IMG/VR virus record: IMGVR_UViG_3300046530_000374
Location: 1-54,471 of that record
Source of the DNA: a virus
Length of the DNA: 54,471 bases
Strand: one strand, 5' to 3'
The translations under genes and the position numbers were made by a program. The notes beneath the pieces were generated by a model. The model was not told the DNA's origin. It saw only the letters and a program-made list of their open reading frames with translations, and searched no databases. Each line of letters begins with the position of its first letter. Within the stretch, counting starts at the first letter, position 1. Positions 1 through 54,471 of this stretch are shown one piece after another.

Positions 1-144
1 CTCTATGACCAGGGCTTCACCATCGGTGGCGCACGCCTGCGCATGTCCAGCGATGAGGTCAAGGACGATTCCCTGCAGTACAAGCAGCTGATCAAGCAGA
101 TGATTGCTGAGCTGGAAGATGTTCTTGTCGTGCTACGCAAGTAA
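1..144 (+). CDS. MerR-family transcriptional regulator, C-terminal end (5' truncated by window)
   Basis: Frame 1 is open from the first base to the TAA at 142-144 and encodes the last 47 residues of a protein. The residues beginning [15 protein letters not shown] resemble the segment following the helix-turn-helix of MerR regulators, and the rest is a helical tail. It is a host gene. In Pseudomonas a MerR-family gene lies between ihfA and tRNA-Pro, which fits the tRNA starting 90 bases downstream. Family membership is inferred from this short stretch and the context; the DNA-binding part is outside the window. Confidence 0.7.
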
Positions 145-163
145 CGCAACTGGATCGAAATAC

Positions 164-192
164 TTCCATCATTCAAAAGCTTAGGGTATATT
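164..192 (+). promoter_or_regulatory. Candidate promoter of tRNA-Pro
   Basis: TTCCAT (164-169) and TATATT (187-192) are separated by 17 bp, followed by a GC-rich stretch, with the tRNA beginning 43 bases after the -10 box. The promoter stays attached to the tRNA after prophage insertion, because insertion is in the 3' half of the gene. Confidence 0.45.
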
Positions 193-234
193 CCTCGACG
201 TCCTCGCAAGAGCGACGACAGATTCACGCCTAGT

Positions 235-311
235 CGGGGCGTAGCGCAGTCCGGTAGCGCACTAGCATGGGGTGCTAGGGGTCGAGTGTTCGAATCACTC
301 CGTCCCGACCA
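235..311 (+). tRNA. tRNA-Pro (anticodon GGG)
   Basis: A 77-nt cloverleaf: acceptor stem CGGGGCG/CGTCCCG (one G-T pair), D arm, anticodon stem CTAGC/GCTAG with loop ATGGGGT (anticodon GGG at loop positions 3-5), T arm GAGTG-TTCGAAT-CACTC, discriminator A and encoded CCA. The gene is intact: the prophage att core begins inside the anticodon stem (265), so the element restores the 3' half of the gene on integration. Confidence 0.97.
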
Positions 312-317
312 TATAAT
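265..317. repeat. attL: attL core (53-bp direct repeat in tRNA-Pro)
   Basis: These 53 bases, from the anticodon stem of tRNA-Pro to 6 bases beyond the CCA, recur without mismatch at 54022-54074. After one mismatch another 11 bases also match. Upstream of the repeat only this copy continues into a functional tRNA 5' half. Strand exchange within this block by the adjacent tyrosine integrase is inferred from the repeat and its position. Confidence 0.95.
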
Positions 318-328
318 TCAATGACTTA

Positions 329-356
329 GGCCAATGTTCGCACCATTGGCCTTTTT
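329..356 (+). terminator. Intrinsic terminator downstream of tRNA-Pro (phage-borne copy)
   Basis: Stem GGCCAATG (329-336) / CATTGGCC (344-351), followed by five Ts. It lies just past the att core, so this copy was probably supplied by the incoming phage. A different hairpin with a GCCCAA stem takes the same place after attR. Confidence 0.8.
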
Positions 357-361
357 CATGC

Positions 362-380
362 GCGTGACTTTTGCGTGACT
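362..380. promoter_or_regulatory. Integrase arm-type binding repeats, left end
   Basis: Two copies of GCGTGACT (362-369 and 373-380), 11 bp apart, lie between the att core and the int stop codon. The identical 19-bp arrangement occurs at 53912-53930, just inside attR, followed by a third copy. Short repeats at one-helical-turn spacing near each att core are typical of the arm sites of lambda-type integrases; binding is inferred. Confidence 0.6.
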
Positions 381-390
381 CGTCGTTTTT

Positions 391-1569
391 TCATGCCTGC
401 CTCCTCTTCAAAATTGTCAGAACCGGCCCACGCGAATCGGTTGCTGATACCATGTTCGCAGCTTCAATCAGATGACCGAGCTCAGCGCCCGAGTAGTGAC
501 TGGTGATGCTGCCGTTCTTGTGCCCGAGCAAAGCCTTGCGGTCTTCCTCTGTGACACCCGCCGCCCGAAGGCGACGGCCGAAGGTGTGCTTCAAATCATG
601 GATCCTGATCGACAGATAGCCAGGGTGTGCGGGGCGAAGGTTTTTCTCCTGCCAGAGTTTCGCCGCGCGTACGCGTGCCTTCTTCCAGGCTGAATCGTTC
701 ATTCGGTGAATCGCGGTATCGTTGTAGGGAAATACCCACTCCTTACTGATGCCGCGCTGCTGGTCGATGATCGACTTTGCCACGGTGTTCAGCACTACCA
801 GCCTGTCGTCACCGTTCTTCACGCCTGAGTTTTCATGACGACCGCCAAAATCAGCGGGTATCAGAAAAACGCTGGTGCTGAGTTCCGGTACCGATATCTC
901 CCAATCCCACCTTAATTTGCAGACCTCCTGCTCTCGACAGCCAGTGTTAACCTTGAACAGGGCCATCGTTTGCAAGTGCGCCGGCAACTCTCCGAACAGA
1001 ATCGACTGCTCATCCCACGACATTGGGTAAGGCTTGCGGCTCGACTTCTTCTCTTCCAGCTTGGTGAGCATCGGCACGCTATCCAGCCATGGCCTCCGCT
1101 CATCGTCTCGCCATTTCCGGGCACATAACGACAATACCCGCACCACCCGCTCAATCGAGATGTTCACCGTCCTGTTGCTGACTCCTTTCTGCACCTTGCC
1201 GTCTGCCAACATCTTGGCCGTCAGCCGATCTTTGATAAAAGGCTCCAGAGCCTGGTCATCAATGTGGGTCAGCGGCATGTCGCCAATAAAAGGATCGAGC
1301 TGCGAAAGGTGATGCGCGGACAGCTTGAACGACGGCTGATCCTTGATCTCCACCAAAAACTTCATCGCAGCATCGCGCCAGGTCTTCACCTGACGCACCC
1401 CGTAGACTTTCTGCTGCCGGAGCTGCTCAAGGCGGTGAATCAAGTACCGTTCTGCTTCTTGTCGGTCAGCTGTGCCAGTAGATTCGTAAAGTCTTTCGCC
1501 GTTGATTTTCTTGTCGATATGCCAGAGCCCGTTCCTTTGGGAGAGCCCTGTAATCGTTTTTCGCGCCAT
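391..1569 (-). CDS. int: Phage tyrosine-recombinase integrase
   Basis: A 392-residue tyrosine recombinase that should catalyse site-specific recombination at tRNA-Pro. The catalytic domain shows Arg212 (NTGCREQEVCKLRW), the HxxR-type box as HDLKHTF (His324, with Lys327 where Arg is usual), His350 in LLGHKNG and nucleophile Tyr359 in SHYS. The ATG at 1569 has an AAGGAG site 7 bases upstream. Its stop is about 70 bp from the att core, and its first 130 bp overlap the excisionase gene in another frame. The Lys for Arg in the second box is the only oddity; the rest looks intact. A degraded relative lies past attR. Confidence 0.97.
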   Translation of the reverse strand: MARKTITGLSQRNGLWHIDKKINGERLYESTGTADRQEAERYLIHRLEQLRQQKVYGVRQVKTWRDAAMKFLVEIKDQPSFKLSAHHLSQLDPFIGDMPLTHIDDQALEPFIKDRLTAKMLADGKVQKGVSNRTVNISIERVVRVLSLCARKWRDDERRPWLDSVPMLTKLEEKKSSRKPYPMSWDEQSILFGELPAHLQTMALFKVNTGCREQEVCKLRWDWEISVPELSTSVFLIPADFGGRHENSGVKNGDDRLVVLNTVAKSIIDQQRGISKEWVFPYNDTAIHRMNDSAWKKARVRAAKLWQEKNLRPAHPGYLSIRIHDLKHTFGRRLRAAGVTEEDRKALLGHKNGSITSHYSGAELGHLIEAANMVSATDSRGPVLTILKRRQA

Positions 1570-1826
1570 TGTGTATCTCCTTTCTGGCGCTCGCTGCGGG
1601 GCAATTGTTGCGCCGCTGCGCCTTTTTTATCAATCGCCTTCGCTGCCACGTAGGAGGACGCCCAGTCGTCGAGCTCCTGACGATCGAAGCCGACCCCCCT
1701 CTCGCCGATGGGAAATTCGTTCACGAATGGCCGCACGATTTGGTTGAACAGCGCGAGGTTCATGCTCAGGTAGGCTGGAGCTTCGCCCGCACGAATGAAG
1801 CGGGGCTGGATTTTGTGTGCGCCCAT
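1440..1826 (-). CDS. AlpA/excisionase-like DNA-binding protein
   Basis: A 128-residue protein whose first ~55 residues (APAYLSMNLALFNQIVRPFV followed by a strand and RQELDDWA) match the winged-helix pattern of AlpA/MerR-type excisionases. It should bind near att and set the direction of recombination. A GGAGG site precedes the ATG at 1826. The C-terminal ~43 codons overlap the start of int in a different frame; they are Lys/Arg/Gln-rich and may be poorly constrained. The position immediately upstream of int supports the role. No homology search was possible. Confidence 0.7.
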   Translation of the reverse strand: MGAHKIQPRFIRAGEAPAYLSMNLALFNQIVRPFVNEFPIGERGVGFDRQELDDWASSYVAAKAIDKKGAAAQQLPRSERQKGDTQWREKRLQGSPKGTGSGISTRKSTAKDFTNLLAQLTDKKQNGT

Positions 1827-1846
1827 GGGCTACCTCCGTCCGGGGT

Positions 1847-2305
1847 CTATGCGGGGTTGAGTGGGGTGATAATCAGGAGGGGGAGCTTCATGGCTGAGTC
1901 CACCGCTTCGTCTAAGGTTTCCTCGTTGAGCACCATATTCTGAGGCGTCATACCGGCGAATACCCCGCCATCGCTGATCGTGTCTAGGTCGCGGGAGCGC
2001 AGCCACCGGTAGCGCTCGGCATCTTTACGCAGATTCTCGGCATCGATCTTGAGCTCGCCAAAGGCCCAGCTGAGCCCCAGCTTCACGTCCTTGAGCTCGC
2101 GGTTCTCTGCCTTAAGCTTTTCGTTTTCTGCCTTGAGAATCTCAACTTCATTTTCCGCACGAATCTTCATCACCTGATATGTGTCGCACAGGCAATACAG
2201 GTGGTAGTTCATACCGTGCAGGTCTTCGACCTCGTCCGCCTTAAGCGGGAAGCCGCCTTCAACAAGCCGTGTGATTTGGTCCATTCGCTCCTTGGAAAGA
2301 TTCAT
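1847..2305 (-). CDS. Hypothetical phage protein with coiled coil
   Basis: 152 residues; function not recognised. Residues ~50-75 form a heptad-rich coiled coil (ENEVEILKAENEKLKAENRE). The segment DAERYRWLRSRDL resembles a motif seen in many small early proteins of Pseudomonas phages. The ATG at 2305 follows GGAGG by 7 bases and overlaps the stop of the upstream gene, so it is translated as part of the chain running to 5.3 kb. No enzymatic motif or membrane segment is visible. Confidence 0.75.
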   Translation of the reverse strand: MNLSKERMDQITRLVEGGFPLKADEVEDLHGMNYHLYCLCDTYQVMKIRAENEVEILKAENEKLKAENRELKDVKLGLSWAFGELKIDAENLRKDAERYRWLRSRDLDTISDGGVFAGMTPQNMVLNEETLDEAVDSAMKLPLLIITPLNPA

Positions 2306-2844
2306 GGCTGCACCTCCGGCTCGCCGGGGAGAGGCATCCAGTGCGTAGGCTTCTCGGCACCGTCGCAACGGCACACACCCCAATCACCGAATCCGAAAGC
2401 GTCGAGATCGAACATTTCCTGTTCGGCTCCAGCCCACTCATCTCTCTCCTTGTCAGACAAGAAGTGATCCGGATCAGTGATCATCCCGGAGAAGACTCCA
2501 GCGTCACTGCGATAGAAAAGGACCGCAGTGTGCTGAGGGCAGGTATCCATGCTCTGCCATTCCCGGACGGATGCCGCGGTGCGACCAGCAAGGAATAATT
2601 CTCTGCCAGCATTGGCTCGATCTATCGATCGCAGCATTTCAAAGTAGGCCTGCACCTTCGTGCGCATCTGGGTAAACACAGCACAGCCGCCCAACCGCAT
2701 GGCTTCGTCTTCGATGGCGCTGAATTGGTCGCGCAACCACTGCGGTACGGCGTGTCCGGCCTGAGGCGGCCTATCGAACTCGGGCTCGCAATCCATGCAA
2801 GTCTCACCGATAGCTCGGCACAAAGCGCAGTCTGACAAGCTCAT
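2302..2844 (-). CDS. Hypothetical protein with cysteine pairs
   Basis: 180 residues, function not recognised. The N-terminus has CALCR...CMDC, a possible small zinc-binding unit. The C-terminal half (REWQSMDTCPQHTAVLFYRSDAG...THWMPLPGEP) resembles the short DUF551-type module (W-x-M-D-T-x-P ... H-W-M-P-L-P) common in phage early genes. The ATG at 2844 has a GAGG site and overlaps the stop of the upstream gene by 4 bp. The DUF551-like assignment rests on motif memory only. Confidence 0.75.
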   Translation of the reverse strand: MSLSDCALCRAIGETCMDCEPEFDRPPQAGHAVPQWLRDQFSAIEDEAMRLGGCAVFTQMRTKVQAYFEMLRSIDRANAGRELFLAGRTAASVREWQSMDTCPQHTAVLFYRSDAGVFSGMITDPDHFLSDKERDEWAGAEQEMFDLDAFGFGDWGVCRCDGAEKPTHWMPLPGEPEVQP

Positions 2845-3182
2845 GGCTTCACCTCATACGCTGCGCACGGACCTTCATGCCCAGAATGCCGACTGCATTC
2901 CCAGCCCTCAGGTGGAACGTCACACATCGGAGCGACGCACAGTCCCGCCTCACTTATTGCTAGCGCCAGGTCCTTGTTGTAGACGGTGTACCGCTTGCCT
3001 TTCGCATCGACTACGCGCCATGCAGTTGGCACAACAACGCCGGATGGAAGGCGTGAGGCTTGCCAAGCTAGCCAGCAATATTGAATAGTGGTGCTGTGAT
3101 ACTCGCCATTGGCAAACTGGCTCATGCGCTGGTTCGGGTACTCGCTTAATACCCACGCTTCGAACTCTTTACGACTTGTCAT
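2841..3182 (-). CDS. Hypothetical protein, MTSR-FE family (paralogue 1)
   Basis: 113 residues. It opens MTSRKEFEAWVLSEYPNQRM and continues with a Tyr/Trp-rich segment ending in AWQAS. The 51-residue gene at 3472-3627 shares this pattern (MTSRDQFEQAY ... YMARAWHWWQ), so the two look like paralogues. The C-terminal part has cysteines and histidines (CVAPMC, CSRHSGHEGPC) that could bind a metal. GGAG precedes the ATG at 3182. Function unknown. Confidence 0.7.
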   Translation of the reverse strand: MTSRKEFEAWVLSEYPNQRMSQFANGEYHSTTIQYCWLAWQASRLPSGVVVPTAWRVVDAKGKRYTVYNKDLALAISEAGLCVAPMCDVPPEGWECSRHSGHEGPCAAYEVKP

Positions 3183-3238
3183 GCACGGTTCTCCCGCCCG
3201 CCGTACACCGGCAGGCATGTGGATAGATGGGGAAGGGG

Positions 3239-3475
3239 TTAGTACTCGCAGTCGTATTCGATTACGCAGGAAAAACAGAGGGGGCGAAGATTGCGTTTCA
3301 GAGCTAACGAGCAGTCACGCCGAACCCAGAGGTCCTTGGATACGAAATGCCCGCAGTCGCGGCACTTTGTATGATGTTCGGCCGCGATCCTTGAGGCGCA
3401 TTCAAGCTTTATCCGAGCCTCAAGCGCTTTGTTCTCTTCCCTGAGTTTTTCCAACAGTTCCTCGTCATCCGTCAT
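3239..3475 (-). CDS. Small coiled-coil / zinc-ribbon-like protein
   Basis: 78 residues. An acidic helix (MTDDEELLEKLREENKALEA) is followed by CRDC-x19-CSLA-x9-CFSC, so CxxC pairs suggest a zinc ribbon. GGAGG lies 6 bases before the ATG at 3475, which overlaps the TGA of the upstream small gene. Possibly a DNA- or protein-binding adaptor; function unknown. Confidence 0.7.
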   Translation of the reverse strand: MTDDEELLEKLREENKALEARIKLECASRIAAEHHTKCRDCGHFVSKDLWVRRDCSLALKRNLRPLCFSCVIEYDCEY

Positions 3476-3627
3476 GCTGCCTCCTTGGCGCGCTGCCACC
3501 AGTGCCAGGCGCGGGCCATGTACCGATCCAGATAGCTGCCATTGCTAAGCCGCTGGTTCTGGCACCACTCCAGCGTGCAGTTGTGGTCCTCGGCGTAGGC
3601 CTGTTCGAATTGGTCTCGGCTGGTCAT
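3472..3627 (-). CDS. Small hypothetical protein, MTSR-FE family (paralogue 2)
   Basis: 51 residues (MTSRDQFEQAYAED ... RAWHWWQRAKEAA). Evidence that it is real: its ATG overlaps the upstream stop (TGATG), its TGA overlaps the downstream ATG, and it resembles the N-terminal half of the protein at 2841-3182. Rich in Trp and Tyr. Function unknown; it may be a duplicated short form of its neighbour. Confidence 0.65.
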   Translation of the reverse strand: MTSRDQFEQAYAEDHNCTLEWCQNQRLSNGSYLDRYMARAWHWWQRAKEAA

Positions 3628-4058
3628 CAGCATTCGCTCCAGTTCATTTCTTGGATGTACTCACAAGGGATCACCAAGCTGTCATCAGGTACGGTGCTTT
3701 CTGCCCTGGTATCTCCGAAATACGCGATGGCGGCCTTGGCGCGCTCAAGCGATAACTGTGCATGGCGGATTTGCCAGGACTTGCGCTGCTTGTAGGATCG
3801 AAGCGCCAGGGCCTTGTCGGTGTACGCAAACCTCCGGCCGTGCTCGCCGCCATCCTTCAAGACGCGCTTGCGGTACTGCTTCAACAGGGATTCTCGCTGC
3901 GAGCCGCCGAAGAGGTTGTTGTGGAATTCATCGACGATGTACCAGCACTGATCGGTCTCTCCGATCACCACGTACCTTTTGCACTTTACTTCCAGGCCTT
4001 TCGGGTCCAGCTCGTCAACGTAGCGGAAATGGGCCGGGCCGAGTTTTACGTTTTCCAT
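3627..4058 (-). CDS. Hypothetical early protein
   Basis: 143 residues, function not recognised. The first ~60 residues look like a small beta-rich domain (GLEVKCKRYVVIGETDQCWYIVD), followed by two basic helices. The ATG at 4058 is preferred over an in-frame TTG at 4094, although its nearest purine-rich site (GAGGAA) is 12 bases away, so the start is uncertain. Confidence 0.65.
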   Translation of the reverse strand: MENVKLGPAHFRYVDELDPKGLEVKCKRYVVIGETDQCWYIVDEFHNNLFGGSQRESLLKQYRKRVLKDGGEHGRRFAYTDKALALRSYKQRKSWQIRHAQLSLERAKAAIAYFGDTRAESTVPDDSLVIPCEYIQEMNWSEC

Positions 4059-4127
4059 GAGCGCACGATTCCTCGCCGCATACGCAGCAGGCAATAGGGG
4101 TAGGGTGGGGCCGAACGGGCGGCGGGG

Positions 4128-4667
4128 TTATTGCGAGGTGGTTTGATCAGCTTTGAGCGCTACGCCCGCTGCGCGGTTGAGTGTCTGCTTCGCCACCGTC
4201 TTCACGCCGGCGATGTTGGTCCCTGAGCCGAAGGACGTCATCAGACGCAAGCCGCCGGAAAGGATATCGACCTGTTCATCCGCTACGTTCAAGCGCTGCT
4301 GGAGTGCGGCGTTCTCGGCCTGCAGGCGGGTGACGTGGGCGCGGTCTACCAGTTCGGTGCCCATCGGAAGATCAATCAGAGGTGCGCCATACTTTATGGG
4401 GTAGCCCATCACGCCATACGGGAACGTCGCAACAGCATGCGAACAGATAATGGCTGCTGTAGGCACCTCCCCGCCAGCAGGCGGCACAGGGGCGTGGTGT
4501 TGGTGCTCATCGAACCGACGCTGAGCTTCCGCATCGCCTTTCAGGCAGCCACAGAGATATGGGTGCGCGGTGTAGTCGGCGTGGCAAAGCCGGTCGGGGT
4601 ATGAATTCTTCTCTTCGCACCCGCACCGTGCTGGATGCGCCTGTGGTTGTTGGCATTCCTGACTCAT
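4128..4667 (-). CDS. Hypothetical early protein with cysteine motifs and C-terminal coiled coil
   Basis: 179 residues. The N-terminal third has CGCEEKNSYPDRLCHAD...CGCLKG, suggesting a small metal site. Residues ~110-135 (VTRLQAENAALQQRLN) are a coiled coil. A strong AGGAGG site precedes the ATG at 4667, and the upstream gene ends at 4664 (4-bp overlap). Function unknown. Confidence 0.72.
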   Translation of the reverse strand: MSQECQQPQAHPARCGCEEKNSYPDRLCHADYTAHPYLCGCLKGDAEAQRRFDEHQHHAPVPPAGGEVPTAAIICSHAVATFPYGVMGYPIKYGAPLIDLPMGTELVDRAHVTRLQAENAALQQRLNVADEQVDILSGGLRLMTSFGSGTNIAGVKTVAKQTLNRAAGVALKADQTTSQ

Positions 4668-4984
4668 AACCCCTCCTGCGGATACGTGCCCACTTCGCCC
4701 TGGTCGGCGGCGTTGGCGGCTTGGATGATTGCCTCACGGCGAGATTTGATCAGCGCGACCAGTTCGTGCCGGTCGATCTCCTTGGCGCCCAGCTGTACGG
4801 CGCGGGCGCGCTTGGTCAGGCAGATGTCGTAGTGGCTCTTCACCGTGCCGGGGAACTGGTGCCAGCGCCGAGCGATGCCGATCTTGTCGGCCATGGCGTG
4901 CAACTCTTCCTCGGTGTCGGCAAGCATGTGGCACATCTTCATGCGCCGGTACGGGATCTGCTCGTTGTCGACGTAGACGGTCAT
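4664..4984 (-). CDS. DUF4031-like protein
   Basis: 106 residues beginning MTVYVDNEQIPYRRMKMCHM, with LADTEEELHAMADKIGI and a following HYDICLTKR. This is the pattern I associate with DUF4031, a short family frequent in phages and plasmids and of unknown function. The ATG at 4984 overlaps the upstream stop (ATGA). The family call is from recognition of the motif order, not a search. Confidence 0.75.
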   Translation of the reverse strand: MTVYVDNEQIPYRRMKMCHMLADTEEELHAMADKIGIARRWHQFPGTVKSHYDICLTKRARAVQLGAKEIDRHELVALIKSRREAIIQAANAADQGEVGTYPQEGL

Positions 4985-5316
4985 GCTGCAGCGCTCCATG
5001 GCCGAACTATGCTGCTGGCGTCGAAAACCTGAATGCCCACCAGCTCGGAAAGCCGATGCTCTTCGGTAGCACCGCGCGACAGCCGCCAGTCCGGCAGCAT
5101 TGCGATCCAGTCGCAGTCCATCAGCGCCGCAATGTCCTTGCGCATGCAGGCTTTCCAACACGGCTCGGAAGGGTTTAATTCAGCGGGGTTCACCACGTCG
5201 TAGCCAAGATCTCTGAGGCGAGCAGATTCGGCGTGAAAGGCTGGGAAGTTCAGATCGGGTAGGCCAGTCATCCGGCCGGAGACGTAAATGCGTGGAGCGC
5301 GGTTTTGTTCAGGCAT
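4981..5316 (-). CDS. DUF4406-like (nucleoside 2-deoxyribosyltransferase fold) protein
   Basis: 111 residues. The order YVSGRMTG - F...A..LR..GYDVVNPAEL - MRKDIAALMDCDWIAMLPDW - S.GA..E is that of the DUF4406 / nucleoside deoxyribosyltransferase-like fold, here small and phage-encoded, with possible nucleotide or NAD binding. I chose ATG 5316 over an in-frame ATG at 5337 because the latter lies inside the palindrome array at 5329-5374. First gene of a minus-strand chain whose upstream DNA carries that array, so it is likely under specific regulation. Confidence 0.7.
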   Translation of the reverse strand: MPEQNRAPRIYVSGRMTGLPDLNFPAFHAESARLRDLGYDVVNPAELNPSEPCWKACMRKDIAALMDCDWIAMLPDWRLSRGATEEHRLSELVGIQVFDASSIVRPWSAAA

Positions 5317-5328
5317 GGCGATATCCCT

Positions 5329-5374
5329 GTAACCCATACAGGTTACTTTTCGAGATGTAACCTCTGGAGGTTAC
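5329..5374. promoter_or_regulatory. Tandem 18-bp palindromes GTAACC-N6-GGTTAC
   Basis: Two copies of GTAACC-N6-GGTTAC (5329-5346 and 5357-5374) with different central hexamers and 10 bp between them (28 bp centre to centre). They lie immediately upstream of the 4981-5316 gene and downstream of the 5386-6060 stop. Conserved arms with variable centres indicate selection for a dimeric DNA-binding protein, or for alternative RNA hairpins near the start codon. Confidence 0.6.
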
Positions 5375-5385
5375 TGTGGGGTTGG

Positions 5386-6060
5386 TCAGGCGGCTGCCCG
5401 AGCGGCAGCGGCCGGCTTGTGGTTGGCAAGGAACACTGCCTTGGCAAAGCCCGCCGGCGTCGCGCTGCGGAAGTTTGCTCGGTCGGGGCCGGGAGGCGCC
5501 TTGTGGATTCGATCATCCGGCGAGCCCAGGCTTTGATCAGTGAATTGCGCCGGCATCACGAAGCCCCCCCCGGTCCACAGGCAGGTCTTTTTCGTGTATT
5601 GGTCGTCGGCGCAAAAGCCTGAAAACTGCCAAGGGTGAAACCAGTGGTCTGGCTTCCGCCAAAGGCTGCTGATCTGGCTTACCGGGTTCTCTGCGAACCA
5701 CGGCGCGCCAGACATCTCGCCGATGATTTGACACTGCCAAACGACATGCATGGCCTTGAACTGCACGGCCGGGTCAGCCTTGCGCTTCGCCTCGAACCAG
5801 CGGGCACCGCTCACGGCAAGGTCGGTGCACGGCGGGAAGCCGGCCACGAACTCAACCCTGCCGGTGGCGACAGCATCTCGAATGACTCGCCACGATTCAG
5901 GGTGATCGATGATTCGCCCGACCTTAGTGATCGCGCCTTCGACGTGCACGCCTTCCGGGTGTTGAGGATCGATCAGGATGGCCTCATAACCGGCTTCGAC
6001 CCAAGGCTTGGCCATGACGCCGGTGAGGTCGCACAGGAAGATCGCGATAGGTTTTTTCAT
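5386..6060 (-). CDS. C5-methyltransferase-like protein, short form
   Basis: 224 residues. GFPPCTDLAVSGARWF carries the Pro-Cys motif of cytosine-5 methyltransferases, and FAENPVSQI corresponds to the ENV/ENP motif. An N-terminal LCDLTGVMAKPWVEAGYE may be a divergent SAM-binding loop. It is much shorter than restriction-type M.C5 enzymes (about 300-400 residues), and I see no room for a target-recognition domain or the late Asn-containing motifs. It may modify phage DNA or nucleotides. The ATG at 6060 overlaps the upstream stop. Confidence 0.65.
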   Translation of the reverse strand: MKKPIAIFLCDLTGVMAKPWVEAGYEAILIDPQHPEGVHVEGAITKVGRIIDHPESWRVIRDAVATGRVEFVAGFPPCTDLAVSGARWFEAKRKADPAVQFKAMHVVWQCQIIGEMSGAPWFAENPVSQISSLWRKPDHWFHPWQFSGFCADDQYTKKTCLWTGGGFVMPAQFTDQSLGSPDDRIHKAPPGPDRANFRSATPAGFAKAVFLANHKPAAAARAAA

Positions 6061-6248
6061 CTGGATAATTCCTTGGCCTGTTTCTTCGACCAGCTGAGCA
6101 CGTCTGCGATGACGTTCTTCTTGAACATGCTCCGCTGGCGGTAGTAGTCGACGGCGTTGCGGGACACCGAAAAGCAGATGCCTTCCTTGAATCCCTGCTT
6201 CGCCAGCTCGTCGTGAACGCTCTTTTCGATGAATTCATGAGGTGTCAT
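6057..6248 (-). CDS. Small hypothetical protein
   Basis: 63 residues (MTPHEFIEKSVHDELAKQGF...). Starts with acidic-basic helices and ends in KKQAKEL. The ATG at 6248 is chosen over 6260 because it forms an ATGA overlap with the stop of the gene upstream (6245-6450). Function unknown. Confidence 0.6.
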   Translation of the reverse strand: MTPHEFIEKSVHDELAKQGFKEGICFSVSRNAVDYYRQRSMFKKNVIADVLSWSKKQAKELSR

Positions 6249-6450
6249 AACGGCACCCATTCATTGTTCGAGTCGTAGTAGCCGCGCCATTCACCTAAGG
6301 TGAAGACCAGCGTCCCGGGCGTGCACAGCCATGCAGACTTGATCGGCCCGCCCTTTAGCCTGAAGCTGGACTTGAATGCGTGCAGCACGCGCCGCCTGAT
6401 GCGAGGACGGGAAAGATCAATCCGCCTGACGCGGAGGGGGGGGTAGACAT
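6245..6450 (-). pseudogene. Small gene frameshifted at a C8 tract just after its start codon
   Basis: An ATG at 6450 has a perfect GGAGG site 7 bases upstream, but the frame it opens meets a stop after 31 codons. One frame over, a continuous reading (RRIDLSRPRIRRR ... GEWRGYYDSNNEWVPL) runs to a TGA at 6245 that overlaps the next ATG. The two frames meet at a run of eight C (G at 6436-6443 on the plus strand) in codons 3-5; nine C would give a 68-residue protein. This may be an assembly error, phase-variable slippage or a true null. Confidence 0.6.
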
Positions 6451-6546
6451 GCGTGATCCTCCAAGGGCTGCCATATGGCTGCTGCCCGCGTGATTCAAAG
6501 TTGGGGAATGGCCTACGCTTACCTCTCCACAGGAAGGGAGAAGGTC

Positions 6547-6741
6547 ATGAGCGAAGACAGGGAAAAGATGTTGCGGATGGCGCTGAAGGCGGTGCTGATG
6601 GCTGCGGTCGATCAAGGGCTTGATCTTGAATCACTCACCGAAGCCGCCATCGAATCGATGCTCAACGACATCGTGTACAACTCAGATGATGTCGCTCAGG
6701 CTGTCATTGCTATTGAGGTGGCGGCTGATGCGTTGGTGTGA
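6547..6741 (+). CDS. Small acidic helical protein, plus strand
   Basis: 64 residues (MSEDREKMLRMALKAVLMAA ... IEVAADALV), mostly amphipathic helix with many acidic residues. A purine-rich GGGAGAAGG precedes the ATG at 6547. It is transcribed against its neighbours and its stop directly abuts the stop of the minus-strand gene at 6742. Function unknown; the convergent, non-overlapping fit favours a real gene. Confidence 0.55.
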   Translation: MSEDREKMLRMALKAVLMAAVDQGLDLESLTEAAIESMLNDIVYNSDDVAQAVIAIEVAADALV

Positions 6742-6990
6742 TCAGAAATTCTGGCAGCGACAGTTGAGGTCGTCGCACTTGGACTGCCCAACCCATTCCG
6801 GCATCTCGTCTCCTTGGTAGCGATCAAGGACCGTGTGCTCAAAACCGCTACGGGCTATGTCTTTTATGAATCGCTGACGGTCGGCCTCATTGTCGCTTCG
6901 CTCGGGCTGATCCCAGCGGCTCATTACGATTCGTCGACACTTGGTAACGCCATGATCCATGCGGCCCATGGGGTTTCGTTCTTCGGTCAT
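6742..6990 (-). CDS. Small hypothetical protein
   Basis: 82 residues. Two N-terminal Met-rich segments, a charged middle (ERSDNEADRQRFIKDIARSG) and a C-terminal CDDLNCRC cluster that could bind metal. GGAG lies 7 bases before the ATG at 6990. Function unknown. Confidence 0.6.
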   Translation of the reverse strand: MTEERNPMGRMDHGVTKCRRIVMSRWDQPERSDNEADRQRFIKDIARSGFEHTVLDRYQGDEMPEWVGQSKCDDLNCRCQNF

Positions 6991-7082
6991 GGAATGTCTC
7001 CAGCCTCCGAAAGTTCGGTGGCGAATAGGTTGGTGGTGGGCTATACGTGGTGACCGGCATGAGGCCGGGTCAGGGGGAGTCA

Positions 7083-7592
7083 ATGAGCTGGGATTCTGTT
7101 TTAGTCTGGATTGAGTTGCACCCAGGCATGGCCTCTTGGGTTCAGGCTTTTGGCTCTATAGCTGCTATTTTGCTTGCCGTCTTCATAGCTAGCCGTGATG
7201 CCCGACTCAGAAGAAAAGCTGATGAGTCGGCGCGGCGAGGAGCTATCGATCGCGCGATGCTGGTAATCAATGATGCAGGGATGAGAGTTTCAGGTGCACT
7301 CCATACCCTGGATAAATTTGGAGTCCGTCGCGATCTTATGAACCTAATTGCGAGCGACCTTTCGCAGTCTCAGCAGCATTTGAAGGAATCCCTTTCCATG
7401 CATGGCGTTGATGCCGCGATTTATAGCCAAATATTCATGGCACGCACCGCCGTTGAGAGTGCAGGTCATACCTTTCTTGTTCTTGCGGGCATCAGCGACT
7501 CGGACAAGCACAACGTAGAGACTGCCAAAAGCGCACTTGATGACATCGTCAACGCTTTGGATAATCTAAACGGATTAAAGAAATCAAAATAG
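7083..7592 (+). CDS. Membrane-anchored cytoplasmic protein, plus-strand moron
   Basis: 169 residues. Residues ~18-37 (SWVQAFGSIAAILLAVFIAS) form one membrane segment, followed by RDARLRRKADESARR, so the C-terminal ~130 helical residues should be cytoplasmic. GGGGGAG precedes the ATG at 7083. It lies on the plus strand inside the leftward operon, and its later codons are more AT-rich than its neighbours, as in cargo genes. An exclusion or defence role is possible but unsupported by any motif. Confidence 0.65.
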   Translation: MSWDSVLVWIELHPGMASWVQAFGSIAAILLAVFIASRDARLRRKADESARRGAIDRAMLVINDAGMRVSGALHTLDKFGVRRDLMNLIASDLSQSQQHLKESLSMHGVDAAIYSQIFMARTAVESAGHTFLVLAGISDSDKHNVETAKSALDDIVNALDNLNGLKKSK

Positions 7593-7600
7593 CGCCGCAA

Positions 7601-7912
7601 TCATTCTTCGCGACTGATGCGGAGGGCCTCGCGGTTGTACGCTATTGTCAAAGCCCGCTCCACTTTTTCTGATATTGCGATTTCGTGGCGCGGCACCTCC
7701 AGCAGCGGCAAAGACTTTTCAGGCCCTAAACCGTGAAGATGGTGAATCATCAGTGTCAGCGCTTCACCTTGCTCCTCGATCTCTGCCCAAGCCATAAGCT
7801 CGGCGAGCGCCTGCTTCGTGCCTGGCCGTACACGTAGCCGCAATTCCTCTTCGCCGTACGCCTTCCTCTTGAGCGCGGTCTTCTCGTCGCGCTGCTGCTG
7901 GGTCATCGCCAT
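7601..7912 (-). CDS. Hypothetical regulator-like protein
   Basis: 103 residues. The N-terminal LKRKAYGEEELRLRVRPGTKQALAELMAWAEIEEQGEALTLMIHHL looks like a strand followed by two helices, the ribbon-helix-helix plan, so DNA binding is a reasonable guess. The ATG at 7912 lies within the upstream gene (10-bp overlap). Target unknown. Confidence 0.6.
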   Translation of the reverse strand: MAMTQQQRDEKTALKRKAYGEEELRLRVRPGTKQALAELMAWAEIEEQGEALTLMIHHLHGLGPEKSLPLLEVPRHEIAISEKVERALTIAYNREALRISREE

Positions 7913-8130
7913 GACTCTTCATCCTCACAGAGATTTTTCGCCCACTCCAGCTGAGACCGGCAGCGGATCACGTTGTTGATGGCCGGTCTGCAACCGATCC
8001 GCACCTTGTCCCGGACACGATGCGCAGTCGCTTTGATTGCTGCATCCGTTCCGTGGATTCGATACGCCAGGAGCATGGCTAGCAGAGCGTCTTCCATGGT
8101 CATCTGGTAGCTGGTAACGAGGGTCAGCAT
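7903..8130 (-). CDS. Small hypothetical protein
   Basis: 75 residues, mainly helical (MTMEDALLAMLLAYRIHGTDAA...), ending in CEDEESWR. The ribosome site is weak; the gene is supported by its overlap with the downstream gene and by being the only long frame here. A GC-rich inverted repeat (8161-8180, GCGCCGC / GCGGCGC) lies just upstream. Function unknown. Confidence 0.5.
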   Translation of the reverse strand: MLTLVTSYQMTMEDALLAMLLAYRIHGTDAAIKATAHRVRDKVRIGCRPAINNVIRCRSQLEWAKNLCEDEESWR

Positions 8131-8196
8131 GAGAAAGCCCGCTCGGTGGTAGGTGATGTTGCGCCGCTCGCTTGCGGCGCTGTGGCACAGATCTTT

Positions 8197-8379
8197 TCAT
8201 CGGCTGGTGAGCATCTCGGCTTTGGCCAGCTCGATCTGCTTTTCCAGCTTCAGAATGGTGGCCTCACCGCGCTCGGCATCGGCTGGCTTCCAGTCCTTCG
8301 AAGCGGCCAGCAGCCGGTCGATGCTGTCGCGCATGTGCTGTATGTGCCAATAATTCGCTTGGTGATTAGTGGTGGTCAT
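8197..8379 (-). CDS. Small hypothetical protein upstream of ssb stop
   Basis: 60 residues, helical and charged (MTTTNHQANYWHIQHMRDSI ... KLEKQIELAKAEM). It starts 3 bases after the ssb stop, so it is probably cotranscribed. Function unknown. Confidence 0.55.
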   Translation of the reverse strand: MTTTNHQANYWHIQHMRDSIDRLLAASKDWKPADAERGEATILKLEKQIELAKAEMLTSR

Positions 8380-8381
8380 GG

Positions 8382-8888
8382 TCAGGAACCTGCGAGGTAG
8401 TGCATAGGGGCAAAGGGGATGTCGTCGTCGAAGTCATCAGGCGGTGCGGCCTGCTGGCTCGGCTGTTGAGGTGCCTGCTGCTGACGTGGTGCTGGTTGCC
8501 GTGCCGCGCTGGCCTGCGGATGGGCCTGTCGCTGCTGTCCATCCTGCGGCTTACCGCCGAGCAGCTGCATGGTGCCCTGCATGTCCACGATGATTTCCGT
8601 GGTGTAACGCTTGACGCCGTCCTTCTCCCACTCGCGAGTTTGCAGCTTGCCCTCGATGTAGACCTGCGACCCTTTCTTCAGCCACTCGCCAGCGATCTCG
8701 GCGACCTTTCCAAACATCGAAACGCGGTGCCATTCGGTCTTTTCGACTTTCTGACCGGTTTGCTTGTCAGTCCATTGCTCGCTGGTGGCCAGGCTCAGGT
8801 TGGTGACCGCGTTGCCGTTGGGCATGTAGCGGACGTCTGGGTCTTGGCCGCATGTGCCCACCAGAATGACTTTGTTGACGCCTCTCAT
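8382..8888 (-). CDS. ssb: Single-stranded DNA-binding protein
   Basis: 168 residues. The OB fold begins [20 protein letters not shown] with [17 protein letters not shown] and [15 protein letters not shown], as in bacterial SSB; a Gln/Pro/Ala-rich linker follows. Protein-binding tails of SSB normally end the chain with DDDIPF; here that motif is followed by nine more residues (APMHYLAGS). It should coat ssDNA in phage replication and recombination, next to the exonuclease and Erf genes, with which it forms an ATGA-linked block. Confidence 0.96.
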
Positions 8889-9652
8889 GCTGCCTGACTC
8901 CTAAGTTGCTTTTCGTAGCCATCGACCAGCAGCTTGAATTCCCAAAGGTCTTCTTCGAGCTTTTCGATGTAGTCGTTATCGCGCTTGAATTCGCGCCACC
9001 AGAGTTGGCGGCCGACCGGTTTGAGGAGTGGGCAGTACATCCCGATGTGCCACCACTTGCGATCTGTGATCCACATGCACCCTTGCACCTGGTCGATCAC
9101 GTCACTGGCGTCGTTGTCGATGTGAAAGGCTCGAAGCTTGTCCGGAGCCAAGAAGCACTTGTACTCACTGCCACCGTCGGCGCCGATGAAGCCGTCTGCA
9201 CTGGCGCCGAAGAAGCCATCGTCTGTTTTGACGAGGCCGACTTGGGTCACGATCAGCCCGGTCTGAAGCTCATGCTCCATTCGAGCGTCAGGCTCCAGTT
9301 CGTGGCCGCGCCGCATCTGCCATGTTTCGAAACCGCCATCCAGAGGCGCGCCGCCGATTCGCTCGACTGCCAGTTCAAAGGCGTAGGTCAGCGCCGCATT
9401 CGACGGCTCACCCACCGTCTCGCCATCAAGAGCGCGCTGAACGACTTCAGCTTTGGGGCCTGCCTTGTAGCCAGCAATCTCCATAGCTTTCGCTTCACTC
9501 TTGCCAGCCAGCATGGCGTCCACGTACTTACGCTGCTGGGCGTTCAAGCCATTCACCTTGGAGCGGGCGGTGCTGAACATGCTGGCTGTGATACACCCGG
9601 CGCGCTCCTTGAGCCAGATATCGCTGCCCTGGGCGCAGTTGATGATGATCAT
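8885..9652 (-). CDS. YqaJ-type (lambda exonuclease family) recombination nuclease
   Basis: 255 residues. [24 protein letters not shown] is the start typical of YqaJ/Exo proteins (W..ER.G.ITAS), followed by [23 protein letters not shown] (catalytic Asp) and SEYKCF (the E-x-K motif). It should degrade the 5' strand of dsDNA ends to expose 3' tails for the adjacent Erf annealing protein. The ATG at 9652 has GGAGG 7 bases upstream and overlaps the erf stop by 4 bp. Confidence 0.93.
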
Positions 9653-10407
9653 GGTTTTGCCTCCAAGGCCTCTTTGCGTTTTGTGACTGCGATCTTCACC
9701 GCGTCGTAGCCAGTCTTGTCGCCGCTTGCCTGCAGGACCTTCAATGCGGCCTGCCATACATCCTTGAGCTCATCAGGCGATTTTGTTTGCTCGACCCGCT
9801 CGATGATGTCCGCGACTGCCTGAGCGCGCATGTCGGCGGAGTCGGAACCGTCTGATGACTGACCATCGTCGTCCCGTGTCTCGCCAGTGGTGATGTTCAG
9901 CAAGGCGCTCATGACGTAGCGTTTGCCGTAGGTGGTCGATGAGCCGACTGCTTGCACATCGTTCCGGCCTTTGCCGATGTCGGCCGGCAGGGTCATCGTT
10001 GTTTGCTCCCGGTGCCCGTCCCGGTGCATCAAGATGCCGGTCACGCTGATCGCCTTGTCGAGGTTCTCGACCTTGAAGGTGATCGCGAAGCCGTGCCTCT
10101 GCATGATCGGCTTCACGATCCGGGAAATGTCGTCCAGGGTGGCGTAGGCGTTGCCGGTGTGTAGGTTGACCGCGGCTTCGAACACGGTCGGGATTTCACA
10201 CTGCATATGGGCCATAGCTGCGTTGAATGCCTGTTCAGCCGTCTTGGCCTGCATGCGTTCGTGCATGGCGAGCAGCCGCTCCATCTTCTCGATGTCGCAG
10301 GTTGGATCGGCGGCAGCACGGCTGATAACCGCCATGATGCTGTGGTCGCTGGAGATTGGCGCAACGTTCTGACGGCGCTGCTCCGGCATGATGATTTCGG
10401 TGGACAT
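9649..10407 (-). CDS. erf: ERF-family single-strand annealing protein
   Basis: 252 residues. Residues ~60-170 contain the ERF core: FNAAMAHMQCEIPTV, HTGNAYATLDDI, RHGFAITF and GSSTTYGKRYVMSALLNI, which is diagnostic for Erf/Sak annealases. It should pair complementary strands after exonuclease processing, allowing circularisation and recombination. GAGGAGG precedes the ATG at 10407. The C-terminal ~80 residues are acidic then helical, probably for partner binding. Confidence 0.95.
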   Translation of the reverse strand: MSTEIIMPEQRRQNVAPISSDHSIMAVISRAAADPTCDIEKMERLLAMHERMQAKTAEQAFNAAMAHMQCEIPTVFEAAVNLHTGNAYATLDDISRIVKPIMQRHGFAITFKVENLDKAISVTGILMHRDGHREQTTMTLPADIGKGRNDVQAVGSSTTYGKRYVMSALLNITTGETRDDDGQSSDGSDSADMRAQAVADIIERVEQTKSPDELKDVWQAALKVLQASGDKTGYDAVKIAVTKRKEALEAKP

Positions 10408-10417
10408 GACATCCTCC

Positions 10418-11578
10418 TCAGAAATTGATGGTGACGTGGGGCACTTCGCGGCGGCAGATCTTTAGAACGATGGCCTTCGCCAGTTCCTCGCTGATATTCA
10501 TGCCGATCAATGCCTCTTTGGCAGCGCCCATAACTTTGATCTTGTGCGCCTGATCGGCTTCGCGGGCTGCTTGCTGGCGGGCCACTTCGGCGGCTTCGGC
10601 CTCCTGACGGGCGATCTCGTCCAGCCGGGCGCGTTCTACGGCTTCGGCCTGGCGGCGTTCGGCGGCAGCAGCCTCATCTTTGGCGCGCTGTTCGGCTGCT
10701 GCGCGATCGGCCTCAGCCTGGAGCCGTTGGCGCTCGGCCTGCTCGGCGGCAAGCTTCAGTTGCAGAGCCTGATGCGCGGCAGCAGCTTCTGCATCACGGG
10801 CTGCTTGTTCGGAGGCGCGCTGCTGGGCGGCGGCTTGGTCTTTCAGGTCCTTTTCTCGCTTTGCGGCTGCCGCCAATTCTGCAGCGGCACGCTCGTCAGC
10901 CTCGCGCCGGGCCTTCTCAGATGCCGCGCGGGCAATTTCAGCTTCGTGATCAGCCTTCGCTCGCGCTGCTGCTTCCTCGCGCAGCCGCTCCAGTTCAGCC
11001 TGTTCAGCCTCGTAGGTTTCCTGCCGGGTCAGCGCAGCCCGCAAAAACTCCAAGGTTTTCGCCTTGGCCTTAATTGCATCGGCTTCAAACTCTTCAAAGC
11101 CTTCGTCAACAATGAAAGATTCGACTCTTTCGATCTTGTCCCGAATGCCCAGGGCAAAAAGTGTTTCGACGTTCGCCAGCCCCTCAATCCATTGAATTTT
11201 CTCTTTGTGGCGATCAATCCGGGCATCTTCGGCGGCCTGCCAGTCATCCAGCGGCTTGCGCACCTCTGCCTGCCAGGATTCAAGAAGATCCCAAACACGC
11301 TTGCGTTCGGCGTCGATTCGCTTCGGCACTTCCTTTTGTTCGGCAGAAAGCGCCTTGCCGACCTTTTCGAGCAAGGTCTTCGATTGGGCGATCTTGTGCG
11401 CCATCGACGCGTACAGCTTGCGACCTTTGAGGGTGGTCAGCTCTGGCAGGGTTGAATTAAACGCATCGACTTCGACGCGAATCTGCTGCAGCCATGGGTC
11501 CAGGCCGTTCGGCACGCTGTAGACGGCTAGGGCGGTTTCTTGCGGCGGCGCAACGATCAGTTCTTTTTCTGCGGACAT
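10418..11578 (-). CDS. Large Ala/Glu-rich coiled-coil protein of the recombination block
   Basis: 386 residues. The first ~150 form a helical domain; residues ~190-350 are an uninterrupted Ala/Glu/Arg coiled coil, and the last 40 (VMGAAKEALIGMNISEELAKAIVLKICRREVPHVTINF) form a compact end domain. Such proteins often precede erf in Pseudomonas prophages and are sometimes mislabelled TolA-like because of composition. ATG 11578 follows AAGGAG; an in-frame ATG at 11596 is less suitable. Exact role unknown, perhaps a scaffold for recombination proteins. Confidence 0.8.
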   Translation of the reverse strand: MSAEKELIVAPPQETALAVYSVPNGLDPWLQQIRVEVDAFNSTLPELTTLKGRKLYASMAHKIAQSKTLLEKVGKALSAEQKEVPKRIDAERKRVWDLLESWQAEVRKPLDDWQAAEDARIDRHKEKIQWIEGLANVETLFALGIRDKIERVESFIVDEGFEEFEADAIKAKAKTLEFLRAALTRQETYEAEQAELERLREEAAARAKADHEAEIARAASEKARREADERAAAELAAAAKREKDLKDQAAAQQRASEQAARDAEAAAAHQALQLKLAAEQAERQRLQAEADRAAAEQRAKDEAAAAERRQAEAVERARLDEIARQEAEAAEVARQQAAREADQAHKIKVMGAAKEALIGMNISEELAKAIVLKICRREVPHVTINF

Positions 11579-11638
11579 GATTGCTCCTTGCGCCATGCCG
11601 TTACCGGGGCGCTGCGATTGAATGGGGTAGGGGTTGAA

Positions 11639-11743
11639 TCAGTGCGGCGCGTAAGCGCTGGCGATCATCCAGGCAGAGCAGAACAGCAGGGTGAAAAAGC
11701 TGCCGCGCCAGAATGCCCAGCGCTTGGCGTGCTGGCGGGTCAT
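11639..11743 (-). CDS. 34-residue single-pass membrane peptide
   Basis: The peptide has a positive N-terminus (MTRQHAKRWAFWRG) and one membrane segment (SFFTLLFCSAWMIASAYA). The ATG at 11743 overlaps the stop of the upstream gene (ATGA), with GAGG 8 bases upstream, which supports translation. Function unknown. Confidence 0.55.
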   Translation of the reverse strand: MTRQHAKRWAFWRGSFFTLLFCSAWMIASAYAPH

Positions 11744-12111
11744 GACCATGGCCTCAGTTGCTTCAACACCAGCTCATGGAGAGCCTTTCCGTTTCGGCTG
11801 ATACGATCGCCGCGCAGCTGCCACTTCTTCGTGCTCGGCCAAACGTCGATACAGCGTCCATCCGGAAGTGTCAGAACGACGTGGAAGCCATTGTTGTGCT
11901 TCTTATGTGGCAGGCCTGTTTTGGACAGCCACACATCAAAGCGCTGCATGGCTTCGGCCTTCATGCGCTTCTTGTGACCTTCCGGGTTCGGCTCGCTGCC
12001 TTCGCCGCCGCAGTTTCGGCAAGCGCGCGGGTAGCCCACGTCATCGCCGATGAATTCGCAGCAGCTCATGCAGTGCGAGCCGTCGGCCGCGTTGTCTTCG
12101 TAGAAACTCAC
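11740..12111 (-). CDS. Hypothetical zinc-finger-like protein
   Basis: 123 residues. CMSCCEFIGDDVGYPRACRNCGGEG provides two CxxC pairs, likely a zinc site, followed by a small domain with DVWLSKTGLPHKKH and a beta-rich part. It starts with GTG at 12111, fixed by the GTGA overlap with the upstream stop and an AGGG site. Function unknown. Confidence 0.72.
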   Translation of the reverse strand: MSFYEDNAADGSHCMSCCEFIGDDVGYPRACRNCGGEGSEPNPEGHKKRMKAEAMQRFDVWLSKTGLPHKKHNNGFHVVLTLPDGRCIDVWPSTKKWQLRGDRISRNGKALHELVLKQLRPWS

Positions 12112-12302
12112 GGCCGAACCCTCACCGCGATCCGCCGACCTTTCTGAATCGGCGCCAGGCGCTTTGTCAGATCACACACAGCAGTCTCGCGCGGCAGGCC
12201 GAGCACTTCGTTGAACGGAAGGCCGAAGCCCATCACAGCCAGCTTGCGTTCGATGTCGTCAAGCTGCTCGTCGATCAGGGATTTGACGATTGGTGTGGTC
12301 AT
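12108..12302 (-). CDS. Small hypothetical protein
   Basis: 64 residues (MTTPIVKSLIDEQLDDIERK ... RRIAVRVRP); an N-terminal helix with two short helices after. GGAG precedes the ATG at 12302, which overlaps the upstream stop. Function unknown. Confidence 0.68.
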   Translation of the reverse strand: MTTPIVKSLIDEQLDDIERKLAVMGFGLPFNEVLGLPRETAVCDLTKRLAPIQKGRRIAVRVRP

Positions 12303-12511
12303 GCTGCTCTCCTGAGTTCAGTCTTCCGGTTGCCGACCCTCCGCTCCAGCGCCTGGTAATAGCACTGGCCGTCTTCGTAGGTCAGTTGGCCAAGCATCAC
12401 CGCCATGTCGATCATCCCGCTGACGTAGGTGTGATCGACATGAGGCATCGGGGATTTGGCGATCTTCGCGATCTCCACGCCGATGAAGGCGTCTGCTACG
12501 TCCTTGCTCAT
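12299..12511 (-). CDS. Small hypothetical protein
   Basis: 70 residues (MSKDVADAFIGVEIAKIAKS ... ALERRVGNRKTELRRAA). The ATG at 12511 overlaps the upstream stop (CTATGA). The helical C-terminus is basic. Function unknown. Confidence 0.68.
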   Translation of the reverse strand: MSKDVADAFIGVEIAKIAKSPMPHVDHTYVSGMIDMAVMLGQLTYEDGQCYYQALERRVGNRKTELRRAA

Positions 12512-12924
12512 AGGTCCAGATCCTCTGCTTCAGCCTGAAGACCTGCCTCGGCGTGCGGCGCAACCAGCGACACTGCGATATCGAACAGCTTGCCCATCGA
12601 CGATTTACCTTCGCCGAGCAGTGCCTCGCCAAACGTCTTGACTGGGCCGCCGCCGACGGCCGCGATGACCAATTGGGCGAAAGAGTCTTCTGGGTCCTCG
12701 TCGTCGATCTGGCGCTGATTAAGATGCTGCTGAACCGCGGCGAGATAGGCTGAATACTCGACCACGATCGGCGCCGAAAACCGACGGCGAATCACCAGGT
12801 CACAGCCGCGCATCAGGTTCTCAGCCGTGTTTTCAATCCAGACACGCGCCGCTTCTTCATGCCCGGAGTCTTCATCCGGCTGCATGTTGTCCCAGCGCGC
12901 TTGCGATCTTGCGAATGAGTTCAT
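12508..12924 (-). CDS. Hypothetical early protein
   Basis: 138 residues, acidic overall. N-terminal helix, a middle segment MRGCDLVIRRRFSAPIVVEYSAYLAAVQQHL and an acidic C-terminal tail (AEAGLQAEAEDLDL). GGAGG precedes the ATG at 12924. It heads an overlapping four-gene string down to 11740. Function unknown. Confidence 0.7.
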   Translation of the reverse strand: MNSFARSQARWDNMQPDEDSGHEEAARVWIENTAENLMRGCDLVIRRRFSAPIVVEYSAYLAAVQQHLNQRQIDDEDPEDSFAQLVIAAVGGGPVKTFGEALLGEGKSSMGKLFDIAVSLVAPHAEAGLQAEAEDLDL

Positions 12925-12950
12925 CGTCGCCTCCGTGGGCGCTGTTCAAC

Positions 12951-13019
12951 CGCATCGATCAGATGCCCGCGCAGGTGACCAAGCCCGTGCCGTGAAGCAC
13001 GCGGGCACCTGTCGATGCG
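12951..13019. other. Long imperfect hairpin between two early genes
   Basis: Outer stem CGCATCGA (12951-12958) / TCGATGCG (13012-13019), then TGCCCGCG (12964-12971) / CGCGGGCA (13000-13007), separated by near-symmetric 5- and 4-nt internal loops. No T-run follows on either strand, so it is not a simple terminator. An alternative inner pairing CAGGTG/CACCTG is possible. It fills the only gap in this part of the leftward operon, so it may be a structured RNA element such as an antitermination, processing or translation-control site. Confidence 0.5.
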
Positions 13020-13033
13020 GTCGGGGGATGGGG

Positions 13034-13219
13034 TTATTCGGTGACGTTTGCAGTTCTGCGCTGAGACCTATTCAGGTCGCGAACAAATGCCTTTGCTTTA
13101 TCGAGCAGGTCGGAGTCGACACATTCAAAGGACCAGACTCTCCACAAGCCCTTGCTCATGTAAATCTTTGGTTTCCTCGCCTGGTGCGCAGAGAGCCCTC
13201 CAAGGCCGTGTAGATCCAT
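13034..13219 (-). CDS. Small hypothetical protein
   Basis: 61 residues (MDLHGLGGLSAHQARKPKIY ... NRSQRRTANVTE), basic C-terminus. AAGGAG lies 6 bases before the ATG at 13219. The 267 bp upstream (13220-13486) hold no gene that I can support; they contain a small GCCGC-CA-GCGGC hairpin near 13341. Function unknown. Confidence 0.6.
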   Translation of the reverse strand: MDLHGLGGLSAHQARKPKIYMSKGLWRVWSFECVDSDLLDKAKAFVRDLNRSQRRTANVTE

Positions 13220-13486
13220 TGCAATCTCCTTGCTGATTAACCAAACACACACGACTGCTTCATCGAGAACGCGTTAGCGCCGATGGGCAGCGGGGATGGG
13301 GTAAGGGTATTTGTTTGGTAGGAGAGATTCAGATGTAAGAGCCGCCAGCGGCTAGGATTCTTCGCCGGTGCTGATGGGAAGCTCCAATAGGTGGCTAACC
13401 CTTGAATGGCGGTTCGTTAGCGGAGATGCATCTGTAAGCGAAAAGCCGGATCCTATATACAATCTGCAGTTCTGATAGGTGACTGC

Positions 13487-14155
13487 CTATTGCCTAGTTA
13501 GGCTGATCTCATTGGAAGTGTTGTGGCCGCTGCATTTCTTTGACGCCGTAGTCTCGCTCGTAAGAGTCAGAGTGCAACGTACCTCTCCGCTCCCTAACCC
13601 GTATGTGAGTACTTTGCCTTGGGCCGTCCCATCCCCACTTTCGCTAGAGGTCATGATCGCAACCTGCACCTCTTCGATGTGATACTGGCCTGCGCCCGTT
13701 GAGGTAACAGTGACAGTTGCGCTTTGGGAAAAACCTAGACTATTTCTGCCCGTACCCTTCCACGAGCCTGAAAAATCACTTTTCGTGCGATCTTGGGGCG
13801 TGCCGTCTCTGGTCCCTCCTTGGCTGGTATTAGTGCTGCTGCAGATCGAGCAGGATCGATAGGTTATAGATTTCTGAGTTATCGGGCTGGTGCCAAAAAG
13901 GCTCTCTGGTTCTTGATTACGGTTTACTAGCAATGTTTGATAGGGTGTGCTGTCCACATAGTATTCGACTTTAGAGCACAGTTTTTCGGAACTATGCACA
14001 ATTATCTCGGCTCCGAAGCTAGGCTTGGAGCCATAACTCTTCACGAAGTCAATGGCACCTTTGCACTGCCCGACTACCTTTTGACAGTCGCATTCGTAAC
14101 CGAACGTCAGCGCCGGAATAAGCAGAAAAAATAATGGTGCAGGCGAAAGTCTCAT
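13487..14155 (-). CDS. Secreted cysteine-rich protein, first gene after pL
   Basis: 222 residues from ATG 14155, chosen because a signal peptide begins there (MRLSPAPLFFLLIPALTFGY) with GGAG 9 bases upstream. The mature part has several cysteines (ECDCQ, GQCKG, KLCSK, SCSIC) and a Ser/Thr-rich second half with a small beta domain starting FSGSWKGTG, like a lipocalin-type strand pattern. It should be exported. Its position is that of N in lambda, but nothing resembles an Arg-rich antiterminator. The frame is open upstream to 14377, so a longer product cannot be excluded. Confidence 0.65.
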   Translation of the reverse strand: MRLSPAPLFFLLIPALTFGYECDCQKVVGQCKGAIDFVKSYGSKPSFGAEIIVHSSEKLCSKVEYYVDSTPYQTLLVNRNQEPESLFGTSPITQKSITYRSCSICSSTNTSQGGTRDGTPQDRTKSDFSGSWKGTGRNSLGFSQSATVTVTSTGAGQYHIEEVQVAIMTSSESGDGTAQGKVLTYGLGSGEVRCTLTLTSETTASKKCSGHNTSNEISLTRQ

Positions 14156-14536
14156 TATTGTGGCTCCGCACGAGTCGCCGAATGTATGAATATAGTTGGC
14201 GCTGAAAATTTTATGCTGCATTTGGTCGGCTGATTTCCAATGCCGCCTCATAGAAGCGGCATCAGTAAATCCTTGGGTCTCCACCACGCTCATCGCCTGA
14301 GTCCTCTCTTGGCCTGCGTCACACATTTCATGACCGGTGTTCTTCGCTGGCTGGCTCGCGTGGTTTCGCGCACTCACATCTGGTGAGCACGGCCAGTTCC
14401 AGAGCTGGCATGGGATCGACTATTTCTTGCTCGCGTTTACCGGTTAAGGGGTAGTCAATCGCGAGGTTCCCAGATTGTGAAAGAGCGCAGACCCGTTTGA
14501 GGCCCTCCCGATTCGCCGTGGCGTCTCGATGGGTGA

Positions 14537-14565
14537 AATATGCACCAGTGCAATTAGAGTGTCAA
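14537..14565 (-). promoter_or_regulatory. pL: Leftward early promoter pL
   Basis: On the minus strand a perfect -35 TTGACA (14560-14565) is separated by 17 bp from CATATT (14537-14542). One operator (14565-14578) abuts the -35 and another (14540-14553) covers spacer and -10, the arrangement of a repressed phage early promoter. Transcripts should run through 13487-14155 and on into the recombination genes. The ~375 bp between pL and the 14155 start codon hold no supported gene. Confidence 0.8.
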
Positions 14566-14578
14566 TGCACTCGTGCAT
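14540..14578. promoter_or_regulatory. OL: OL: two CI/Cro operators
   Basis: ATGCAC-CA-GTGCAA (14540-14553) and ATGCAC-TC-GTGCAT (14565-14578) are 14-bp inverted repeats of the same type as those between cI and cro 3.4 kb away. They straddle pL. Identity with the OR sequence ATGCAC-CA-GTGCAT indicates recognition by the same repressor. Confidence 0.8.
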
Positions 14579-14601
14579 AAATAGTTTCTGACGATTCCCT
14601 C

Positions 14602-14642
14602 TTGATCGTAGGAAAGGTGCTCGTTACTGTATGGATATACAG
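14602..14642 (+). promoter_or_regulatory. SOS promoter with LexA box
   Basis: CTGT-ATGGATAT-ACAG (14627-14642) fits the LexA consensus CTGT-N8-ACAG. A weak -35 TTGATC (14602-14607) and -10 TACTGT (14625-14630) overlap it. It drives the DUF1654-like gene, whose AGGAGG site begins 9 bases after the box. Confidence 0.85.
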
Positions 14643-14661
14643 CACAACAAAGGAGGCATTT

Positions 14662-14979
14662 ATGGCGCAGCAGGGCAAGAAAAAGGAAGCAGTACCAAAA
14701 CCGATGAGCGCGATGGAACGGCTTTCGCTAAGGGTGTCGTCGATGATCAATCACCCGATCGCCCAGGAAAGGCGCGAGGTCAGGATCCATCGGCTGGACA
14801 CGGACGGGGAGAGGGAGTGGAACGAGATTGTGAATGCGATCTCAGAAGCGGACGGGATCGATCTGACGCACAATCATGAAGATGCGTCGATTACGCTTAG
14901 GTGGGAACCGTCAGAGGATGACGAACAGCCCGCGCAGGTGGCGGACCCATTCGATGCTGAGGAGCCGGCGCCTTTCTGA
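14662..14979 (+). CDS. DUF1654-like protein, SOS-regulated
   Basis: 105 residues. The core MSAMERLSLRVSSMINHPIA ... REVRIHRLDTDGEREWNEIVNAISEADGIDLTHNHEDASITLRWE matches my recollection of DUF1654, a short family largely confined to Pseudomonas. The tail is acidic (PSEDDEQPAQVADPFDAEE). The start at 14662 is fixed by AGGAGG; an upstream frame extension would run through the LexA box. Predicted to be induced by DNA damage; molecular role unknown. It diverges from pL and is convergent with the HigBA operon. Confidence 0.8.
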   Translation: MAQQGKKKEAVPKPMSAMERLSLRVSSMINHPIAQERREVRIHRLDTDGEREWNEIVNAISEADGIDLTHNHEDASITLRWEPSEDDEQPAQVADPFDAEEPAPF

Positions 14980-14984
14980 TAGGC

Positions 14985-15012
14985 GCAAAAAAACCCGCCG
15001 GGTGGCGGGTTT
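14985..15012 (-). terminator. Intrinsic terminator of the cI-side leftward transcripts
   Basis: Stem AACCCGCC (14992-14999) / GGCGGGTT (15004-15011) with a 4-nt loop. On the minus strand it is followed by seven Ts, a strong terminator for the HigB-HigA-third-gene operon. On the plus strand only three Ts follow, so termination of the DUF1654 transcript is weaker. Confidence 0.85.
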
Positions 15013-15056
15013 CGGTTCCGGGCGGGGAAGTGGACAGCGCTTGCTGCCGTTTAATT

Positions 15057-15542
15057 TCAAGCCGCAGCGTTATCCTGGAAAGGAAGCTGGAGCTCCTCGA
15101 CGTCGTATGTGAAGTCGAGAACAATCTGGATCGGCTCTTGCGTGCGGTCTTTCGTGTTGTAAACATCAACGTCTGTTTTCAACTGGTAGCAATCACCCAC
15201 AATCTGCTGCCGGCGCTGAGCGAACGATCTCACGAAATGGTCGCGAGGTGCTTGATCGTCATCTATGTCCGCCCAAAGGGAAAGCGTTTTGTCTCCCTTT
15301 TTTGACCTTACGGCATGCTTGGCTCGATAACGTTGACCGTTCTTATTAGTCCGGTATTCCTCACGAAAAGCTTGAGAAATGTCTGAGGCTATTGCGTCAA
15401 TAATTGTTTTGGTATTCGGTTTGTGTAGCCCGTTCTTGTAGGCCCATGCTGCGATGGCATGCGCGTCGATCAGACCATCATCCCCGACTTCTTTTCTATA
15501 TCTTTCGAGATATAGCTTTATTTGGTTAGAATAAGCGGTCAT
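15057..15542 (-). CDS. Third gene of the HigB/HigA-ImmA operon, unknown function
   Basis: 161 residues. The N-terminal ~70 residues (IKLYLERYRKEVGDDGLIDAHAIAAWAYKNG) look like a helical, possibly winged-helix domain. A basic stretch follows (RTNKNGQRYRAKHAVRSKKG), then a beta-rich C-terminus. It starts 10 bases after the stop of the antitoxin-peptidase gene and shares its terminator. I do not recognise the family. The coupling suggests a role as accessory factor, substrate or effector of the toxin-antitoxin pair. Confidence 0.78.
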   Translation of the reverse strand: MTAYSNQIKLYLERYRKEVGDDGLIDAHAIAAWAYKNGLHKPNTKTIIDAIASDISQAFREEYRTNKNGQRYRAKHAVRSKKGDKTLSLWADIDDDQAPRDHFVRSFAQRRQQIVGDCYQLKTDVDVYNTKDRTQEPIQIVLDFTYDVEELQLPFQDNAAA

Positions 15543-15552
15543 AAATACTCCG

Positions 15553-16671
15553 TCAGCTAGAGAGTAAACCCCATCCGTCAGCGTCAGCTGAAGGAAGGAC
15601 GAAACTTCTTACTTTTACCTGATGCTTTCTCAGGAAGTCATGGCGGTTAAGCTTTCTTTGAAGCTGGCCTACCACTATCCCAGGATGCACCTTAATTCTT
15701 TGAGAAAATAGCGTGATCTTCTGCTCGGAAAAGTATGGCTGCACCCGTGATACAAAATCATTGAGTTGTTTTCTGGGAACGCAAAACTCTTGTGCCGCCT
15801 CGTTCGCAAGCTTTTCACACTCTTCTAGCTCGCCATCAGCTGATCCTAAGTCAAGGTCGACAATGGGCACGCTTGATTGCCGCCCATCTTCTCTCAGGAT
15901 ATGTTCAATCTCATGACGCAAAACAAACCAAAAATTATCTATCCGGTCAAAACGCAAGGTCATGCCGATGACTGGTTTTTCCTCTGACAGCCAGAAACAC
16001 GCCCCGTCAATTTTTGAGCCCGAAATGGCCTCGACGAAAACGAGCCGAACGCCAGCCTCAGCGAGGATTCTTGGGACGTGCCTAACCTCCTCGGCGGAAA
16101 GAAGTAGATTTCTTAGCGTATCAACTGCAGCTAATAAGTTATCTTTTTTATAGCTTTTGACTATTTGTCTATCAGCCATGAGCCTGACTCGAAACAACCA
16201 TGCAAGCTGAAGCGAGTTTACATCCAATGCTACATCGGTTTTCTTGGCGTAGTGGGTCAGGTTAGGGTTGTCTTGCAGCGTTGGGATGTTAAAAAATTCA
16301 CAGAAACGTTGCTCAAGAACATCGAGGTTTTCACTCGCTTGAATCCAGCCGCGCCTAAGCATTTCCCTAACCGGAAACCGACTGTACAAGGTTGCCTTTC
16401 TAGCGACACTACTATTTTCTGTTTTTACCTTAGAGAGCTGGTATTGACTCTCTAAACTCATCCAGTATTCAGCAGATGTTCCGAAAGCTTCGGCCAGCCC
16501 CTTCGCAGTTTCAGGCGTTACGGCACGCTTCCCAGCGATCAACTCACTAATAAGGCGCGGCGGGCGGTCCAGAATATCTGCAAGCTCTTGCTGGCTCCAC
16601 TCTCGCGCTTCCAGCTCTTCCCGCAGGAAATCTCCCGGCGGAAACACTTCAGCAGGCACGCGTGCGCTCAT
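15553..16671 (-). CDS. HigA-type antitoxin fused to an ImmA/IrrE-like metallopeptidase
   Basis: 372 residues. Residues ~10-75 are a HigA-like XRE helix-turn-helix (PPGDFLREELEAREWSQQEL ... ISELIAGKRAVTPETAKGLA). Residues ~190-300 are an ImmA/IrrE (COG2856-type) zinc peptidase with HEIEH at 253-257 and ECEKLANEAA giving Glu286 as likely third ligand. A further ~70-residue C-terminal extension follows. AGGAG lies 10 bases before the ATG at 16671, 16 bp after the toxin stop. It should bind its own operator and neutralise HigB; ImmA peptidases in other elements cleave phage-type repressors. Confidence 0.9.
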   Translation of the reverse strand: MSARVPAEVFPPGDFLREELEAREWSQQELADILDRPPRLISELIAGKRAVTPETAKGLAEAFGTSAEYWMSLESQYQLSKVKTENSSVARKATLYSRFPVREMLRRGWIQASENLDVLEQRFCEFFNIPTLQDNPNLTHYAKKTDVALDVNSLQLAWLFRVRLMADRQIVKSYKKDNLLAAVDTLRNLLLSAEEVRHVPRILAEAGVRLVFVEAISGSKIDGACFWLSEEKPVIGMTLRFDRIDNFWFVLRHEIEHILREDGRQSSVPIVDLDLGSADGELEECEKLANEAAQEFCVPRKQLNDFVSRVQPYFSEQKITLFSQRIKVHPGIVVGQLQRKLNRHDFLRKHQVKVRSFVLPSADADGWGLLSS

Positions 16672-16687
16672 GATAATAATTCTCCTG

Positions 16688-16984
16688 TCAGTGATAGTCG
16701 GCTATTTCAACTATTCCGATGACTTTGCAGGGGTGATTTCCTCTGATCTCCAGAATTAGACGCCACTGTAAATTTAGTCTTATCGAATGCTGGCCTTCTC
16801 TGCTTCCCTTCAATTTTTCACAATGCAGCGATTTCAGAGCATAGAGGTCTCTTTCATCACTAAACCCTCGGATCTGCTGCATGCGCCTTCGGTAGGCGCG
16901 AACCACATCCTGTGAGTGACCTGCGGTGAACCTGGCCTCGACTTCAAGCCTATCCAAGTCATCATCGTCGAATTCAACGTCCAT
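16688..16984 (-). CDS. higB: HigB-type toxin (RelE/ParE superfamily)
   Basis: 98 residues. VVRAYRRRMQQIRGFSDERDLYALKSLHCEKLKGSREGQHSIRLNLQWRLILEI...GIVEIADYH is the complete HigB/'killer protein' pattern, with the basic residues and C-terminal YH used for mRNA cleavage. Toxin-first gene order is usual for higBA. The ATG at 16984 has almost no ribosome site and coincides with the predicted transcription start, so a leaderless mRNA is likely. Confidence 0.92.
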   Translation of the reverse strand: MDVEFDDDDLDRLEVEARFTAGHSQDVVRAYRRRMQQIRGFSDERDLYALKSLHCEKLKGSREGQHSIRLNLQWRLILEIRGNHPCKVIGIVEIADYH

Positions 16985-16990
16985 GGCGCT

Positions 16991-17043
16991 ACTCTAGATC
17001 AAGGTGCGTATTTCGTCAAGTGACGTCATTACACCTAGTGTAA
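16991..17043 (-). promoter_or_regulatory. higBA promoter and operator palindromes
   Basis: Minus-strand -35 TTGACG (17014-17019), 17-bp spacer and -10 TAGAGT (16991-16996) put the transcript start at or next to the higB ATG. Just upstream are TGACGTCA (17021-17028) and the inverted repeat TTACAC-CTA-GTGTAA (17029-17043), the likely operator for the HigA domain. Confidence 0.65.
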
Positions 17044-17108
17044 AGATGGTGTTTCGGGTTTTCAAGCTTGAGTATCTGCTGCGCTTACCCGCTGGGAGGC
17101 TAGGGGGA

Positions 17109-17951
17109 TCAAACCAGATTCCCATTCCACACGAAAAGCACGCGCGCCTGGATGTAGGTCTCGTCTATGAAAATGTCCTCGGCTTTGTGCTTCCGGTTAT
17201 CTGAGATCATTTTGAATTTGTCCTTCCCCTTCATCTGCAGGCGCTTTATGTACTGAAAGCCCTGGTACGAGAAGAAATAGATTCCGTCTCCGATGAATTC
17301 TTTGATGCTGATGTCGACCAGGCACGGGTCACCATGCTTGATGGTAGGAGTCATGGACTGGCCCCAACCGGTGATCACCTTCAGGTGGTAATGCTCTTTG
17401 AACTCGACGCCCATTGCGCGGAGCTGGGAAGGGCTGACGCGCACGTCCTGCAACATCTCAGGGAAGTCGTGTGCAATCTCGCCGCCACCTAAAGCACCCC
17501 TGACGTCGTAGTGGGCAATCCACACCTCGTCGCCCACCTTGCCTGGCCTGTAGGCGTCGTGCACCAGTACGCCGCCGGCCTCTTCATCATCGTCCCCCTC
17601 AGCAACGGCCAGCAGCTTCTTCAGCTTGTCCTCACCCAGGCTCTTGCCAGCGAGCATTTCGCGGAACTTGTCGGCAGCGGTAGAGGCAGGAGCCGTATCG
17701 GCTGATTCGGTAGCTGCCGCTCCGTCTTCCATAGGTGCAAAGCCGCGCAGCTGATCCGTCGTAATTCCGAACATATCCGCAAGGGGCCGAACCTGCTTGT
17801 CTGTTGGCTCCTTGATGCCTTTGGGCCCGTTCGGCTTGAGAATCCTCGAGATAGTCGACTGCCCAACTTTGCTGCGTGCAGACAGCTGAACCTGGCTCAG
17901 TCCATCCCGGCGCATCAGGTCAGCGAGAATTTTATCGATAGTTTTATGCAT
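17109..17951 (-). CDS. cI: CI-like phage repressor (XRE helix-turn-helix plus S24 domain)
   Basis: 280 residues from ATG 17951. The HTH is at ~17-40 (GLSQVQLSARSKVGQSTISRI); the C-terminal LexA-like domain has Ser199 (GWGQSMTPT) and Lys236 (QYIKRLQM), the catalytic dyad. The expected Ala-Gly or Cys-Gly cleavage pair is not obvious in the hinge (VRGALGGGE has Ala-Leu). It should repress pL and pR through ATGCAC-N2-GTGCAT sites; one such site covers its own start codon and could mediate autocontrol. Frame extension upstream of 17951 has no supported start. Confidence 0.95.
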   Translation of the reverse strand: MHKTIDKILADLMRRDGLSQVQLSARSKVGQSTISRILKPNGPKGIKEPTDKQVRPLADMFGITTDQLRGFAPMEDGAAATESADTAPASTAADKFREMLAGKSLGEDKLKKLLAVAEGDDDEEAGGVLVHDAYRPGKVGDEVWIAHYDVRGALGGGEIAHDFPEMLQDVRVSPSQLRAMGVEFKEHYHLKVITGWGQSMTPTIKHGDPCLVDISIKEFIGDGIYFFSYQGFQYIKRLQMKGKDKFKMISDNRKHKAEDIFIDETYIQARVLFVWNGNLV

Positions 17952-18034
17952 GGGTGCAATCGTCGCCTCGGGCGGTGCATATATCAATAGAGCAGAGCGT
18001 TGACAGGTATGCACCAGTGCATGATCATGTGCAT
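17946..18034. promoter_or_regulatory. OR: OR: three CI/Cro operators between cI and cro
   Basis: ATGCAT-GG-GTGCAA (17946-17959, over the cI start), ATGCAC-CA-GTGCAT (18009-18022, inside the pR spacer) and ATGATC-AT-GTGCAT (18021-18034, over the pR -10). An isolated GTGCAT half site is at 17975-17980. The same motif flanks pL. Confidence 0.8.
18000..18028 (+). promoter_or_regulatory. pR: Rightward early promoter pR
   Basis: Perfect TTGACA (18000-18005), 17-bp spacer and GATCAT (18023-18028). The central operator fills the spacer. Transcription should start near 18035 and read cro and the replication genes. Confidence 0.75.
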
Positions 18035-18053
18035 AACCAAACAGGAGGCAGCC

Positions 18054-18275
18054 ATGAGCGCTACCGAACTTCCAAAGAAACTCGATGCTTTGCTTGGATC
18101 GGGGCTGACCTATCGGGCAATCGCTACGCGTGCTGGCTGCGACATCTCGACCATCTTCCGCATTCGAAACGGCCAGATCAGCAACCCCAGCTACATCGCT
18201 GGCACCGCAATTGACCTCATGCATGAAGAGATGAACAAGCCGAGCCGTGCTGCAGCCAAGAAAACTGCGGCTTAA
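18054..18275 (+). CDS. cro: Cro-like repressor
   Basis: 73 residues. LTYRAIATRAGCDISTIFRIRNGQIS is a compact helix-turn-helix; the rest is a short helix and a basic Ala/Lys tail. AGGAGG lies 5 bases before the ATG at 18054. First gene under pR, divergent from cI, so the Cro role follows from size, fold and position. Its TAA overlaps the stop of the small convergent gene at 18272-18478. Confidence 0.9.
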   Translation: MSATELPKKLDALLGSGLTYRAIATRAGCDISTIFRIRNGQISNPSYIAGTAIDLMHEEMNKPSRAAAKKTAA

Positions 18276-18478
18276 CCGCGCTTAGTGCTGAGTGAAATCG
18301 TCGCCAGCTCGAAGCCGCGCAGAGCCTCTTGGCTCAACTGATCACGCAACTGACTGGCCTTCTGCTCGAACGCAGGCCAGAGCCTCATCTGAGAAGACAG
18401 GGGCAGGGTGGATGCCAAGGCACCCATAAAGCAGCAGAGGGCGGTTATCTCGCCTTGCAGTTCGGAAGAGTCGGTCAT
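18272..18478 (-). CDS. Small hypothetical protein convergent with cro
   Basis: 68 residues, helical (MTDSSELQGEITALCCFMGA ... QEALRGFELATISLSTKRG). AAGGAC precedes the ATG at 18478. The stops of this gene and cro overlap within TTAA, so transcripts converge. It could also act through antisense effects on the cro-downstream leader. Function unknown and reality only moderately supported. Confidence 0.45.
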   Translation of the reverse strand: MTDSSELQGEITALCCFMGALASTLPLSSQMRLWPAFEQKASQLRDQLSQEALRGFELATISLSTKRG

Positions 18479-18541
18479 GGATGCGTCCTTGATCAGTAGT
18501 AGCGAATTGGCATGAACCCAGAATACGAACGAGAGACCCCC

Positions 18542-19153
18542 ATGGAAACGTCCAGTCCAAGACAAGCAGTTCAAACCCGCGACCAGGTGCTGATCGCCCA
18601 CGCCCAAAACCAGATCGCTCGTACCAGCCTGAGCCAGGACGACTTCGCTCAGGCGCTGAGCCGTGAGCTGCATCTGTCGTGCCCAGAGAAGGCCATCGCC
18701 AAGGACGTTCCTGACTTCGACGCGCTGACCCAGGCCAATGACGTGACCGAGTTCGTCAAGGCGACCGGCCGTTGGCTGAAGCGCGTGCAGCGCTGGCTCT
18801 CTGCTGAAAACGACCTGCCTTCCTGGCTGGAAGAGTCGTGGGTAGACGCCTTGGTCCCTGAGTACCGCGACCACTGCATCAACGAACTGGCAAGCCGTCA
18901 CGGCCTGATCGGCGCTCGCCATCTGGACAGCGACCTGTGTGCGAACAAGAGCTTCGGTGCACTGATCCGTGCGCTGGGCGACGTGATCGACACCGGCAGC
19001 GAAGTCTTCGACGACCAGGTGATGTGCGAGCAGGACCTTCCTCACCTACCAGCATTCGCCAAGCAGTGCCGTCAGGTTGAAGCGCGGGCAGGGGAGCTGG
19101 GACGCAAGGCCGAGCAATTGATGAGCTCGGGGCGTTTGAAAGTCGTTTCCTGA
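18542..19153 (+). CDS. Early regulator-like protein in the cII position
   Basis: 203 residues from ATG 18542; an in-frame ATG at 18512 has no ribosome site. Mostly helical, no clear motif. Position directly after cro and before the replication initiator is that of CII-type activators, and the length is near that of the CP76-type CII family of Pseudomonas and Burkholderia phages, but I cannot confirm that family from the sequence. Confidence 0.7.
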   Translation: METSSPRQAVQTRDQVLIAHAQNQIARTSLSQDDFAQALSRELHLSCPEKAIAKDVPDFDALTQANDVTEFVKATGRWLKRVQRWLSAENDLPSWLEESWVDALVPEYRDHCINELASRHGLIGARHLDSDLCANKSFGALIRALGDVIDTGSEVFDDQVMCEQDLPHLPAFAKQCRQVEARAGELGRKAEQLMSSGRLKVVS

Positions 19154-19164
19154 ATTTCAGGCAC

Positions 19165-19189
19165 AAAAAAACCACCGGGCCTGGTGGTT
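19165..19189 (-). terminator. Hairpin between the early regulator and O, strong on the minus strand
   Basis: Stem ACCACC (19171-19176) / GGTGGT (19183-19188). On the minus strand seven Ts follow, on the plus strand only TTCTTC. It could stop antisense transcripts, or act as a leaky tR1-like site on the plus strand. Confidence 0.55.
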
Positions 19190-19217
19190 CTTCAGCAAAG
19201 CAGTAAGCGAGAAAACT

Positions 19218-20072
19218 ATGACAAACATCGTCTCCTTTGACAAGTCCCGAGGGTTCACCCGAATGGACAACTCCGTTATGGAGGCGCTTTCCACCGTCGA
19301 CCTGCCGGCACGCGAGCTTCGTGTCGTCATGGCGATCGCCCGGCAGACAATCGGGTACCAGGTCGAAACGAAGCGCCTTACTGCCGACGACCTCGGCAAA
19401 CACACCAACATGCGCCGCGACGTCACGTCGAAGGCAATCAGTCATCTGCTCGAGCGCCGCATCATCTACCGCGTAGGCGGGAGCCGTGGCGACATCGGCA
19501 TTTCACCCGTTTCTGAGTGGGTTTTCTACGAGGAAAAACAGCAGAATCTCACTGAGACCAAAACGTCTCACTCAGACAATATCGTCTCACTGAGACAGGA
19601 ATCGAGTGAGACCAAAACGGCAACTTGCCTTCCTTATACAAAGAAAGAACCCCTATTAACTCTTTCTACGAAAGAGATTAATCCGCCCCAAGAGCCGCAC
19701 GAGCCAAAGCCTGATCGCAAGGCTCCGTTCGGCAAGGCCCAGTTGTTGGCTGACAACCCGCACGGGGTGAGCGAGCAGCAAATCGCTGACTACCTCACCC
19801 TCCGCAAAACCAAGCGCGCCCCGGTCACAGCCAGGGTGTGGGCAAACGTTAACGCTGAGCTCACCAAGTGCGCCGCCTTCGGCATCGCTGCCGATGCTGC
19901 CGTGGAACTGGTCGTGCTCAACGGCTGGCAGGGCTTCGACTCGGCCTGGATCATCAAGCGCTTCGCCAACACTCCACAGGCCGTTACGCCTTCCCGTCAC
20001 ACCAATCTGAATCAGGTCAACCACGCGGCCGGGCACGGCGGGAGGAATGACGATGGCTCGTACCGTATCTAA
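19218..20072 (+). CDS. Phage replication initiator, lambda O-like
   Basis: 284 residues. The N-terminal ~95 residues (NIVSFDKSRGFTRMDNSVME ... LPARELRVVMAIARQTIGYQ ... MRRDVTSKAISHLLERRIIYRVGG) are the winged-helix origin-binding domain of Phage_rep_O proteins. A low-complexity linker rich in SxETKT follows, encoded by the origin iterons, and then a C-terminal domain that should contact the helicase loader. The overlap with the DnaC-like gene resembles lambda O-P organisation. Confidence 0.9.
   Translation: MTNIVSFDKSRGFTRMDNSVMEALSTVDLPARELRVVMAIARQTIGYQVETKRLTADDLGKHTNMRRDVTSKAISHLLERRIIYRVGGSRGDIGISPVSEWVFYEEKQQNLTETKTSHSDNIVSLRQESSETKTATCLPYTKKEPLLTLSTKEINPPQEPHEPKPDRKAPFGKAQLLADNPHGVSEQQIADYLTLRKTKRAPVTARVWANVNAELTKCAAFGIAADAAVELVVLNGWQGFDSAWIIKRFANTPQAVTPSRHTNLNQVNHAAGHGGRNDDGSYRI
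19546..19619 (+). other. ori: Replication origin: iterons inside the O-like gene
   Basis: Three 13-bp iterons, (A/G)TCTCACT(G/C)AGAC, start at 19546, 19565 and 19584, exactly 19 bp apart. A fourth half-conserved copy ends at 19612. TGAGACCAAAACG recurs exactly at 19553-19565 and 19607-19619. An AT-richer stretch (~19630-19685) follows, a candidate unwinding region. Iterons within the initiator gene match lambda-type origins. Confidence 0.8.
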
Positions 20073-20871
20073 CGTCGTGAGCATGATGGGCGACTTCGGC
20101 AAAACCTTGTCGACCGAGAAGCGCATCTGCTCCGATCACGGCGCTTATACCGACTTCCTGACCGGCCTGGGCAAGGCTCGTCCTGCGGTCTGGTCTGGCT
20201 GCCAGCAGTGTGCGGAAGAGAAGCGCCTCGAGGCTGACCGTGTCGAGCAGGAGCAGATGATTCGCGAGAACACCCGACGCTCAATCGAGTCGCGTGTTGG
20301 TCGCTCGTGCATTCCGCCTCGGTTCGCTGACCGGTCATTCGCCAATTTCCGCGTCACGTCCGGCGAGCAGCAGCAGGCCGCCAACATCTGCCGCGAATAC
20401 GCAGAGAGCTTCCCCAGCCATGCCCAGCGCGGACGCAGCCTGATGCTGCTGGGGCATGTCGGCACCGGCAAGACTCACCTGGCCGCAGCCATCGGCAATC
20501 ACGTCATTCGTGAGTTCAGTCTCGCGGCGCTGTACGTCACCGCCGGGTCGGTCATTCGCCACGTCAAATCCTCGTTCGACCGGGACACCTCTCACAACGA
20601 GGTGCAGGCCTATCAGCTCTTCGCAGCGCCTGACCTGCTGATCCTCGATGAGGTCGGCGTGCAGAACGCGACCGAGTTCGAGCGCACCGTGATGTTCGAA
20701 CTCATCAACTCCCGGTACGAGGCCATGAAGCCAACCATCGTGATTTCTAACCGTGGCCGTGACGAACTGCCGACCTACATGGGCGATCGCGTCGTAGACC
20801 GCCTGCGCGAGAACGGCGGGAAGCTGGTGCTGTTCACCTGGGAATCTCAGCGCGGCAAGGAGGGGTTCTGA
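20053..20871 (+). CDS. DnaC/IstB-like helicase loader ATPase
   Basis: 272 residues. An N-terminal Cys-containing part (CSDHG ... SGCQQC), then an AAA+ domain with Walker A GHVGTGKTH (134-142) and Walker B DLLILDEVG, sensor region IVISNRG. It should load the host DnaB helicase at the origin. ATG 20053 is preferred over 20047, as GGAGG is 7 bases upstream of it. It overlaps the initiator gene and abuts the next gene (TGATG). Confidence 0.93.
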   Translation: MARTVSNVVSMMGDFGKTLSTEKRICSDHGAYTDFLTGLGKARPAVWSGCQQCAEEKRLEADRVEQEQMIRENTRRSIESRVGRSCIPPRFADRSFANFRVTSGEQQQAANICREYAESFPSHAQRGRSLMLLGHVGTGKTHLAAAIGNHVIREFSLAALYVTAGSVIRHVKSSFDRDTSHNEVQAYQLFAAPDLLILDEVGVQNATEFERTVMFELINSRYEAMKPTIVISNRGRDELPTYMGDRVVDRLRENGGKLVLFTWESQRGKEGF

Positions 20872-21380
20872 TGGCGATTTCCGAACTACGCCAGCAGCAG
20901 CTGCTCGCCGGGCAGTCGTCTATAGCCAAAAAGGTCTTCGACTTCGTACCGATCCAGGACAGCTGGAGCACCCACGACATCCACAACGCCTCGTTGGCCG
21001 CCAACGCTACGGGCGTCTCGTCCTACGCAGTTCGCCGAGCGCTCGGCGAACTCAAGGACGCCGGGCTCATCCGGGAGCCCATCGGCGGAAAGTTTCAGCG
21101 CGACGCAGCCACTCCAAAGCCAATCAAGGAACCACTCATGACCCAAGTAGCCAAGCCGACCGTCGTTGCGATCAAGAAGCCTGAAGGCGCCCTGGATGTC
21201 TTGGCGGCTCTGTCTGGCGAGGTGGTGAGCATGTCCGAGGAGTTCAGCGGGCGCATGAAGGTGATGGCTGCTCGCATCGAAGAGGTGGCGCTTTCCGTGG
21301 AGGCTGAGCGCGAGGGCAACGCCGAAACCATCGCCAAGGCCAAGCGCCTGCAGGAGATGATGAAGGATTTCGTGCAATGA
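20871..21380 (+). CDS. Winged-helix / coiled-coil early protein
   Basis: 169 residues. Residues ~25-75 (WSTHDIHNASLAANATGVSSYAVRRALGELKDAGLIREP) look like a winged helix; the C-terminal half is a helical segment. Translationally coupled with the loader gene by TGATG. It could be a second replication accessory or a regulator; not recognised as a named family. Confidence 0.75.
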   Translation: MAISELRQQQLLAGQSSIAKKVFDFVPIQDSWSTHDIHNASLAANATGVSSYAVRRALGELKDAGLIREPIGGKFQRDAATPKPIKEPLMTQVAKPTVVAIKKPEGALDVLAALSGEVVSMSEEFSGRMKVMAARIEEVALSVEAEREGNAETIAKAKRLQEMMKDFVQ

Positions 21381-21490
21381 CCAACCGAATCTGGATCGCC
21401 ATAGCCCTGATCACCCTGGTAGCCGCAGTCGGCACCCATCACAAAACACACTGCGCAGCGCCTGTTCAGTCGGGGAGCTTGTTTCGATGA
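21377..21490 (+). CDS. 37-residue membrane or secreted peptide
   Basis: A hydrophobic N-terminal segment (RIWIAIALITLVAAVG) followed by a His/Cys-containing tail (THHKTHCAAPVQ). It shares ATGA overlaps with genes on both sides, strong evidence for translation. Function unknown. Confidence 0.6.
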   Translation: MTNRIWIAIALITLVAAVGTHHKTHCAAPVQSGSLFR

Positions 21491-21906
21491 CCGAGATTGT
21501 CATGCGTGACTTCAACGATAGCAGCCGCCTGCTTGGCTTGCTCCGGGCCACGGACTTCACCAAGCCCAAGAAGATTGTCATCAAGGATCTGGATCGTAGC
21601 TCGGACCAGAATCGCGCCTTGCACGCGATGCTCACGGACATCGCGCGTCAGGTTGAGCACGCTGGCAAGAAGTGGGACGTGCTGATCTGGAAGCGCCTTC
21701 TGACTGCCGCCTGGCTGCGGGATGGTGGCGAAACTCCGCAGATGATCCCTGCGCTCGACGGGCACGGCTTTGACGTGATCTACGAGCGCACCAGCAAGCT
21801 GACTGTGAAGCAATGCAGCAGCCTGCTGGAGTGGATTCAGTTCTTCGGTGATGAGCACCAGGTGCGGTGGACGACCAAGGATCACTGGGGTGGCCGCTAT
21901 GACTGA
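21487..21906 (+). CDS. ninB: NinB-like recombination protein
   Basis: 139 residues. The pattern DRSSDQNRALHAMLTDIARQV ... WKRLLTAAWLRDGG ... RTSKLTVKQCSSLLEWIQFF matches NinB (lambda Orf), a recombination mediator acting with SSB on single strands. Coupled to the preceding peptide gene. The position upstream of NinG is as in lambda nin regions. Confidence 0.92.
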   Translation: MTEIVMRDFNDSSRLLGLLRATDFTKPKKIVIKDLDRSSDQNRALHAMLTDIARQVEHAGKKWDVLIWKRLLTAAWLRDGGETPQMIPALDGHGFDVIYERTSKLTVKQCSSLLEWIQFFGDEHQVRWTTKDHWGGRYD

Positions 21907-22009
21907 ATTCGCTAAGAGCCTCATTCGGGTCGCTTGTGCTTTCGTCACCCTGATCGAGGCCGGGTATGCGGCCAACCCTGTTGAGTTCCAGTTCGGGGGT
22001 GGCTTGTGA
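21899..22009 (+). CDS. 36-residue peptide between ninB and ninG
   Basis: MTEFAKSLIRVACAFVTLIE followed by a short polar tail. The start overlaps the ninB stop and its TGA overlaps the GTG of ninG, so it is probably translated. An amphipathic to weakly hydrophobic helix; function unknown. Confidence 0.5.
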   Translation: MTEFAKSLIRVACAFVTLIEAGYAANPVEFQFGGGL

Positions 22010-22626
22010 TCGCCCAGGCAGCGAAGAAGTTGCCGCCGGCGCGCAAGCAGAAGACGTGCACGAATCCCGTCTGTGCCACCAAGTTCCTGCCTCAACGCCT
22101 CGGGCAGAAAGTGTGCAGCCCCCGATGCGGCATCGCCATCGCGCCTGTGAACGAGGCCGCGGTGCGCAAGGCACTGGACCGGATCGAGCGCAAGGAGATC
22201 AAGGTTCGCAAGGAGAAGCTGAAGAGCAGGGCAGAGCACATGCGCGAAGCCCAGACGGAGTTCAACGCCTACATTCGCCTGCGTGACGCGCACCTGCCGT
22301 GCATCAGCTGCGATTCGCTCGCCACTGATGACGGACTGATCACCGGGAGCCGCTGGGACGCCGGGCACTACCGATCGGTCGGCGCCTGTCCTGAGTTGCG
22401 ATTCGAGCCGGCCAACGTCCACCGCCAATGCGTGCGCTGTAACCGCAACCTTTCCGGCAACGCGGTGGAGTACCGGATTCGTCTGGTCGTAAGGATCGGC
22501 GCCGAAAAGCTCGCCCGGCTCGAAGGGCCTCATGAGGCGCGCAAGTACACCATTGAAGATTTGAAGGCCATCAAGGCCGAGTACCGGGCAAAGACCAAAG
22601 AGCTGAAACGGGGAGAAGTGGCATGA
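22006..22626 (+). CDS. ninG: NinG-like (Rap) recombination protein
   Basis: 206 residues with a GTG start. N-terminal Cys-rich zinc site (CTNPVCATKF ... CSPRCG), a long basic helix, then the nuclease-like part with LPCISCDSL, AGHYRSVGACPELRFEPANVHRQCVRCNRNLSGN. This is the NinG/Rap structure, a Holliday-junction endonuclease in lambda. Coupled to neighbours at both ends. Confidence 0.93.
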   Translation: MIAQAAKKLPPARKQKTCTNPVCATKFLPQRLGQKVCSPRCGIAIAPVNEAAVRKALDRIERKEIKVRKEKLKSRAEHMREAQTEFNAYIRLRDAHLPCISCDSLATDDGLITGSRWDAGHYRSVGACPELRFEPANVHRQCVRCNRNLSGNAVEYRIRLVVRIGAEKLARLEGPHEARKYTIEDLKAIKAEYRAKTKELKRGEVA

Positions 22627-23204
22627 AGATAAATTCGGCACGTCAGGCATGGCACGACTGCACCTACAACCCGGCGCCGGGCCAGAGCTCGGACGTCGTC
22701 CTGCTCGGTGTCGTGGTTCAGGGCACAGAGCGCGGGCCAACGGCGAATCACGCGGTGCACAGCGCGCTGGCCGGACACATTCAGTCTGCCATTGCCAGGC
22801 TTCACCCGCAGGTACGCGTGTTCGGCGAGTACATGTACGCCGCCAACCGGGATGACGACATCCGCGAGGCTGCCGAGGAGGTGGTGTTCGGCCTGGTACT
22901 TTCGAAGTCGAAGCGGATGACCGCGACCAAGCGCGAGAAACTGGAATTCGTGGTCAAGGGCGTGATGCGCCGTTACCGGTACATGCACCAGGGCGGGCAG
23001 TCGGCGAATGATGATCCGATGATCAAGCCTGAAGCGTTCCGTTCGTGGTTGATGGCCGAGTACGGCGTCCGGCTTGAATCCTGCGCCTGGGCCCGCGACT
23101 GGGAGCCGGTTATCACCCTGATTTTCGAATGCTGCGAGGATCTGGATCGGATGGCGCTGAGTCCGGTTGGAGCGGTCATCTACCAGATGAAGGAGGCAGC
23201 GTAA
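22623..23204 (+). CDS. Candidate late-gene antiterminator (Q position)
   Basis: 193 residues, no motif I can name with confidence. C-terminal part (PEAFRSWLMAEYGVRLESCAWARDWEPVITLIFECCEDLDRM) is helical. It is the last gene of the early operon, directly after ninG, and is followed by a promoter and an immediate terminator (23246-23342), which is the usual neighbourhood of Q-type proteins. Role inferred from position. Confidence 0.65.
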   Translation: MKINSARQAWHDCTYNPAPGQSSDVVLLGVVVQGTERGPTANHAVHSALAGHIQSAIARLHPQVRVFGEYMYAANRDDDIREAAEEVVFGLVLSKSKRMTATKREKLEFVVKGVMRRYRYMHQGGQSANDDPMIKPEAFRSWLMAEYGVRLESCAWARDWEPVITLIFECCEDLDRMALSPVGAVIYQMKEAA

Positions 23205-23245
23205 CTTCCCGTCGAGTCCCACTGGATCCAGTGGTATTTAAGGTG

Positions 23246-23274
23246 TTGACTTCCCGCACGGCTGAGGGCATCAT
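23246..23274 (+). promoter_or_regulatory. Candidate late promoter (pR'-like)
   Basis: TTGACT (23246-23251), 17 bp, CATCAT (23269-23274). Transcripts would start near 23281 and meet a strong terminator within about 40 bases, as in lambda pR'-tR'. It lies in a 394-bp gap (23205-23598) that contains no gene I can support. Confidence 0.5.
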
Positions 23275-23318
23275 TTCGCCACATTGAGTATTTTGCCTAC
23301 GGCAACTTGCTCCGAGAG

Positions 23319-23342
23319 ACCCGCCATCGAGCGGGTTTTTTT
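23319..23342 (+). terminator. Intrinsic terminator after the early operon (tR'-like)
   Basis: Stem ACCCGC / GCGGGT with a 6-nt loop and seven Ts. It ends the early operon and would also block late transcription from 23246 unless antitermination acts. Confidence 0.88.
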
Positions 23343-23548
23343 GTGTCCGCGTTTTGTTGCACCTGTAGCCAGAGCAGCCCTTTGGGGGGACATCTGGACA
23401 CGGATAAGCCGGTAGTGCCGTGCTGCGCAAAACACCGGCAGCCCGCGAGCAGTGACCTCATGCTTTCGTTGCTGCGCGAGACGAGCCGTCGAGACTGGTG
23501 CAGATGGGTGCCAGCGATGGTGAAGCCTTTGGCGGGCAGGAGGGGAAA

Positions 23549-23575
23549 GACCCTCACAATTTTCAAAGGAGGGTC
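23549..23575 (-). terminator. Hairpin after hicB
   Basis: GACCCTC (23549-23555) / GAGGGTC (23569-23575) with a 13-nt loop, followed on the minus strand by TTT only. A moderate terminator for the hicAB transcript. Confidence 0.45.
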
Positions 23576-23598
23576 ATGTGCGCAGTTTGAGCCTTCTG

Positions 23599-24312
23599 TT
23601 ACTTCAGGCGAAGCAGTCCGGCTGGTTGACCAGGTGCCCGCGGCAGGTACTCAAACTTGCCTGTGTCGACGATAGCCTCGATTACCGACTGAACCGCCTG
23701 CATAGTGTTCGGATTTTTGGCGTAGCGACTGCGCAGGAAGTAATCCAAGGACTCAGGCTTAACCTGATCCAAGTTGCTTTTCGTCGCCCCGATCGGCATC
23801 TGCTGACCAGGTCGGGTGAGAAACTCGTCTACAAGACGACCAACGTAGAAACCAGCCTGACCTCCACCGTATGGAAGGTCGATCCACTCGTCATCGACCG
23901 GGCTTACACGTACCGCCGTGTTGAGTGCTTCCAGGGCTTTCTCCAATTGTTCCATCTTGGAGGTGTGAAGGAAGTCAACAAGCCGATCTCCTTGTGTCTG
24001 GGATATTTTCAACTCTTTGCACAGATCAGATTTCCGCATGCCGAGCGACATCATTTTATTCCAGAGCGCAATCTTTGCGATGGTCACGGCGGAGAGGCGG
24101 ATAACTCGCTCATCATCGCGTGGCGCGGTCGCTTCCGGAATAGGCAGGCGCTGGTCGACGTACAGGGACAAGGTCGTTTCGAGTGCGTCAAATGATTCTC
24201 GGATTGCATGTTCGAGGTTTTCGCCATAGCTGTTGAGCTGTGGCAGGTCGCGGCAAAAGATCGCGTATCCCAAATAGTCGTCTTGCTCGAATCGCATTGC
24301 ATAGTCGTACAT
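23599..24312 (-). CDS. hicB: HicB-type antitoxin with long C-terminal extension
   Basis: 237 residues from ATG 24312 (GAGGAG 5 bases upstream; the GTG at 24318 would overlap that site). N-terminus YDYAMRFEQDDYLGYAIFCRDLPQLNSYGENLEHAIRES is the partly degraded RNase H-like HicB fold. A DNA-binding helical unit (MRKSDLCKELKISQTQGDRLV) follows. Typical HicB proteins of this type end near residue 140; here ~100 further residues with their own composition follow. It should neutralise HicA and repress the operon. Confidence 0.88.
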   Translation of the reverse strand: MYDYAMRFEQDDYLGYAIFCRDLPQLNSYGENLEHAIRESFDALETTLSLYVDQRLPIPEATAPRDDERVIRLSAVTIAKIALWNKMMSLGMRKSDLCKELKISQTQGDRLVDFLHTSKMEQLEKALEALNTAVRVSPVDDEWIDLPYGGGQAGFYVGRLVDEFLTRPGQQMPIGATKSNLDQVKPESLDYFLRSRYAKNPNTMQAVQSVIEAIVDTGKFEYLPRAPGQPAGLLRLK

Positions 24313-24363
24313 GGTCACTCCTCGGAGGTGATCGTTCAGCGCTCAGGCAGGCGAAGGGGGCTC

Positions 24364-24543
24364 TCAGAGCCCCAGTTGTTTAATGATCGCCTTGCGGGTC
24401 CCTTCGGGCATTTCCTTAGCCCCGTGATCCGCGAAAGTTGTCTTGTTACCGTTTGGAGCGGTGACTTTGAAGTGGCTTCCCTTGCCTGCTTCGAAGATCA
24501 CCCCTTGGGCCTTCAACCATCGTCTGAACTCGCTGAACTTCAT
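24364..24543 (-). CDS. hicA: HicA toxin
   Basis: 59 residues. FSEFRRWLKAQGVIFEAGKGSHFKVTAPNGNKTTFADHG is the dsRNA-binding-like HicA fold with the catalytic His in GSHFK. It should cleave mRNA in a translation-independent way when HicB is lost. The order hicA-hicB on the minus strand, 51 bp apart, is standard. The pair lies between the early and late operons. Confidence 0.95.
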   Translation of the reverse strand: MKFSEFRRWLKAQGVIFEAGKGSHFKVTAPNGNKTTFADHGAKEMPEGTRKAIIKQLGL

Positions 24544-24571
24544 CACCTCGCCTCGTTGTTTGGATGAGGCG

Positions 24572-24614
24572 AGTATACATCACTTTTGTGGTAATACAAC
24601 AAATATGTAGTATT
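24572..24614 (-). promoter_or_regulatory. hicAB promoter/operator
   Basis: Minus-strand -10 TATACT (24572-24577), 16-bp spacer and weak -35 TTGTAT (24594-24599). An inverted repeat AATAC (24593-24597) / GTATT (24610-24614) overlaps the -35 and is a plausible HicB site. Confidence 0.5.
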
Positions 24615-24644
24615 GCCGTTCATGCCCAGTACGGAGTCGAGCGC

Positions 24645-24974
24645 ATGGAGTTTTTTCACCGCCTGCTCGACAAACTCGACTGGCTTGTCGCAGGGCTGAT
24701 CGGCGCAATCGTCGCCAGCTGGTGGCACAAGGATGACCTCAAGGACCTCTGGTCCTGGGCGATCTTCCTCGTCACCGGTATCGCCTGCGCGTTCTACCTC
24801 ACCGGCATCGTCTGTGACCGCTTCGCCGTGGTCGAGCCCAGTGATGTAGCTGGAGTCGGGTTCCTGCTCGGCGCGTTCGGCGGCTCTCTCATGGCCGCTA
24901 TCAACCGAGCCATCAAAGCCGCTGACCTCTGGGCGCTCATTCGCCAGCGGTTCGGGGGAGGCAATCCACCATGA
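24645..24974 (+). CDS. Holin-like membrane protein
   Basis: 109 residues from ATG 24645. Hydrophobic segments at ~12-25 (WLVAGLIGAIVASW), ~38-58 (WAIFLVTGIACAFYLTGIV) and ~70-88 (GVGFLLGAFGGSLMAAI), charged ends. Three membrane spans and small size fit a holin or LydA-like protein. First late gene after the late promoter and overlapped by the next membrane protein. The endolysin, however, is 27 kb away. Confidence 0.7.
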   Translation: MEFFHRLLDKLDWLVAGLIGAIVASWWHKDDLKDLWSWAIFLVTGIACAFYLTGIVCDRFAVVEPSDVAGVGFLLGAFGGSLMAAINRAIKAADLWALIRQRFGGGNPP

Positions 24975-25324
24975 ACCTTGAACTGATCAACTCCATCGCC
25001 TGCGGCTTCATTGCGCTGTGGGCTACCTGGTGCGTGCTGAGCGGGAAGGTCCGTGACGGGATCGTCGGCAAGATCATCTATGCGGCGATCGCAATTAGCG
25101 GTTTTGTCGTGATGACGCGCAACCAGACGCTTTTCTTCGGCCCGACCAATGCCGGGCTGACGCTTCACGCGTCCCTCTGCCTGGCTGGAGTACGCCACAT
25201 GTTCATGGTCACGTATTGGGCTGCGGTGAAGAAGTGGATCTGCTCGAAGCTGAACTGCGAGCACTGCCTTCGGGATTCGCGCTTCGGTGCGCAGCCAGGG
25301 CAGGTAGATCGTCGGAAGCGATAG
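24971..25324 (+). CDS. Second small membrane protein, holin-associated
   Basis: 117 residues. Three hydrophobic segments: ~7-23 (NSIACGFIALWATWCVL), ~35-50 and ~63-85, with a basic, Cys-containing tail (CSKLNCEHCLRDS). Coupled by ATGA to the holin-like gene. Pairs of this kind act as holin/antiholin or as two-component holins; which one is which cannot be told. Confidence 0.65.
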   Translation: MNLELINSIACGFIALWATWCVLSGKVRDGIVGKIIYAAIAISGFVVMTRNQTLFFGPTNAGLTLHASLCLAGVRHMFMVTYWAAVKKWICSKLNCEHCLRDSRFGAQPGQVDRRKR

Positions 25325-25376
25325 TCAGCTCGCCAGCTGCTACCATGCATTCATCGATGCAGGGGAGGCGATGAAT

Positions 25377-25631
25377 ATGGCTGTTGGGTTCAGATTCATT
25401 GGTGGTGAGAACTGCGAGGTCCGCGGAGGGACTTTTGTAGGTATGGATGCTGGCGGAGAGATCGTCGATTCCTCAAACGTAAAGGTTACCGATTCGATAG
25501 TTGTGGGTGGTGTAGCGGTAAGGGGTAAAGGAAACGTAGGACTTACTTTCTCGAATCTCGTACATACCGAAAAGCCTGACCCTTCTTTGCTTTCTCAGGC
25601 TGTCAGGAGGGCTGCACATGGCGATGTTTGA
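25377..25631 (+). CDS. Small beta-helix-like protein
   Basis: 84 residues. Successive short strands with Gly turns (GFRFIGGENCEVRGGTFVGM ... NVKVTDSIVVGGVAVRGKGN) resemble rungs of a right-handed beta-helix. ATG 25377 has GGAGG 8 bases upstream. Overlaps the next gene, whose soluble part has a similar rung pattern. Function unknown. Confidence 0.6.
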   Translation: MAVGFRFIGGENCEVRGGTFVGMDAGGEIVDSSNVKVTDSIVVGGVAVRGKGNVGLTFSNLVHTEKPDPSLLSQAVRRAAHGDV

Positions 25632-25866
25632 TCTCAAAGACTCCGAAGACATAAAGCTCACTGATTGCCATACCGACGCCAAGACCCTTGTAAAGGGAGA
25701 GGGTCTGAAAAGGCTAGAAGTAGACAAATCCTCAGCGTCTGCCTCGGTTAGGCCGAAATTTAATCTGATGCAGTTCTTTCTGAATCACCTGCTTGCAACG
25801 TGTTTGAGCGTGTTGGCAACTGTGGTTGGGGGCTATTTTATTTTTTGGTTCGGCTGGACTGGCTGA
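25618..25866 (+). CDS. Small membrane-anchored protein paired with the beta-helix-like gene
   Basis: 82 residues. N-terminal part (FDLKDSEDIKLTDCHTDAKT ... GEGLKRLEVDKS) shows the same rung-like pattern as the previous gene; residues ~55-80 form a membrane segment (LLATCLSVLATVVGGYFIFWF). AGGAGG precedes the ATG at 25618. A pair of a soluble and an anchored version suggests a membrane complex; role unknown. Confidence 0.6.
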   Translation: MAMFDLKDSEDIKLTDCHTDAKTLVKGEGLKRLEVDKSSASASVRPKFNLMQFFLNHLLATCLSVLATVVGGYFIFWFGWTG

Positions 25867-25890
25867 GCAACCCGCTAAAGAGAGGCGGTA

Positions 25891-26514
25891 TTGAACAGAC
25901 CTTTTCCGCCAGTCCCCGTGCTTGAGATGTCCGAACTGTCCATGCTCGGCATTCGCCTCACACCCGCGCCTGATGTGTGGGAGTGGATTCAGTCCGAGAT
26001 ATTTGCCGACACCGGCGGCATTCACAACGAAGACCATGCGCATCTGATCGACGCTGACATCTCGGTCATGTGGGCATCTGCCAGTTTCGAGAAGCAAGGT
26101 CGCCAGGTATTGGGTCAGGCGGAGCAGGTCGCCTTCCGCGCAGGCGGTTGGCAGAAGGCGCGAATGGAACAGCAGATGTTCGACTGGTTCGGCGGTGTGC
26201 CGACCTTCATCATCACCTTGGCTGCCGACTACTGCTCGGCCTGCAGCGACGTCGAGTTCTGCGCACTCATCGAACACGAGCTCTATCACCTGGCCCAGGC
26301 CACTGACAAATACGGCCAGCCTGCATTCACCCAGGACGGCGCGCCCAAGCTGAAGCTTCAAGGCCACGATGTCGAAGAGTTCGTCGGTGTGGTCCGCCGC
26401 TACGGTGCGAGCAATGAGGTTCAGGCCATGGTCGATGCAGCAAACAAACCCGCTGAGGTGGGGAAACTGAATATTTCGAGGGCCTGCGGAACCTGTCTGC
26501 TCAAGTCGGCCTGA
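25891..26514 (+). CDS. Putative phage metallopeptidase (zincin)
   Basis: 207 residues. LIEHELYHLAQATDKYGQPA holds HELYH at 129-133, the zincin motif, in a context (EFCALIEHELYH) I associate with a putative phage metallopeptidase family. TTG start at 25891 with GAGAGG upstream. No signal peptide, so it acts in the cytoplasm or in the particle. Lies directly upstream of the terminase genes; substrate unknown. Confidence 0.78.
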   Translation: MNRPFPPVPVLEMSELSMLGIRLTPAPDVWEWIQSEIFADTGGIHNEDHAHLIDADISVMWASASFEKQGRQVLGQAEQVAFRAGGWQKARMEQQMFDWFGGVPTFIITLAADYCSACSDVEFCALIEHELYHLAQATDKYGQPAFTQDGAPKLKLQGHDVEEFVGVVRRYGASNEVQAMVDAANKPAEVGKLNISRACGTCLLKSA

Positions 26515-26545
26515 TGTGAGACAGGCATGAGACGGATGGAAATCT

Positions 26546-27007
26546 ATGGCAGCCCTGAAAAGCGATGTGAAAGCCTTCATCGTTCAGGCTTTGGCGTGCT
26601 TCGACACTCCCACCCAAGTCTCAAAAGCGGTGAAGCAGGAATTCAACGTTGACGTAACCCGTCAGCAGGTTGAGCAGCACGATCCAACCAAGCGCGCCGG
26701 AGTGAATCTGGCGAAGAGGTGGGTCACGCTCTTCGAGGACACTCGAAAGCGGTTTCGTGAAGAGACCGCAGACATCCCGATCGCCAACCGTGCTTTCCGG
26801 CTCCGAGCCATGAACCGGTTCGTCGAGCGCGCGGAAACCACGAAGAACATCGTCCTCGCCATGCAGATCCTCGAACAGGCGGCCAAAGAAACCGGCGACA
26901 TGTACGTCAACCGCCACCGCCGCGATGAGCCTGACGACGAACCAGCAGTGCCCACTCGAATCCAGGTCGACGTAGTGGATGCGAGGAAGCCGAATGCCGA
27001 GCCTTAA
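26546..27007 (+). CDS. Terminase small subunit (DUF2280-like)
   Basis: 153 residues. KAFIVQALACFDTPTQVSKAVKQEFNVDVTRQQVEQHDP ... GVNLAKRWVTLFEDTRKRF matches DUF2280, treated as terminase small subunit in many phages. The N-terminal helix-turn-helix should bind the packaging site. Its end overlaps TerL. Confidence 0.88.
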   Translation: MAALKSDVKAFIVQALACFDTPTQVSKAVKQEFNVDVTRQQVEQHDPTKRAGVNLAKRWVTLFEDTRKRFREETADIPIANRAFRLRAMNRFVERAETTKNIVLAMQILEQAAKETGDMYVNRHRRDEPDDEPAVPTRIQVDVVDARKPNAEP

Positions 27008-28295
27008 CGTTCCGCAGGCCAGCTTCCTTCAGATGCAGCACAAGTTCCGCGCCTTCGTCGCCGGGTTCGGTTCGGGCAAGACGTGGGTGGGGTGCTCAGC
27101 GCTCAGCAAACACTTCATGGAGTGGCCCGGCGTCAACGCTGGCTACTTCGCACCGACTTACCCGCAGATCCGGGACATCTTCTATCCGACGATGGATGAG
27201 GTGGCCTTTGACTGGGGGCTGAAGACCAAGATCAACCAGGCGAACCATGAGGTTCACGTCTACAGCGGCCGGCAGTACCGCGGCACTGTGATTTGCCGAT
27301 CGATGGAGAAGCCGCAAACCATCGTCGGTTTCAAGATCGGTCACGCCCTGGTCGATGAGCTGGACGTGCTGACCGCCATCAAGGCTCAGCAGGCCTGGCG
27401 CAAGATCATTGCCCGGATGCGCTACAACGTCGCCGGGCTGAAAAACGGTGTGGATGTCACGACCACGCCGGAAGGATTCAAGTTCGTCTTCCAGCAGTTC
27501 GTGAAGCAGTTGCGCGACAAGCCCGCGCTCAACGCCATGTATGGCCTGGTGCAGGCCAGCACGTTCGACAACGAGCTGAACCTGCCCGACGACTACATCC
27601 CGTCACTGATGGAGTCATACCCCGAGCAGTTGATCCGGGCCTACTTGAACGGCCAGTTCGTCAACCTGACGTCTGGATCGATCTACCACGCCTACGACCG
27701 CAAGCTGAACCAGTGCTTTGACACCGTCCAGGTGGGTGAGCCGCTGTTCATCGGCATGGACTTCAACGTCGGCAAGATGGCTGCGGTCACGCATGTGAAG
27801 CGAGACCAGGGAATGCCCCGCGCGGTTGACGAGTTGATGGATGGTTACGACACGCCCGACATGATCCGACGCATCAAGGAGCGGTACTGGCGGCACAACG
27901 GCAACGACTTCGAGAAGACCTGCGAAATCAGGATCTACCCAGACGCCTCTGGCGACTCGCGCAAATCAGTAAACGCCAGCCTCACCGACATTGCCATGCT
28001 CAAGCAGTCCGGCTTCACGGTGATTGCTCCGGCGGCAAACCCGCCGGTGAAGGACCGCATCAACGCCATGAACGCGATGTTCTGCAATGCGCAGGGCGAG
28101 CGCCGGTATCTGGTCAACCCGTTCACCTGCCCAACGTATGCCGATGGCCTTGAGCAGCAGATCTGGGCGCCCAACGGCGAGCCCGACAAGACCCAGGGCA
28201 ACGACCACGCGAACGACGGCGGCGGTTACTTCATCCACAAAGAATTCCCGATCATTAAACCGGTCACCACCTTGAATATGGGGTTTGCTCGCTGA
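26994..28295 (+). CDS. Terminase large subunit
   Basis: 433 residues. Walker A AGFGSGKT near residue 23-30, Walker B GHALVDELD, and the RNase H-like nuclease with GMDFNVGK and YPDASGDSR acidic residues. It should translocate DNA into the prohead and cut the concatemer. ATG 26994 has GAGGA upstream. Confidence 0.96.
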   Translation: MPSLNVPQASFLQMQHKFRAFVAGFGSGKTWVGCSALSKHFMEWPGVNAGYFAPTYPQIRDIFYPTMDEVAFDWGLKTKINQANHEVHVYSGRQYRGTVICRSMEKPQTIVGFKIGHALVDELDVLTAIKAQQAWRKIIARMRYNVAGLKNGVDVTTTPEGFKFVFQQFVKQLRDKPALNAMYGLVQASTFDNELNLPDDYIPSLMESYPEQLIRAYLNGQFVNLTSGSIYHAYDRKLNQCFDTVQVGEPLFIGMDFNVGKMAAVTHVKRDQGMPRAVDELMDGYDTPDMIRRIKERYWRHNGNDFEKTCEIRIYPDASGDSRKSVNASLTDIAMLKQSGFTVIAPAANPPVKDRINAMNAMFCNAQGERRYLVNPFTCPTYADGLEQQIWAPNGEPDKTQGNDHANDGGGYFIHKEFPIIKPVTTLNMGFAR

Positions 28296-29755
28296 TGGCC
28301 AATGACGTCACATTCACCCGCCCGGAGTACGACGCGGCGAAGAGCCGGTGGCGCCTGGTGCGTGACGTCTGCAAAGGCTCGGAAACCATCAAGGCCGGCG
28401 GCGATCTCTACCTCCCGCGCCCGAACGCTCATGACAAGAGCAAGGAAAACGAGGAGCGGTACAAGGGCTACAAGGCTCGCGCTGTGTTCTACAACGCCAC
28501 GGGTCGGACGAAACACAGCCTGGTCGGTGCGGTGTTCCGCACCTGGCCAACGCTCGCCGCGCCCGGCGCGCTCGAATACGTGTCCAAGGACATCGACGGG
28601 CAGGGCGTCAGCATCTACCAGCAGTCTCAATCGGTGATCGGGCATCTGCTCGAGGTTGGGCGCCATGGCCTGCTGGTGGACTACGCAGCGGTCGAGGCTG
28701 GCAGTGTCAGCAAGGCCGATGAGATCTCGGGCCGCGCCCGGGCGAACGTCAGCAGCTACCCGGCTGAGTCCATCCGCAACTGGAAGACCCGGCAGGTTGG
28801 CGGCCAGCATCTGCTGAGCCTTGTGGTGCTGCGCGAGACTGTCGACGTCGATACGGATGACGGATTCGGTAGCGAGCAGGTGGTTCAGTACCGCGTGCTG
28901 CGCCTGGACGCGTCAGGGATCTACACGCAGGAGGTCTGGCAGGAAGGTACGGCTGTCACCGAAATGGTCACGCCGCCATTCGCCCCGCTAAATGGCTCAG
29001 GCCAGCAGTGGAAGGTAATCCCGTTCCAGTTTCTCGGCAGCGAGAACAACGACACCAGCATCGACGACTCACCGCTGTACGACATGGCCGAGGTCAACAT
29101 CGGGCATTACCGGAACAGCGCGGACTATGAAGACGCGGCGTTCCTGATGGGCCAGCCGCAGGTGTTCATGGCCGGACTCGATGAGCAGTGGGTCAAGCTG
29201 CTGGAAGAGAAGGGCATCTACTTCGGCTCGCGGGCCATCCTGCCGCTACCGGTCAACGGGTCGGCGGGCATCCTGCAGGCCCAGGCCAACACCATGATCA
29301 AAGAGGCCATGGACGCCAAGGAGGAGCAGTTGGTTTCCTTGGGCGCCCGGCTGATCGAGCGTGGCAGCGCGGTGAAGACCGCAACCCAGGCGGACAACGA
29401 CAGCGCCGCCGAGCACAGCGTGCTCTCGCTCGTCGTGAGCAACGTCAGCGAGGCCTATACACAGTGCCTGGCATGGATGGTTGAATTCACCGGCGCCGCG
29501 GGCAAGGCCGAGTACAAGCTGAATCAGGACTTCACCCAGATCAGCCTAGACGCCAACATCATGGCCGGCCTGTTCAACGCAGTGCAGGGCGGGCGCCTGC
29601 CGGTGACTGACTTCTGGCAGTACCTGCGCGATCGCGGAATCATCAACCCTGAAAAGGATGACGATCAGATCCGCGACGAATTGCAGACCGACGCTTCCAG
29701 CTTGAACCTGGACGACGAGGATCCACCAAATGGCGGCCAACCAAGCAATCCTTGA
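28295..29755 (+). CDS. Portal protein (DUF4055-like)
   Basis: 486 residues. The start (FTRPEYDAAKSRWRLVRDVCKGSETIKAGGDLYLPRPN) and the region SPLYDMAEVNIGHYRNSADYED match DUF4055 proteins, which occupy the portal position in related phages. It should form the dodecameric DNA gateway. Translationally coupled to TerL. Confidence 0.9.
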   Translation: MANDVTFTRPEYDAAKSRWRLVRDVCKGSETIKAGGDLYLPRPNAHDKSKENEERYKGYKARAVFYNATGRTKHSLVGAVFRTWPTLAAPGALEYVSKDIDGQGVSIYQQSQSVIGHLLEVGRHGLLVDYAAVEAGSVSKADEISGRARANVSSYPAESIRNWKTRQVGGQHLLSLVVLRETVDVDTDDGFGSEQVVQYRVLRLDASGIYTQEVWQEGTAVTEMVTPPFAPLNGSGQQWKVIPFQFLGSENNDTSIDDSPLYDMAEVNIGHYRNSADYEDAAFLMGQPQVFMAGLDEQWVKLLEEKGIYFGSRAILPLPVNGSAGILQAQANTMIKEAMDAKEEQLVSLGARLIERGSAVKTATQADNDSAAEHSVLSLVVSNVSEAYTQCLAWMVEFTGAAGKAEYKLNQDFTQISLDANIMAGLFNAVQGGRLPVTDFWQYLRDRGIINPEKDDDQIRDELQTDASSLNLDDEDPPNGGQPSNP

Positions 29756-30815
29756 TGCCACCATTCGGCACGCCGTCTTCCTGGAGCAGCTGAAGTCAGG
29801 CGAGGTGAAGAAGTTCGCCCCGTTTCTGAAGGAGATCGACCGCAGCATTCGTGACCGGCTGTCCAAAGCTGATCTGACCGATTACACAGCGGCGCGTCTT
29901 GAGCGGCTGCTGACGGAAGTCGACAGCCTGCTACTGGGCATCTTCAACCGGTTCAGCGATCAGTTGAATCTCGACCTGGTGGACATCGCCAACTACGAGG
30001 CTCAGTTCGAAGCGACCATCCTGACCCGGGCAGCGCCGCCAAGCATCACATTCGATGCCGCGGTGCCTGGTGCGACGGCGATCCGGGCGGCCATCCTCAC
30101 CAACCCGCTCAGTGTGCGCGGTGCGGACGGCGGCAAGCTGCTCGACTCGTTCATTGAGGGCTTCACCTCGACCGAGCGACAACGCCTCACAGGCGCGATC
30201 CGGCAGGGCTTCTTCGAAGGCCAGACCAACTTCCAGATCATCAAGAACATTCGCGGGACCAAGGCGCTTAACTACAACGACGGCATCCTGGCCACGACCA
30301 ACCGCAATGCGGGCTCAGTCGTTCGCACAGCAGTCCAGCACGTCGCCACCCAGGCGCGGATGGAGACGCTGAAGGAAAACAGCGACGTCGTTCAGTCTGT
30401 CGAGTGGGTCAGCACGCTGGATTCGAAGACGACCGCCCAATGCAGGACGCTGGATGGCCGGCGCTTCAAGCTGATCGAGGGACCAAGGCCGCCGATCCAC
30501 ATCAACTGCCGCTCGACGGTGGTGGCGATCACCCGGTTCAGCGCGCTGCTTTCGAAGGACGGCACCCGCGCATCGGTCGGTGATAGTGGCCCGCAGCAGG
30601 TGAGGGCAGACCTCAGCTATTACGACTGGCTCACTCAGCAGCCCGCTGCGTTCCAAGACAAGGCCATTGGTCCTGTGCGAGCAAAGCTGCTTCGCGATGG
30701 TGGCCTCAGCGTCGAGCGGTTCTCCGAACTGCAACTCGACCGCAATTTCGCACCACTGACCCTCGACCAGATGAAAGCGCTGGAGCCTCTGGCGTTTGAT
30801 CGGGCTGATTTGTAA
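29730..30815 (+). CDS. Minor head protein (Mu gpF / SPP1 gp7-like)
   Basis: 361 residues. C-terminal ~120 residues have VRTAVQHVATQARMETLKEN ... VEWVSTLDSKTTAQCRTLDGRRF ... PPIHINCRSTV, the Mu F-like head morphogenesis signature. Overlaps the portal gene by 26 bp. Likely inside the procapsid near the portal. Confidence 0.93.
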   Translation: MAANQAILDATIRHAVFLEQLKSGEVKKFAPFLKEIDRSIRDRLSKADLTDYTAARLERLLTEVDSLLLGIFNRFSDQLNLDLVDIANYEAQFEATILTRAAPPSITFDAAVPGATAIRAAILTNPLSVRGADGGKLLDSFIEGFTSTERQRLTGAIRQGFFEGQTNFQIIKNIRGTKALNYNDGILATTNRNAGSVVRTAVQHVATQARMETLKENSDVVQSVEWVSTLDSKTTAQCRTLDGRRFKLIEGPRPPIHINCRSTVVAITRFSALLSKDGTRASVGDSGPQQVRADLSYYDWLTQQPAAFQDKAIGPVRAKLLRDGGLSVERFSELQLDRNFAPLTLDQMKALEPLAFDRADL

Positions 30816-31316
30816 TTAGCATTCTTTTCTATCGGCCTCAAATGTCGCTAGCAATTCCTGATATTGATCATTCCATTTATCCATTTCGTCGCCCAAATTT
30901 TCAGAGTTCTTAGCGGCATGCTTTTTTTCCTCATCAGTCTTATTGGGTAAATAAAGCTCCATATAATCTAAGGCGATAAGCTTCGGCGTTTTTGATATCG
31001 CACCATCTAGATACGAGGTGAGGGCGTACGCAGCCCTGGAGACAGCATCAACTCTTTTTTCGAGAGTTTCGTCATCTTTTATCTTGTGAGACGCAAACGA
31101 AATCAAGTTTCCCTGCGTCGCGAAAAATTTATCGACCTTGCTACGGATCACTGCCTCTCTTGAATCAACGCGGGCTAAACAGGATTGCCTAAAGCTCACC
31201 GAAGCCGTCTGAGTGGCTGATACCCAGCTTATCCCGGCAGTTATGACTATCCCGAGGAGAGTGAATTTAACCGCACGGATATCAGTCTTTTCTTTTCCAT
31301 CCTTATTAGTAGTCAT
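30816..31316 (-). CDS. Membrane moron inside the head operon
   Basis: 166 residues on the minus strand, with its stop abutting the head protein stop. N-terminal DIRAVKFTLLGIVITAGISWVSATQTASVS gives one membrane segment after a charged start; the remaining ~125 residues are helical and would be periplasmic. Its codons are visibly AT-richer than those of flanking structural genes, a sign of separate acquisition. Function unknown; superinfection exclusion is a typical role for such genes. Confidence 0.7.
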   Translation of the reverse strand: MTTNKDGKEKTDIRAVKFTLLGIVITAGISWVSATQTASVSFRQSCLARVDSREAVIRSKVDKFFATQGNLISFASHKIKDDETLEKRVDAVSRAAYALTSYLDGAISKTPKLIALDYMELYLPNKTDEEKKHAAKNSENLGDEMDKWNDQYQELLATFEADRKEC

Positions 31317-31411
31317 CGCGCAGCTCGCTCTGAGTGAGAAGTTACTGCTCGCAAACAGTAAAGCACCTAAACGCAGGCTGGGCCTGCATCCTCGTCTCTG
31401 GGAGACAACCA

Positions 31412-32119
31412 ATGCTGAAGTTCCAACTGGACACCCTTGATGGCGTCGACGAATCCGTGCGCGCGCTGTACACCGAAAAAGACGGCAAATTCGTGCTGGG
31501 CATTGAAGGCTTGCCGCAACAGGAAGACGTTTCTGGCTTGAAAGCCAAGGTCGACGAGCTGCTCGGCGAGAAGAAAGCTGCAGACAAGGCCCGCAAGGAT
31601 GCCGAAGAGGCAGCACGCCTGGAGCGTGAAGAAGCCGCGCGCAAGTCCGGCAACGTCGAAGAGCTCGAAAAGTCCTGGTCGGAAAAGTACAGCCGCCGCG
31701 AAGCTGAGCTGAACGGTTTGCTCGAGCAGGAGCGTGGCAGCCTCGGGGGCCAGATCCGGGATCTGACCGTGGGCCGCACCGCGACCGACATCGCAGCAGC
31801 ATTGGCAATCCCAGGCAGCGCCAAAGCGTTGCTCCCTCACATAGAACGCCGCCTGAGCGTTGAACTGCGTGACGGTAAACCCACCGTCGTGGTTCTCGAT
31901 CAAGCCGGCAAGCTCTCGGCGGCAACGCTGGATGAGCTGAAAGCAGAATTCACCAACGACACGGCATTCGCGCCGCTGATCGCTGGCAGTAAGGCATCGG
32001 GTGGCGGGGCTGCCGGTGCTGGGAATGGCGGCGGGGCCGCAAAAGGAAACATCGGCGGCACCAAGCAGGAACGTCAGGCCGCAATCGCAGGCCGGTTCTC
32101 TGACCTCCCTCTCAATTAA
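31412..32119 (+). CDS. Capsid scaffolding protein
   Basis: 235 residues. Beginning MLKFQLDTLDGVDESVRALY, a long coiled coil (residues ~45-115, KAKVDELLGEKKAADKARKD), then a compact part and a Gly/Ala-rich tail. This organisation and the position just before the major capsid gene are those of scaffolds. GGAG precedes ATG 31412. Confidence 0.88.
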   Translation: MLKFQLDTLDGVDESVRALYTEKDGKFVLGIEGLPQQEDVSGLKAKVDELLGEKKAADKARKDAEEAARLEREEAARKSGNVEELEKSWSEKYSRREAELNGLLEQERGSLGGQIRDLTVGRTATDIAAALAIPGSAKALLPHIERRLSVELRDGKPTVVVLDQAGKLSAATLDELKAEFTNDTAFAPLIAGSKASGGGAAGAGNGGGAAKGNIGGTKQERQAAIAGRFSDLPLN

Positions 32120-32130
32120 GGAATTGATCC

Positions 32131-33099
32131 ATGTCCCTGTCTCAAATGCAGGTCTTCAATGATTACGTCATGCCGGCGACTCTGGAGACCCTCGATCAAA
32201 TGCTCGCGGCCTTCAATGCTGCGAGTAATGGCGCAATCGTGCTGTCTCCGGACGGCTTCACTGGCGACTTCTTGCAAGAGTCGTTCTTCCAGAACCTTGG
32301 CGCGGCTCAACGCCGTGTGAACCGTTATGCCGCTCAGGCAGCCGTGACCCCGGTCGACCTGACCGAGCTGCAGAACACCACTGTGAAGGTTGCAGGCGGC
32401 TTCGGCCCGGTGCGTTACGAGCCCTCTCAGATGACCTGGCTGCAGCGCCCAACCGTTCAAGGCATCGAGGTGGCTTCGCGCGCGTTCGCCGAGATCCTGC
32501 TCAAGGATCAGCTGAACACTGCCATCGCAGCGCTGGTCGCCGCGATCACCGCTCAGGCTGCAGCAGTCAACGATGTGTCGGCCACCGCCGGTATCTCGCA
32601 GGCAGGCCTGAACAGCTCCCACGCGAAATTCGGTGATGCCAGCCAGAACCTGGTGGCTCAGGTCATGACCGGTAGTTCGTGGCACAAGCTGGTCGGTCAG
32701 AACTTGGCCAACGCCCAGAACCTGTTCCTGGCCGGCAACGTCCGCGTCGTGGACATTCTCGGCAAGACCTCCGTGGTGACGGACGCCCCTGCGTTGCTGC
32801 AGGCCGGCACTCCGAACAAGGAGATCGTGCTGGGGCTGGCGTCCGGTGCGGCGCTGGTGCATGACGGTCGCGACATCATCTCGAACGTTCAGACCACCAA
32901 CGGTCAGACCCGCATCGAGACCACCATTCAGGTCGACTACACCTTCGGCCTGGGCCTGAAGGGTTACACCTGGGACACCGCGAACGGCGGCAAGTCGCCT
33001 ACCAGTGCGGCGCTGGCCACCGGCACCAACTGGGACAAGACCGCCACCAGCATCAAGGACACCGCTGGTGTTGCCCTGATCGGTGACGCTTCCAAGTAA
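32131..33099 (+). CDS. Major capsid protein
   Basis: 322 residues. SLSQMQVFNDYVMPATLETL ... GDFLQESFF and later GQNLANAQNLFLAGNVRVVD ... VDYTFGLGLKGYTWDT are typical of a family of HK97-fold major capsid proteins. Highly codon-biased with a good ribosome site, followed by a strong hairpin. Should build the icosahedral shell. Confidence 0.88.
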   Translation: MSLSQMQVFNDYVMPATLETLDQMLAAFNAASNGAIVLSPDGFTGDFLQESFFQNLGAAQRRVNRYAAQAAVTPVDLTELQNTTVKVAGGFGPVRYEPSQMTWLQRPTVQGIEVASRAFAEILLKDQLNTAIAALVAAITAQAAAVNDVSATAGISQAGLNSSHAKFGDASQNLVAQVMTGSSWHKLVGQNLANAQNLFLAGNVRVVDILGKTSVVTDAPALLQAGTPNKEIVLGLASGAALVHDGRDIISNVQTTNGQTRIETTIQVDYTFGLGLKGYTWDTANGGKSPTSAALATGTNWDKTATSIKDTAGVALIGDASK

Positions 33100-33110
33100 C
33101 CCCTTGATGT

Positions 33111-33137
33111 CCAAGCCGGGACGTGTGCCCGGCTTGG
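33111..33137 (+). other. Strong hairpin after the capsid gene
   Basis: Ten-base perfect stem CCAAGCCGGG / CCCGGCTTGG with a 7-nt loop and no T-run. It may protect the capsid mRNA 3' end or reduce downstream expression, rather than terminate fully. Confidence 0.65.
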
Positions 33138-33150
33138 CGGAGATGCAATC

Positions 33151-33453
33151 ATGACTGAGAAAAACGTTTGGTATCTGCCAGGCCCGTTCCACCGTTACGA
33201 AGACGACGTGAAGGCCATCGCCAAGAAAAATGGCCTGATCATCATCGACGCGAACGTGACACCCGACCGTGACGATGAAACCGACAAGCCGCCCAAGGCA
33301 AAGCTGAAGCCTGAATACGCTGACGGTGAAGTCGAAACCGACCCCGCGAAGATGGGTGTGGCAGAATTGCGTGAATGGCTCACCGGTCAAGGTGTCGAAT
33401 TCGACCCCAAGGCGCCGAAGGCCGACCTGGTCAAACTCATCCCAGCGGAATAA
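33151..33453 (+). CDS. Small capsid-associated protein with HeH/SAP-like C-terminus
   Basis: 100 residues. N-terminal YLPGPFHRYEDDVKAIAKKNGLIIID; C-terminal MGVAELREWLTGQGVEFDPKAPKADLVKLI is the helix-extended-loop-helix pattern of HeH/LEM/SAP motifs. Commonly found next to capsid genes, perhaps as head decoration or DNA contact. Function not proven. Confidence 0.78.
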   Translation: MTEKNVWYLPGPFHRYEDDVKAIAKKNGLIIIDANVTPDRDDETDKPPKAKLKPEYADGEVETDPAKMGVAELREWLTGQGVEFDPKAPKADLVKLIPAE

Positions 33454-33456
33454 CCC

Positions 33457-33960
33457 ATGGCACTCATCACCGAGGACGGTACCGGCAAGCCTGATGCCGA
33501 AAGCTATGCAAGTGCTGCCGATCTGGTCCTCTACGCCGGAAAGTTTGGTGTGACGATCCCGGCAGACGTGCCAGCGCAGGAAGCATTGCTGCGCCGGGCC
33601 GCCTTGGCGATGGATGGCATGACGTGGAAGGGCAGGAAGATGTCGAGTGACCAGGCGCTCGCCTGGCCTCGGCGTGGCGTCGAGTTGGACTGTGAGCTGA
33701 AGCCCGACAACTACCTGCCAGCGCGGATCGAGTACGGGCAGATGGCCTTGGCCGCCGAGATCCACGCGGATGACATTGATCCGATTGACCAGCGTAAAGG
33801 CGCTGTGACCCTGGATCGTGTTGAAGGCGCTGTCACCCGGGAATACGCGGTGATCCCGAGCAACAGTTCTAGGCTGCTGCCGGCGGCGCCGGATCGGCCG
33901 AGCGCTACGCAGTTTGCCGACTACCTGCAAAGGCGTGGGCTGTTTGCTATTCGAGCCTGA
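33457..33960 (+). CDS. Head-tail connector region protein (DnaT-like domain)
   Basis: 167 residues. The pattern ESYASAADLVLYAGKFGVTIPA ... LLRRAALAMDGMTWKGRKMSSDQALAWPRRGV matches the family annotated as putative DnaT-like / gp6-like, located after the capsid in many siphophages; a head-tail connector is the usual interpretation. Confidence 0.8.
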   Translation: MALITEDGTGKPDAESYASAADLVLYAGKFGVTIPADVPAQEALLRRAALAMDGMTWKGRKMSSDQALAWPRRGVELDCELKPDNYLPARIEYGQMALAAEIHADDIDPIDQRKGAVTLDRVEGAVTREYAVIPSNSSRLLPAAPDRPSATQFADYLQRRGLFAIRA

Positions 33961-33992
33961 TAAAGTGATCTGACACAGTCAGGTGACCCAAA

Positions 33993-34166
33993 ATGAGCAG
34001 CGAAGACGAAAAATTGCGCTTGAGCTTCACGGATGAGCAGTGGCTAGAAATCGAAATCCAAGCTGCAGCTATGAAGATGGATGTCCAAGAATACCTTCAG
34101 ATGATCCTGAAAGAAGGAATCGCCGAAATGAAAGGCGAGCCAGAACCTGTGAAAACACTTCACTGA
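33993..34166 (+). CDS. 57-residue ribbon-helix-helix-like protein
   Basis: MSSEDEKLRLSFTDEQWLEI followed by two helices and an acidic end; strand-helix-helix order like a small RHH regulator. Located in a structural gene cluster. It has a usable purine-rich upstream sequence and no overlap with neighbours. Function unknown. Confidence 0.6.
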   Translation: MSSEDEKLRLSFTDEQWLEIEIQAAAMKMDVQEYLQMILKEGIAEMKGEPEPVKTLH

Positions 34167-34212
34167 GTATTCGTGCGCGGCCTGAATTCAGGCCGATTAA
34201 CTTGGAGCCCCC

Positions 34213-34581
34213 ATGGCCTTCTACGACGAGATGGCCGTGATGGCCCTTGAGCTGATCACCGAGTTTGGCCAGGCGGTCACCCTGCGCGACACCGTGAGGG
34301 GCGGCTACAACCCATCCACCGGCGAGACCACGCCTGACACCATCAGCGAGCAAACCGCCCAAGGCATCCTGCTCGACTTCACCGGCCAAGAATTCCAGAC
34401 CAACAGCGTGATAAAGGTTGGCGACAAGAAGCTGAAGATCGCCGCGAGCGGTCTCAGCACGCCGCCGGCACTGCTCAGCAAGGTCGTCATCCAGGGCAAG
34501 GTCTGGTCAATCGTCCCGCCGCTCAAGGAAATCAACCCCGCGGGCACGCCGCTGCTCTATGAGCTGCAGGTGCGGTCATGA
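34213..34581 (+). CDS. Head closure / neck protein candidate
   Basis: 122 residues, beta-rich (GQAVTLRDTVRGGYNPSTGETTPDTI ... VVIQGKVWSIVPPLKEINP). Size, fold style and order (connector, closure, gp10-like, terminator) fit a neck protein. Coupled to the next gene by ATGA. Confidence 0.72.
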   Translation: MAFYDEMAVMALELITEFGQAVTLRDTVRGGYNPSTGETTPDTISEQTAQGILLDFTGQEFQTNSVIKVGDKKLKIAASGLSTPPALLSKVVIQGKVWSIVPPLKEINPAGTPLLYELQVRS

Positions 34582-35234
34582 GCCGGGCGGGCGCCGGACA
34601 ATCTGGCAGCTTTGCTCTGAGCCTGGCGCAGTTCGCCGAGCAGGCCAAGGAAGCAATCGACGCCAGCCTGCGCGAGATCATCGTCGAGCTCGGCAGCAGC
34701 GTTATCCGCATGTCACCCGTGGGTAACCCTGAAATCTGGGCTGCCAACGTCGCGCACCGCGCAAAGAACACACACGCCGCCGATGACTACGATTTCAAGG
34801 TTGCCGTGCGCAACACGCTGGTCAATCTCAACGACAGCAACTTCACCAAAGCGGGCAACCTGCGAAAGGGCGTGAAATACGCCAAGCCGCTGACCAAAGC
34901 CGAGCGTGTGCAGAACTTCAACGTGAACGGGCTGGTGTCAGGCAAGGATTACGTCGGAGGCCGGTTCCGTGGCAACTGGATGTTCAGCATCGGCTCGCCG
35001 GACAACACCACGACAGACGAGGTCGATCCGACCGGGCGCAAATCCACGGCGCGAATCGTCGACGGCGCGATCGAGTTCAAGGCTGGCGACACGGCCTACA
35101 TCACCAACTCGCTGCCATACGCGATACCGCTGGAGTTCGGCCATTCCCAACAGGCGCCCGGCGGCATGGTCCGAATCACTGTCGCCCGCTTCCAGCAGAT
35201 CGTGCTCGAGGCCATCAGGAACAACCAGCTATGA
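34578..35234 (+). CDS. Tail-completion protein (HK97 gp10-like)
   Basis: 218 residues. AKEAIDASLREIIVELGSSVIRMSPVGNP ... DYVGGRFRGNW ... ITNSLPYAIPLEFGHSQQAPGGMVRIT is the HK97 gp10-like signature. It should sit at the head-tail joint. ATGA-coupled on both sides. Confidence 0.85.
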   Translation: MSRAGAGQSGSFALSLAQFAEQAKEAIDASLREIIVELGSSVIRMSPVGNPEIWAANVAHRAKNTHAADDYDFKVAVRNTLVNLNDSNFTKAGNLRKGVKYAKPLTKAERVQNFNVNGLVSGKDYVGGRFRGNWMFSIGSPDNTTTDEVDPTGRKSTARIVDGAIEFKAGDTAYITNSLPYAIPLEFGHSQQAPGGMVRITVARFQQIVLEAIRNNQL

Positions 35235-35641
35235 GTCATTCGAAAATCCGCCTTCTGTATCAGTCCAGGCTCGACGCTTGGGCGACTGATCAGGGGTTGC
35301 GGGTCGCGTATCAGGGAGTGCAGTTCGACCCGGAAGACGGCGAGACCTACCTGCGGGCCTTCCTGCTCCCCGCCGGCACCGACAGCAATACGTTGGCCGG
35401 TGACCAGAAGATCTACACGGGTGTGTTTCAGGTCAGCATCGTGACGCCATCCGGCAGCGGCCCGACCCGCGCTGAAAGCCTGGCCGACGACATCGCCGAC
35501 CTGTTCCCGCTGTACCTGCGGCTGAGCGACGGCGATTTCACCGTGATTGTGCTGACTCCGGTTGAACCCGGACCAGGTATCACCGACGACGCGACCTACA
35601 CCGTCGCCGCGAGCTTCCAGTACCGCGCCGACACCGAATAA
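35231..35641 (+). CDS. Tail terminator protein (DUF4128-like)
   Basis: 136 residues. RLDAWATDQGLRVAYQGVQFDPEDGETYLRAFLLPAGT ... YTGVFQVSIVTPSGSGPTRAESLADDI corresponds to the tail-terminator family with DUF4128. It should cap the tail tube at its head-proximal end. Confidence 0.85.
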   Translation: MSHSKIRLLYQSRLDAWATDQGLRVAYQGVQFDPEDGETYLRAFLLPAGTDSNTLAGDQKIYTGVFQVSIVTPSGSGPTRAESLADDIADLFPLYLRLSDGDFTVIVLTPVEPGPGITDDATYTVAASFQYRADTE

Positions 35642-35653
35642 TCAGGAGGACCG

Positions 35654-35857
35654 ATGGACCTAAATGAGTTTCAAGCCCGCAAGAAGGCGCTCGAAGCCGA
35701 ACTGGCGCAAGCCATCCAGCAAGCCTTCAACCAGTTCAAGGCCGATACCGGTGTGGGCATTCTGGCTATCGACGTGAACGTCTACCGAATGCAGCGCATC
35801 GACGAGCCAGCACCTGATCCAGTAGTTGGCACAGTCACCCTGGCAGTCGACCTGTAA
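35654..35857 (+). CDS. Small hypothetical protein before the tail tube gene
   Basis: 67 residues; an N-terminal amphipathic helix (MDLNEFQARKKALEAELAQA) and a short C-terminal beta part (GTVTLAVDL). AGGAGG precedes it, and a terminator-like hairpin follows. Function unknown. Confidence 0.7.
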   Translation: MDLNEFQARKKALEAELAQAIQQAFNQFKADTGVGILAIDVNVYRMQRIDEPAPDPVVGTVTLAVDL

Positions 35858-35886
35858 ACCAATCCCCGCCCATTGGGCAAAACCTG

Positions 35887-35910
35887 AACCCCGCCGAGTG
35901 CGGGGTTTTT
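35887..35910 (+). terminator. Intrinsic terminator before the tail tube gene
   Basis: Stem AACCCCGC / GCGGGGTT with loop CGAGT and Ts through 35910. Lies within the late operon, so read-through or antitermination is required for tail expression. Confidence 0.8.
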
Positions 35911-35934
35911 CATTTCTACGAGAGGACAAATCCC

Positions 35935-36591
35935 ATGGGCTACAAAATCCCGAACGGCGGCACGTTCCAGCATGCGGCGACCTACGCTGGCGCGCTGGCG
36001 TTCTCGGCCATCTCCAATGCGTCCGAAGCTATCGCTACCGTGGTCGGCTCCACGCTTGCTTCCGGCGACATCGTCCTGCTCAGCTCCGGCTGGAGCAAGC
36101 TGGACAACAAAGTGGTGCGAGTGAAGACCGCGACCGCTACGGCTATCACCCTGGAAGCGATCGACACCACCGACACGCAGGTTTATCCGGCTGCCGGCGG
36201 CGCCGGCTCGATGCGCAAGATCCTCACCTGGGTGCAGATCCCGCAGGTGACCGATCTGGCTTTCTCCGGCGGCGACCAGAACTACCTGGACGTCGTGTTT
36301 CTGGAGAACGACCAAGGCAAGCAGATTCCCACGGACAAGGCAGCGGCCAGCATGGTGCTGACCATCGCTGACGACCCTGCTCAAGCCTTCAATGCCGTGC
36401 TGCTGGCGGCTGATGCTGGCAAACAGGTGCAGGCAGCACGCCTCAACCTGCCGGGTAATGACACGCTGTTCTACGGTGCCTACACCTCATTCTCCAAACA
36501 GCCTGCGGTGTCCCGCAGCAATCTGCTGACCCGCACTGTCAACCTCGCGCTGCAGTCCGAGCCGACCCGCTACCTGACCGCGAGCGCCTAA
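35935..36591 (+). CDS. Major tail tube protein
   Basis: 218 residues. YKIPNGGTFQHAATYAGALAFSAI ... DQNYLDVVFLENDQGKQIPTDKAAASMVLTIADDP, beta-rich with a C-terminal RTVNLALQSEPTRY. This is a lambda V-type/phage_tail_3 tube protein in the right place: just before chaperones and tape measure. Confidence 0.88.
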   Translation: MGYKIPNGGTFQHAATYAGALAFSAISNASEAIATVVGSTLASGDIVLLSSGWSKLDNKVVRVKTATATAITLEAIDTTDTQVYPAAGGAGSMRKILTWVQIPQVTDLAFSGGDQNYLDVVFLENDQGKQIPTDKAAASMVLTIADDPAQAFNAVLLAADAGKQVQAARLNLPGNDTLFYGAYTSFSKQPAVSRSNLLTRTVNLALQSEPTRYLTASA

Positions 36592-36594
36592 CCC

Positions 36595-36984
36595 ATGGCG
36601 AAGTTCAAGATTGCCCAGAACCCCACGTTCAAGGCGGACGTGGACATCCCGCGAGTCGGCGGCGCCCTGATCAAGGTCCCGTTCGAGTTCAAGTACCGCA
36701 ACCGCAAGGAGCTGGCGAAGCTCTTCGCTGGCTGGCAGCAGGCGGCCAAGGACGACCAGGAACGTCTGAAAGAGAAGGGCGAAGACATCACCCTGGTCGA
36801 CATCACCGAGGCCGACATTGACCGGCAAATCGACCAGGTCACCGAGCTGGTCGAGGGCTGGGGTTTCGATGACAAGCTCTCGGCAGAAACCATCCGCGCG
36901 CTGATCGAAACGTCGTCCGGTGCTGGCGATGCGATCGTCCAGGCATACCAGAACGCTTTCGCCGTGGCCCGCCTGGGAAACTGA
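36595..36984 (+). CDS. Tail assembly chaperone, G-like
   Basis: 129 residues. FKIAQNPTFKADVDIPRVGG ... PFEFKYRNRKELAKLF ... LVEGWGFDDKLS is the phage tail assembly chaperone (TAC) pattern. Its last codons CTG GGA AAC precede TGA and contain the slippery heptamer GGGAAAC, so a fraction of ribosomes should produce a G-T fusion. It binds the tape measure during assembly. Confidence 0.9.
   Translation: MAKFKIAQNPTFKADVDIPRVGGALIKVPFEFKYRNRKELAKLFAGWQQAAKDDQERLKEKGEDITLVDITEADIDRQIDQVTELVEGWGFDDKLSAETIRALIETSSGAGDAIVQAYQNAFAVARLGN
36975..36981 (+). promoter_or_regulatory. Programmed -1 frameshift site GGGAAAC
   Basis: G GGA AAC lies in the correct X-XXY-YYZ phase at the last two sense codons of the G-like gene. 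A -1 slip continues as LKEVSQALYTAA..., in frame with the 36990 gene. Lambda uses GGGAAAG at the same spot. Confidence 0.88.
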
Positions 36985-36989
36985 AAGAG

Positions 36990-37289
36990 GTGTCGCAGGC
37001 CTTGTACACGGCTGCGGCACCTGCGAGCCAACTTGCGCTCTTCGGCATGTCAGCCGCCGACCTCGATGAAACCATCGAAGTTTTCCCCGAGAACTGGCCG
37101 GCGTTTCTGGTCATGGAGGCGATGGGCACCCAGTGGCGCGCAGGAATGGGCGGCGCCACTGGATTGGACTACGCCGCCATACCGCCAGTTATGAGCCTGC
37201 TGAGCGTCCCAAAAAAGATCAGAAACAGCGTGTTCCAGGACGTTCGAGTCATGGAGTCAGAGGCGTTGATCGCCATGAGCACTGAATAA
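36990..37289 (+). CDS. T-like partner of the tail chaperone (DUF1799-like)
   Basis: 99 residues from GTG, or, after the -1 shift, the C-terminal part of the G-T fusion. LFGMSAADLDETIEVFPENWPAFLVMEAMGTQWR matches DUF1799. In lambda the T part recruits the tube subunit to tape measure-bound chaperone. The independent GTG start may be little used. Confidence 0.85.
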   Translation: MSQALYTAAAPASQLALFGMSAADLDETIEVFPENWPAFLVMEAMGTQWRAGMGGATGLDYAAIPPVMSLLSVPKKIRNSVFQDVRVMESEALIAMSTE

Positions 37290-37302
37290 TTGCGGAGCGA
37301 GC

Positions 37303-40300
37303 ATGACCAACATCGCCGAACTGGGAATCGCGGTTGATTCGGGTGATGCCCTCCAGGCCGCGACCGACCTGGACAAGCTCACGCAGGCTGGCGTCAAGGC
37401 CGAGAAAGCAGCTGACGACGTCGCCATTGGCTTCAACAAGGCCGCTGTCGCCGCCGACAAACTGGCCGAGGCGGAGACAAGAGCCGCGCAGGCAACAGCC
37501 GATGCCAAGGCCCGCCTGATCGAGACAGCGAAGACCTCGCTGGAAAACAGCGAGTATTACCAGCGCCTGACGACCAGTGTCACCAGCACCGCCAGTGCCA
37601 TGGATGCAAGCCGGGATTCGACGGCCAGCCTTGCTGCGCTGCAGAAGCGCTTGCAGGCTGAATCTGATGCGCTCGTCGGCACGAATCAGCAGGGCGCCAA
37701 GGCTGCTAAGGATGCGGCAGCGGCCACCGGCGTGCAGGCGGAAGGGCTGCAGACGCTGCTCGGCAAGATCAGCCCGGCATTGGCAGCACTGCAGAAGCTC
37801 GATGACCAGCAGGAAGAGCTGAACAAGCACCGGAAGGCCGGGACCATCGGTGACGACGAGTTCAAAACCTACTCGGCAGACATCGATGTCGCGCGACAGA
37901 AGATCAAAGGCCTGGGCGACGAAACTTCGAAGTTCAGCCTGAACACCAAGGGCGCGCGCGAGAACGTGCTGCAGCTCGGCAACGCGCTGGCCGAGGGAAA
38001 TTTCCGGGTCGCGGCCCACAACCTGCTGGAGATCAGCACAAGCGCGGGCACATCTGCTTTGCGCCTAGCTGCGATTCTTGCCCCCATCGCAGCAGTTGCT
38101 GCGATCGTGGCCACCCTCGGCATCGCCTACTACAAGGGCGGTGAGGAGGCCGACAGTTACAACAAGGCCCTGATAACCACCGGAAGCGCTGCAGGCGTCA
38201 GTGCAGAGCAATTGGGAAGCCTGGCCCGCCAGATCAGCGCAACAGTTGGTACCACCGGGGCTGCGGCTGAAGTGCTCGCCACCCTGGCAGCCAACGGCAA
38301 GATCGCTGGCGACAGCTTCGGCGCGATCACCCAGGCCGCCGTGGGCATGCAGGAGGCGACCGGCACCGCAATCAGCGCGACGATCGCCGAGTTCGTGAAG
38401 CTGGCCGACGATCCGGTGAAGGCGTCTGCTGCCCTGAACGAGCAGTATCACTACCTCACCGCATCGGTCTATTCGCAAATCGCTGCGCTGGAGGAGCAGG
38501 GAAACCACGCCGGTGCCGTGAAGCTTGCGACCGAGCAATACGCCGACGCGATCAACGAGCGTACGCCGAAGATCCTGGAAAACCTGAGCTTCTGGGAGCG
38601 CGGCTACCTGGCTGTCGCCAAAGCGGCCGACGGGCTCAAAAACCTTGGCCGGTCTGATATCGACACAGACATCGCCCATGCCCAGCGCGATCTCGATCAG
38701 GCCAAAGACGGCGACGTCGGCCTGTTCCAGAACAAGCAGGTGATGATCGAGTATTACACCGACAAGCTGACCTTCCTGCAGGACACCAAAGCCGCCAATG
38801 CTGACATCGCCAAATACGATGCGGAGCAGGCCAAGGCCCAGCAGGACTCGATCAGTGCCATGGGCAAGATCGATGCGCTCACAAAATCCTCGTACACCAA
38901 TGAGCAGAAGCGCACCGAGGCGGTAAAGGAATACAAGAAGTGGCTCGACGACATTCGGAAGGCCGATCCGAAAGATGCCCGGCTGAATCAGACGGCCGTC
39001 GATAAGAACCTGGCGAACATTAACGACAAGTTCAAGGATCCTTCTGGGCCGGCGAATCAGCTGGACCTGACCGGTTTCAACAATGCACAGAATCAGCTGA
39101 AATCTGTCACCGGCTACTACCAGAACCTCGAAAAGGAACTTGATTCGGCTCAGAAGGCTGGCCTGGTGTCGGCCGAGTCCTACAGCAGCCAGCGCATCGC
39201 GATTGCCGAGCAGGAGAAGGGTGACGTCACGGCGGCGTACGAGGCTGAAATTGCCGCGCTCGAAGCCACTCGTGATAAATCCTCGACCACCGGCCAGCAG
39301 CGGGTTCAACTTGACCAGAAGATTGCTGACGCGCGAACCGCCATGGTCAAGGCGCAGAAGGATGCCGACAGCCAGCTCGAAGTGCTCGCCACCAACGAGC
39401 AGGGGCGCTTGGTCAAGCAGGAACGGTCGATCAATTCCTACGTCCAGGCGCTAGGCCAGCAACAGAAGGCCCTCGAACTGGCTGGGCAGCGCGCTGTGCT
39501 CGGCGTTGGCCGGGGTGACCGTGAGAACGCTCTCGACGGCCAGCTGAACGCGCAGCAAGACCGGTTTGCTCAGCAGGCGCTGGATCTAGAAAACCAGCGC
39601 TCTGACCCGTCGCGGAATATGTCGGAGGAGGAGTTCGCGAAGAAGTCGCAGGCCCTCGCCGATGCCAACAAAAAGGCGACGGACCAGATTCGCCAGAACT
39701 ACGCGGACGTGCAGGCGGCCCAGGGTGATTGGACCAGCGGTGCAACTGCTGCCTGGGAAAACTACCTCGACAGCGCCAGAGACATTGCCGGGCAGACAAA
39801 GAGCCTGTTCGGCAACGCCTTCAGCTCCATGGAAGATGCAATAGCGAACTTCGCCGTCACCGGCAAGCTGTCGTTCTCGGACTTCACGAAGTCGATCCTG
39901 TCTGACCTCGCACGAATCGCTACCCGGCAGGCATCGTCCGCGCTGCTGAGTTCGCTATTCGGCGTGGGGCTGAGCTACTTCGGCGGCGGGAGTGGCAATG
40001 GACTCGCCGCAGGCTCGGCCGGAGCCGCATCGTCCAACCTCGGCGCGTCGCAGGCTGGCTACTCCTCGTCCTATTTTCCGCAGGCCAAGGGCGGTGCATG
40101 GCTGGACGGCGTGCAGATGTTTGCCAATGGCGGCGCGTTCAGCAACGGCATCGTCAGCTCACCGACGGCGTTCGGCATGGCGGGCGGTGGAACCGGCGTG
40201 ATGGGCGAAGCCGGGCCTGAGGCCATTGTTCCGCTCACCCGGACCAGCAGCGGCGCTCTCGGGGTCCGTTCGATTGGCGGGGGAGGTTCGACGATCCAGA

Positions 40301-40476
40301 TCAACGCGCCGGTGAGTGTGGTCACGCAAGACCGCAGCTCAGAAGGCATGCAGCTGGATCAGCAGGCTCTACAGCAAAACCTGCAGAAGCAGATGCAGGC
40401 AGCCGCTGACAAGGCCGTTGCCGACTCCTGGCGCGCTGGCGGCGTCAGCTACCGGAATACGAACAGGAGGAGTTGA
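37303..40476 (+). CDS. Tape measure protein
   Basis: 1057 residues. Long coiled coils at both ends, a hydrophobic region at ~230-275 (AHNLLEISTSAGTSALRLAA ... IVATLGIAYY), TMP_2-like domain with EQLGSLARQISATVGTTGAA, and a lambda H-like C-terminal part (AWENYLDSARDIAGQTKSLF ... LSFSDFTKSILSDLARIATR), Gly-rich after that. It should set tail length and take part in DNA entry. Stop overlaps the M gene start (TGATG). Confidence 0.95.
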   Translation: MTNIAELGIAVDSGDALQAATDLDKLTQAGVKAEKAADDVAIGFNKAAVAADKLAEAETRAAQATADAKARLIETAKTSLENSEYYQRLTTSVTSTASAMDASRDSTASLAALQKRLQAESDALVGTNQQGAKAAKDAAAATGVQAEGLQTLLGKISPALAALQKLDDQQEELNKHRKAGTIGDDEFKTYSADIDVARQKIKGLGDETSKFSLNTKGARENVLQLGNALAEGNFRVAAHNLLEISTSAGTSALRLAAILAPIAAVAAIVATLGIAYYKGGEEADSYNKALITTGSAAGVSAEQLGSLARQISATVGTTGAAAEVLATLAANGKIAGDSFGAITQAAVGMQEATGTAISATIAEFVKLADDPVKASAALNEQYHYLTASVYSQIAALEEQGNHAGAVKLATEQYADAINERTPKILENLSFWERGYLAVAKAADGLKNLGRSDIDTDIAHAQRDLDQAKDGDVGLFQNKQVMIEYYTDKLTFLQDTKAANADIAKYDAEQAKAQQDSISAMGKIDALTKSSYTNEQKRTEAVKEYKKWLDDIRKADPKDARLNQTAVDKNLANINDKFKDPSGPANQLDLTGFNNAQNQLKSVTGYYQNLEKELDSAQKAGLVSAESYSSQRIAIAEQEKGDVTAAYEAEIAALEATRDKSSTTGQQRVQLDQKIADARTAMVKAQKDADSQLEVLATNEQGRLVKQERSINSYVQALGQQQKALELAGQRAVLGVGRGDRENALDGQLNAQQDRFAQQALDLENQRSDPSRNMSEEEFAKKSQALADANKKATDQIRQNYADVQAAQGDWTSGATAAWENYLDSARDIAGQTKSLFGNAFSSMEDAIANFAVTGKLSFSDFTKSILSDLARIATRQASSALLSSLFGVGLSYFGGGSGNGLAAGSAGAASSNLGASQAGYSSSYFPQAKGGAWLDGVQMFANGGAFSNGIVSSPTAFGMAGGGTGVMGEAGPEAIVPLTRTSSGALGVRSIGGGGSTIQINAPVSVVTQDRSSEGMQLDQQALQQNLQKQMQAAADKAVADSWRAGGVSYRNTNRRS

Positions 40477-40814
40477 TGGCTATCGAGACATTTACCTGGC
40501 CAACCCAGACCGGAGACGCGCCCGATATCAACTATCGGGTCAGGTCTTCTCAGTTCGCCGACGGGTATAAGCAAACCGTCGGGGATGGGCCGAACAACAA
40601 GGAAGGCTCGTACCCGATCACCTACACCGGATCGAAGGCGAAGGTGCTGGAGATAGTAGCGTTCTTCGACCGCCACGCCGGCGCCAAAGCCTTCAAGTGG
40701 ACCACTCCGCTGGGTGAGCTTGGGCTGTTCACTTGCCAGAAGCTGGTGCCGACTCCGGTCGGCGGCGGCCAATTCAAACTTACAGCCACGTTCGACCAGG
40801 CTTTCGCCCCATAA
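40476..40814 (+). CDS. Minor tail protein M-like
   Basis: 112 residues. IETFTWPTQTGDAPDINYRVRSSQFADGYKQTVGDGPNNK ... FKWTTPLGELGLFTCQ is the phage_min_tail / lambda M pattern. AGGAGG precedes ATG 40476. Part of the distal tail at the tape-measure end. Confidence 0.93.
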   Translation: MAIETFTWPTQTGDAPDINYRVRSSQFADGYKQTVGDGPNNKEGSYPITYTGSKAKVLEIVAFFDRHAGAKAFKWTTPLGELGLFTCQKLVPTPVGGGQFKLTATFDQAFAP

Positions 40815-40823
40815 GGATCCACC

Positions 40824-41573
40824 ATGCCGTTAATCAGCGATCTGCAGGTTCTTGAGCCTGGCAGTGAGGTGCTTCTGTTTGAATTGGACGGCTCGGATTA
40901 CGGGGCGGATCTCCTGCGGTTCCATGGCCATGCGATCCCGCACACGCCTGCTGAGTTGGTGGCCGCCGGCGATGATGCCGATCAGTTGCCAGCCAAATCG
41001 ATCTGGTGGGACGGCGAGGAGTACGGGGCTTGGCCGATGCAGATTGACGGTATCGAGGCCAACGGCGACGGCACGGCGGTTCGCCCAACGCTGTCAGTGG
41101 GCAACGTCAATGGCAGGATCACTGCGCTCTGCCTGGCATTCGAGGATCTGCTCGACTTCAAGCTGACGATGCGGCACACGCTGGTGCGCTACATCGACGC
41201 GGTGAATTTCCCCACCGGCAACCCAGATGCCGATTCCACGCAGGAATCCATCGAGGTCTGGTACTTGGACCAGAAAACCAACGAGGACGGAGAAACAGTC
41301 TCTTGGGAGCTGGCCAGCCCGGGAGATGTCGGCGGCGAGACCATTGGCAGGCAGATGACCACGCTGTGCCACTGGTGCATGACTGGCGGTTATCGCGGGC
41401 CGAACTGCGGCTATACCGGGCCGTATTTTGACAAAGACGGCAACCCGACCGACAACCCTGAAATGGATGAGTGCAATGGGCTGCTCACCACCGGCTGTGA
41501 GCCGCGCTGGGGGGCGAACAACGAACTGCCCTTTGGCGGCTTCCCGGCTGTATCGCTTATTGCCAGGAGCTGA
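40824..41573 (+). CDS. Minor tail protein L-like
   Basis: 249 residues. LFELDGSDYGADLLRFHGH ... IWWDGEEYGAWPMQIDGIEA and a Cys-rich C-terminus (CHWCMTGGYRGPNCGYTGPYFD ... CNGLLTTGCEPRWG), which is the lambda L signature with its iron-sulfur-type cysteines. Probably the distal tail hub. Confidence 0.95.
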   Translation: MPLISDLQVLEPGSEVLLFELDGSDYGADLLRFHGHAIPHTPAELVAAGDDADQLPAKSIWWDGEEYGAWPMQIDGIEANGDGTAVRPTLSVGNVNGRITALCLAFEDLLDFKLTMRHTLVRYIDAVNFPTGNPDADSTQESIEVWYLDQKTNEDGETVSWELASPGDVGGETIGRQMTTLCHWCMTGGYRGPNCGYTGPYFDKDGNPTDNPEMDECNGLLTTGCEPRWGANNELPFGGFPAVSLIARS

Positions 41574-41575
41574 AG

Positions 41576-42334
41576 ATGCTCAAGTACATTCTCAAAGCAG
41601 TGCAGACCCACGCCGCCGCCGAATATCCGCGCGAGTGCTGCGGTCTGCTTGTGAGCATCGGGCGCAAGCAGCAGTACATCCCGTGTGCGAATACCGCGAC
41701 CGTGCCGAACGAAGAGTTCCGTATTGCTCCGGAGGAATACGCGGCCGCTGAGGACCAGGGCGAAGTGATCGGCATCGTCCACTCGCACCCGGACGCAACC
41801 AGCAGGCCGTCGCCGCGCGATCTCGCCATGTGCGAAGCGACCGAACTGCCCTGGCACATCATCAGCTGGCCGGAAGGCGATCTGCGAACAATCGTTCCGA
41901 CGGGACACACACCGTTGCTGGCCAGGCCATTCGTTCATGGCGCATGGGACTGCTGGCAGGTCTGCGCTGACTGGTACAAGCGAGAATGGGGGCTGGAGTT
42001 TGAAGCGTTCAAGCGTGAAGACGGGTGGTGGGAGCAGGCCGATGGCCCGAGTTTGTACGAGCAGGCCTACGAGGCGGCGGGGTTCGAGCGGGTCGGCACC
42101 CCGCAGCGCGGCGACATGATCGTCATGGAAATAGGGCGCGCCAAGCATCCGAACCATGCGGGAATTTACCTCGACTCAGATCCGAGCCTTCCAGGCGAGA
42201 CGGCTGCGGTGCACGGCGCCGGACCTTTCCTGATCCACCACATGTACGGCAAGCCGTCAGAGATCATTGTCTTCGGCGGGCCTTGGCATGACAGAGCACG
42301 CCTGATCCTCAGGCACAAAGACGCGAAACAGTGA
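41576..42334 (+). CDS. Tail assembly protein K-like (JAMM plus NlpC/P60)
   Basis: 252 residues. N-terminal JAMM metalloprotease motif HSHPDATSRPSPRD (HxH-x7-S-x2-D), C-terminal NlpC/P60 with GAWDCWQVCADWY (catalytic Cys) and NHAGIYLD (His). In lambda K is required for tail assembly. Peptidase and peptidoglycan-hydrolase domains both seem intact. Confidence 0.95.
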   Translation: MLKYILKAVQTHAAAEYPRECCGLLVSIGRKQQYIPCANTATVPNEEFRIAPEEYAAAEDQGEVIGIVHSHPDATSRPSPRDLAMCEATELPWHIISWPEGDLRTIVPTGHTPLLARPFVHGAWDCWQVCADWYKREWGLEFEAFKREDGWWEQADGPSLYEQAYEAAGFERVGTPQRGDMIVMEIGRAKHPNHAGIYLDSDPSLPGETAAVHGAGPFLIHHMYGKPSEIIVFGGPWHDRARLILRHKDAKQ

Positions 42335-42358
42335 GCGGCGATGCCGCAGGAGACGAAC

Positions 42359-42595
42359 ATGCAGCAAGGCTACGTACTGACGATGCAGAACCTGTTCGCG
42401 ACCGAGAATGGGGTTAATGTGGGATGCAAGGCCGAAGTCGCGATCCTTGATGGTGACGTTGAAATCGATCGACTAACGCTGACCGGTAAAGTCGGGCCGG
42501 GTGAGAGCGTCTATCGCCGGAAGTACGAGGGCAGGGCTGGGTTGAGAGCCGAGCTTTTGACTGGGGTTGGTCAGATCACCTTTACGGCAACCTGA
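42359..42595 (+). CDS. Small hypothetical protein
   Basis: 78 residues, beta-rich (VLTMQNLFATENGVNVGCKA ... LTGKVGPGESVYRRKYEG). AGGAG precedes ATG 42359; an upstream ATG at 42341 is in frame. Inserted between K and I; function unknown. Confidence 0.6.
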   Translation: MQQGYVLTMQNLFATENGVNVGCKAEVAILDGDVEIDRLTLTGKVGPGESVYRRKYEGRAGLRAELLTGVGQITFTAT

Positions 42596-42604
42596 CCTCG
42601 CACG

Positions 42605-42817
42605 TTAGGCCTGTGGTTCGTCTTCGATAATGAATTCGTCCGTACCTGGCAAATGGAAAATGTAGGCGGCCTTGTAACCCTCTCCCATGGTTCGCGCTCT
42701 TGCCTCAGCCTCAGGCTTGGTCCGGAACGCACCAACCATGATGTTGGGTTGATCGCGGACTACGCCCCAGGTGTAGATCCAGTCCTTTTTACTTTGTGAA
42801 TATTCGTCATTGCTCAC
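42605..42817 (-). CDS. Minus-strand small cargo protein
   Basis: 70 residues from GTG at 42817 with a perfect AGGAGG 5 bases upstream. KKDWIYTWGVVRDQPNIMVGAFRTKPEAEARA ... FIIEDEPQA looks like a small alpha/beta domain. It opposes the tail operon, so it is likely a moron with its own promoter. Function unknown. Confidence 0.65.
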   Translation of the reverse strand: MSNDEYSQSKKDWIYTWGVVRDQPNIMVGAFRTKPEAEARARTMGEGYKAAYIFHLPGTDEFIIEDEPQA

Positions 42818-42996
42818 ATCGACCTCCTAGGTCACATTGCCCCGGTCCATGGGCTTGCAGGCAACGGACCGAGGCGGTTCGTTGGAGGCGAAAAGCTACT
42901 ACGCCGTGTATCAGCTCTGTTACTGATCGTTTGTCCAGCGCTGGATGGGCAGCCAGGCCGGTGCTACCCTCGGCCCTTTCTCAATGAGGGATCATC

Positions 42997-43398
42997 ATGC
43001 GAATTTTGATAGGGGCGCTGGCTGTTGCCCTGCTTGCGGGGTGTGCCACCTCACCAATTTCAGCCAGTAAAGCCGATCCAGTGCCGCAATCGAGGCTCTA
43101 CGCGTTCGGCAATAAAGCTGATGCTCAGCTCGTTGTGACGCGTGATAGCGGGCTTTACGGGTCAGGCTGCAACTATCGCCTCTACATTGATGGCACCTTA
43201 TCGGCGGAATTCGCTTCTGGTGAGGTCGCGAGGTTCGGGGTGAAGCCAGGCAAGCATATTCTTGGAGTGAAGCCTAGCGCTGCCTGCGGCGGCTTCGGGC
43301 TAGTCGAGCGGGAGGTCGAGGTAAACGCTGGTGAGTCGGTGCGGCGCAGAATCACGCTGTCTGGAGATGCGTTTGATATTTCCCCGACTGCGATGTAA
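42997..43398 (+). CDS. Prophage lipoprotein moron
   Basis: 133 residues. MRILIGALAVALLAGC has a lipobox (LLAGC, lipid-modified Cys16). Mature part: beta-rich with two cysteine-containing loops (LYGSGCNYRLYIDGTLSAEF, AACGGFGLVEREVEV) and ending FDISPTAM. It is flanked by ~180 bp of non-coding DNA upstream and a terminator downstream, so probably separately transcribed. Outer-membrane lipoproteins here can exclude other phages; unproven. Confidence 0.78.
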   Translation: MRILIGALAVALLAGCATSPISASKADPVPQSRLYAFGNKADAQLVVTRDSGLYGSGCNYRLYIDGTLSAEFASGEVARFGVKPGKHILGVKPSAACGGFGLVEREVEVNAGESVRRRITLSGDAFDISPTAM

Positions 43399-43414
43399 GC
43401 ATCTTCCACAAAAC

Positions 43415-43436
43415 ACCCGCTACGGCGGGTTTTTTT
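43415..43436 (+). terminator. Intrinsic terminator after the lipoprotein gene
   Basis: Stem ACCCGC / GCGGGT, loop TACG and six Ts after the stem. Its T-run leads straight to the ribosome site of the I-like gene. Confidence 0.88.
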
Positions 43437-43451
43437 ATGCCCGGAGTGAAA

Positions 43452-44060
43452 ATGTCAGCCACAGCAGCTCACTACAGCCCCATGACCACGATTCTGCTTT
43501 CGGGATCTCTCGCGAAGCGGTTCGGCAGGTCGCACCGCCGTCAGATTGATAGCGGACAAGGATGGGAGGTTTTCCGCGCGCTGAAGGCAACTCTCGATGG
43601 GTTCGCCGAAGAGATTCAGCGCCTCGACCGCCTAGGCATGAGATTCGCCGTTTTTCGCAACAGAAAGAACGTCAGGGAAAAGGATCTTGAGCTCGGAGGC
43701 ACGCGAGAAATCAGGATTGTTCCAGTAGTCAGCGGGAGCAAGCGGGCCGGCGTCCTACAAACGATCTTGGGCGTTGCGCTGATTGTCATAGGATTCTTCG
43801 CATACGGCTCCACGACCGCGCAAGGAGCAGCACTCATCGCGGGCGGTATCGCATCTACGGCTGGCGGCGTCATCCAGATGCTCAGCCCACAGGCGAAAGG
43901 CTTGAGCCAAAGTGCCTCGCCCGAAAACCTTCCGTCCTACGCCTTCGGCAGTGCGCGGAACACCACCGCCAGCGGCAACCCGGTCCCGATCTGCATCGGC
44001 CGTCGGCGCTGGGGCGGGGCGATCATCTCGGCTTCGATCTACGCCGAAGACAAAACCTGA
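43452..44060 (+). CDS. Tail assembly protein I-like
   Basis: 202 residues from ATG 43452 (GGAG 5 bases upstream). TTILLSGSLAKRFGRSHRRQID ... EIRIVPVVSGSKRAGVLQTI followed by two hydrophobic Gly-rich helices and SYAFGSARNTTASGNPVPICIGRRR GGAIISASIYAED is the lambda I pattern. Helps assemble the tail tip with J. Confidence 0.93.
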   Translation: MSATAAHYSPMTTILLSGSLAKRFGRSHRRQIDSGQGWEVFRALKATLDGFAEEIQRLDRLGMRFAVFRNRKNVREKDLELGGTREIRIVPVVSGSKRAGVLQTILGVALIVIGFFAYGSTTAQGAALIAGGIASTAGGVIQMLSPQAKGLSQSASPENLPSYAFGSARNTTASGNPVPICIGRRRWGGAIISASIYAEDKT

Positions 44061-44079
44061 TCTTGAACTGGAAGACCCG

Positions 44080-44101
44080 ACCGCCGATTGGCGGTTTTTT
44101 T
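44080..44101 (+). terminator. Intrinsic terminator before the J gene
   Basis: Stem ACCGCC / GGCGGT with loop GATT and a run of Ts, after which TGGAGAAAAGC leads to the J start codon. Another stop signal inside the late operon. Confidence 0.85.
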
Positions 44102-44117
44102 ATGCCTGGAGAAAAGC

Positions 44118-47100
44118 ATGGGCGCAGCTGAACAAATCGACATCCGTGGCGCAAAGAGCGGCAGCAGCAGCCCGAAAGCGCCGACCGAGGCAGCCGATAG
44201 CCTGCGCTCCACCAACTTGGCCAAGATCCTGATCGCAGTTGGCGAGGGTGAATTTGACGGAACCCCGACCGCGGCGAACATCTACCTGGACAACACGCCG
44301 ATCAACGATGCAAGCGGCAACGTCAATTTCCCAAATGTGAAATGGGAGTGGCGGACCGGCGCAGTGGACCAGACCTACATCCCAGGTATCCCATCGGTCG
44401 AAAACGAGACGACCGTCAACGTTGAATTGCGCAGCGACACCTCGTGGGTGCGCTCGCTGACCAATACCCAGCTGTCGGCCGTGCGTCTGCGCTTTGCGTG
44501 GCCAGCGTTGCAGCAGCAGGACGACAACGGGAACGTCGGCGGATACCGGATCGAATACGCAGTCGACGTCGCGACCGATGGCGGAGCGTATCAGCAGGTG
44601 CTGGACGAAGCTGTCGACGGCAAGACCACAACCCGTTACGAGCGTTCGCGTCGTGTCGATCTTCCTGCGGCAACCTCCGGCTGGCAGATCCGCGTGCGCC
44701 GCATCACGGCGAACCAGAACACGAACAGGATCGCCGACACCATGCTGGTCGCCGGTTACACCGAGGTGATCGACGCCAAGCTGCGGTACCCAAACACTGC
44801 GCTGTTGTACATCGAGTTCGATGCCGAGCAGTTCAGCAACATTCCGGCAGTGACGGTGGACTGCAATGGACGCAGGTGGCAGGTGCCAAGCAACTACGAT
44901 CCTGTGGCCCGTACCTATACCGGTGTGTGGGATGGCACTTTCAAGTCGGCCTGGACCAACAACCCGGCATGGGTCACCTACGGCACCTGCACTGTTGACC
45001 GCTTCGGCCTGGGCAAGCGTATCAAGCCCTTTATGGTCGACAAGTGGGAGCTTTACCGGATCGCGCAGTATTGCGACCAACTGGTCGGCAATGGCGTTGG
45101 TGGGCAGGAGCCGCGCTTTCTCTGTGACATGAACCTGCAGGGGAAGGCCGATGCTTGGACGCTGCTGCGCGACATTTCGGCCATCTACCGCGGCATGACC
45201 TACTGGGCCCAAGGTCAGTTGGTGATGCAGGCTGATATGCCGCGCGCGCAGGACTTCGATTACGTTTTTACCCGCGCCAACGTCATTGACGGCAAGTTCT
45301 CATACGGTAGCGCCTCGTCCCAGACTCGCTACACCCGGGCGATCGTCAGCTACGACAACCCAGCCAACAACTATGACACCGATGTCACCGCCTATTCCGA
45401 CCCAGTCCTGCAGCGCCGCTTCGGCGACAAGCCGGTGGAGATCAGCGCTATTGGCTGCACCCGAGCGTCCGAGGCGCAGCGCCGCGGTAAATGGGTGGTG
45501 ATGAGCAACAACCAGGATCGGACTGTCACCTTCAAGACCGGCATGGAGGGCGCAATTCCGCTTCCAGGCTATATTATCCCTATCGCTGACTCGCTTCTGG
45601 CGGGTCGGCAGGTGGGCGGGCGCATTTCTGCTGCCGCTGGGCGTGTTGTGACGCTGGACCGTGACACCCAGGCCAAGGCTGGCGACCGACTGATTATCAA
45701 CCTGCCAAGCGGTAAGGCCGAGGGCAGAACTGTCCAGTCCGTGGCCGGGCGGGCCATTACCGTCACAACGGCGTACAGCGAAACGCCCAGCGTTCAGATG
45801 CAATGGGCACTGGATGCTGACGACCTTGCCATTCCCCTGTATCGCGTGCTAAGCACCAAGCGCACCACCGAGGGCGATTACGAAATCTCGGCGCTGCAGT
45901 TCGAACCGGGCAAATTCGCTTTCATCGACACGGGGGCGAAGCTGGAAGAGCGCCCGATCAGCGTCATCCCTATCACCGTCGTTCCGGCGCCGGCGAGCGT
46001 GACGCTAACTTCGCATTCCGCGATCGATCAGGGCATCGCGATCAACACGATGACCATCACTTGGCCGGCCGTGAACGGTGCGGTCGGCTATGACGTCGAA
46101 TGGCGCAAGGACAGCGGCAACTGGATCAAGGTGCAACGCTCCGGTACCACCAGCGTCGACATCACCGGTATTTATTCGGGCGCATATCTGGCCCGGGTGC
46201 GCGCGGTAAGCGCCTATGACATCTCGTCGATCTGGCGCTCATCGAACCTGACCCAGCTGAACGGCAAAGAGGGCCTGCCGCCGGCCGTGACCTCTTTGAC
46301 CACCGAAAGCCTGATCTTCGGCATTGGCCTGAAATGGACTTTCCCACCAGGTGCGGAAGACACCCAGCGGACTGAGCTCTGGTACAGCGAGTCGCCCGAT
46401 TTGGGCACGGCGATCAAACTGGCCGATCTGGCCTACCCACAGTCCGACTACACCATGATGGGGTTGCGCGCCGGGCAGTCATTCTTCTTCTGGGCGCGTC
46501 TCATCGACCGCACCGGCAATGTCGGCCCGTGGTTCCCGCAAGCTCCAACGGTCGTGAACGGCCAGGCCAGTTCGGACGCCGGTGATATCCTCGACTATCT
46601 GGTAGGTGAAATCACCGAAAGCCAACTGGGTCAGGAGTTGCTGTCGGAGATCGGCAAGATCGGCGGTGACGGCCCGGGTTCGGTTAATGAACGCCTTGAC
46701 CAGGTAAGGACCGACCTGGGCGAACAGATCACCGATGTCAGCAACACCGTGACCGAAGTGCAGAACGAGCTGCAAGCGCAGATCGATCAGATCGCGGATC
46801 TGGCCGACTCGATGCCGTACAAGGCCGACCAGACTTATACCGCCGGGCAGGGCGTGCTCGGAGCTGACGGGATCATCTATCAGGCGACCCAGAACGTGCC
46901 GGTCAACACGCCGCCGCCGAACGCCACCTACTGGCTGAACGTTGGCCAGGCAGTGCAGACAGCGAACGGCCTGGCCGCGCGCGTCACCACCGCTGAAACC
47001 AAGATCACCAGCATCGAGGGCGTGAACGCCGCGCAGGCGAACCAGATCACCGGCCTGCAAACCTCGCTGGATGGCAAAGCGTCGTCCACTGCTGTCCAGA

Positions 47101-50100
47101 GCCTGACGACCCGAGTCACGACCGCGGAGGGCACCCTCAGCAGCCAGGGCACGGCGATCACCGGTCTGAACAGCAGCCTGACGACCACAAACCAGAACGT
47201 GACCGCCGCGCAGAACGCTGCGAATGCGGCGAACACGCTGGCAGGCGGGAAGGGCAAAGTCATCGTTCAGTCGGCGGCGCCCGCGGCTGCCGATCAGTTG
47301 GCCCAGAACCTCTGGATCGACATCACTGGCAACGCGAATACCCCGAAACGCTGGACGGGGAGCGCGTGGGCGGCAGTTACAGACAAGGCTGCGACGGATG
47401 CTGCGGCGGCGGCTGCGAGCGCTCTGGCGCAGGTGGCAACCAAGGCCGAGGCAGCAACTGTCCAGGCGTTGAGCAACACGGTTACCCAGCAGGGGACTGA
47501 CCTGACAGCGGCCGGGAATGCGATCACCAACATCACCGCAAACATTTCGAACGTTGGTGGTGAGAACCTGCTGTACAACCCATCGTTTGACAGGTTTGCG
47601 ACGGCAAGCTCGCCGATTGCTGATGGCTGGGTGAGCACTGTCCCCGCGGGGCCGTCTGCAGTCTTCTCTCAAGTTGCTTCCACACTTGATCCTTCTGGCA
47701 AGTCACAGCGGATCGATGTGTCAGGCCTGACAACCAGCACCTATGCCGACTTGACCCCGGTGGTGACTAATAGGCCAGCGGTATCAGCCGGTCAGGTAAT
47801 CACCTTGTCGACCAGCGTAAGAGGGACGGCAGGGCTCGGGTTTCAGCTGTTTATGCAGCATCGGGATGCAAGTGGGGCGGTATTGGCGACCGCGTCGCAG
47901 GGCGTCAATACGCTAACCGATGGTTGGCAGCGGATCTCACTGACCAGTGCGGCACTTCCCGCAGGGACCGTTGTTACAACGCCCCTTCTTCGAGTGCGTC
48001 CAAACTCTGCGGGTTCGATTACCGCTGGATTTGCAGAGGTGGACCGTGCGCAACTTGAAGTCTCTCCTGTCGTAAGTGGCTGGAAGGACAGCGGCAAGGT
48101 GGTTTCAGCCGACATCGCCGCTCAGGCTGCAGCCACCACCGCGTTGACGGGGCGGGTAACCCAGACCGAGACCGGACTGACCAGCGTGAGCGGTCAACTT
48201 ACCCAACTGAACAACAGCATCGGCAGTATGGGCGGTGACAACTTGCTGCCGAACAGCTCGTTTGAGCAGACGCCAAGTGGAGACACAACTCGCCCGACTT
48301 ACTGGAGAGTCGGCGGCAGCACTGGCGCCACGCCGACACTGACATTTGTCGATTCGACCCTGAGTTCAAGCGTCAAAGCTGTTCGTCTCACTCGCGCAGG
48401 TTTGGCGAACGGCGGGTACATAGACCTGAACTGGAACACCCCCGATGCTGACCAGCCAAAAGTCACAGAGGGGCAAGCGTACACCCTGAGCGTGTATGCC
48501 AAGCTGTCCAGCTCCTCGGCTCGGTTTGCCATGTACATCCAGTGGATGAACGCGGCCAGCGTGGTTGTTTCAACCAGTCAACTCGCGGAGACGCAAGTAG
48601 GAACGACGTTCACTCGGATCAATTTTACCGCGACGTGCCCAGCTGGCGCCGTCAAGGCGCATGTATACGCCGGACGTCTGTTGAATCGCTCCGGCGCAAC
48701 TGCGGATATGTGGATCGAGCTGGATAACGTGCAGCTTCAGGAAGGCTCTGTTGCCACCGCCTACAGCCCGTCGGTGCAGGCTGTCACCAACGCGCAGGCG
48801 GTGACATCGGCGGCAGTTGATTCGCTCTCGTCTACGGTCACCCAGCAGGGCAGCACGCTGACCAGCGTTGCTGCGCGGACTACGACGCTTGAAAACGCGG
48901 TGAACAGCACCACGGACGGGCTTGCGACCAAGGCCAGTGCGGCTGCATTGCAGACGTTGTCGAACCGGGTAACCAGCGCTGAAGGGGTGAACACCGCGCA
49001 ATCGTCCAGCATCACCGATCTTCAAACGTCGGTGTCGACGATTCAGGGCAGCTTGGGCGCTTCGGGGCTTGACCCAGCAGAGAACGCAACGTGGAATTTT
49101 GACAGTACAGCGGAGGCCTGGACGGCCAACAACTCGACCTTGTCGTTCCCGTCAGCTGGGGTAATGCGCCAAACCGCGACTGCTGGCGATCCGAGCATCC
49201 AAGTGTCCGGCCTGTCCATCAACGGAGGCTTGTTTACGAAGGTCCGGATGTCCATCACGCGCCGCGCTGGAGCCGCCGCAACAGACTGGGATGGTCAGTT
49301 CTTCTACTCCACCAGCGGGCACGGCTTTACGGCATCTTTCCGCAAGGTGCTCGCAAACCCTAACCTCGCTATTGGCGCAAGCACCATCCTTGAGTTTGAC
49401 ATGGCGGCGCTCACCGCAGGCGGAGCGGACTGGACGTCCAGCACCATCACGGCCTTGCGTGTCGATCTTGGACTTGTGAGCGGTAGCGCATTCGATATCG
49501 ACTGGATTGCTGTCGGTCGTGTCGGGCCTGCCGCATCGAGCCGCGCATTACAGTCGCTGACATCGACTGTCACCACGCAGGGCGCAACGCAGACGTCGCA
49601 GTCTCAGCAAATCGTAAGCCTGCAAAGCTCGGTCGGCGGCAACACTGCTCAATTGCAGCAGCAGGCAACAACGATCGCGGACTCGGCCAACAAAATTGCT
49701 TCTTCATACAGCGTGCGATTGGCCCTGTCTTCTGGGGGCCAGTATTACGCGGCCGGGTTCGGCCTTGGGCTGGATAACAGCTCTGGCGCCCTACAATCCT
49801 CGTTCGTTGTCAGTGCCGACCGGTTTGCCGTGCTCAACACCGTGGCGGGCAATGTTCTGACTGCCCCGTTTGCGGTGGTCAACGGGCAGACCTTCATCAG
49901 CGATGCGTTCATTCAAGACGGCTCTATCACCAATGCAAAGATTGGTGAAGTGATCCAGTCGAATAACTGGGTTTCAGGCCAGGCGGGATGGGCGATATCG
50001 AAAACGGGTTACTTCGAAATGAACGGCAACACGCCTGGTGCCGGTCGGATCGTTATTACCAGCGCTGGGGTAAAGGTCTACGACCAAAACGGAACCTTAC

Positions 50101-50126
50101 GTGTTCAGCTTGGCAATTTGGGGTGA
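44118..50126 (+). CDS. Tail tip / host specificity protein J, very large
   Basis: 2002 residues, nearly twice lambda J (1132). N-terminal ~600 residues are the J core (SLRSTNLAKILIAVGEGEFDG ... WTLLRDISAIYRGMTYWAQG). Then two fibronectin III-like domains (~622-810), coiled coil, a CBM5/12-like module (~897-945, KADQTYTAGQGVLGADGIIYQ), a heptad-rich stalk, three beta-sandwich modules starting at ~1148 (GENLLYNPSFD), ~1372 (GGDNLLPNSSFE) and ~1648 (ENATWNFDSTAEAW), and a DUF1983-like C-terminus. It should bind the receptor; extra modules suggest surface polysaccharide binding. Confidence 0.95.
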   Translation: MGAAEQIDIRGAKSGSSSPKAPTEAADSLRSTNLAKILIAVGEGEFDGTPTAANIYLDNTPINDASGNVNFPNVKWEWRTGAVDQTYIPGIPSVENETTVNVELRSDTSWVRSLTNTQLSAVRLRFAWPALQQQDDNGNVGGYRIEYAVDVATDGGAYQQVLDEAVDGKTTTRYERSRRVDLPAATSGWQIRVRRITANQNTNRIADTMLVAGYTEVIDAKLRYPNTALLYIEFDAEQFSNIPAVTVDCNGRRWQVPSNYDPVARTYTGVWDGTFKSAWTNNPAWVTYGTCTVDRFGLGKRIKPFMVDKWELYRIAQYCDQLVGNGVGGQEPRFLCDMNLQGKADAWTLLRDISAIYRGMTYWAQGQLVMQADMPRAQDFDYVFTRANVIDGKFSYGSASSQTRYTRAIVSYDNPANNYDTDVTAYSDPVLQRRFGDKPVEISAIGCTRASEAQRRGKWVVMSNNQDRTVTFKTGMEGAIPLPGYIIPIADSLLAGRQVGGRISAAAGRVVTLDRDTQAKAGDRLIINLPSGKAEGRTVQSVAGRAITVTTAYSETPSVQMQWALDADDLAIPLYRVLSTKRTTEGDYEISALQFEPGKFAFIDTGAKLEERPISVIPITVVPAPASVTLTSHSAIDQGIAINTMTITWPAVNGAVGYDVEWRKDSGNWIKVQRSGTTSVDITGIYSGAYLARVRAVSAYDISSIWRSSNLTQLNGKEGLPPAVTSLTTESLIFGIGLKWTFPPGAEDTQRTELWYSESPDLGTAIKLADLAYPQSDYTMMGLRAGQSFFFWARLIDRTGNVGPWFPQAPTVVNGQASSDAGDILDYLVGEITESQLGQELLSEIGKIGGDGPGSVNERLDQVRTDLGEQITDVSNTVTEVQNELQAQIDQIADLADSMPYKADQTYTAGQGVLGADGIIYQATQNVPVNTPPPNATYWLNVGQAVQTANGLAARVTTAETKITSIEGVNAAQANQITGLQTSLDGKASSTAVQSLTTRVTTAEGTLSSQGTAITGLNSSLTTTNQNVTAAQNAANAANTLAGGKGKVIVQSAAPAAADQLAQNLWIDITGNANTPKRWTGSAWAAVTDKAATDAAAAAASALAQVATKAEAATVQALSNTVTQQGTDLTAAGNAITNITANISNVGGENLLYNPSFDRFATASSPIADGWVSTVPAGPSAVFSQVASTLDPSGKSQRIDVSGLTTSTYADLTPVVTNRPAVSAGQVITLSTSVRGTAGLGFQLFMQHRDASGAVLATASQGVNTLTDGWQRISLTSAALPAGTVVTTPLLRVRPNSAGSITAGFAEVDRAQLEVSPVVSGWKDSGKVVSADIAAQAAATTALTGRVTQTETGLTSVSGQLTQLNNSIGSMGGDNLLPNSSFEQTPSGDTTRPTYWRVGGSTGATPTLTFVDSTLSSSVKAVRLTRAGLANGGYIDLNWNTPDADQPKVTEGQAYTLSVYAKLSSSSARFAMYIQWMNAASVVVSTSQLAETQVGTTFTRINFTATCPAGAVKAHVYAGRLLNRSGATADMWIELDNVQLQEGSVATAYSPSVQAVTNAQAVTSAAVDSLSSTVTQQGSTLTSVAARTTTLENAVNSTTDGLATKASAAALQTLSNRVTSAEGVNTAQSSSITDLQTSVSTIQGSLGASGLDPAENATWNFDSTAEAWTANNSTLSFPSAGVMRQTATAGDPSIQVSGLSINGGLFTKVRMSITRRAGAAATDWDGQFFYSTSGHGFTASFRKVLANPNLAIGASTILEFDMAALTAGGADWTSSTITALRVDLGLVSGSAFDIDWIAVGRVGPAASSRALQSLTSTVTTQGATQTSQSQQIVSLQSSVGGNTAQLQQQATTIADSANKIASSYSVRLALSSGGQYYAAGFGLGLDNSSGALQSSFVVSADRFAVLNTVAGNVLTAPFAVVNGQTFISDAFIQDGSITNAKIGEVIQSNNWVSGQAGWAISKTGYFEMNGNTPGAGRIVITSAGVKVYDQNGTLRVQLGNLG

Positions 50127-50129
50127 GCG

Positions 50130-50450
50130 ATGGCTTATGGAATGAGAGTGTGGGGCGCCGATGGCGCCCTGCAACTGGACGAAAACTCTTTCACTATTCG
50201 AGTAGTGCTGTCTCAGGTAGTCAGCTTCGGCACTGAACGCGGAGTGCAAAGTTTTTCAGTACCAGGATGCACGCCGGACAATGCGAATGCCGTTGTTATA
50301 CCCATAGGAAACTACGGTAGTAATGATCGACAGTTCGAAGTCTTGGTGGGAAACGGTGTTGTTGAGGTAGCGAATTGGATGAGGAATTCGCCCACCATAT
50401 TCAACACGGCTTCGGGCTCGATGCGACTCATTGTGATGAGGTTCAAATGA
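50130..50450 (+). CDS. Tail-tip accessory protein
   Basis: 106 residues, beta-rich (MAYGMRVWGADGALQLDENSFTIRVV ... SMRLIVMRFK). Starts 3 bases after the J stop. The opening MAYG.RVW..DG..QLD is common in small proteins placed after J in Pseudomonas phages. Paired by ATGA with the next gene. Confidence 0.75.
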   Translation: MAYGMRVWGADGALQLDENSFTIRVVLSQVVSFGTERGVQSFSVPGCTPDNANAVVIPIGNYGSNDRQFEVLVGNGVVEVANWMRNSPTIFNTASGSMRLIVMRFK

Positions 50451-51127
50451 CGTACGGCCTCAGCTTCACCAACAATCAGAATACCATCATTCTTGACTCT
50501 GAGTTCGCCCGGCTTTGCGTCATCTCCGGAGGTCGGTACGCAGCTAACCAGGATGGTGGTCTTGGCTCGCTGACCACGTTCGTCAGGCCTGTGACCTCGC
50601 AAGAGCCCCCGTTGGTATTCATCCGGCCAGACACCACAAACGTCATCGCCGCAGCAGGGAAGATGTATTTGACGGGAGGCCCGGGGAATTGGACCGGGTT
50701 TTATGTCAGGACTTATGGAGTTACCACGGCGCAGCCAAACGGGCGTTACTTTGTGGCGGCATTCGCGGCCCAACCTGTGGCCAACTATGGGTTGAGGTTA
50801 TGGGACGGGGCAGGAAAGTTGCTCTTTGACAGCGGGACACAGGCAGCCTTGTTCACTCGATCATTTTCGAACTGGACGTACGTTAAGTCCGAGCAGACAC
50901 CCACGACCTCTTATCGAAACTATTATCGAGTGGATTTCAATTTCCCTGAGAACGAATATCTCATGATTAATTCGTTCGGAATGACGTTGCTTTCAGGAGG
51001 TTCCGAAGGCAGAAACCTGTTCACTTGGTGGGACTTCGCAGGAGGAAATATGTATGCCATCACTGAGGCATTTAGTAATCCCTACGATTTCCATCTTCCT
51101 GCGGTGTTCGCAAAGATAGCTGCGTGA
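50447..51127 (+). CDS. Tail-associated protein
   Basis: 226 residues from ATG 50447 (ATGA overlap). TYGLSFTNNQNTIILDSEFARLCVISGGRY resembles the previous protein's opening (a G-L-x-x-x-N x D theme), suggesting duplication and enlargement. The middle is a beta domain (RPDTTNVIAAAGKMYLTGGP). Probably at the fibre or tip; no enzymatic motif seen. Confidence 0.72.
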   Translation: MTYGLSFTNNQNTIILDSEFARLCVISGGRYAANQDGGLGSLTTFVRPVTSQEPPLVFIRPDTTNVIAAAGKMYLTGGPGNWTGFYVRTYGVTTAQPNGRYFVAAFAAQPVANYGLRLWDGAGKLLFDSGTQAALFTRSFSNWTYVKSEQTPTTSYRNYYRVDFNFPENEYLMINSFGMTLLSGGSEGRNLFTWWDFAGGNMYAITEAFSNPYDFHLPAVFAKIAA

Positions 51128-51190
51128 GCGGCCAGAAAACGGCTACACAACCATTACCGGTAGAAACTTTACAAACCATGGAGCGCTACC

Positions 51191-51418
51191 ATGCCTTACA
51201 TCGTAATCAACACCAGCAACAGCTATGACCCAAGCAACCAGACCGAGTACGCCACCGAGGCAGAAGCGGACGCCAAGGCCCGCGAGATCCTGCAGGCGTT
51301 CCCCCAGTCCAATATCCGGACCGCTCAGCTGCTGAACAGCTATTCAGCGAAGGTGACCATCACCTCGAAGGCAGTGCCTGAGACACCAGCCGAACCGGAC
51401 CCCGCGCCGGCTGAATAA
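51191..51418 (+). CDS. Small hypothetical protein
   Basis: 75 residues. YIVINTSNSYDPSNQTEYATEAEADAKAREILQ..., an alpha/beta start, then an Ala/Pro/Glu tail (PETPAEPDPAPAE). GGAG upstream, a terminator downstream. Common before lysis genes in this phage group; function unknown. Confidence 0.7.
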   Translation: MPYIVINTSNSYDPSNQTEYATEAEADAKAREILQAFPQSNIRTAQLLNSYSAKVTITSKAVPETPAEPDPAPAE

Positions 51419-51434
51419 TGCAGAAGCTGACCAT

Positions 51435-51458
51435 GCCCGCCGAGTGCGGGCTTTTTTT
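51435..51458 (+). terminator. Intrinsic terminator before the endolysin gene
   Basis: Stem GCCCGC / GCGGGC, loop CGAGT, seven Ts. The TCTGGAGAAAGTG following it is nearly the same as that after the J-leading terminator. Confidence 0.88.
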
Positions 51459-51473
51459 CGTCTGGAGAAAGTG

Positions 51474-51899
51474 ATGGACGTGACTGAAAAAGATCGTGAT
51501 GTGCTCGCGCGGACCCTGTGGGGCGAAGCCCGCGGGGAGGGGCTGGCGGGGATGATTGCCGTAGCTTGGTCGATCCGCAACCGTGTCGACGACGGCAAGG
51601 ACAAATCATGGTGGGGCGAGGGTTACACCGGTGTCTGCCAGAAGCCGTACCAGTTCAGCTGCTGGAACAAGAACGACCCGAACTATCCGTTCCTGAGTGG
51701 CGCGAAGCCAATCCCAGCGGCGGAGTTCACGATGTGCCGTCTCGCTGCCGAGCAGGTCATTGGTGGGCTTAAGCCTGATCCAACCGGCGGCGCGACTCAC
51801 TATTACGCGACCACCATGCCGAAGCCACCGGCCTGGGCAGCAAAGGCGAAGCAGACGCTGAAACTCGGGCACCACATCTTTTTCAGGGACGTGCCATGA
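51474..51899 (+). CDS. Endolysin, SleB-like cell wall hydrolase
   Basis: 141 residues from ATG 51474. DRDVLARTLWGEARGEGLAGMIAVAWSIRNRV ... GGATHYYATTMPKPPAWA is the Hydrolase_2/SleB pattern; the Glu in WGEARGE should be catalytic. No signal peptide, so it depends on a holin. Overlaps Rz. Confidence 0.92.
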   Translation: MDVTEKDRDVLARTLWGEARGEGLAGMIAVAWSIRNRVDDGKDKSWWGEGYTGVCQKPYQFSCWNKNDPNYPFLSGAKPIPAAEFTMCRLAAEQVIGGLKPDPTGGATHYYATTMPKPPAWAAKAKQTLKLGHHIFFRDVP

Positions 51900-52426
51900 G
51901 CCCAGCCACTGCGCTTTATCTGAAGGTCGGCGGCGCGCTGGCGGTCCTGTTCATCATCGCGACGGCTCTCTACGGCGCTTATCACCACGGCGAATCGGTG
52001 GCCGATGCGCGCTGGCAGCTGAAGTGGGCTGATCAGCAGACGCTACAGGCGAAAGGTCTCGCCGCCGCCACGACCGAAAACCGAACCGAAGAACAGCGCC
52101 GCCAGACGGTGGTCAACCAGGTGGGAAATGATGCGAGACAACAAAAGGCTGTTGCGACTGCTGACGCTGTCAGTGCTGATGCTGCTGGCGACCGGGTGCG
52201 CGACCAGGCAGGAAAACTGGCTGCCAGCGCAAGTTGCACCACCGGCGATCCCGGCGCTTCCCAGCGAAGCGAAACAGCCACCCGCGCCGCAATGGTGCTT
52301 TCCGACCTGTTCCAGCGCGCTGACAAAAGAGCGGGAGAACTGGCAAAAGCTTATGACGCCGCCCGAATAGCGGGATGGGCCTGCGAGCAATCTTACAAGT
52401 CAGTAGCGGGCGATCGTGGCGGGTAA
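51896..52426 (+). CDS. Rz-like inner-membrane spanin
   Basis: 176 residues. One N-terminal membrane segment (VGGALAVLFIIATALYGAYH) and a helical periplasmic domain (DARWQLKWADQQTLQAKGLA ...), typical of DUF2514/Rz. The nested Rz1 in the +1 frame confirms it. Should fuse inner and outer membranes during lysis. Confidence 0.93.
   Translation: MSPATALYLKVGGALAVLFIIATALYGAYHHGESVADARWQLKWADQQTLQAKGLAAATTENRTEEQRRQTVVNQVGNDARQQKAVATADAVSADAAGDRVRDQAGKLAASASCTTGDPGASQRSETATRAAMVLSDLFQRADKRAGELAKAYDAARIAGWACEQSYKSVAGDRGG
52128..52370 (+). CDS. Rz1-like outer-membrane spanin lipoprotein, nested in Rz
   Basis: 80 residues wholly inside Rz in the +1 frame. LLRLLTLSVLMLLATGC is a lipoprotein signal with lipobox LATGC; the mature part is Pro-rich (PAQVAPPAIPALPSEAKQPP), diagnostic for Rz1. 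Confidence 0.93.
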   Translation: MMRDNKRLLRLLTLSVLMLLATGCATRQENWLPAQVAPPAIPALPSEAKQPPAPQWCFPTCSSALTKERENWQKLMTPPE

Positions 52427-52804
52427 CAGAGATTGCACAGCCTCTATCAGCGTATTGATAGGCCATGGCTTCTGAAGGTAGGTCACGCCCTCCGGAATGG
52501 ATGACGTATCAAGTTCGTAGCCGCTGGTGAGAATGACCGGTACGTCAGGCCATTTATGTCGAACCATAGACGCGAGCTCCGCACCTTTGATCTGGCCCGG
52601 AACGCCATGGTCTGTGATGAGCAGTGAGCATTTTCCGCGGGATTCCACGACATGCATCAATGCATCGTCTGCTGTAACAAACGTCACAGTTTCTGCCTCA
52701 ACGTCCACGAGGAGCTCAGTCATCAGCGTTCGTAGAAGGGGGTCGTCTTCGACAATCACGATCTCCCTGGCCGGGGGAAAAGTCTCCGTTCGGTCCGGTT
52801 TCAC
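52400..52804 (-). CDS. Receiver-only response regulator (CheY-like)
   Basis: 134 residues from GTG 52804 (GGAGG 5 bases upstream). Acidic pocket Glu19-Asp20-Asp21 (VIVEDDPLLR), phosphoacceptor Asp65 (LLITDHGVPG), switch Thr93/Ser94 (VILTSGY) and Lys112 (YLQKPWP) are all present; no output domain. The minus-strand gene overlaps the 3' end of Rz by 27 bp. It could take phosphate from a host histidine kinase and alter host signalling after lysogeny. It is not a phage structural gene. Confidence 0.93.
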   Translation of the reverse strand: MKPDRTETFPPAREIVIVEDDPLLRTLMTELLVDVEAETVTFVTADDALMHVVESRGKCSLLITDHGVPGQIKGAELASMVRHKWPDVPVILTSGYELDTSSIPEGVTYLQKPWPINTLIEAVQSLLPATIARY

Positions 52805-52922
52805 GACGTCCTCCAAACATGTGTGCCAGGCTGATTCAAAGCTCGCAGGGAGAAAAATAGCAGCCTTTCAGACGGTCAGCTACCGATGTTGCCGACAAAT
52901 AATCTGTGCTAGTTAGGGCTTT

Positions 52923-53189
52923 TCACCAAATCAGCTTCTGCGGCTCAGTGCATGCCGTGCAACTCAGCTCCCCTAATCGTAAATTCACGGCGTTTTCGAA
53001 TAGCACATACAGCGCTTCAATCTCAAAGTCATACAACCCGCTTAAAACCTCAAAGCCCCGCACGACACCTTCGGCGAGCAAGCCAGACTGAACGACAGTA
53101 TTGTTATCACTGGCGTCATTTATTAACTTTAAAATCCGGAGACACTCAGCCTTCACTGAACCTGGCAGGTCATCTTGATCTAGGATCAT
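52923..53189 (-). CDS. Small hypothetical protein
   Basis: 88 residues from ATG 53189 with GGAGG upstream. Acidic, helical (MILDQDDLPGSVKAECLRIL ... GFEVLSGLYDFEIEALYVLF), ending with CTACTEPQKLIW. Function unknown; same strand as the response regulator but separated by 118 bp. Confidence 0.65.
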   Translation of the reverse strand: MILDQDDLPGSVKAECLRILKLINDASDNNTVVQSGLLAEGVVRGFEVLSGLYDFEIEALYVLFENAVNLRLGELSCTACTEPQKLIW

Positions 53190-53358
53190 CGCTGCCTCCG
53201 TTTGAAGGAATCGAGTTGTACTGTGGGTATAGGCTATTTGGAGCGCTTTGCGGTTACCACTCGGCATATCGGGCACTCTGCTATCGCGCCCATATTGCCA
53301 GCATTGCCGTCACGATCCATACACATAAAATGCCGCCCACACGGATTTGGGCGAAACC

Positions 53359-53445
53359 ATGGACCTTCGACTTGCTGGGTTATCCTTTCTCCTGACCCTC
53401 ACCTGGGTAGGCATCGTCCTGAGCCTGTTCTGGATCTACGTCTGA
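53359..53445 (+). CDS. 28-residue membrane peptide
   Basis: MDLRLAGLSFLLTLTWVGIV followed by LSLFWIYV: almost entirely one membrane helix. No good ribosome site. It lies in the 332-bp gap between 53189 and 53522, near the LexA-regulated gene, and could be translated under special conditions or be spurious. Confidence 0.35.
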   Translation: MDLRLAGLSFLLTLTWVGIVLSLFWIYV

Positions 53446-53475
53446 TCCCTCCGTCGCAAATCACCTCATACAGTA

Positions 53476-53519
53476 TTGACCCGTGCCCTGTGATTCTCGT
53501 TAACTGTACATATATACAG
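53476..53519 (+). promoter_or_regulatory. SOS promoter with LexA box of the UmuD'-like gene
   Basis: -35 TTGACC (53476-53481), -10 TTAACT (53500-53505, 18-bp spacer) and LexA box CTGT-ACATATAT-ACAG (53504-53519), overlapping -10 and start. The ATG follows 2 bases after the box, so the leader would be ten bases or less. Confidence 0.85.
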
Positions 53520-53521
53520 TT

Positions 53522-53872
53522 ATGAGCTTTGCCATGCTTTTCGATCAACAGAAAATCTCTCTCGACCAGCTACTCAACATCCGCGCGCCTGGCACCTACC
53601 TAATAAAGGTGGAAGGCGACAGTATGCAGGGTGCCGGAATCTTTTCCGGTGACATCCTGATCGTGGACAAGGGTATGGAGCCCGCCGCCGGCAGAGTTGT
53701 GATTGCCCTGGTCAACCGCGATCCGCTGGTGAAATACCTGTCCTTTGTGGATGGAATGCCGGTGCTCACGTCGGCAAATTCCAAATACCCGGCGCGCTAC
53801 ATCCTTGAGAACGATGAATTCGAGGTGTGGGGCGTGGTCACCTACAGTATCCGGGACCACGACAAGAACTGA
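53522..53872 (+). CDS. UmuD'-like S24 protein (HumD-like)
   Basis: 116 residues. ISLDQLLNIRAPGTYLIKVEGDSMQGAGIFSGDILIVDKG aligns with UmuD from about residue 38; Ser34 and Lys71 are the serine-lysine dyad. The ~35 N-terminal residues with the Cys-Gly cleavage site of UmuD are missing, and an upstream TAA at 53501 rules out extension, so it starts as a UmuD'-like form, as does HumD of phage P1. It could partner host UmuC or compete with host UmuD/LexA. No umuC follows; attR is 150 bp away. Confidence 0.88.
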   Translation: MSFAMLFDQQKISLDQLLNIRAPGTYLIKVEGDSMQGAGIFSGDILIVDKGMEPAAGRVVIALVNRDPLVKYLSFVDGMPVLTSANSKYPARYILENDEFEVWGVVTYSIRDHDKN

Positions 53873-53911
53873 TTGGGAGAGGGTACAGGTCGGCAGGACG
53901 CCGGGGAGGGT

Positions 53912-53940
53912 GCGTGACTTTTGCGTGACTTCGCGTGACT
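53912..53940. promoter_or_regulatory. Integrase arm-type binding repeats, right end
   Basis: Three copies of GCGTGACT at 53912-53919, 53923-53930 and 53933-53940. The first two, with their spacing, are identical to 362-380 at the left end and in the same orientation. Confidence 0.6.
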
Positions 53941-54021
53941 CTATGATGATCTATAGCTATTCGATTGCAGCGAGCGCCAGAGAAATCAACCATATGCCCT
54001 GTGTTTGCTTAGGTGCCGCGT

Positions 54022-54074
54022 GCATGGGGTGCTAGGGGTCGAGTGTTCGAATCACTCCGTCCCGACCATATAAT
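54022..54074. repeat. attR: attR core (53-bp direct repeat)
   Basis: Identical to 265-317. Upstream sequence lacks the 5' half of the tRNA, so this is the phage-side copy carrying only the tRNA 3' end. Excision would remove 53,757 bp. Confidence 0.95.
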
Positions 54075-54085
54075 CCAATGACTTA

Positions 54086-54112
54086 GCCCAATCTTCTCAG
54101 GTTGGGCTTTTT
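54086..54112 (+). terminator. Terminator after attR
   Basis: Stem GCCCAA / TTGGGC followed by five Ts, in the position of the phage-borne terminator at 329-356 but with a different sequence. It would again end the tRNA transcript after prophage excision. Confidence 0.75.
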
Positions 54113-54137
54113 CATGCTTAGCGACTTTTGCGGGGAA

Positions 54138-54471
54138 TCATCCCGTTTTCCTTTTCAAGATCGTCAGCACCGGGCCTCGCGAGTCGGTTGCCGATACTTT
54201 GTTTGCCTCCTCGATCAACTGCCCAAGCTCTGCGACAGAGTAATGGCTGGTGATGCTGCCGTTCTTGTGCCCGAGCAAAGCCTTGCGGTTTTCCTCTGCG
54301 ACACCCGATGCCGGGGTGCTGAGTTCCGGTACCGGTATCTCTCAGCCCCGCCTCAATTTGCACACCTCCTCCTCGCGACAGCCCGTGCTCACCTTGAACA
54401 AGGCCGTCGTTTGCAAGTGCGCCGGCAACTCGCCGGACATAATCGACCTCTTATCCCGTGACATCGGGTAA
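54138..54471 (-). pseudogene. Decayed second integrase gene (runs off window)
   Basis: The minus-strand reading ...ALLGHKNGSITSHYSVAELG...SATDSRGPVLTILKRKTG is closely similar to residues ~345-392 of the integrase at 391-1569. Upstream, PELST is joined in frame to PASGVAEE, deleting about 105 residues that include the HxxR box. Further upstream, the codon matching Trp223 is TGA (54342-54344). It therefore cannot make active recombinase. It belongs to another element integrated at the same tRNA; its 5' end lies beyond the window. Confidence 0.9.

Follow-up and report, generated by a model that had tools for sequence, protein, structure and literature searches.

In the 54,471-nucleotide stretch analysed here (the window, an IMG/VR virus record that holds a Pseudomonas prophage), the 3′ end of a tRNA-Pro gene was very probably once occupied by an older element, now decayed, and later phages have inserted in front of the integrase (int) stub that it left behind. 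This reading is built on a common att sequence, the lesions of the stub, the occurrence of one and the same scar behind different prophages, decay without constraint and mosaicism of the stub, all of which can be read directly from the sequences.

The tRNA-Pro target and the integrase remnant

The integration target is a tRNA-Pro(GGG) gene at 235-311 on the plus strand (ARAGORN). A 53-bp segment comprising its 3′ end and flank (265-317), which is the tRNA-side att core and flank and serves as attL of the resident prophage, recurs without mismatch at 54022-54074. The resident integrase, a tyrosine recombinase of 392 aa (391-1569, minus strand; PF00589, E 1.5e-12; phrog_1, E 5.6e-39), adjoins the tRNA. 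Tyrosine recombinases usually have HxxR where this protein has HDLKHTF; 151 of the 160 relatives share the latter, and the pattern used had no match in the remaining 9.

A repeat motif, GTGACTTTTGCGTGACT, lies at 364-380 and is a probable integrase arm-type site. A motif search with TGACTTTTGCG gave two occurrences on the plus strand of the window, at 365 and 53915, and these copies are presumably such arm-type sites. The stretch immediately left of the second att (53888-54021, with matching motif repeats at about 53912-53940) has counterparts to the left of att copies at other loci, with 92% identity both in P. rustica (L236) and in P. fluorescens HKI0770 (L217) and lower values, down to 71%, elsewhere (matches with E 1e-12 or better that extend well left of the core). 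Since other prophages have this arm at their right ends and it contains the motif copies, 54022-54074 is taken as attR of the resident prophage; it also looks like the former attL of some other element. Two further features lie near the right end of the prophage, namely a UmuD-like protein (phrog_811, E 4.4e-32) at 53522-53872 and a segment at 51435-52396 that is 92-93% identical to the prophages of contigs G187 and G188, which are more divergent elsewhere, and that is possibly shared cargo.

The original prediction placed outside attR an integrase related to the resident one, and this is borne out by two blastn blocks, the first of which begins with the exact 53-bp repeat: 265-560 against 54022-54307 (242/298, 81%, E 5e-79) and 874-1030 against 54315-54471 (134/157, 85%, E 1e-48), a similarity that is evidently far beyond chance. 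The att-side (3′) piece of the relic occupies 54138-54314 on the minus strand, ends in its natural stop codon at 54138-54140 and matches query residues 335-392 at 83% in tblastn; the middle piece, detected by both blastn and tblastn, occupies 54315-54471 on the same strand. Between them, at a junction between 54314 and 54315, 306 alignment columns are deleted in frame, so that the predicted in-frame loss stands and its size is corrected from about 105 residues to 102 codons. The TGA predicted at 54342 is indeed found, on the minus strand at 54342-54344, and corresponds to resident codon 223. The relic also sits, as had been claimed, in the same place relative to att as the resident gene: its stop codon lies 116 bases from its own att start and that of the resident (391-393) lies 126 bases from its own, because of a 10-column alignment gap. 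An eroded copy of the arm motif, GACTTTTGCG, is present at 54123-54132, 101 bases from the att start, the resident equivalent being at 366. The 5′ end of the gene is missing as well (approximately 166 codons): in contig G001, which continues past the window, int homology stops about 45 bp beyond the window end, near codon 167. The remnant integrase is thus broken by the 306-bp deletion, the 5′ truncation and the TGA. When four copies of the relic in other contigs were compared, the TGA was present in those of G001 and G188 and absent from those of G187 and G189, and it is therefore secondary.

Over 123 codons, the relic (whose G001 copy equals the window here) differs from the resident integrase by 29 synonymous and 23 non-synonymous changes and 1 stop. 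The resulting ratio of non-synonymous to synonymous changes (23/29, 0.79) was reached by none of 111 intact relatives, whose median was 0.17 and maximum 0.33. The best 80 of 149 relatives and the best 80 of 277 had been kept; 45 of the 160 control rows were dropped as gapped or incomplete, and then 4 of the remaining 115 as lying outside 78-90% identity. The relic therefore decays without constraint at the protein level. Non-synonymous and synonymous changes number 10 to 19 on its att side and 13 to 10 on its far side, as if the att side were younger, although this is weak evidence.

A shared scar and its mosaic att-side end

The exact deletion junction and the 5′ truncation are common to the window and five other contigs. 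One of these, G001 (IMGVR_UViG_3300046616_000324), was found by a scan for the deletion junction, three (G187, G188 and G189) by a pattern taken from the small gene that begins past the 73-bp repeat described below, and G425 by the junction itself; every relic-bearing record comes from a metagenome and, since some may stem from a single sampling project, they do not form a random sample. The 306-bp deletion is present in all six records read for the relic. Ahead of it, the G001 prophage is 99.8% identical to the window for 12.2 kb and then diverges, G187 and G188 have mosaic prophages with segments that match the window at 69-93% identity, alignment of the window with the 20 kb read of G189 is confined to att and relic, and G425 has 94 and 315 bp in common with it in the 3.3 kb read ahead of att. 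Identical deletions arising independently are ruled out by the common junction, truncation and right flank. The presence of the same relic behind mostly different prophages supports the view that it is an old chromosomal scar and that different phages have docked in front of it at the same tRNA gene over time, in agreement with the earlier proposal that this repeat served as attL of an older element before the present prophage was inserted. No int of the resident's class, tRNA or att was found in the last 9.7 kb of the far end of G425, so the window is the sole record with both ends of a prophage before the relic.

The stub itself is not uniform. Between the deletion junction and the truncation, the G001, G187, G188 and G189 copies are 91-99% alike (lowest value 90.8%), and their flanks 90-100%. 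Over approximately 170 bp after the core, the same four copies fall into three classes that are 69-82% alike, G187 and G189 being identical there behind different prophages. The att side of G425 belongs to the G001 class (91%); past the junction this copy is 91-95% identical to the others, and over the first 84 flank columns 87-95%.

The clearest case is G188, in which the first 148 bp of the stub, including the core, equal the window's resident int without a mismatch. Sites that separate the resident from G001, when scored in G188, give a 48:4 split in the att-side segment and a 9:15 split in the far one (Fisher p 1e-6, to be read as indicative given that the informative sites are linked). 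A resident-like patch also occurs in G188 past the deletion, so one single crossover is insufficient to explain the whole pattern. This resident-like class is represented by one contig only; the other two classes gave weaker contrasts (p 0.002 to 0.07, with an uninformative contrast left out), and no donor above approximately 84% was found for them among the loci compared. Site-specific recombination was considered as a cause and ruled out by reasoning: crossovers at the att core leave the att side joined to the junction and cannot separate the two, so homologous recombination is needed, at least for G188. The alignments indicate that stub and phage int genes exchanged DNA by homologous recombination. 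No earlier report of such mosaic stubs was found in a limited literature search, conducted largely without full texts.

We propose the following history, in which the order of the deletions and the route to mosaicism are inferred. An older element with a tyrosine integrase of the same class would once have resided in the 3′ end of tRNA-Pro. Deletions would then have taken nearly the whole element, comprising the first approximately 166 int codons with everything beyond them and the 102 internal codons, and att and the int stub would have stayed beside the tRNA. In later phages of the same specificity, attP would recombine with the tRNA-side att, thereby placing each new prophage between the tRNA and the stub. 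The likeliest route to the mosaic end would be RecA-type homologous recombination between the 3′ end of the resident int and the stub, which form direct repeats flanking the prophage; a crossover between them would remove the prophage, and the remaining stub would owe its att side to the phage that was lost.

The most serious alternative concerns this last step, and has a considerable probability, if somewhat less than an even one. Mosaic stubs may have arisen through strain-to-strain exchange of the entire tRNA-att-stub segment, without involvement of a prophage in the same chromosome; such exchange is equally compatible with the mosaic alleles, and G187 and G189 indeed possess one allele behind different prophages. 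Even so, some int gene must first have recombined with a stub, and the direct repeats needed within one chromosome are available, the window containing exact stretches of 43 bp and 53 bp. Recombination within one chromosome, with deletion of the prophage, is thus moderately favoured over exchange between strains. A broader extension is put forward tentatively: the stub might operate like a turnstile. Being homologous to the 3′ end of int in each phage that arrives, it would allow prophages to be deleted by homologous recombination without an excisionase, and its att side would be rewritten each time.

DNA beyond the remnant

The DNA downstream of position 54471, in which further phage genes and a third att repeat had been anticipated, could be examined through G001, which matches the window end at 100% across 3,392 bp and supplies another 771 bp. 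The int stub runs on for the 45 bp mentioned above and is followed by a 75-aa gene, a 73-bp repeat and the start of a small gene. The 73-bp stretch, located approximately 580 bp past the window end (L164, reverse complement 3974-4044), is 85% identical to 54071-54143; it corresponds to the tRNA's downstream flank with the eroded arm motif and does not include the tRNA part. A proper third att was not found past the relic in G001, this partial copy being the sole further repeat. Its two flanking genes adjoin each other in G125, where the repeat is absent, which weakens its interpretation as a plain original attR; it may be a scar of greater age or a doubtful, degraded outer att.

In G187, G188 and G189 the flank reaches a gene whose translation starts MAINPDAPGN, and in G188 it continues into DNA like an acetyltransferase gene (this and the DUF883-like designation are names read from translations alone). 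G108 possesses, downstream of tRNA-Pro and in that order, a homologue of the MAINPDAPGN gene, acetyltransferase-like DNA and a DUF883-like gene, beginning 2.8 kb from the tRNA; G125 has the same gene row, with the 75-aa gene and then the small gene ahead of it. In the contigs G001, G187, G188 and G189 this row starts about 1.2 kb from att. Because such a row lies downstream of tRNA-Pro in a related genome, the DNA after the relic is most likely chromosome, with no second prophage adjoining. The 75-aa gene has no PHROG match and none in phage records; it has matches in 21 of 149 Pseudomonas genomes, and its neighbours include an integrase-like ORF in G108 (L316) and DUF883-like chromosomal genes in G060 and G125. 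The remnant consists of an int stub of approximately 0.5 kb, or would reach approximately 1 kb if the adjoining small gene was part of the element. In terms of the observation named beforehand as decisive against the idea, namely a lack of further element-like DNA or att repeats downstream, an intact neighbour is indeed lacking, and a decayed one is not.

These data also bear on three readings of the right end, each of them very improbable. A true tandem lysogen, with an intact or large second prophage downstream, would have a precedent in G019, which has tandem elements of the same integrase class at tRNA-Pro, but chromosomal flank is reached within the short distance given above in all four contigs. 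Equally improbable is the reading in which the relic is a second, decayed int carried as cargo by the present prophage, whose true right end would lie further out: the IMG/VR record does include the relic and a partial third repeat follows it, yet the identical relic and flank occur behind different prophages, the arm left of 54022 recurs at the right ends of other prophages, and chromosomal genes come next. An assembly artefact joining two att copies, suggested by the fact that att repeats are usual points of mis-joining and that the window stops about 400 bases after one, is just as hard to credit when G001 repeats the 3,392 bp across att at 100% (12.2 kb at 99.8%) and the att-relic join recurs in G187, G188, G189 and G425 behind other prophages.

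Related tRNA-Pro sites and comparison with known systems

The relic junction was detected in none of 398 Pseudomonas isolate genomes with up to 3 mismatches allowed. Empty sites, which the original prediction had advised comparing, were looked at as well: in four isolate genomes (L287, L288, L290 and L291) tRNA-Pro is followed by an int fragment, of 24 residues only in L290, and then by genes read as ordinary chromosomal ones, with no prophage of the resident's class in front of the stub. Such an arrangement is what would be expected of the state before re-infection. Among 30 tRNA-Pro loci, a biased sample made up of the best-scoring ones from 149 matching genomes, 6 had an int fragment or an internally deleted int, and 5 a full-length int, while the 1.5 kb read gave no match at the other 19. 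A broken int followed att in 7 of 50 att-bearing loci, which were chosen and fetched from 38 genomes (the scan drew on 40 of the 80 genome loci, L004-L043, of which all except L038 were covered, and these lie in those 38 genomes). An int of the resident's class precedes the broken one on the same contig in 5 of these 7 (G014, G015, G022, G025 and G038), and the remaining 2 are on separate contigs.

Other arrangements were also observed. On contig C2 of G019 (L248, L181 and L202), tRNA-Pro lies at about 139.8 kb, ints of the resident's class at 186.3 and 226.6 kb, and a further att at 249.8 kb. The tRNA-Pro flanks of L253, L254, L270 and L219, and of L257, L269 and L279, have other short repeats (GCGCAAAAC and ACTCCCAC, respectively) in place of the GTGACTTTTGCG of the present family, which suggests that other integrase families may use the same tRNA.

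For integrative elements with a common att, accretion has been described in PMC5704250 as a three-step model in which an incoming element joins a decayed one (CIME). That model concerns conjugative and mobilizable elements and a remnant that keeps attL and attR, whereas here the element is a phage and the remnant an int stub with a doubtful, degraded outer repeat. A near parallel is the tandem of PRC and an IntC prophage at a tRNA site in Oenococcus oeni, in which, according to PMC8074189, the prophage likewise sits next to a fixed remnant, in its tRNA-side att, which is intact, the outer att being degenerate; PRC is kilobases long and more than 99% conserved, whereas approximately 0.5 kb of integrase is left here, decaying and mosaic at its att-side end. 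In Mycobacterium abscessus, prophiT36-2a/2b (PMC9934374) similarly reflect a second integration into a resident prophage's att at a tRNA gene, but both are whole prophages found as virions and there is no int stub. The PAGI-97A-like islands of P. aeruginosa also target tRNA-Pro, where 49 bp of the tRNA(ggg) 3′ end recur as a direct repeat, and PMC8373256 places their intG at the end opposite the tRNA; the resident int here adjoins the tRNA, so the resident prophage does not have the PAGI-97A-type arrangement. In the defective prophage 04 of P. fluorescens Pf-5 (PMC2647930), int is adjacent to tRNA-Pro, as here. No displaced int stub at tRNA-Pro is described in the accessible sections of PMC8373256 or PMC2647930. 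Accretion at a tRNA site is therefore already known; the present locus is a well-documented further case, and the mosaic stub a modest variation on it.

A practical caution is that a virus record may contain a host-side stub, as does the IMG/VR record of the window. With regard to biology, several related contigs show different phages coming and going at one tRNA site where a small scar persists. If stubs do pass prophages in the turnstile manner, the phages that a lineage has lost could be read from their alleles, and the host would have its own way out of lysogeny. If the mosaic end indeed records lost phages, int fragments beside Pseudomonas tRNA-Pro genes, such as those at 6 of the 30 best-scoring loci, may tell of past infections, and homologous recombination would constitute a testable second exit for prophages.
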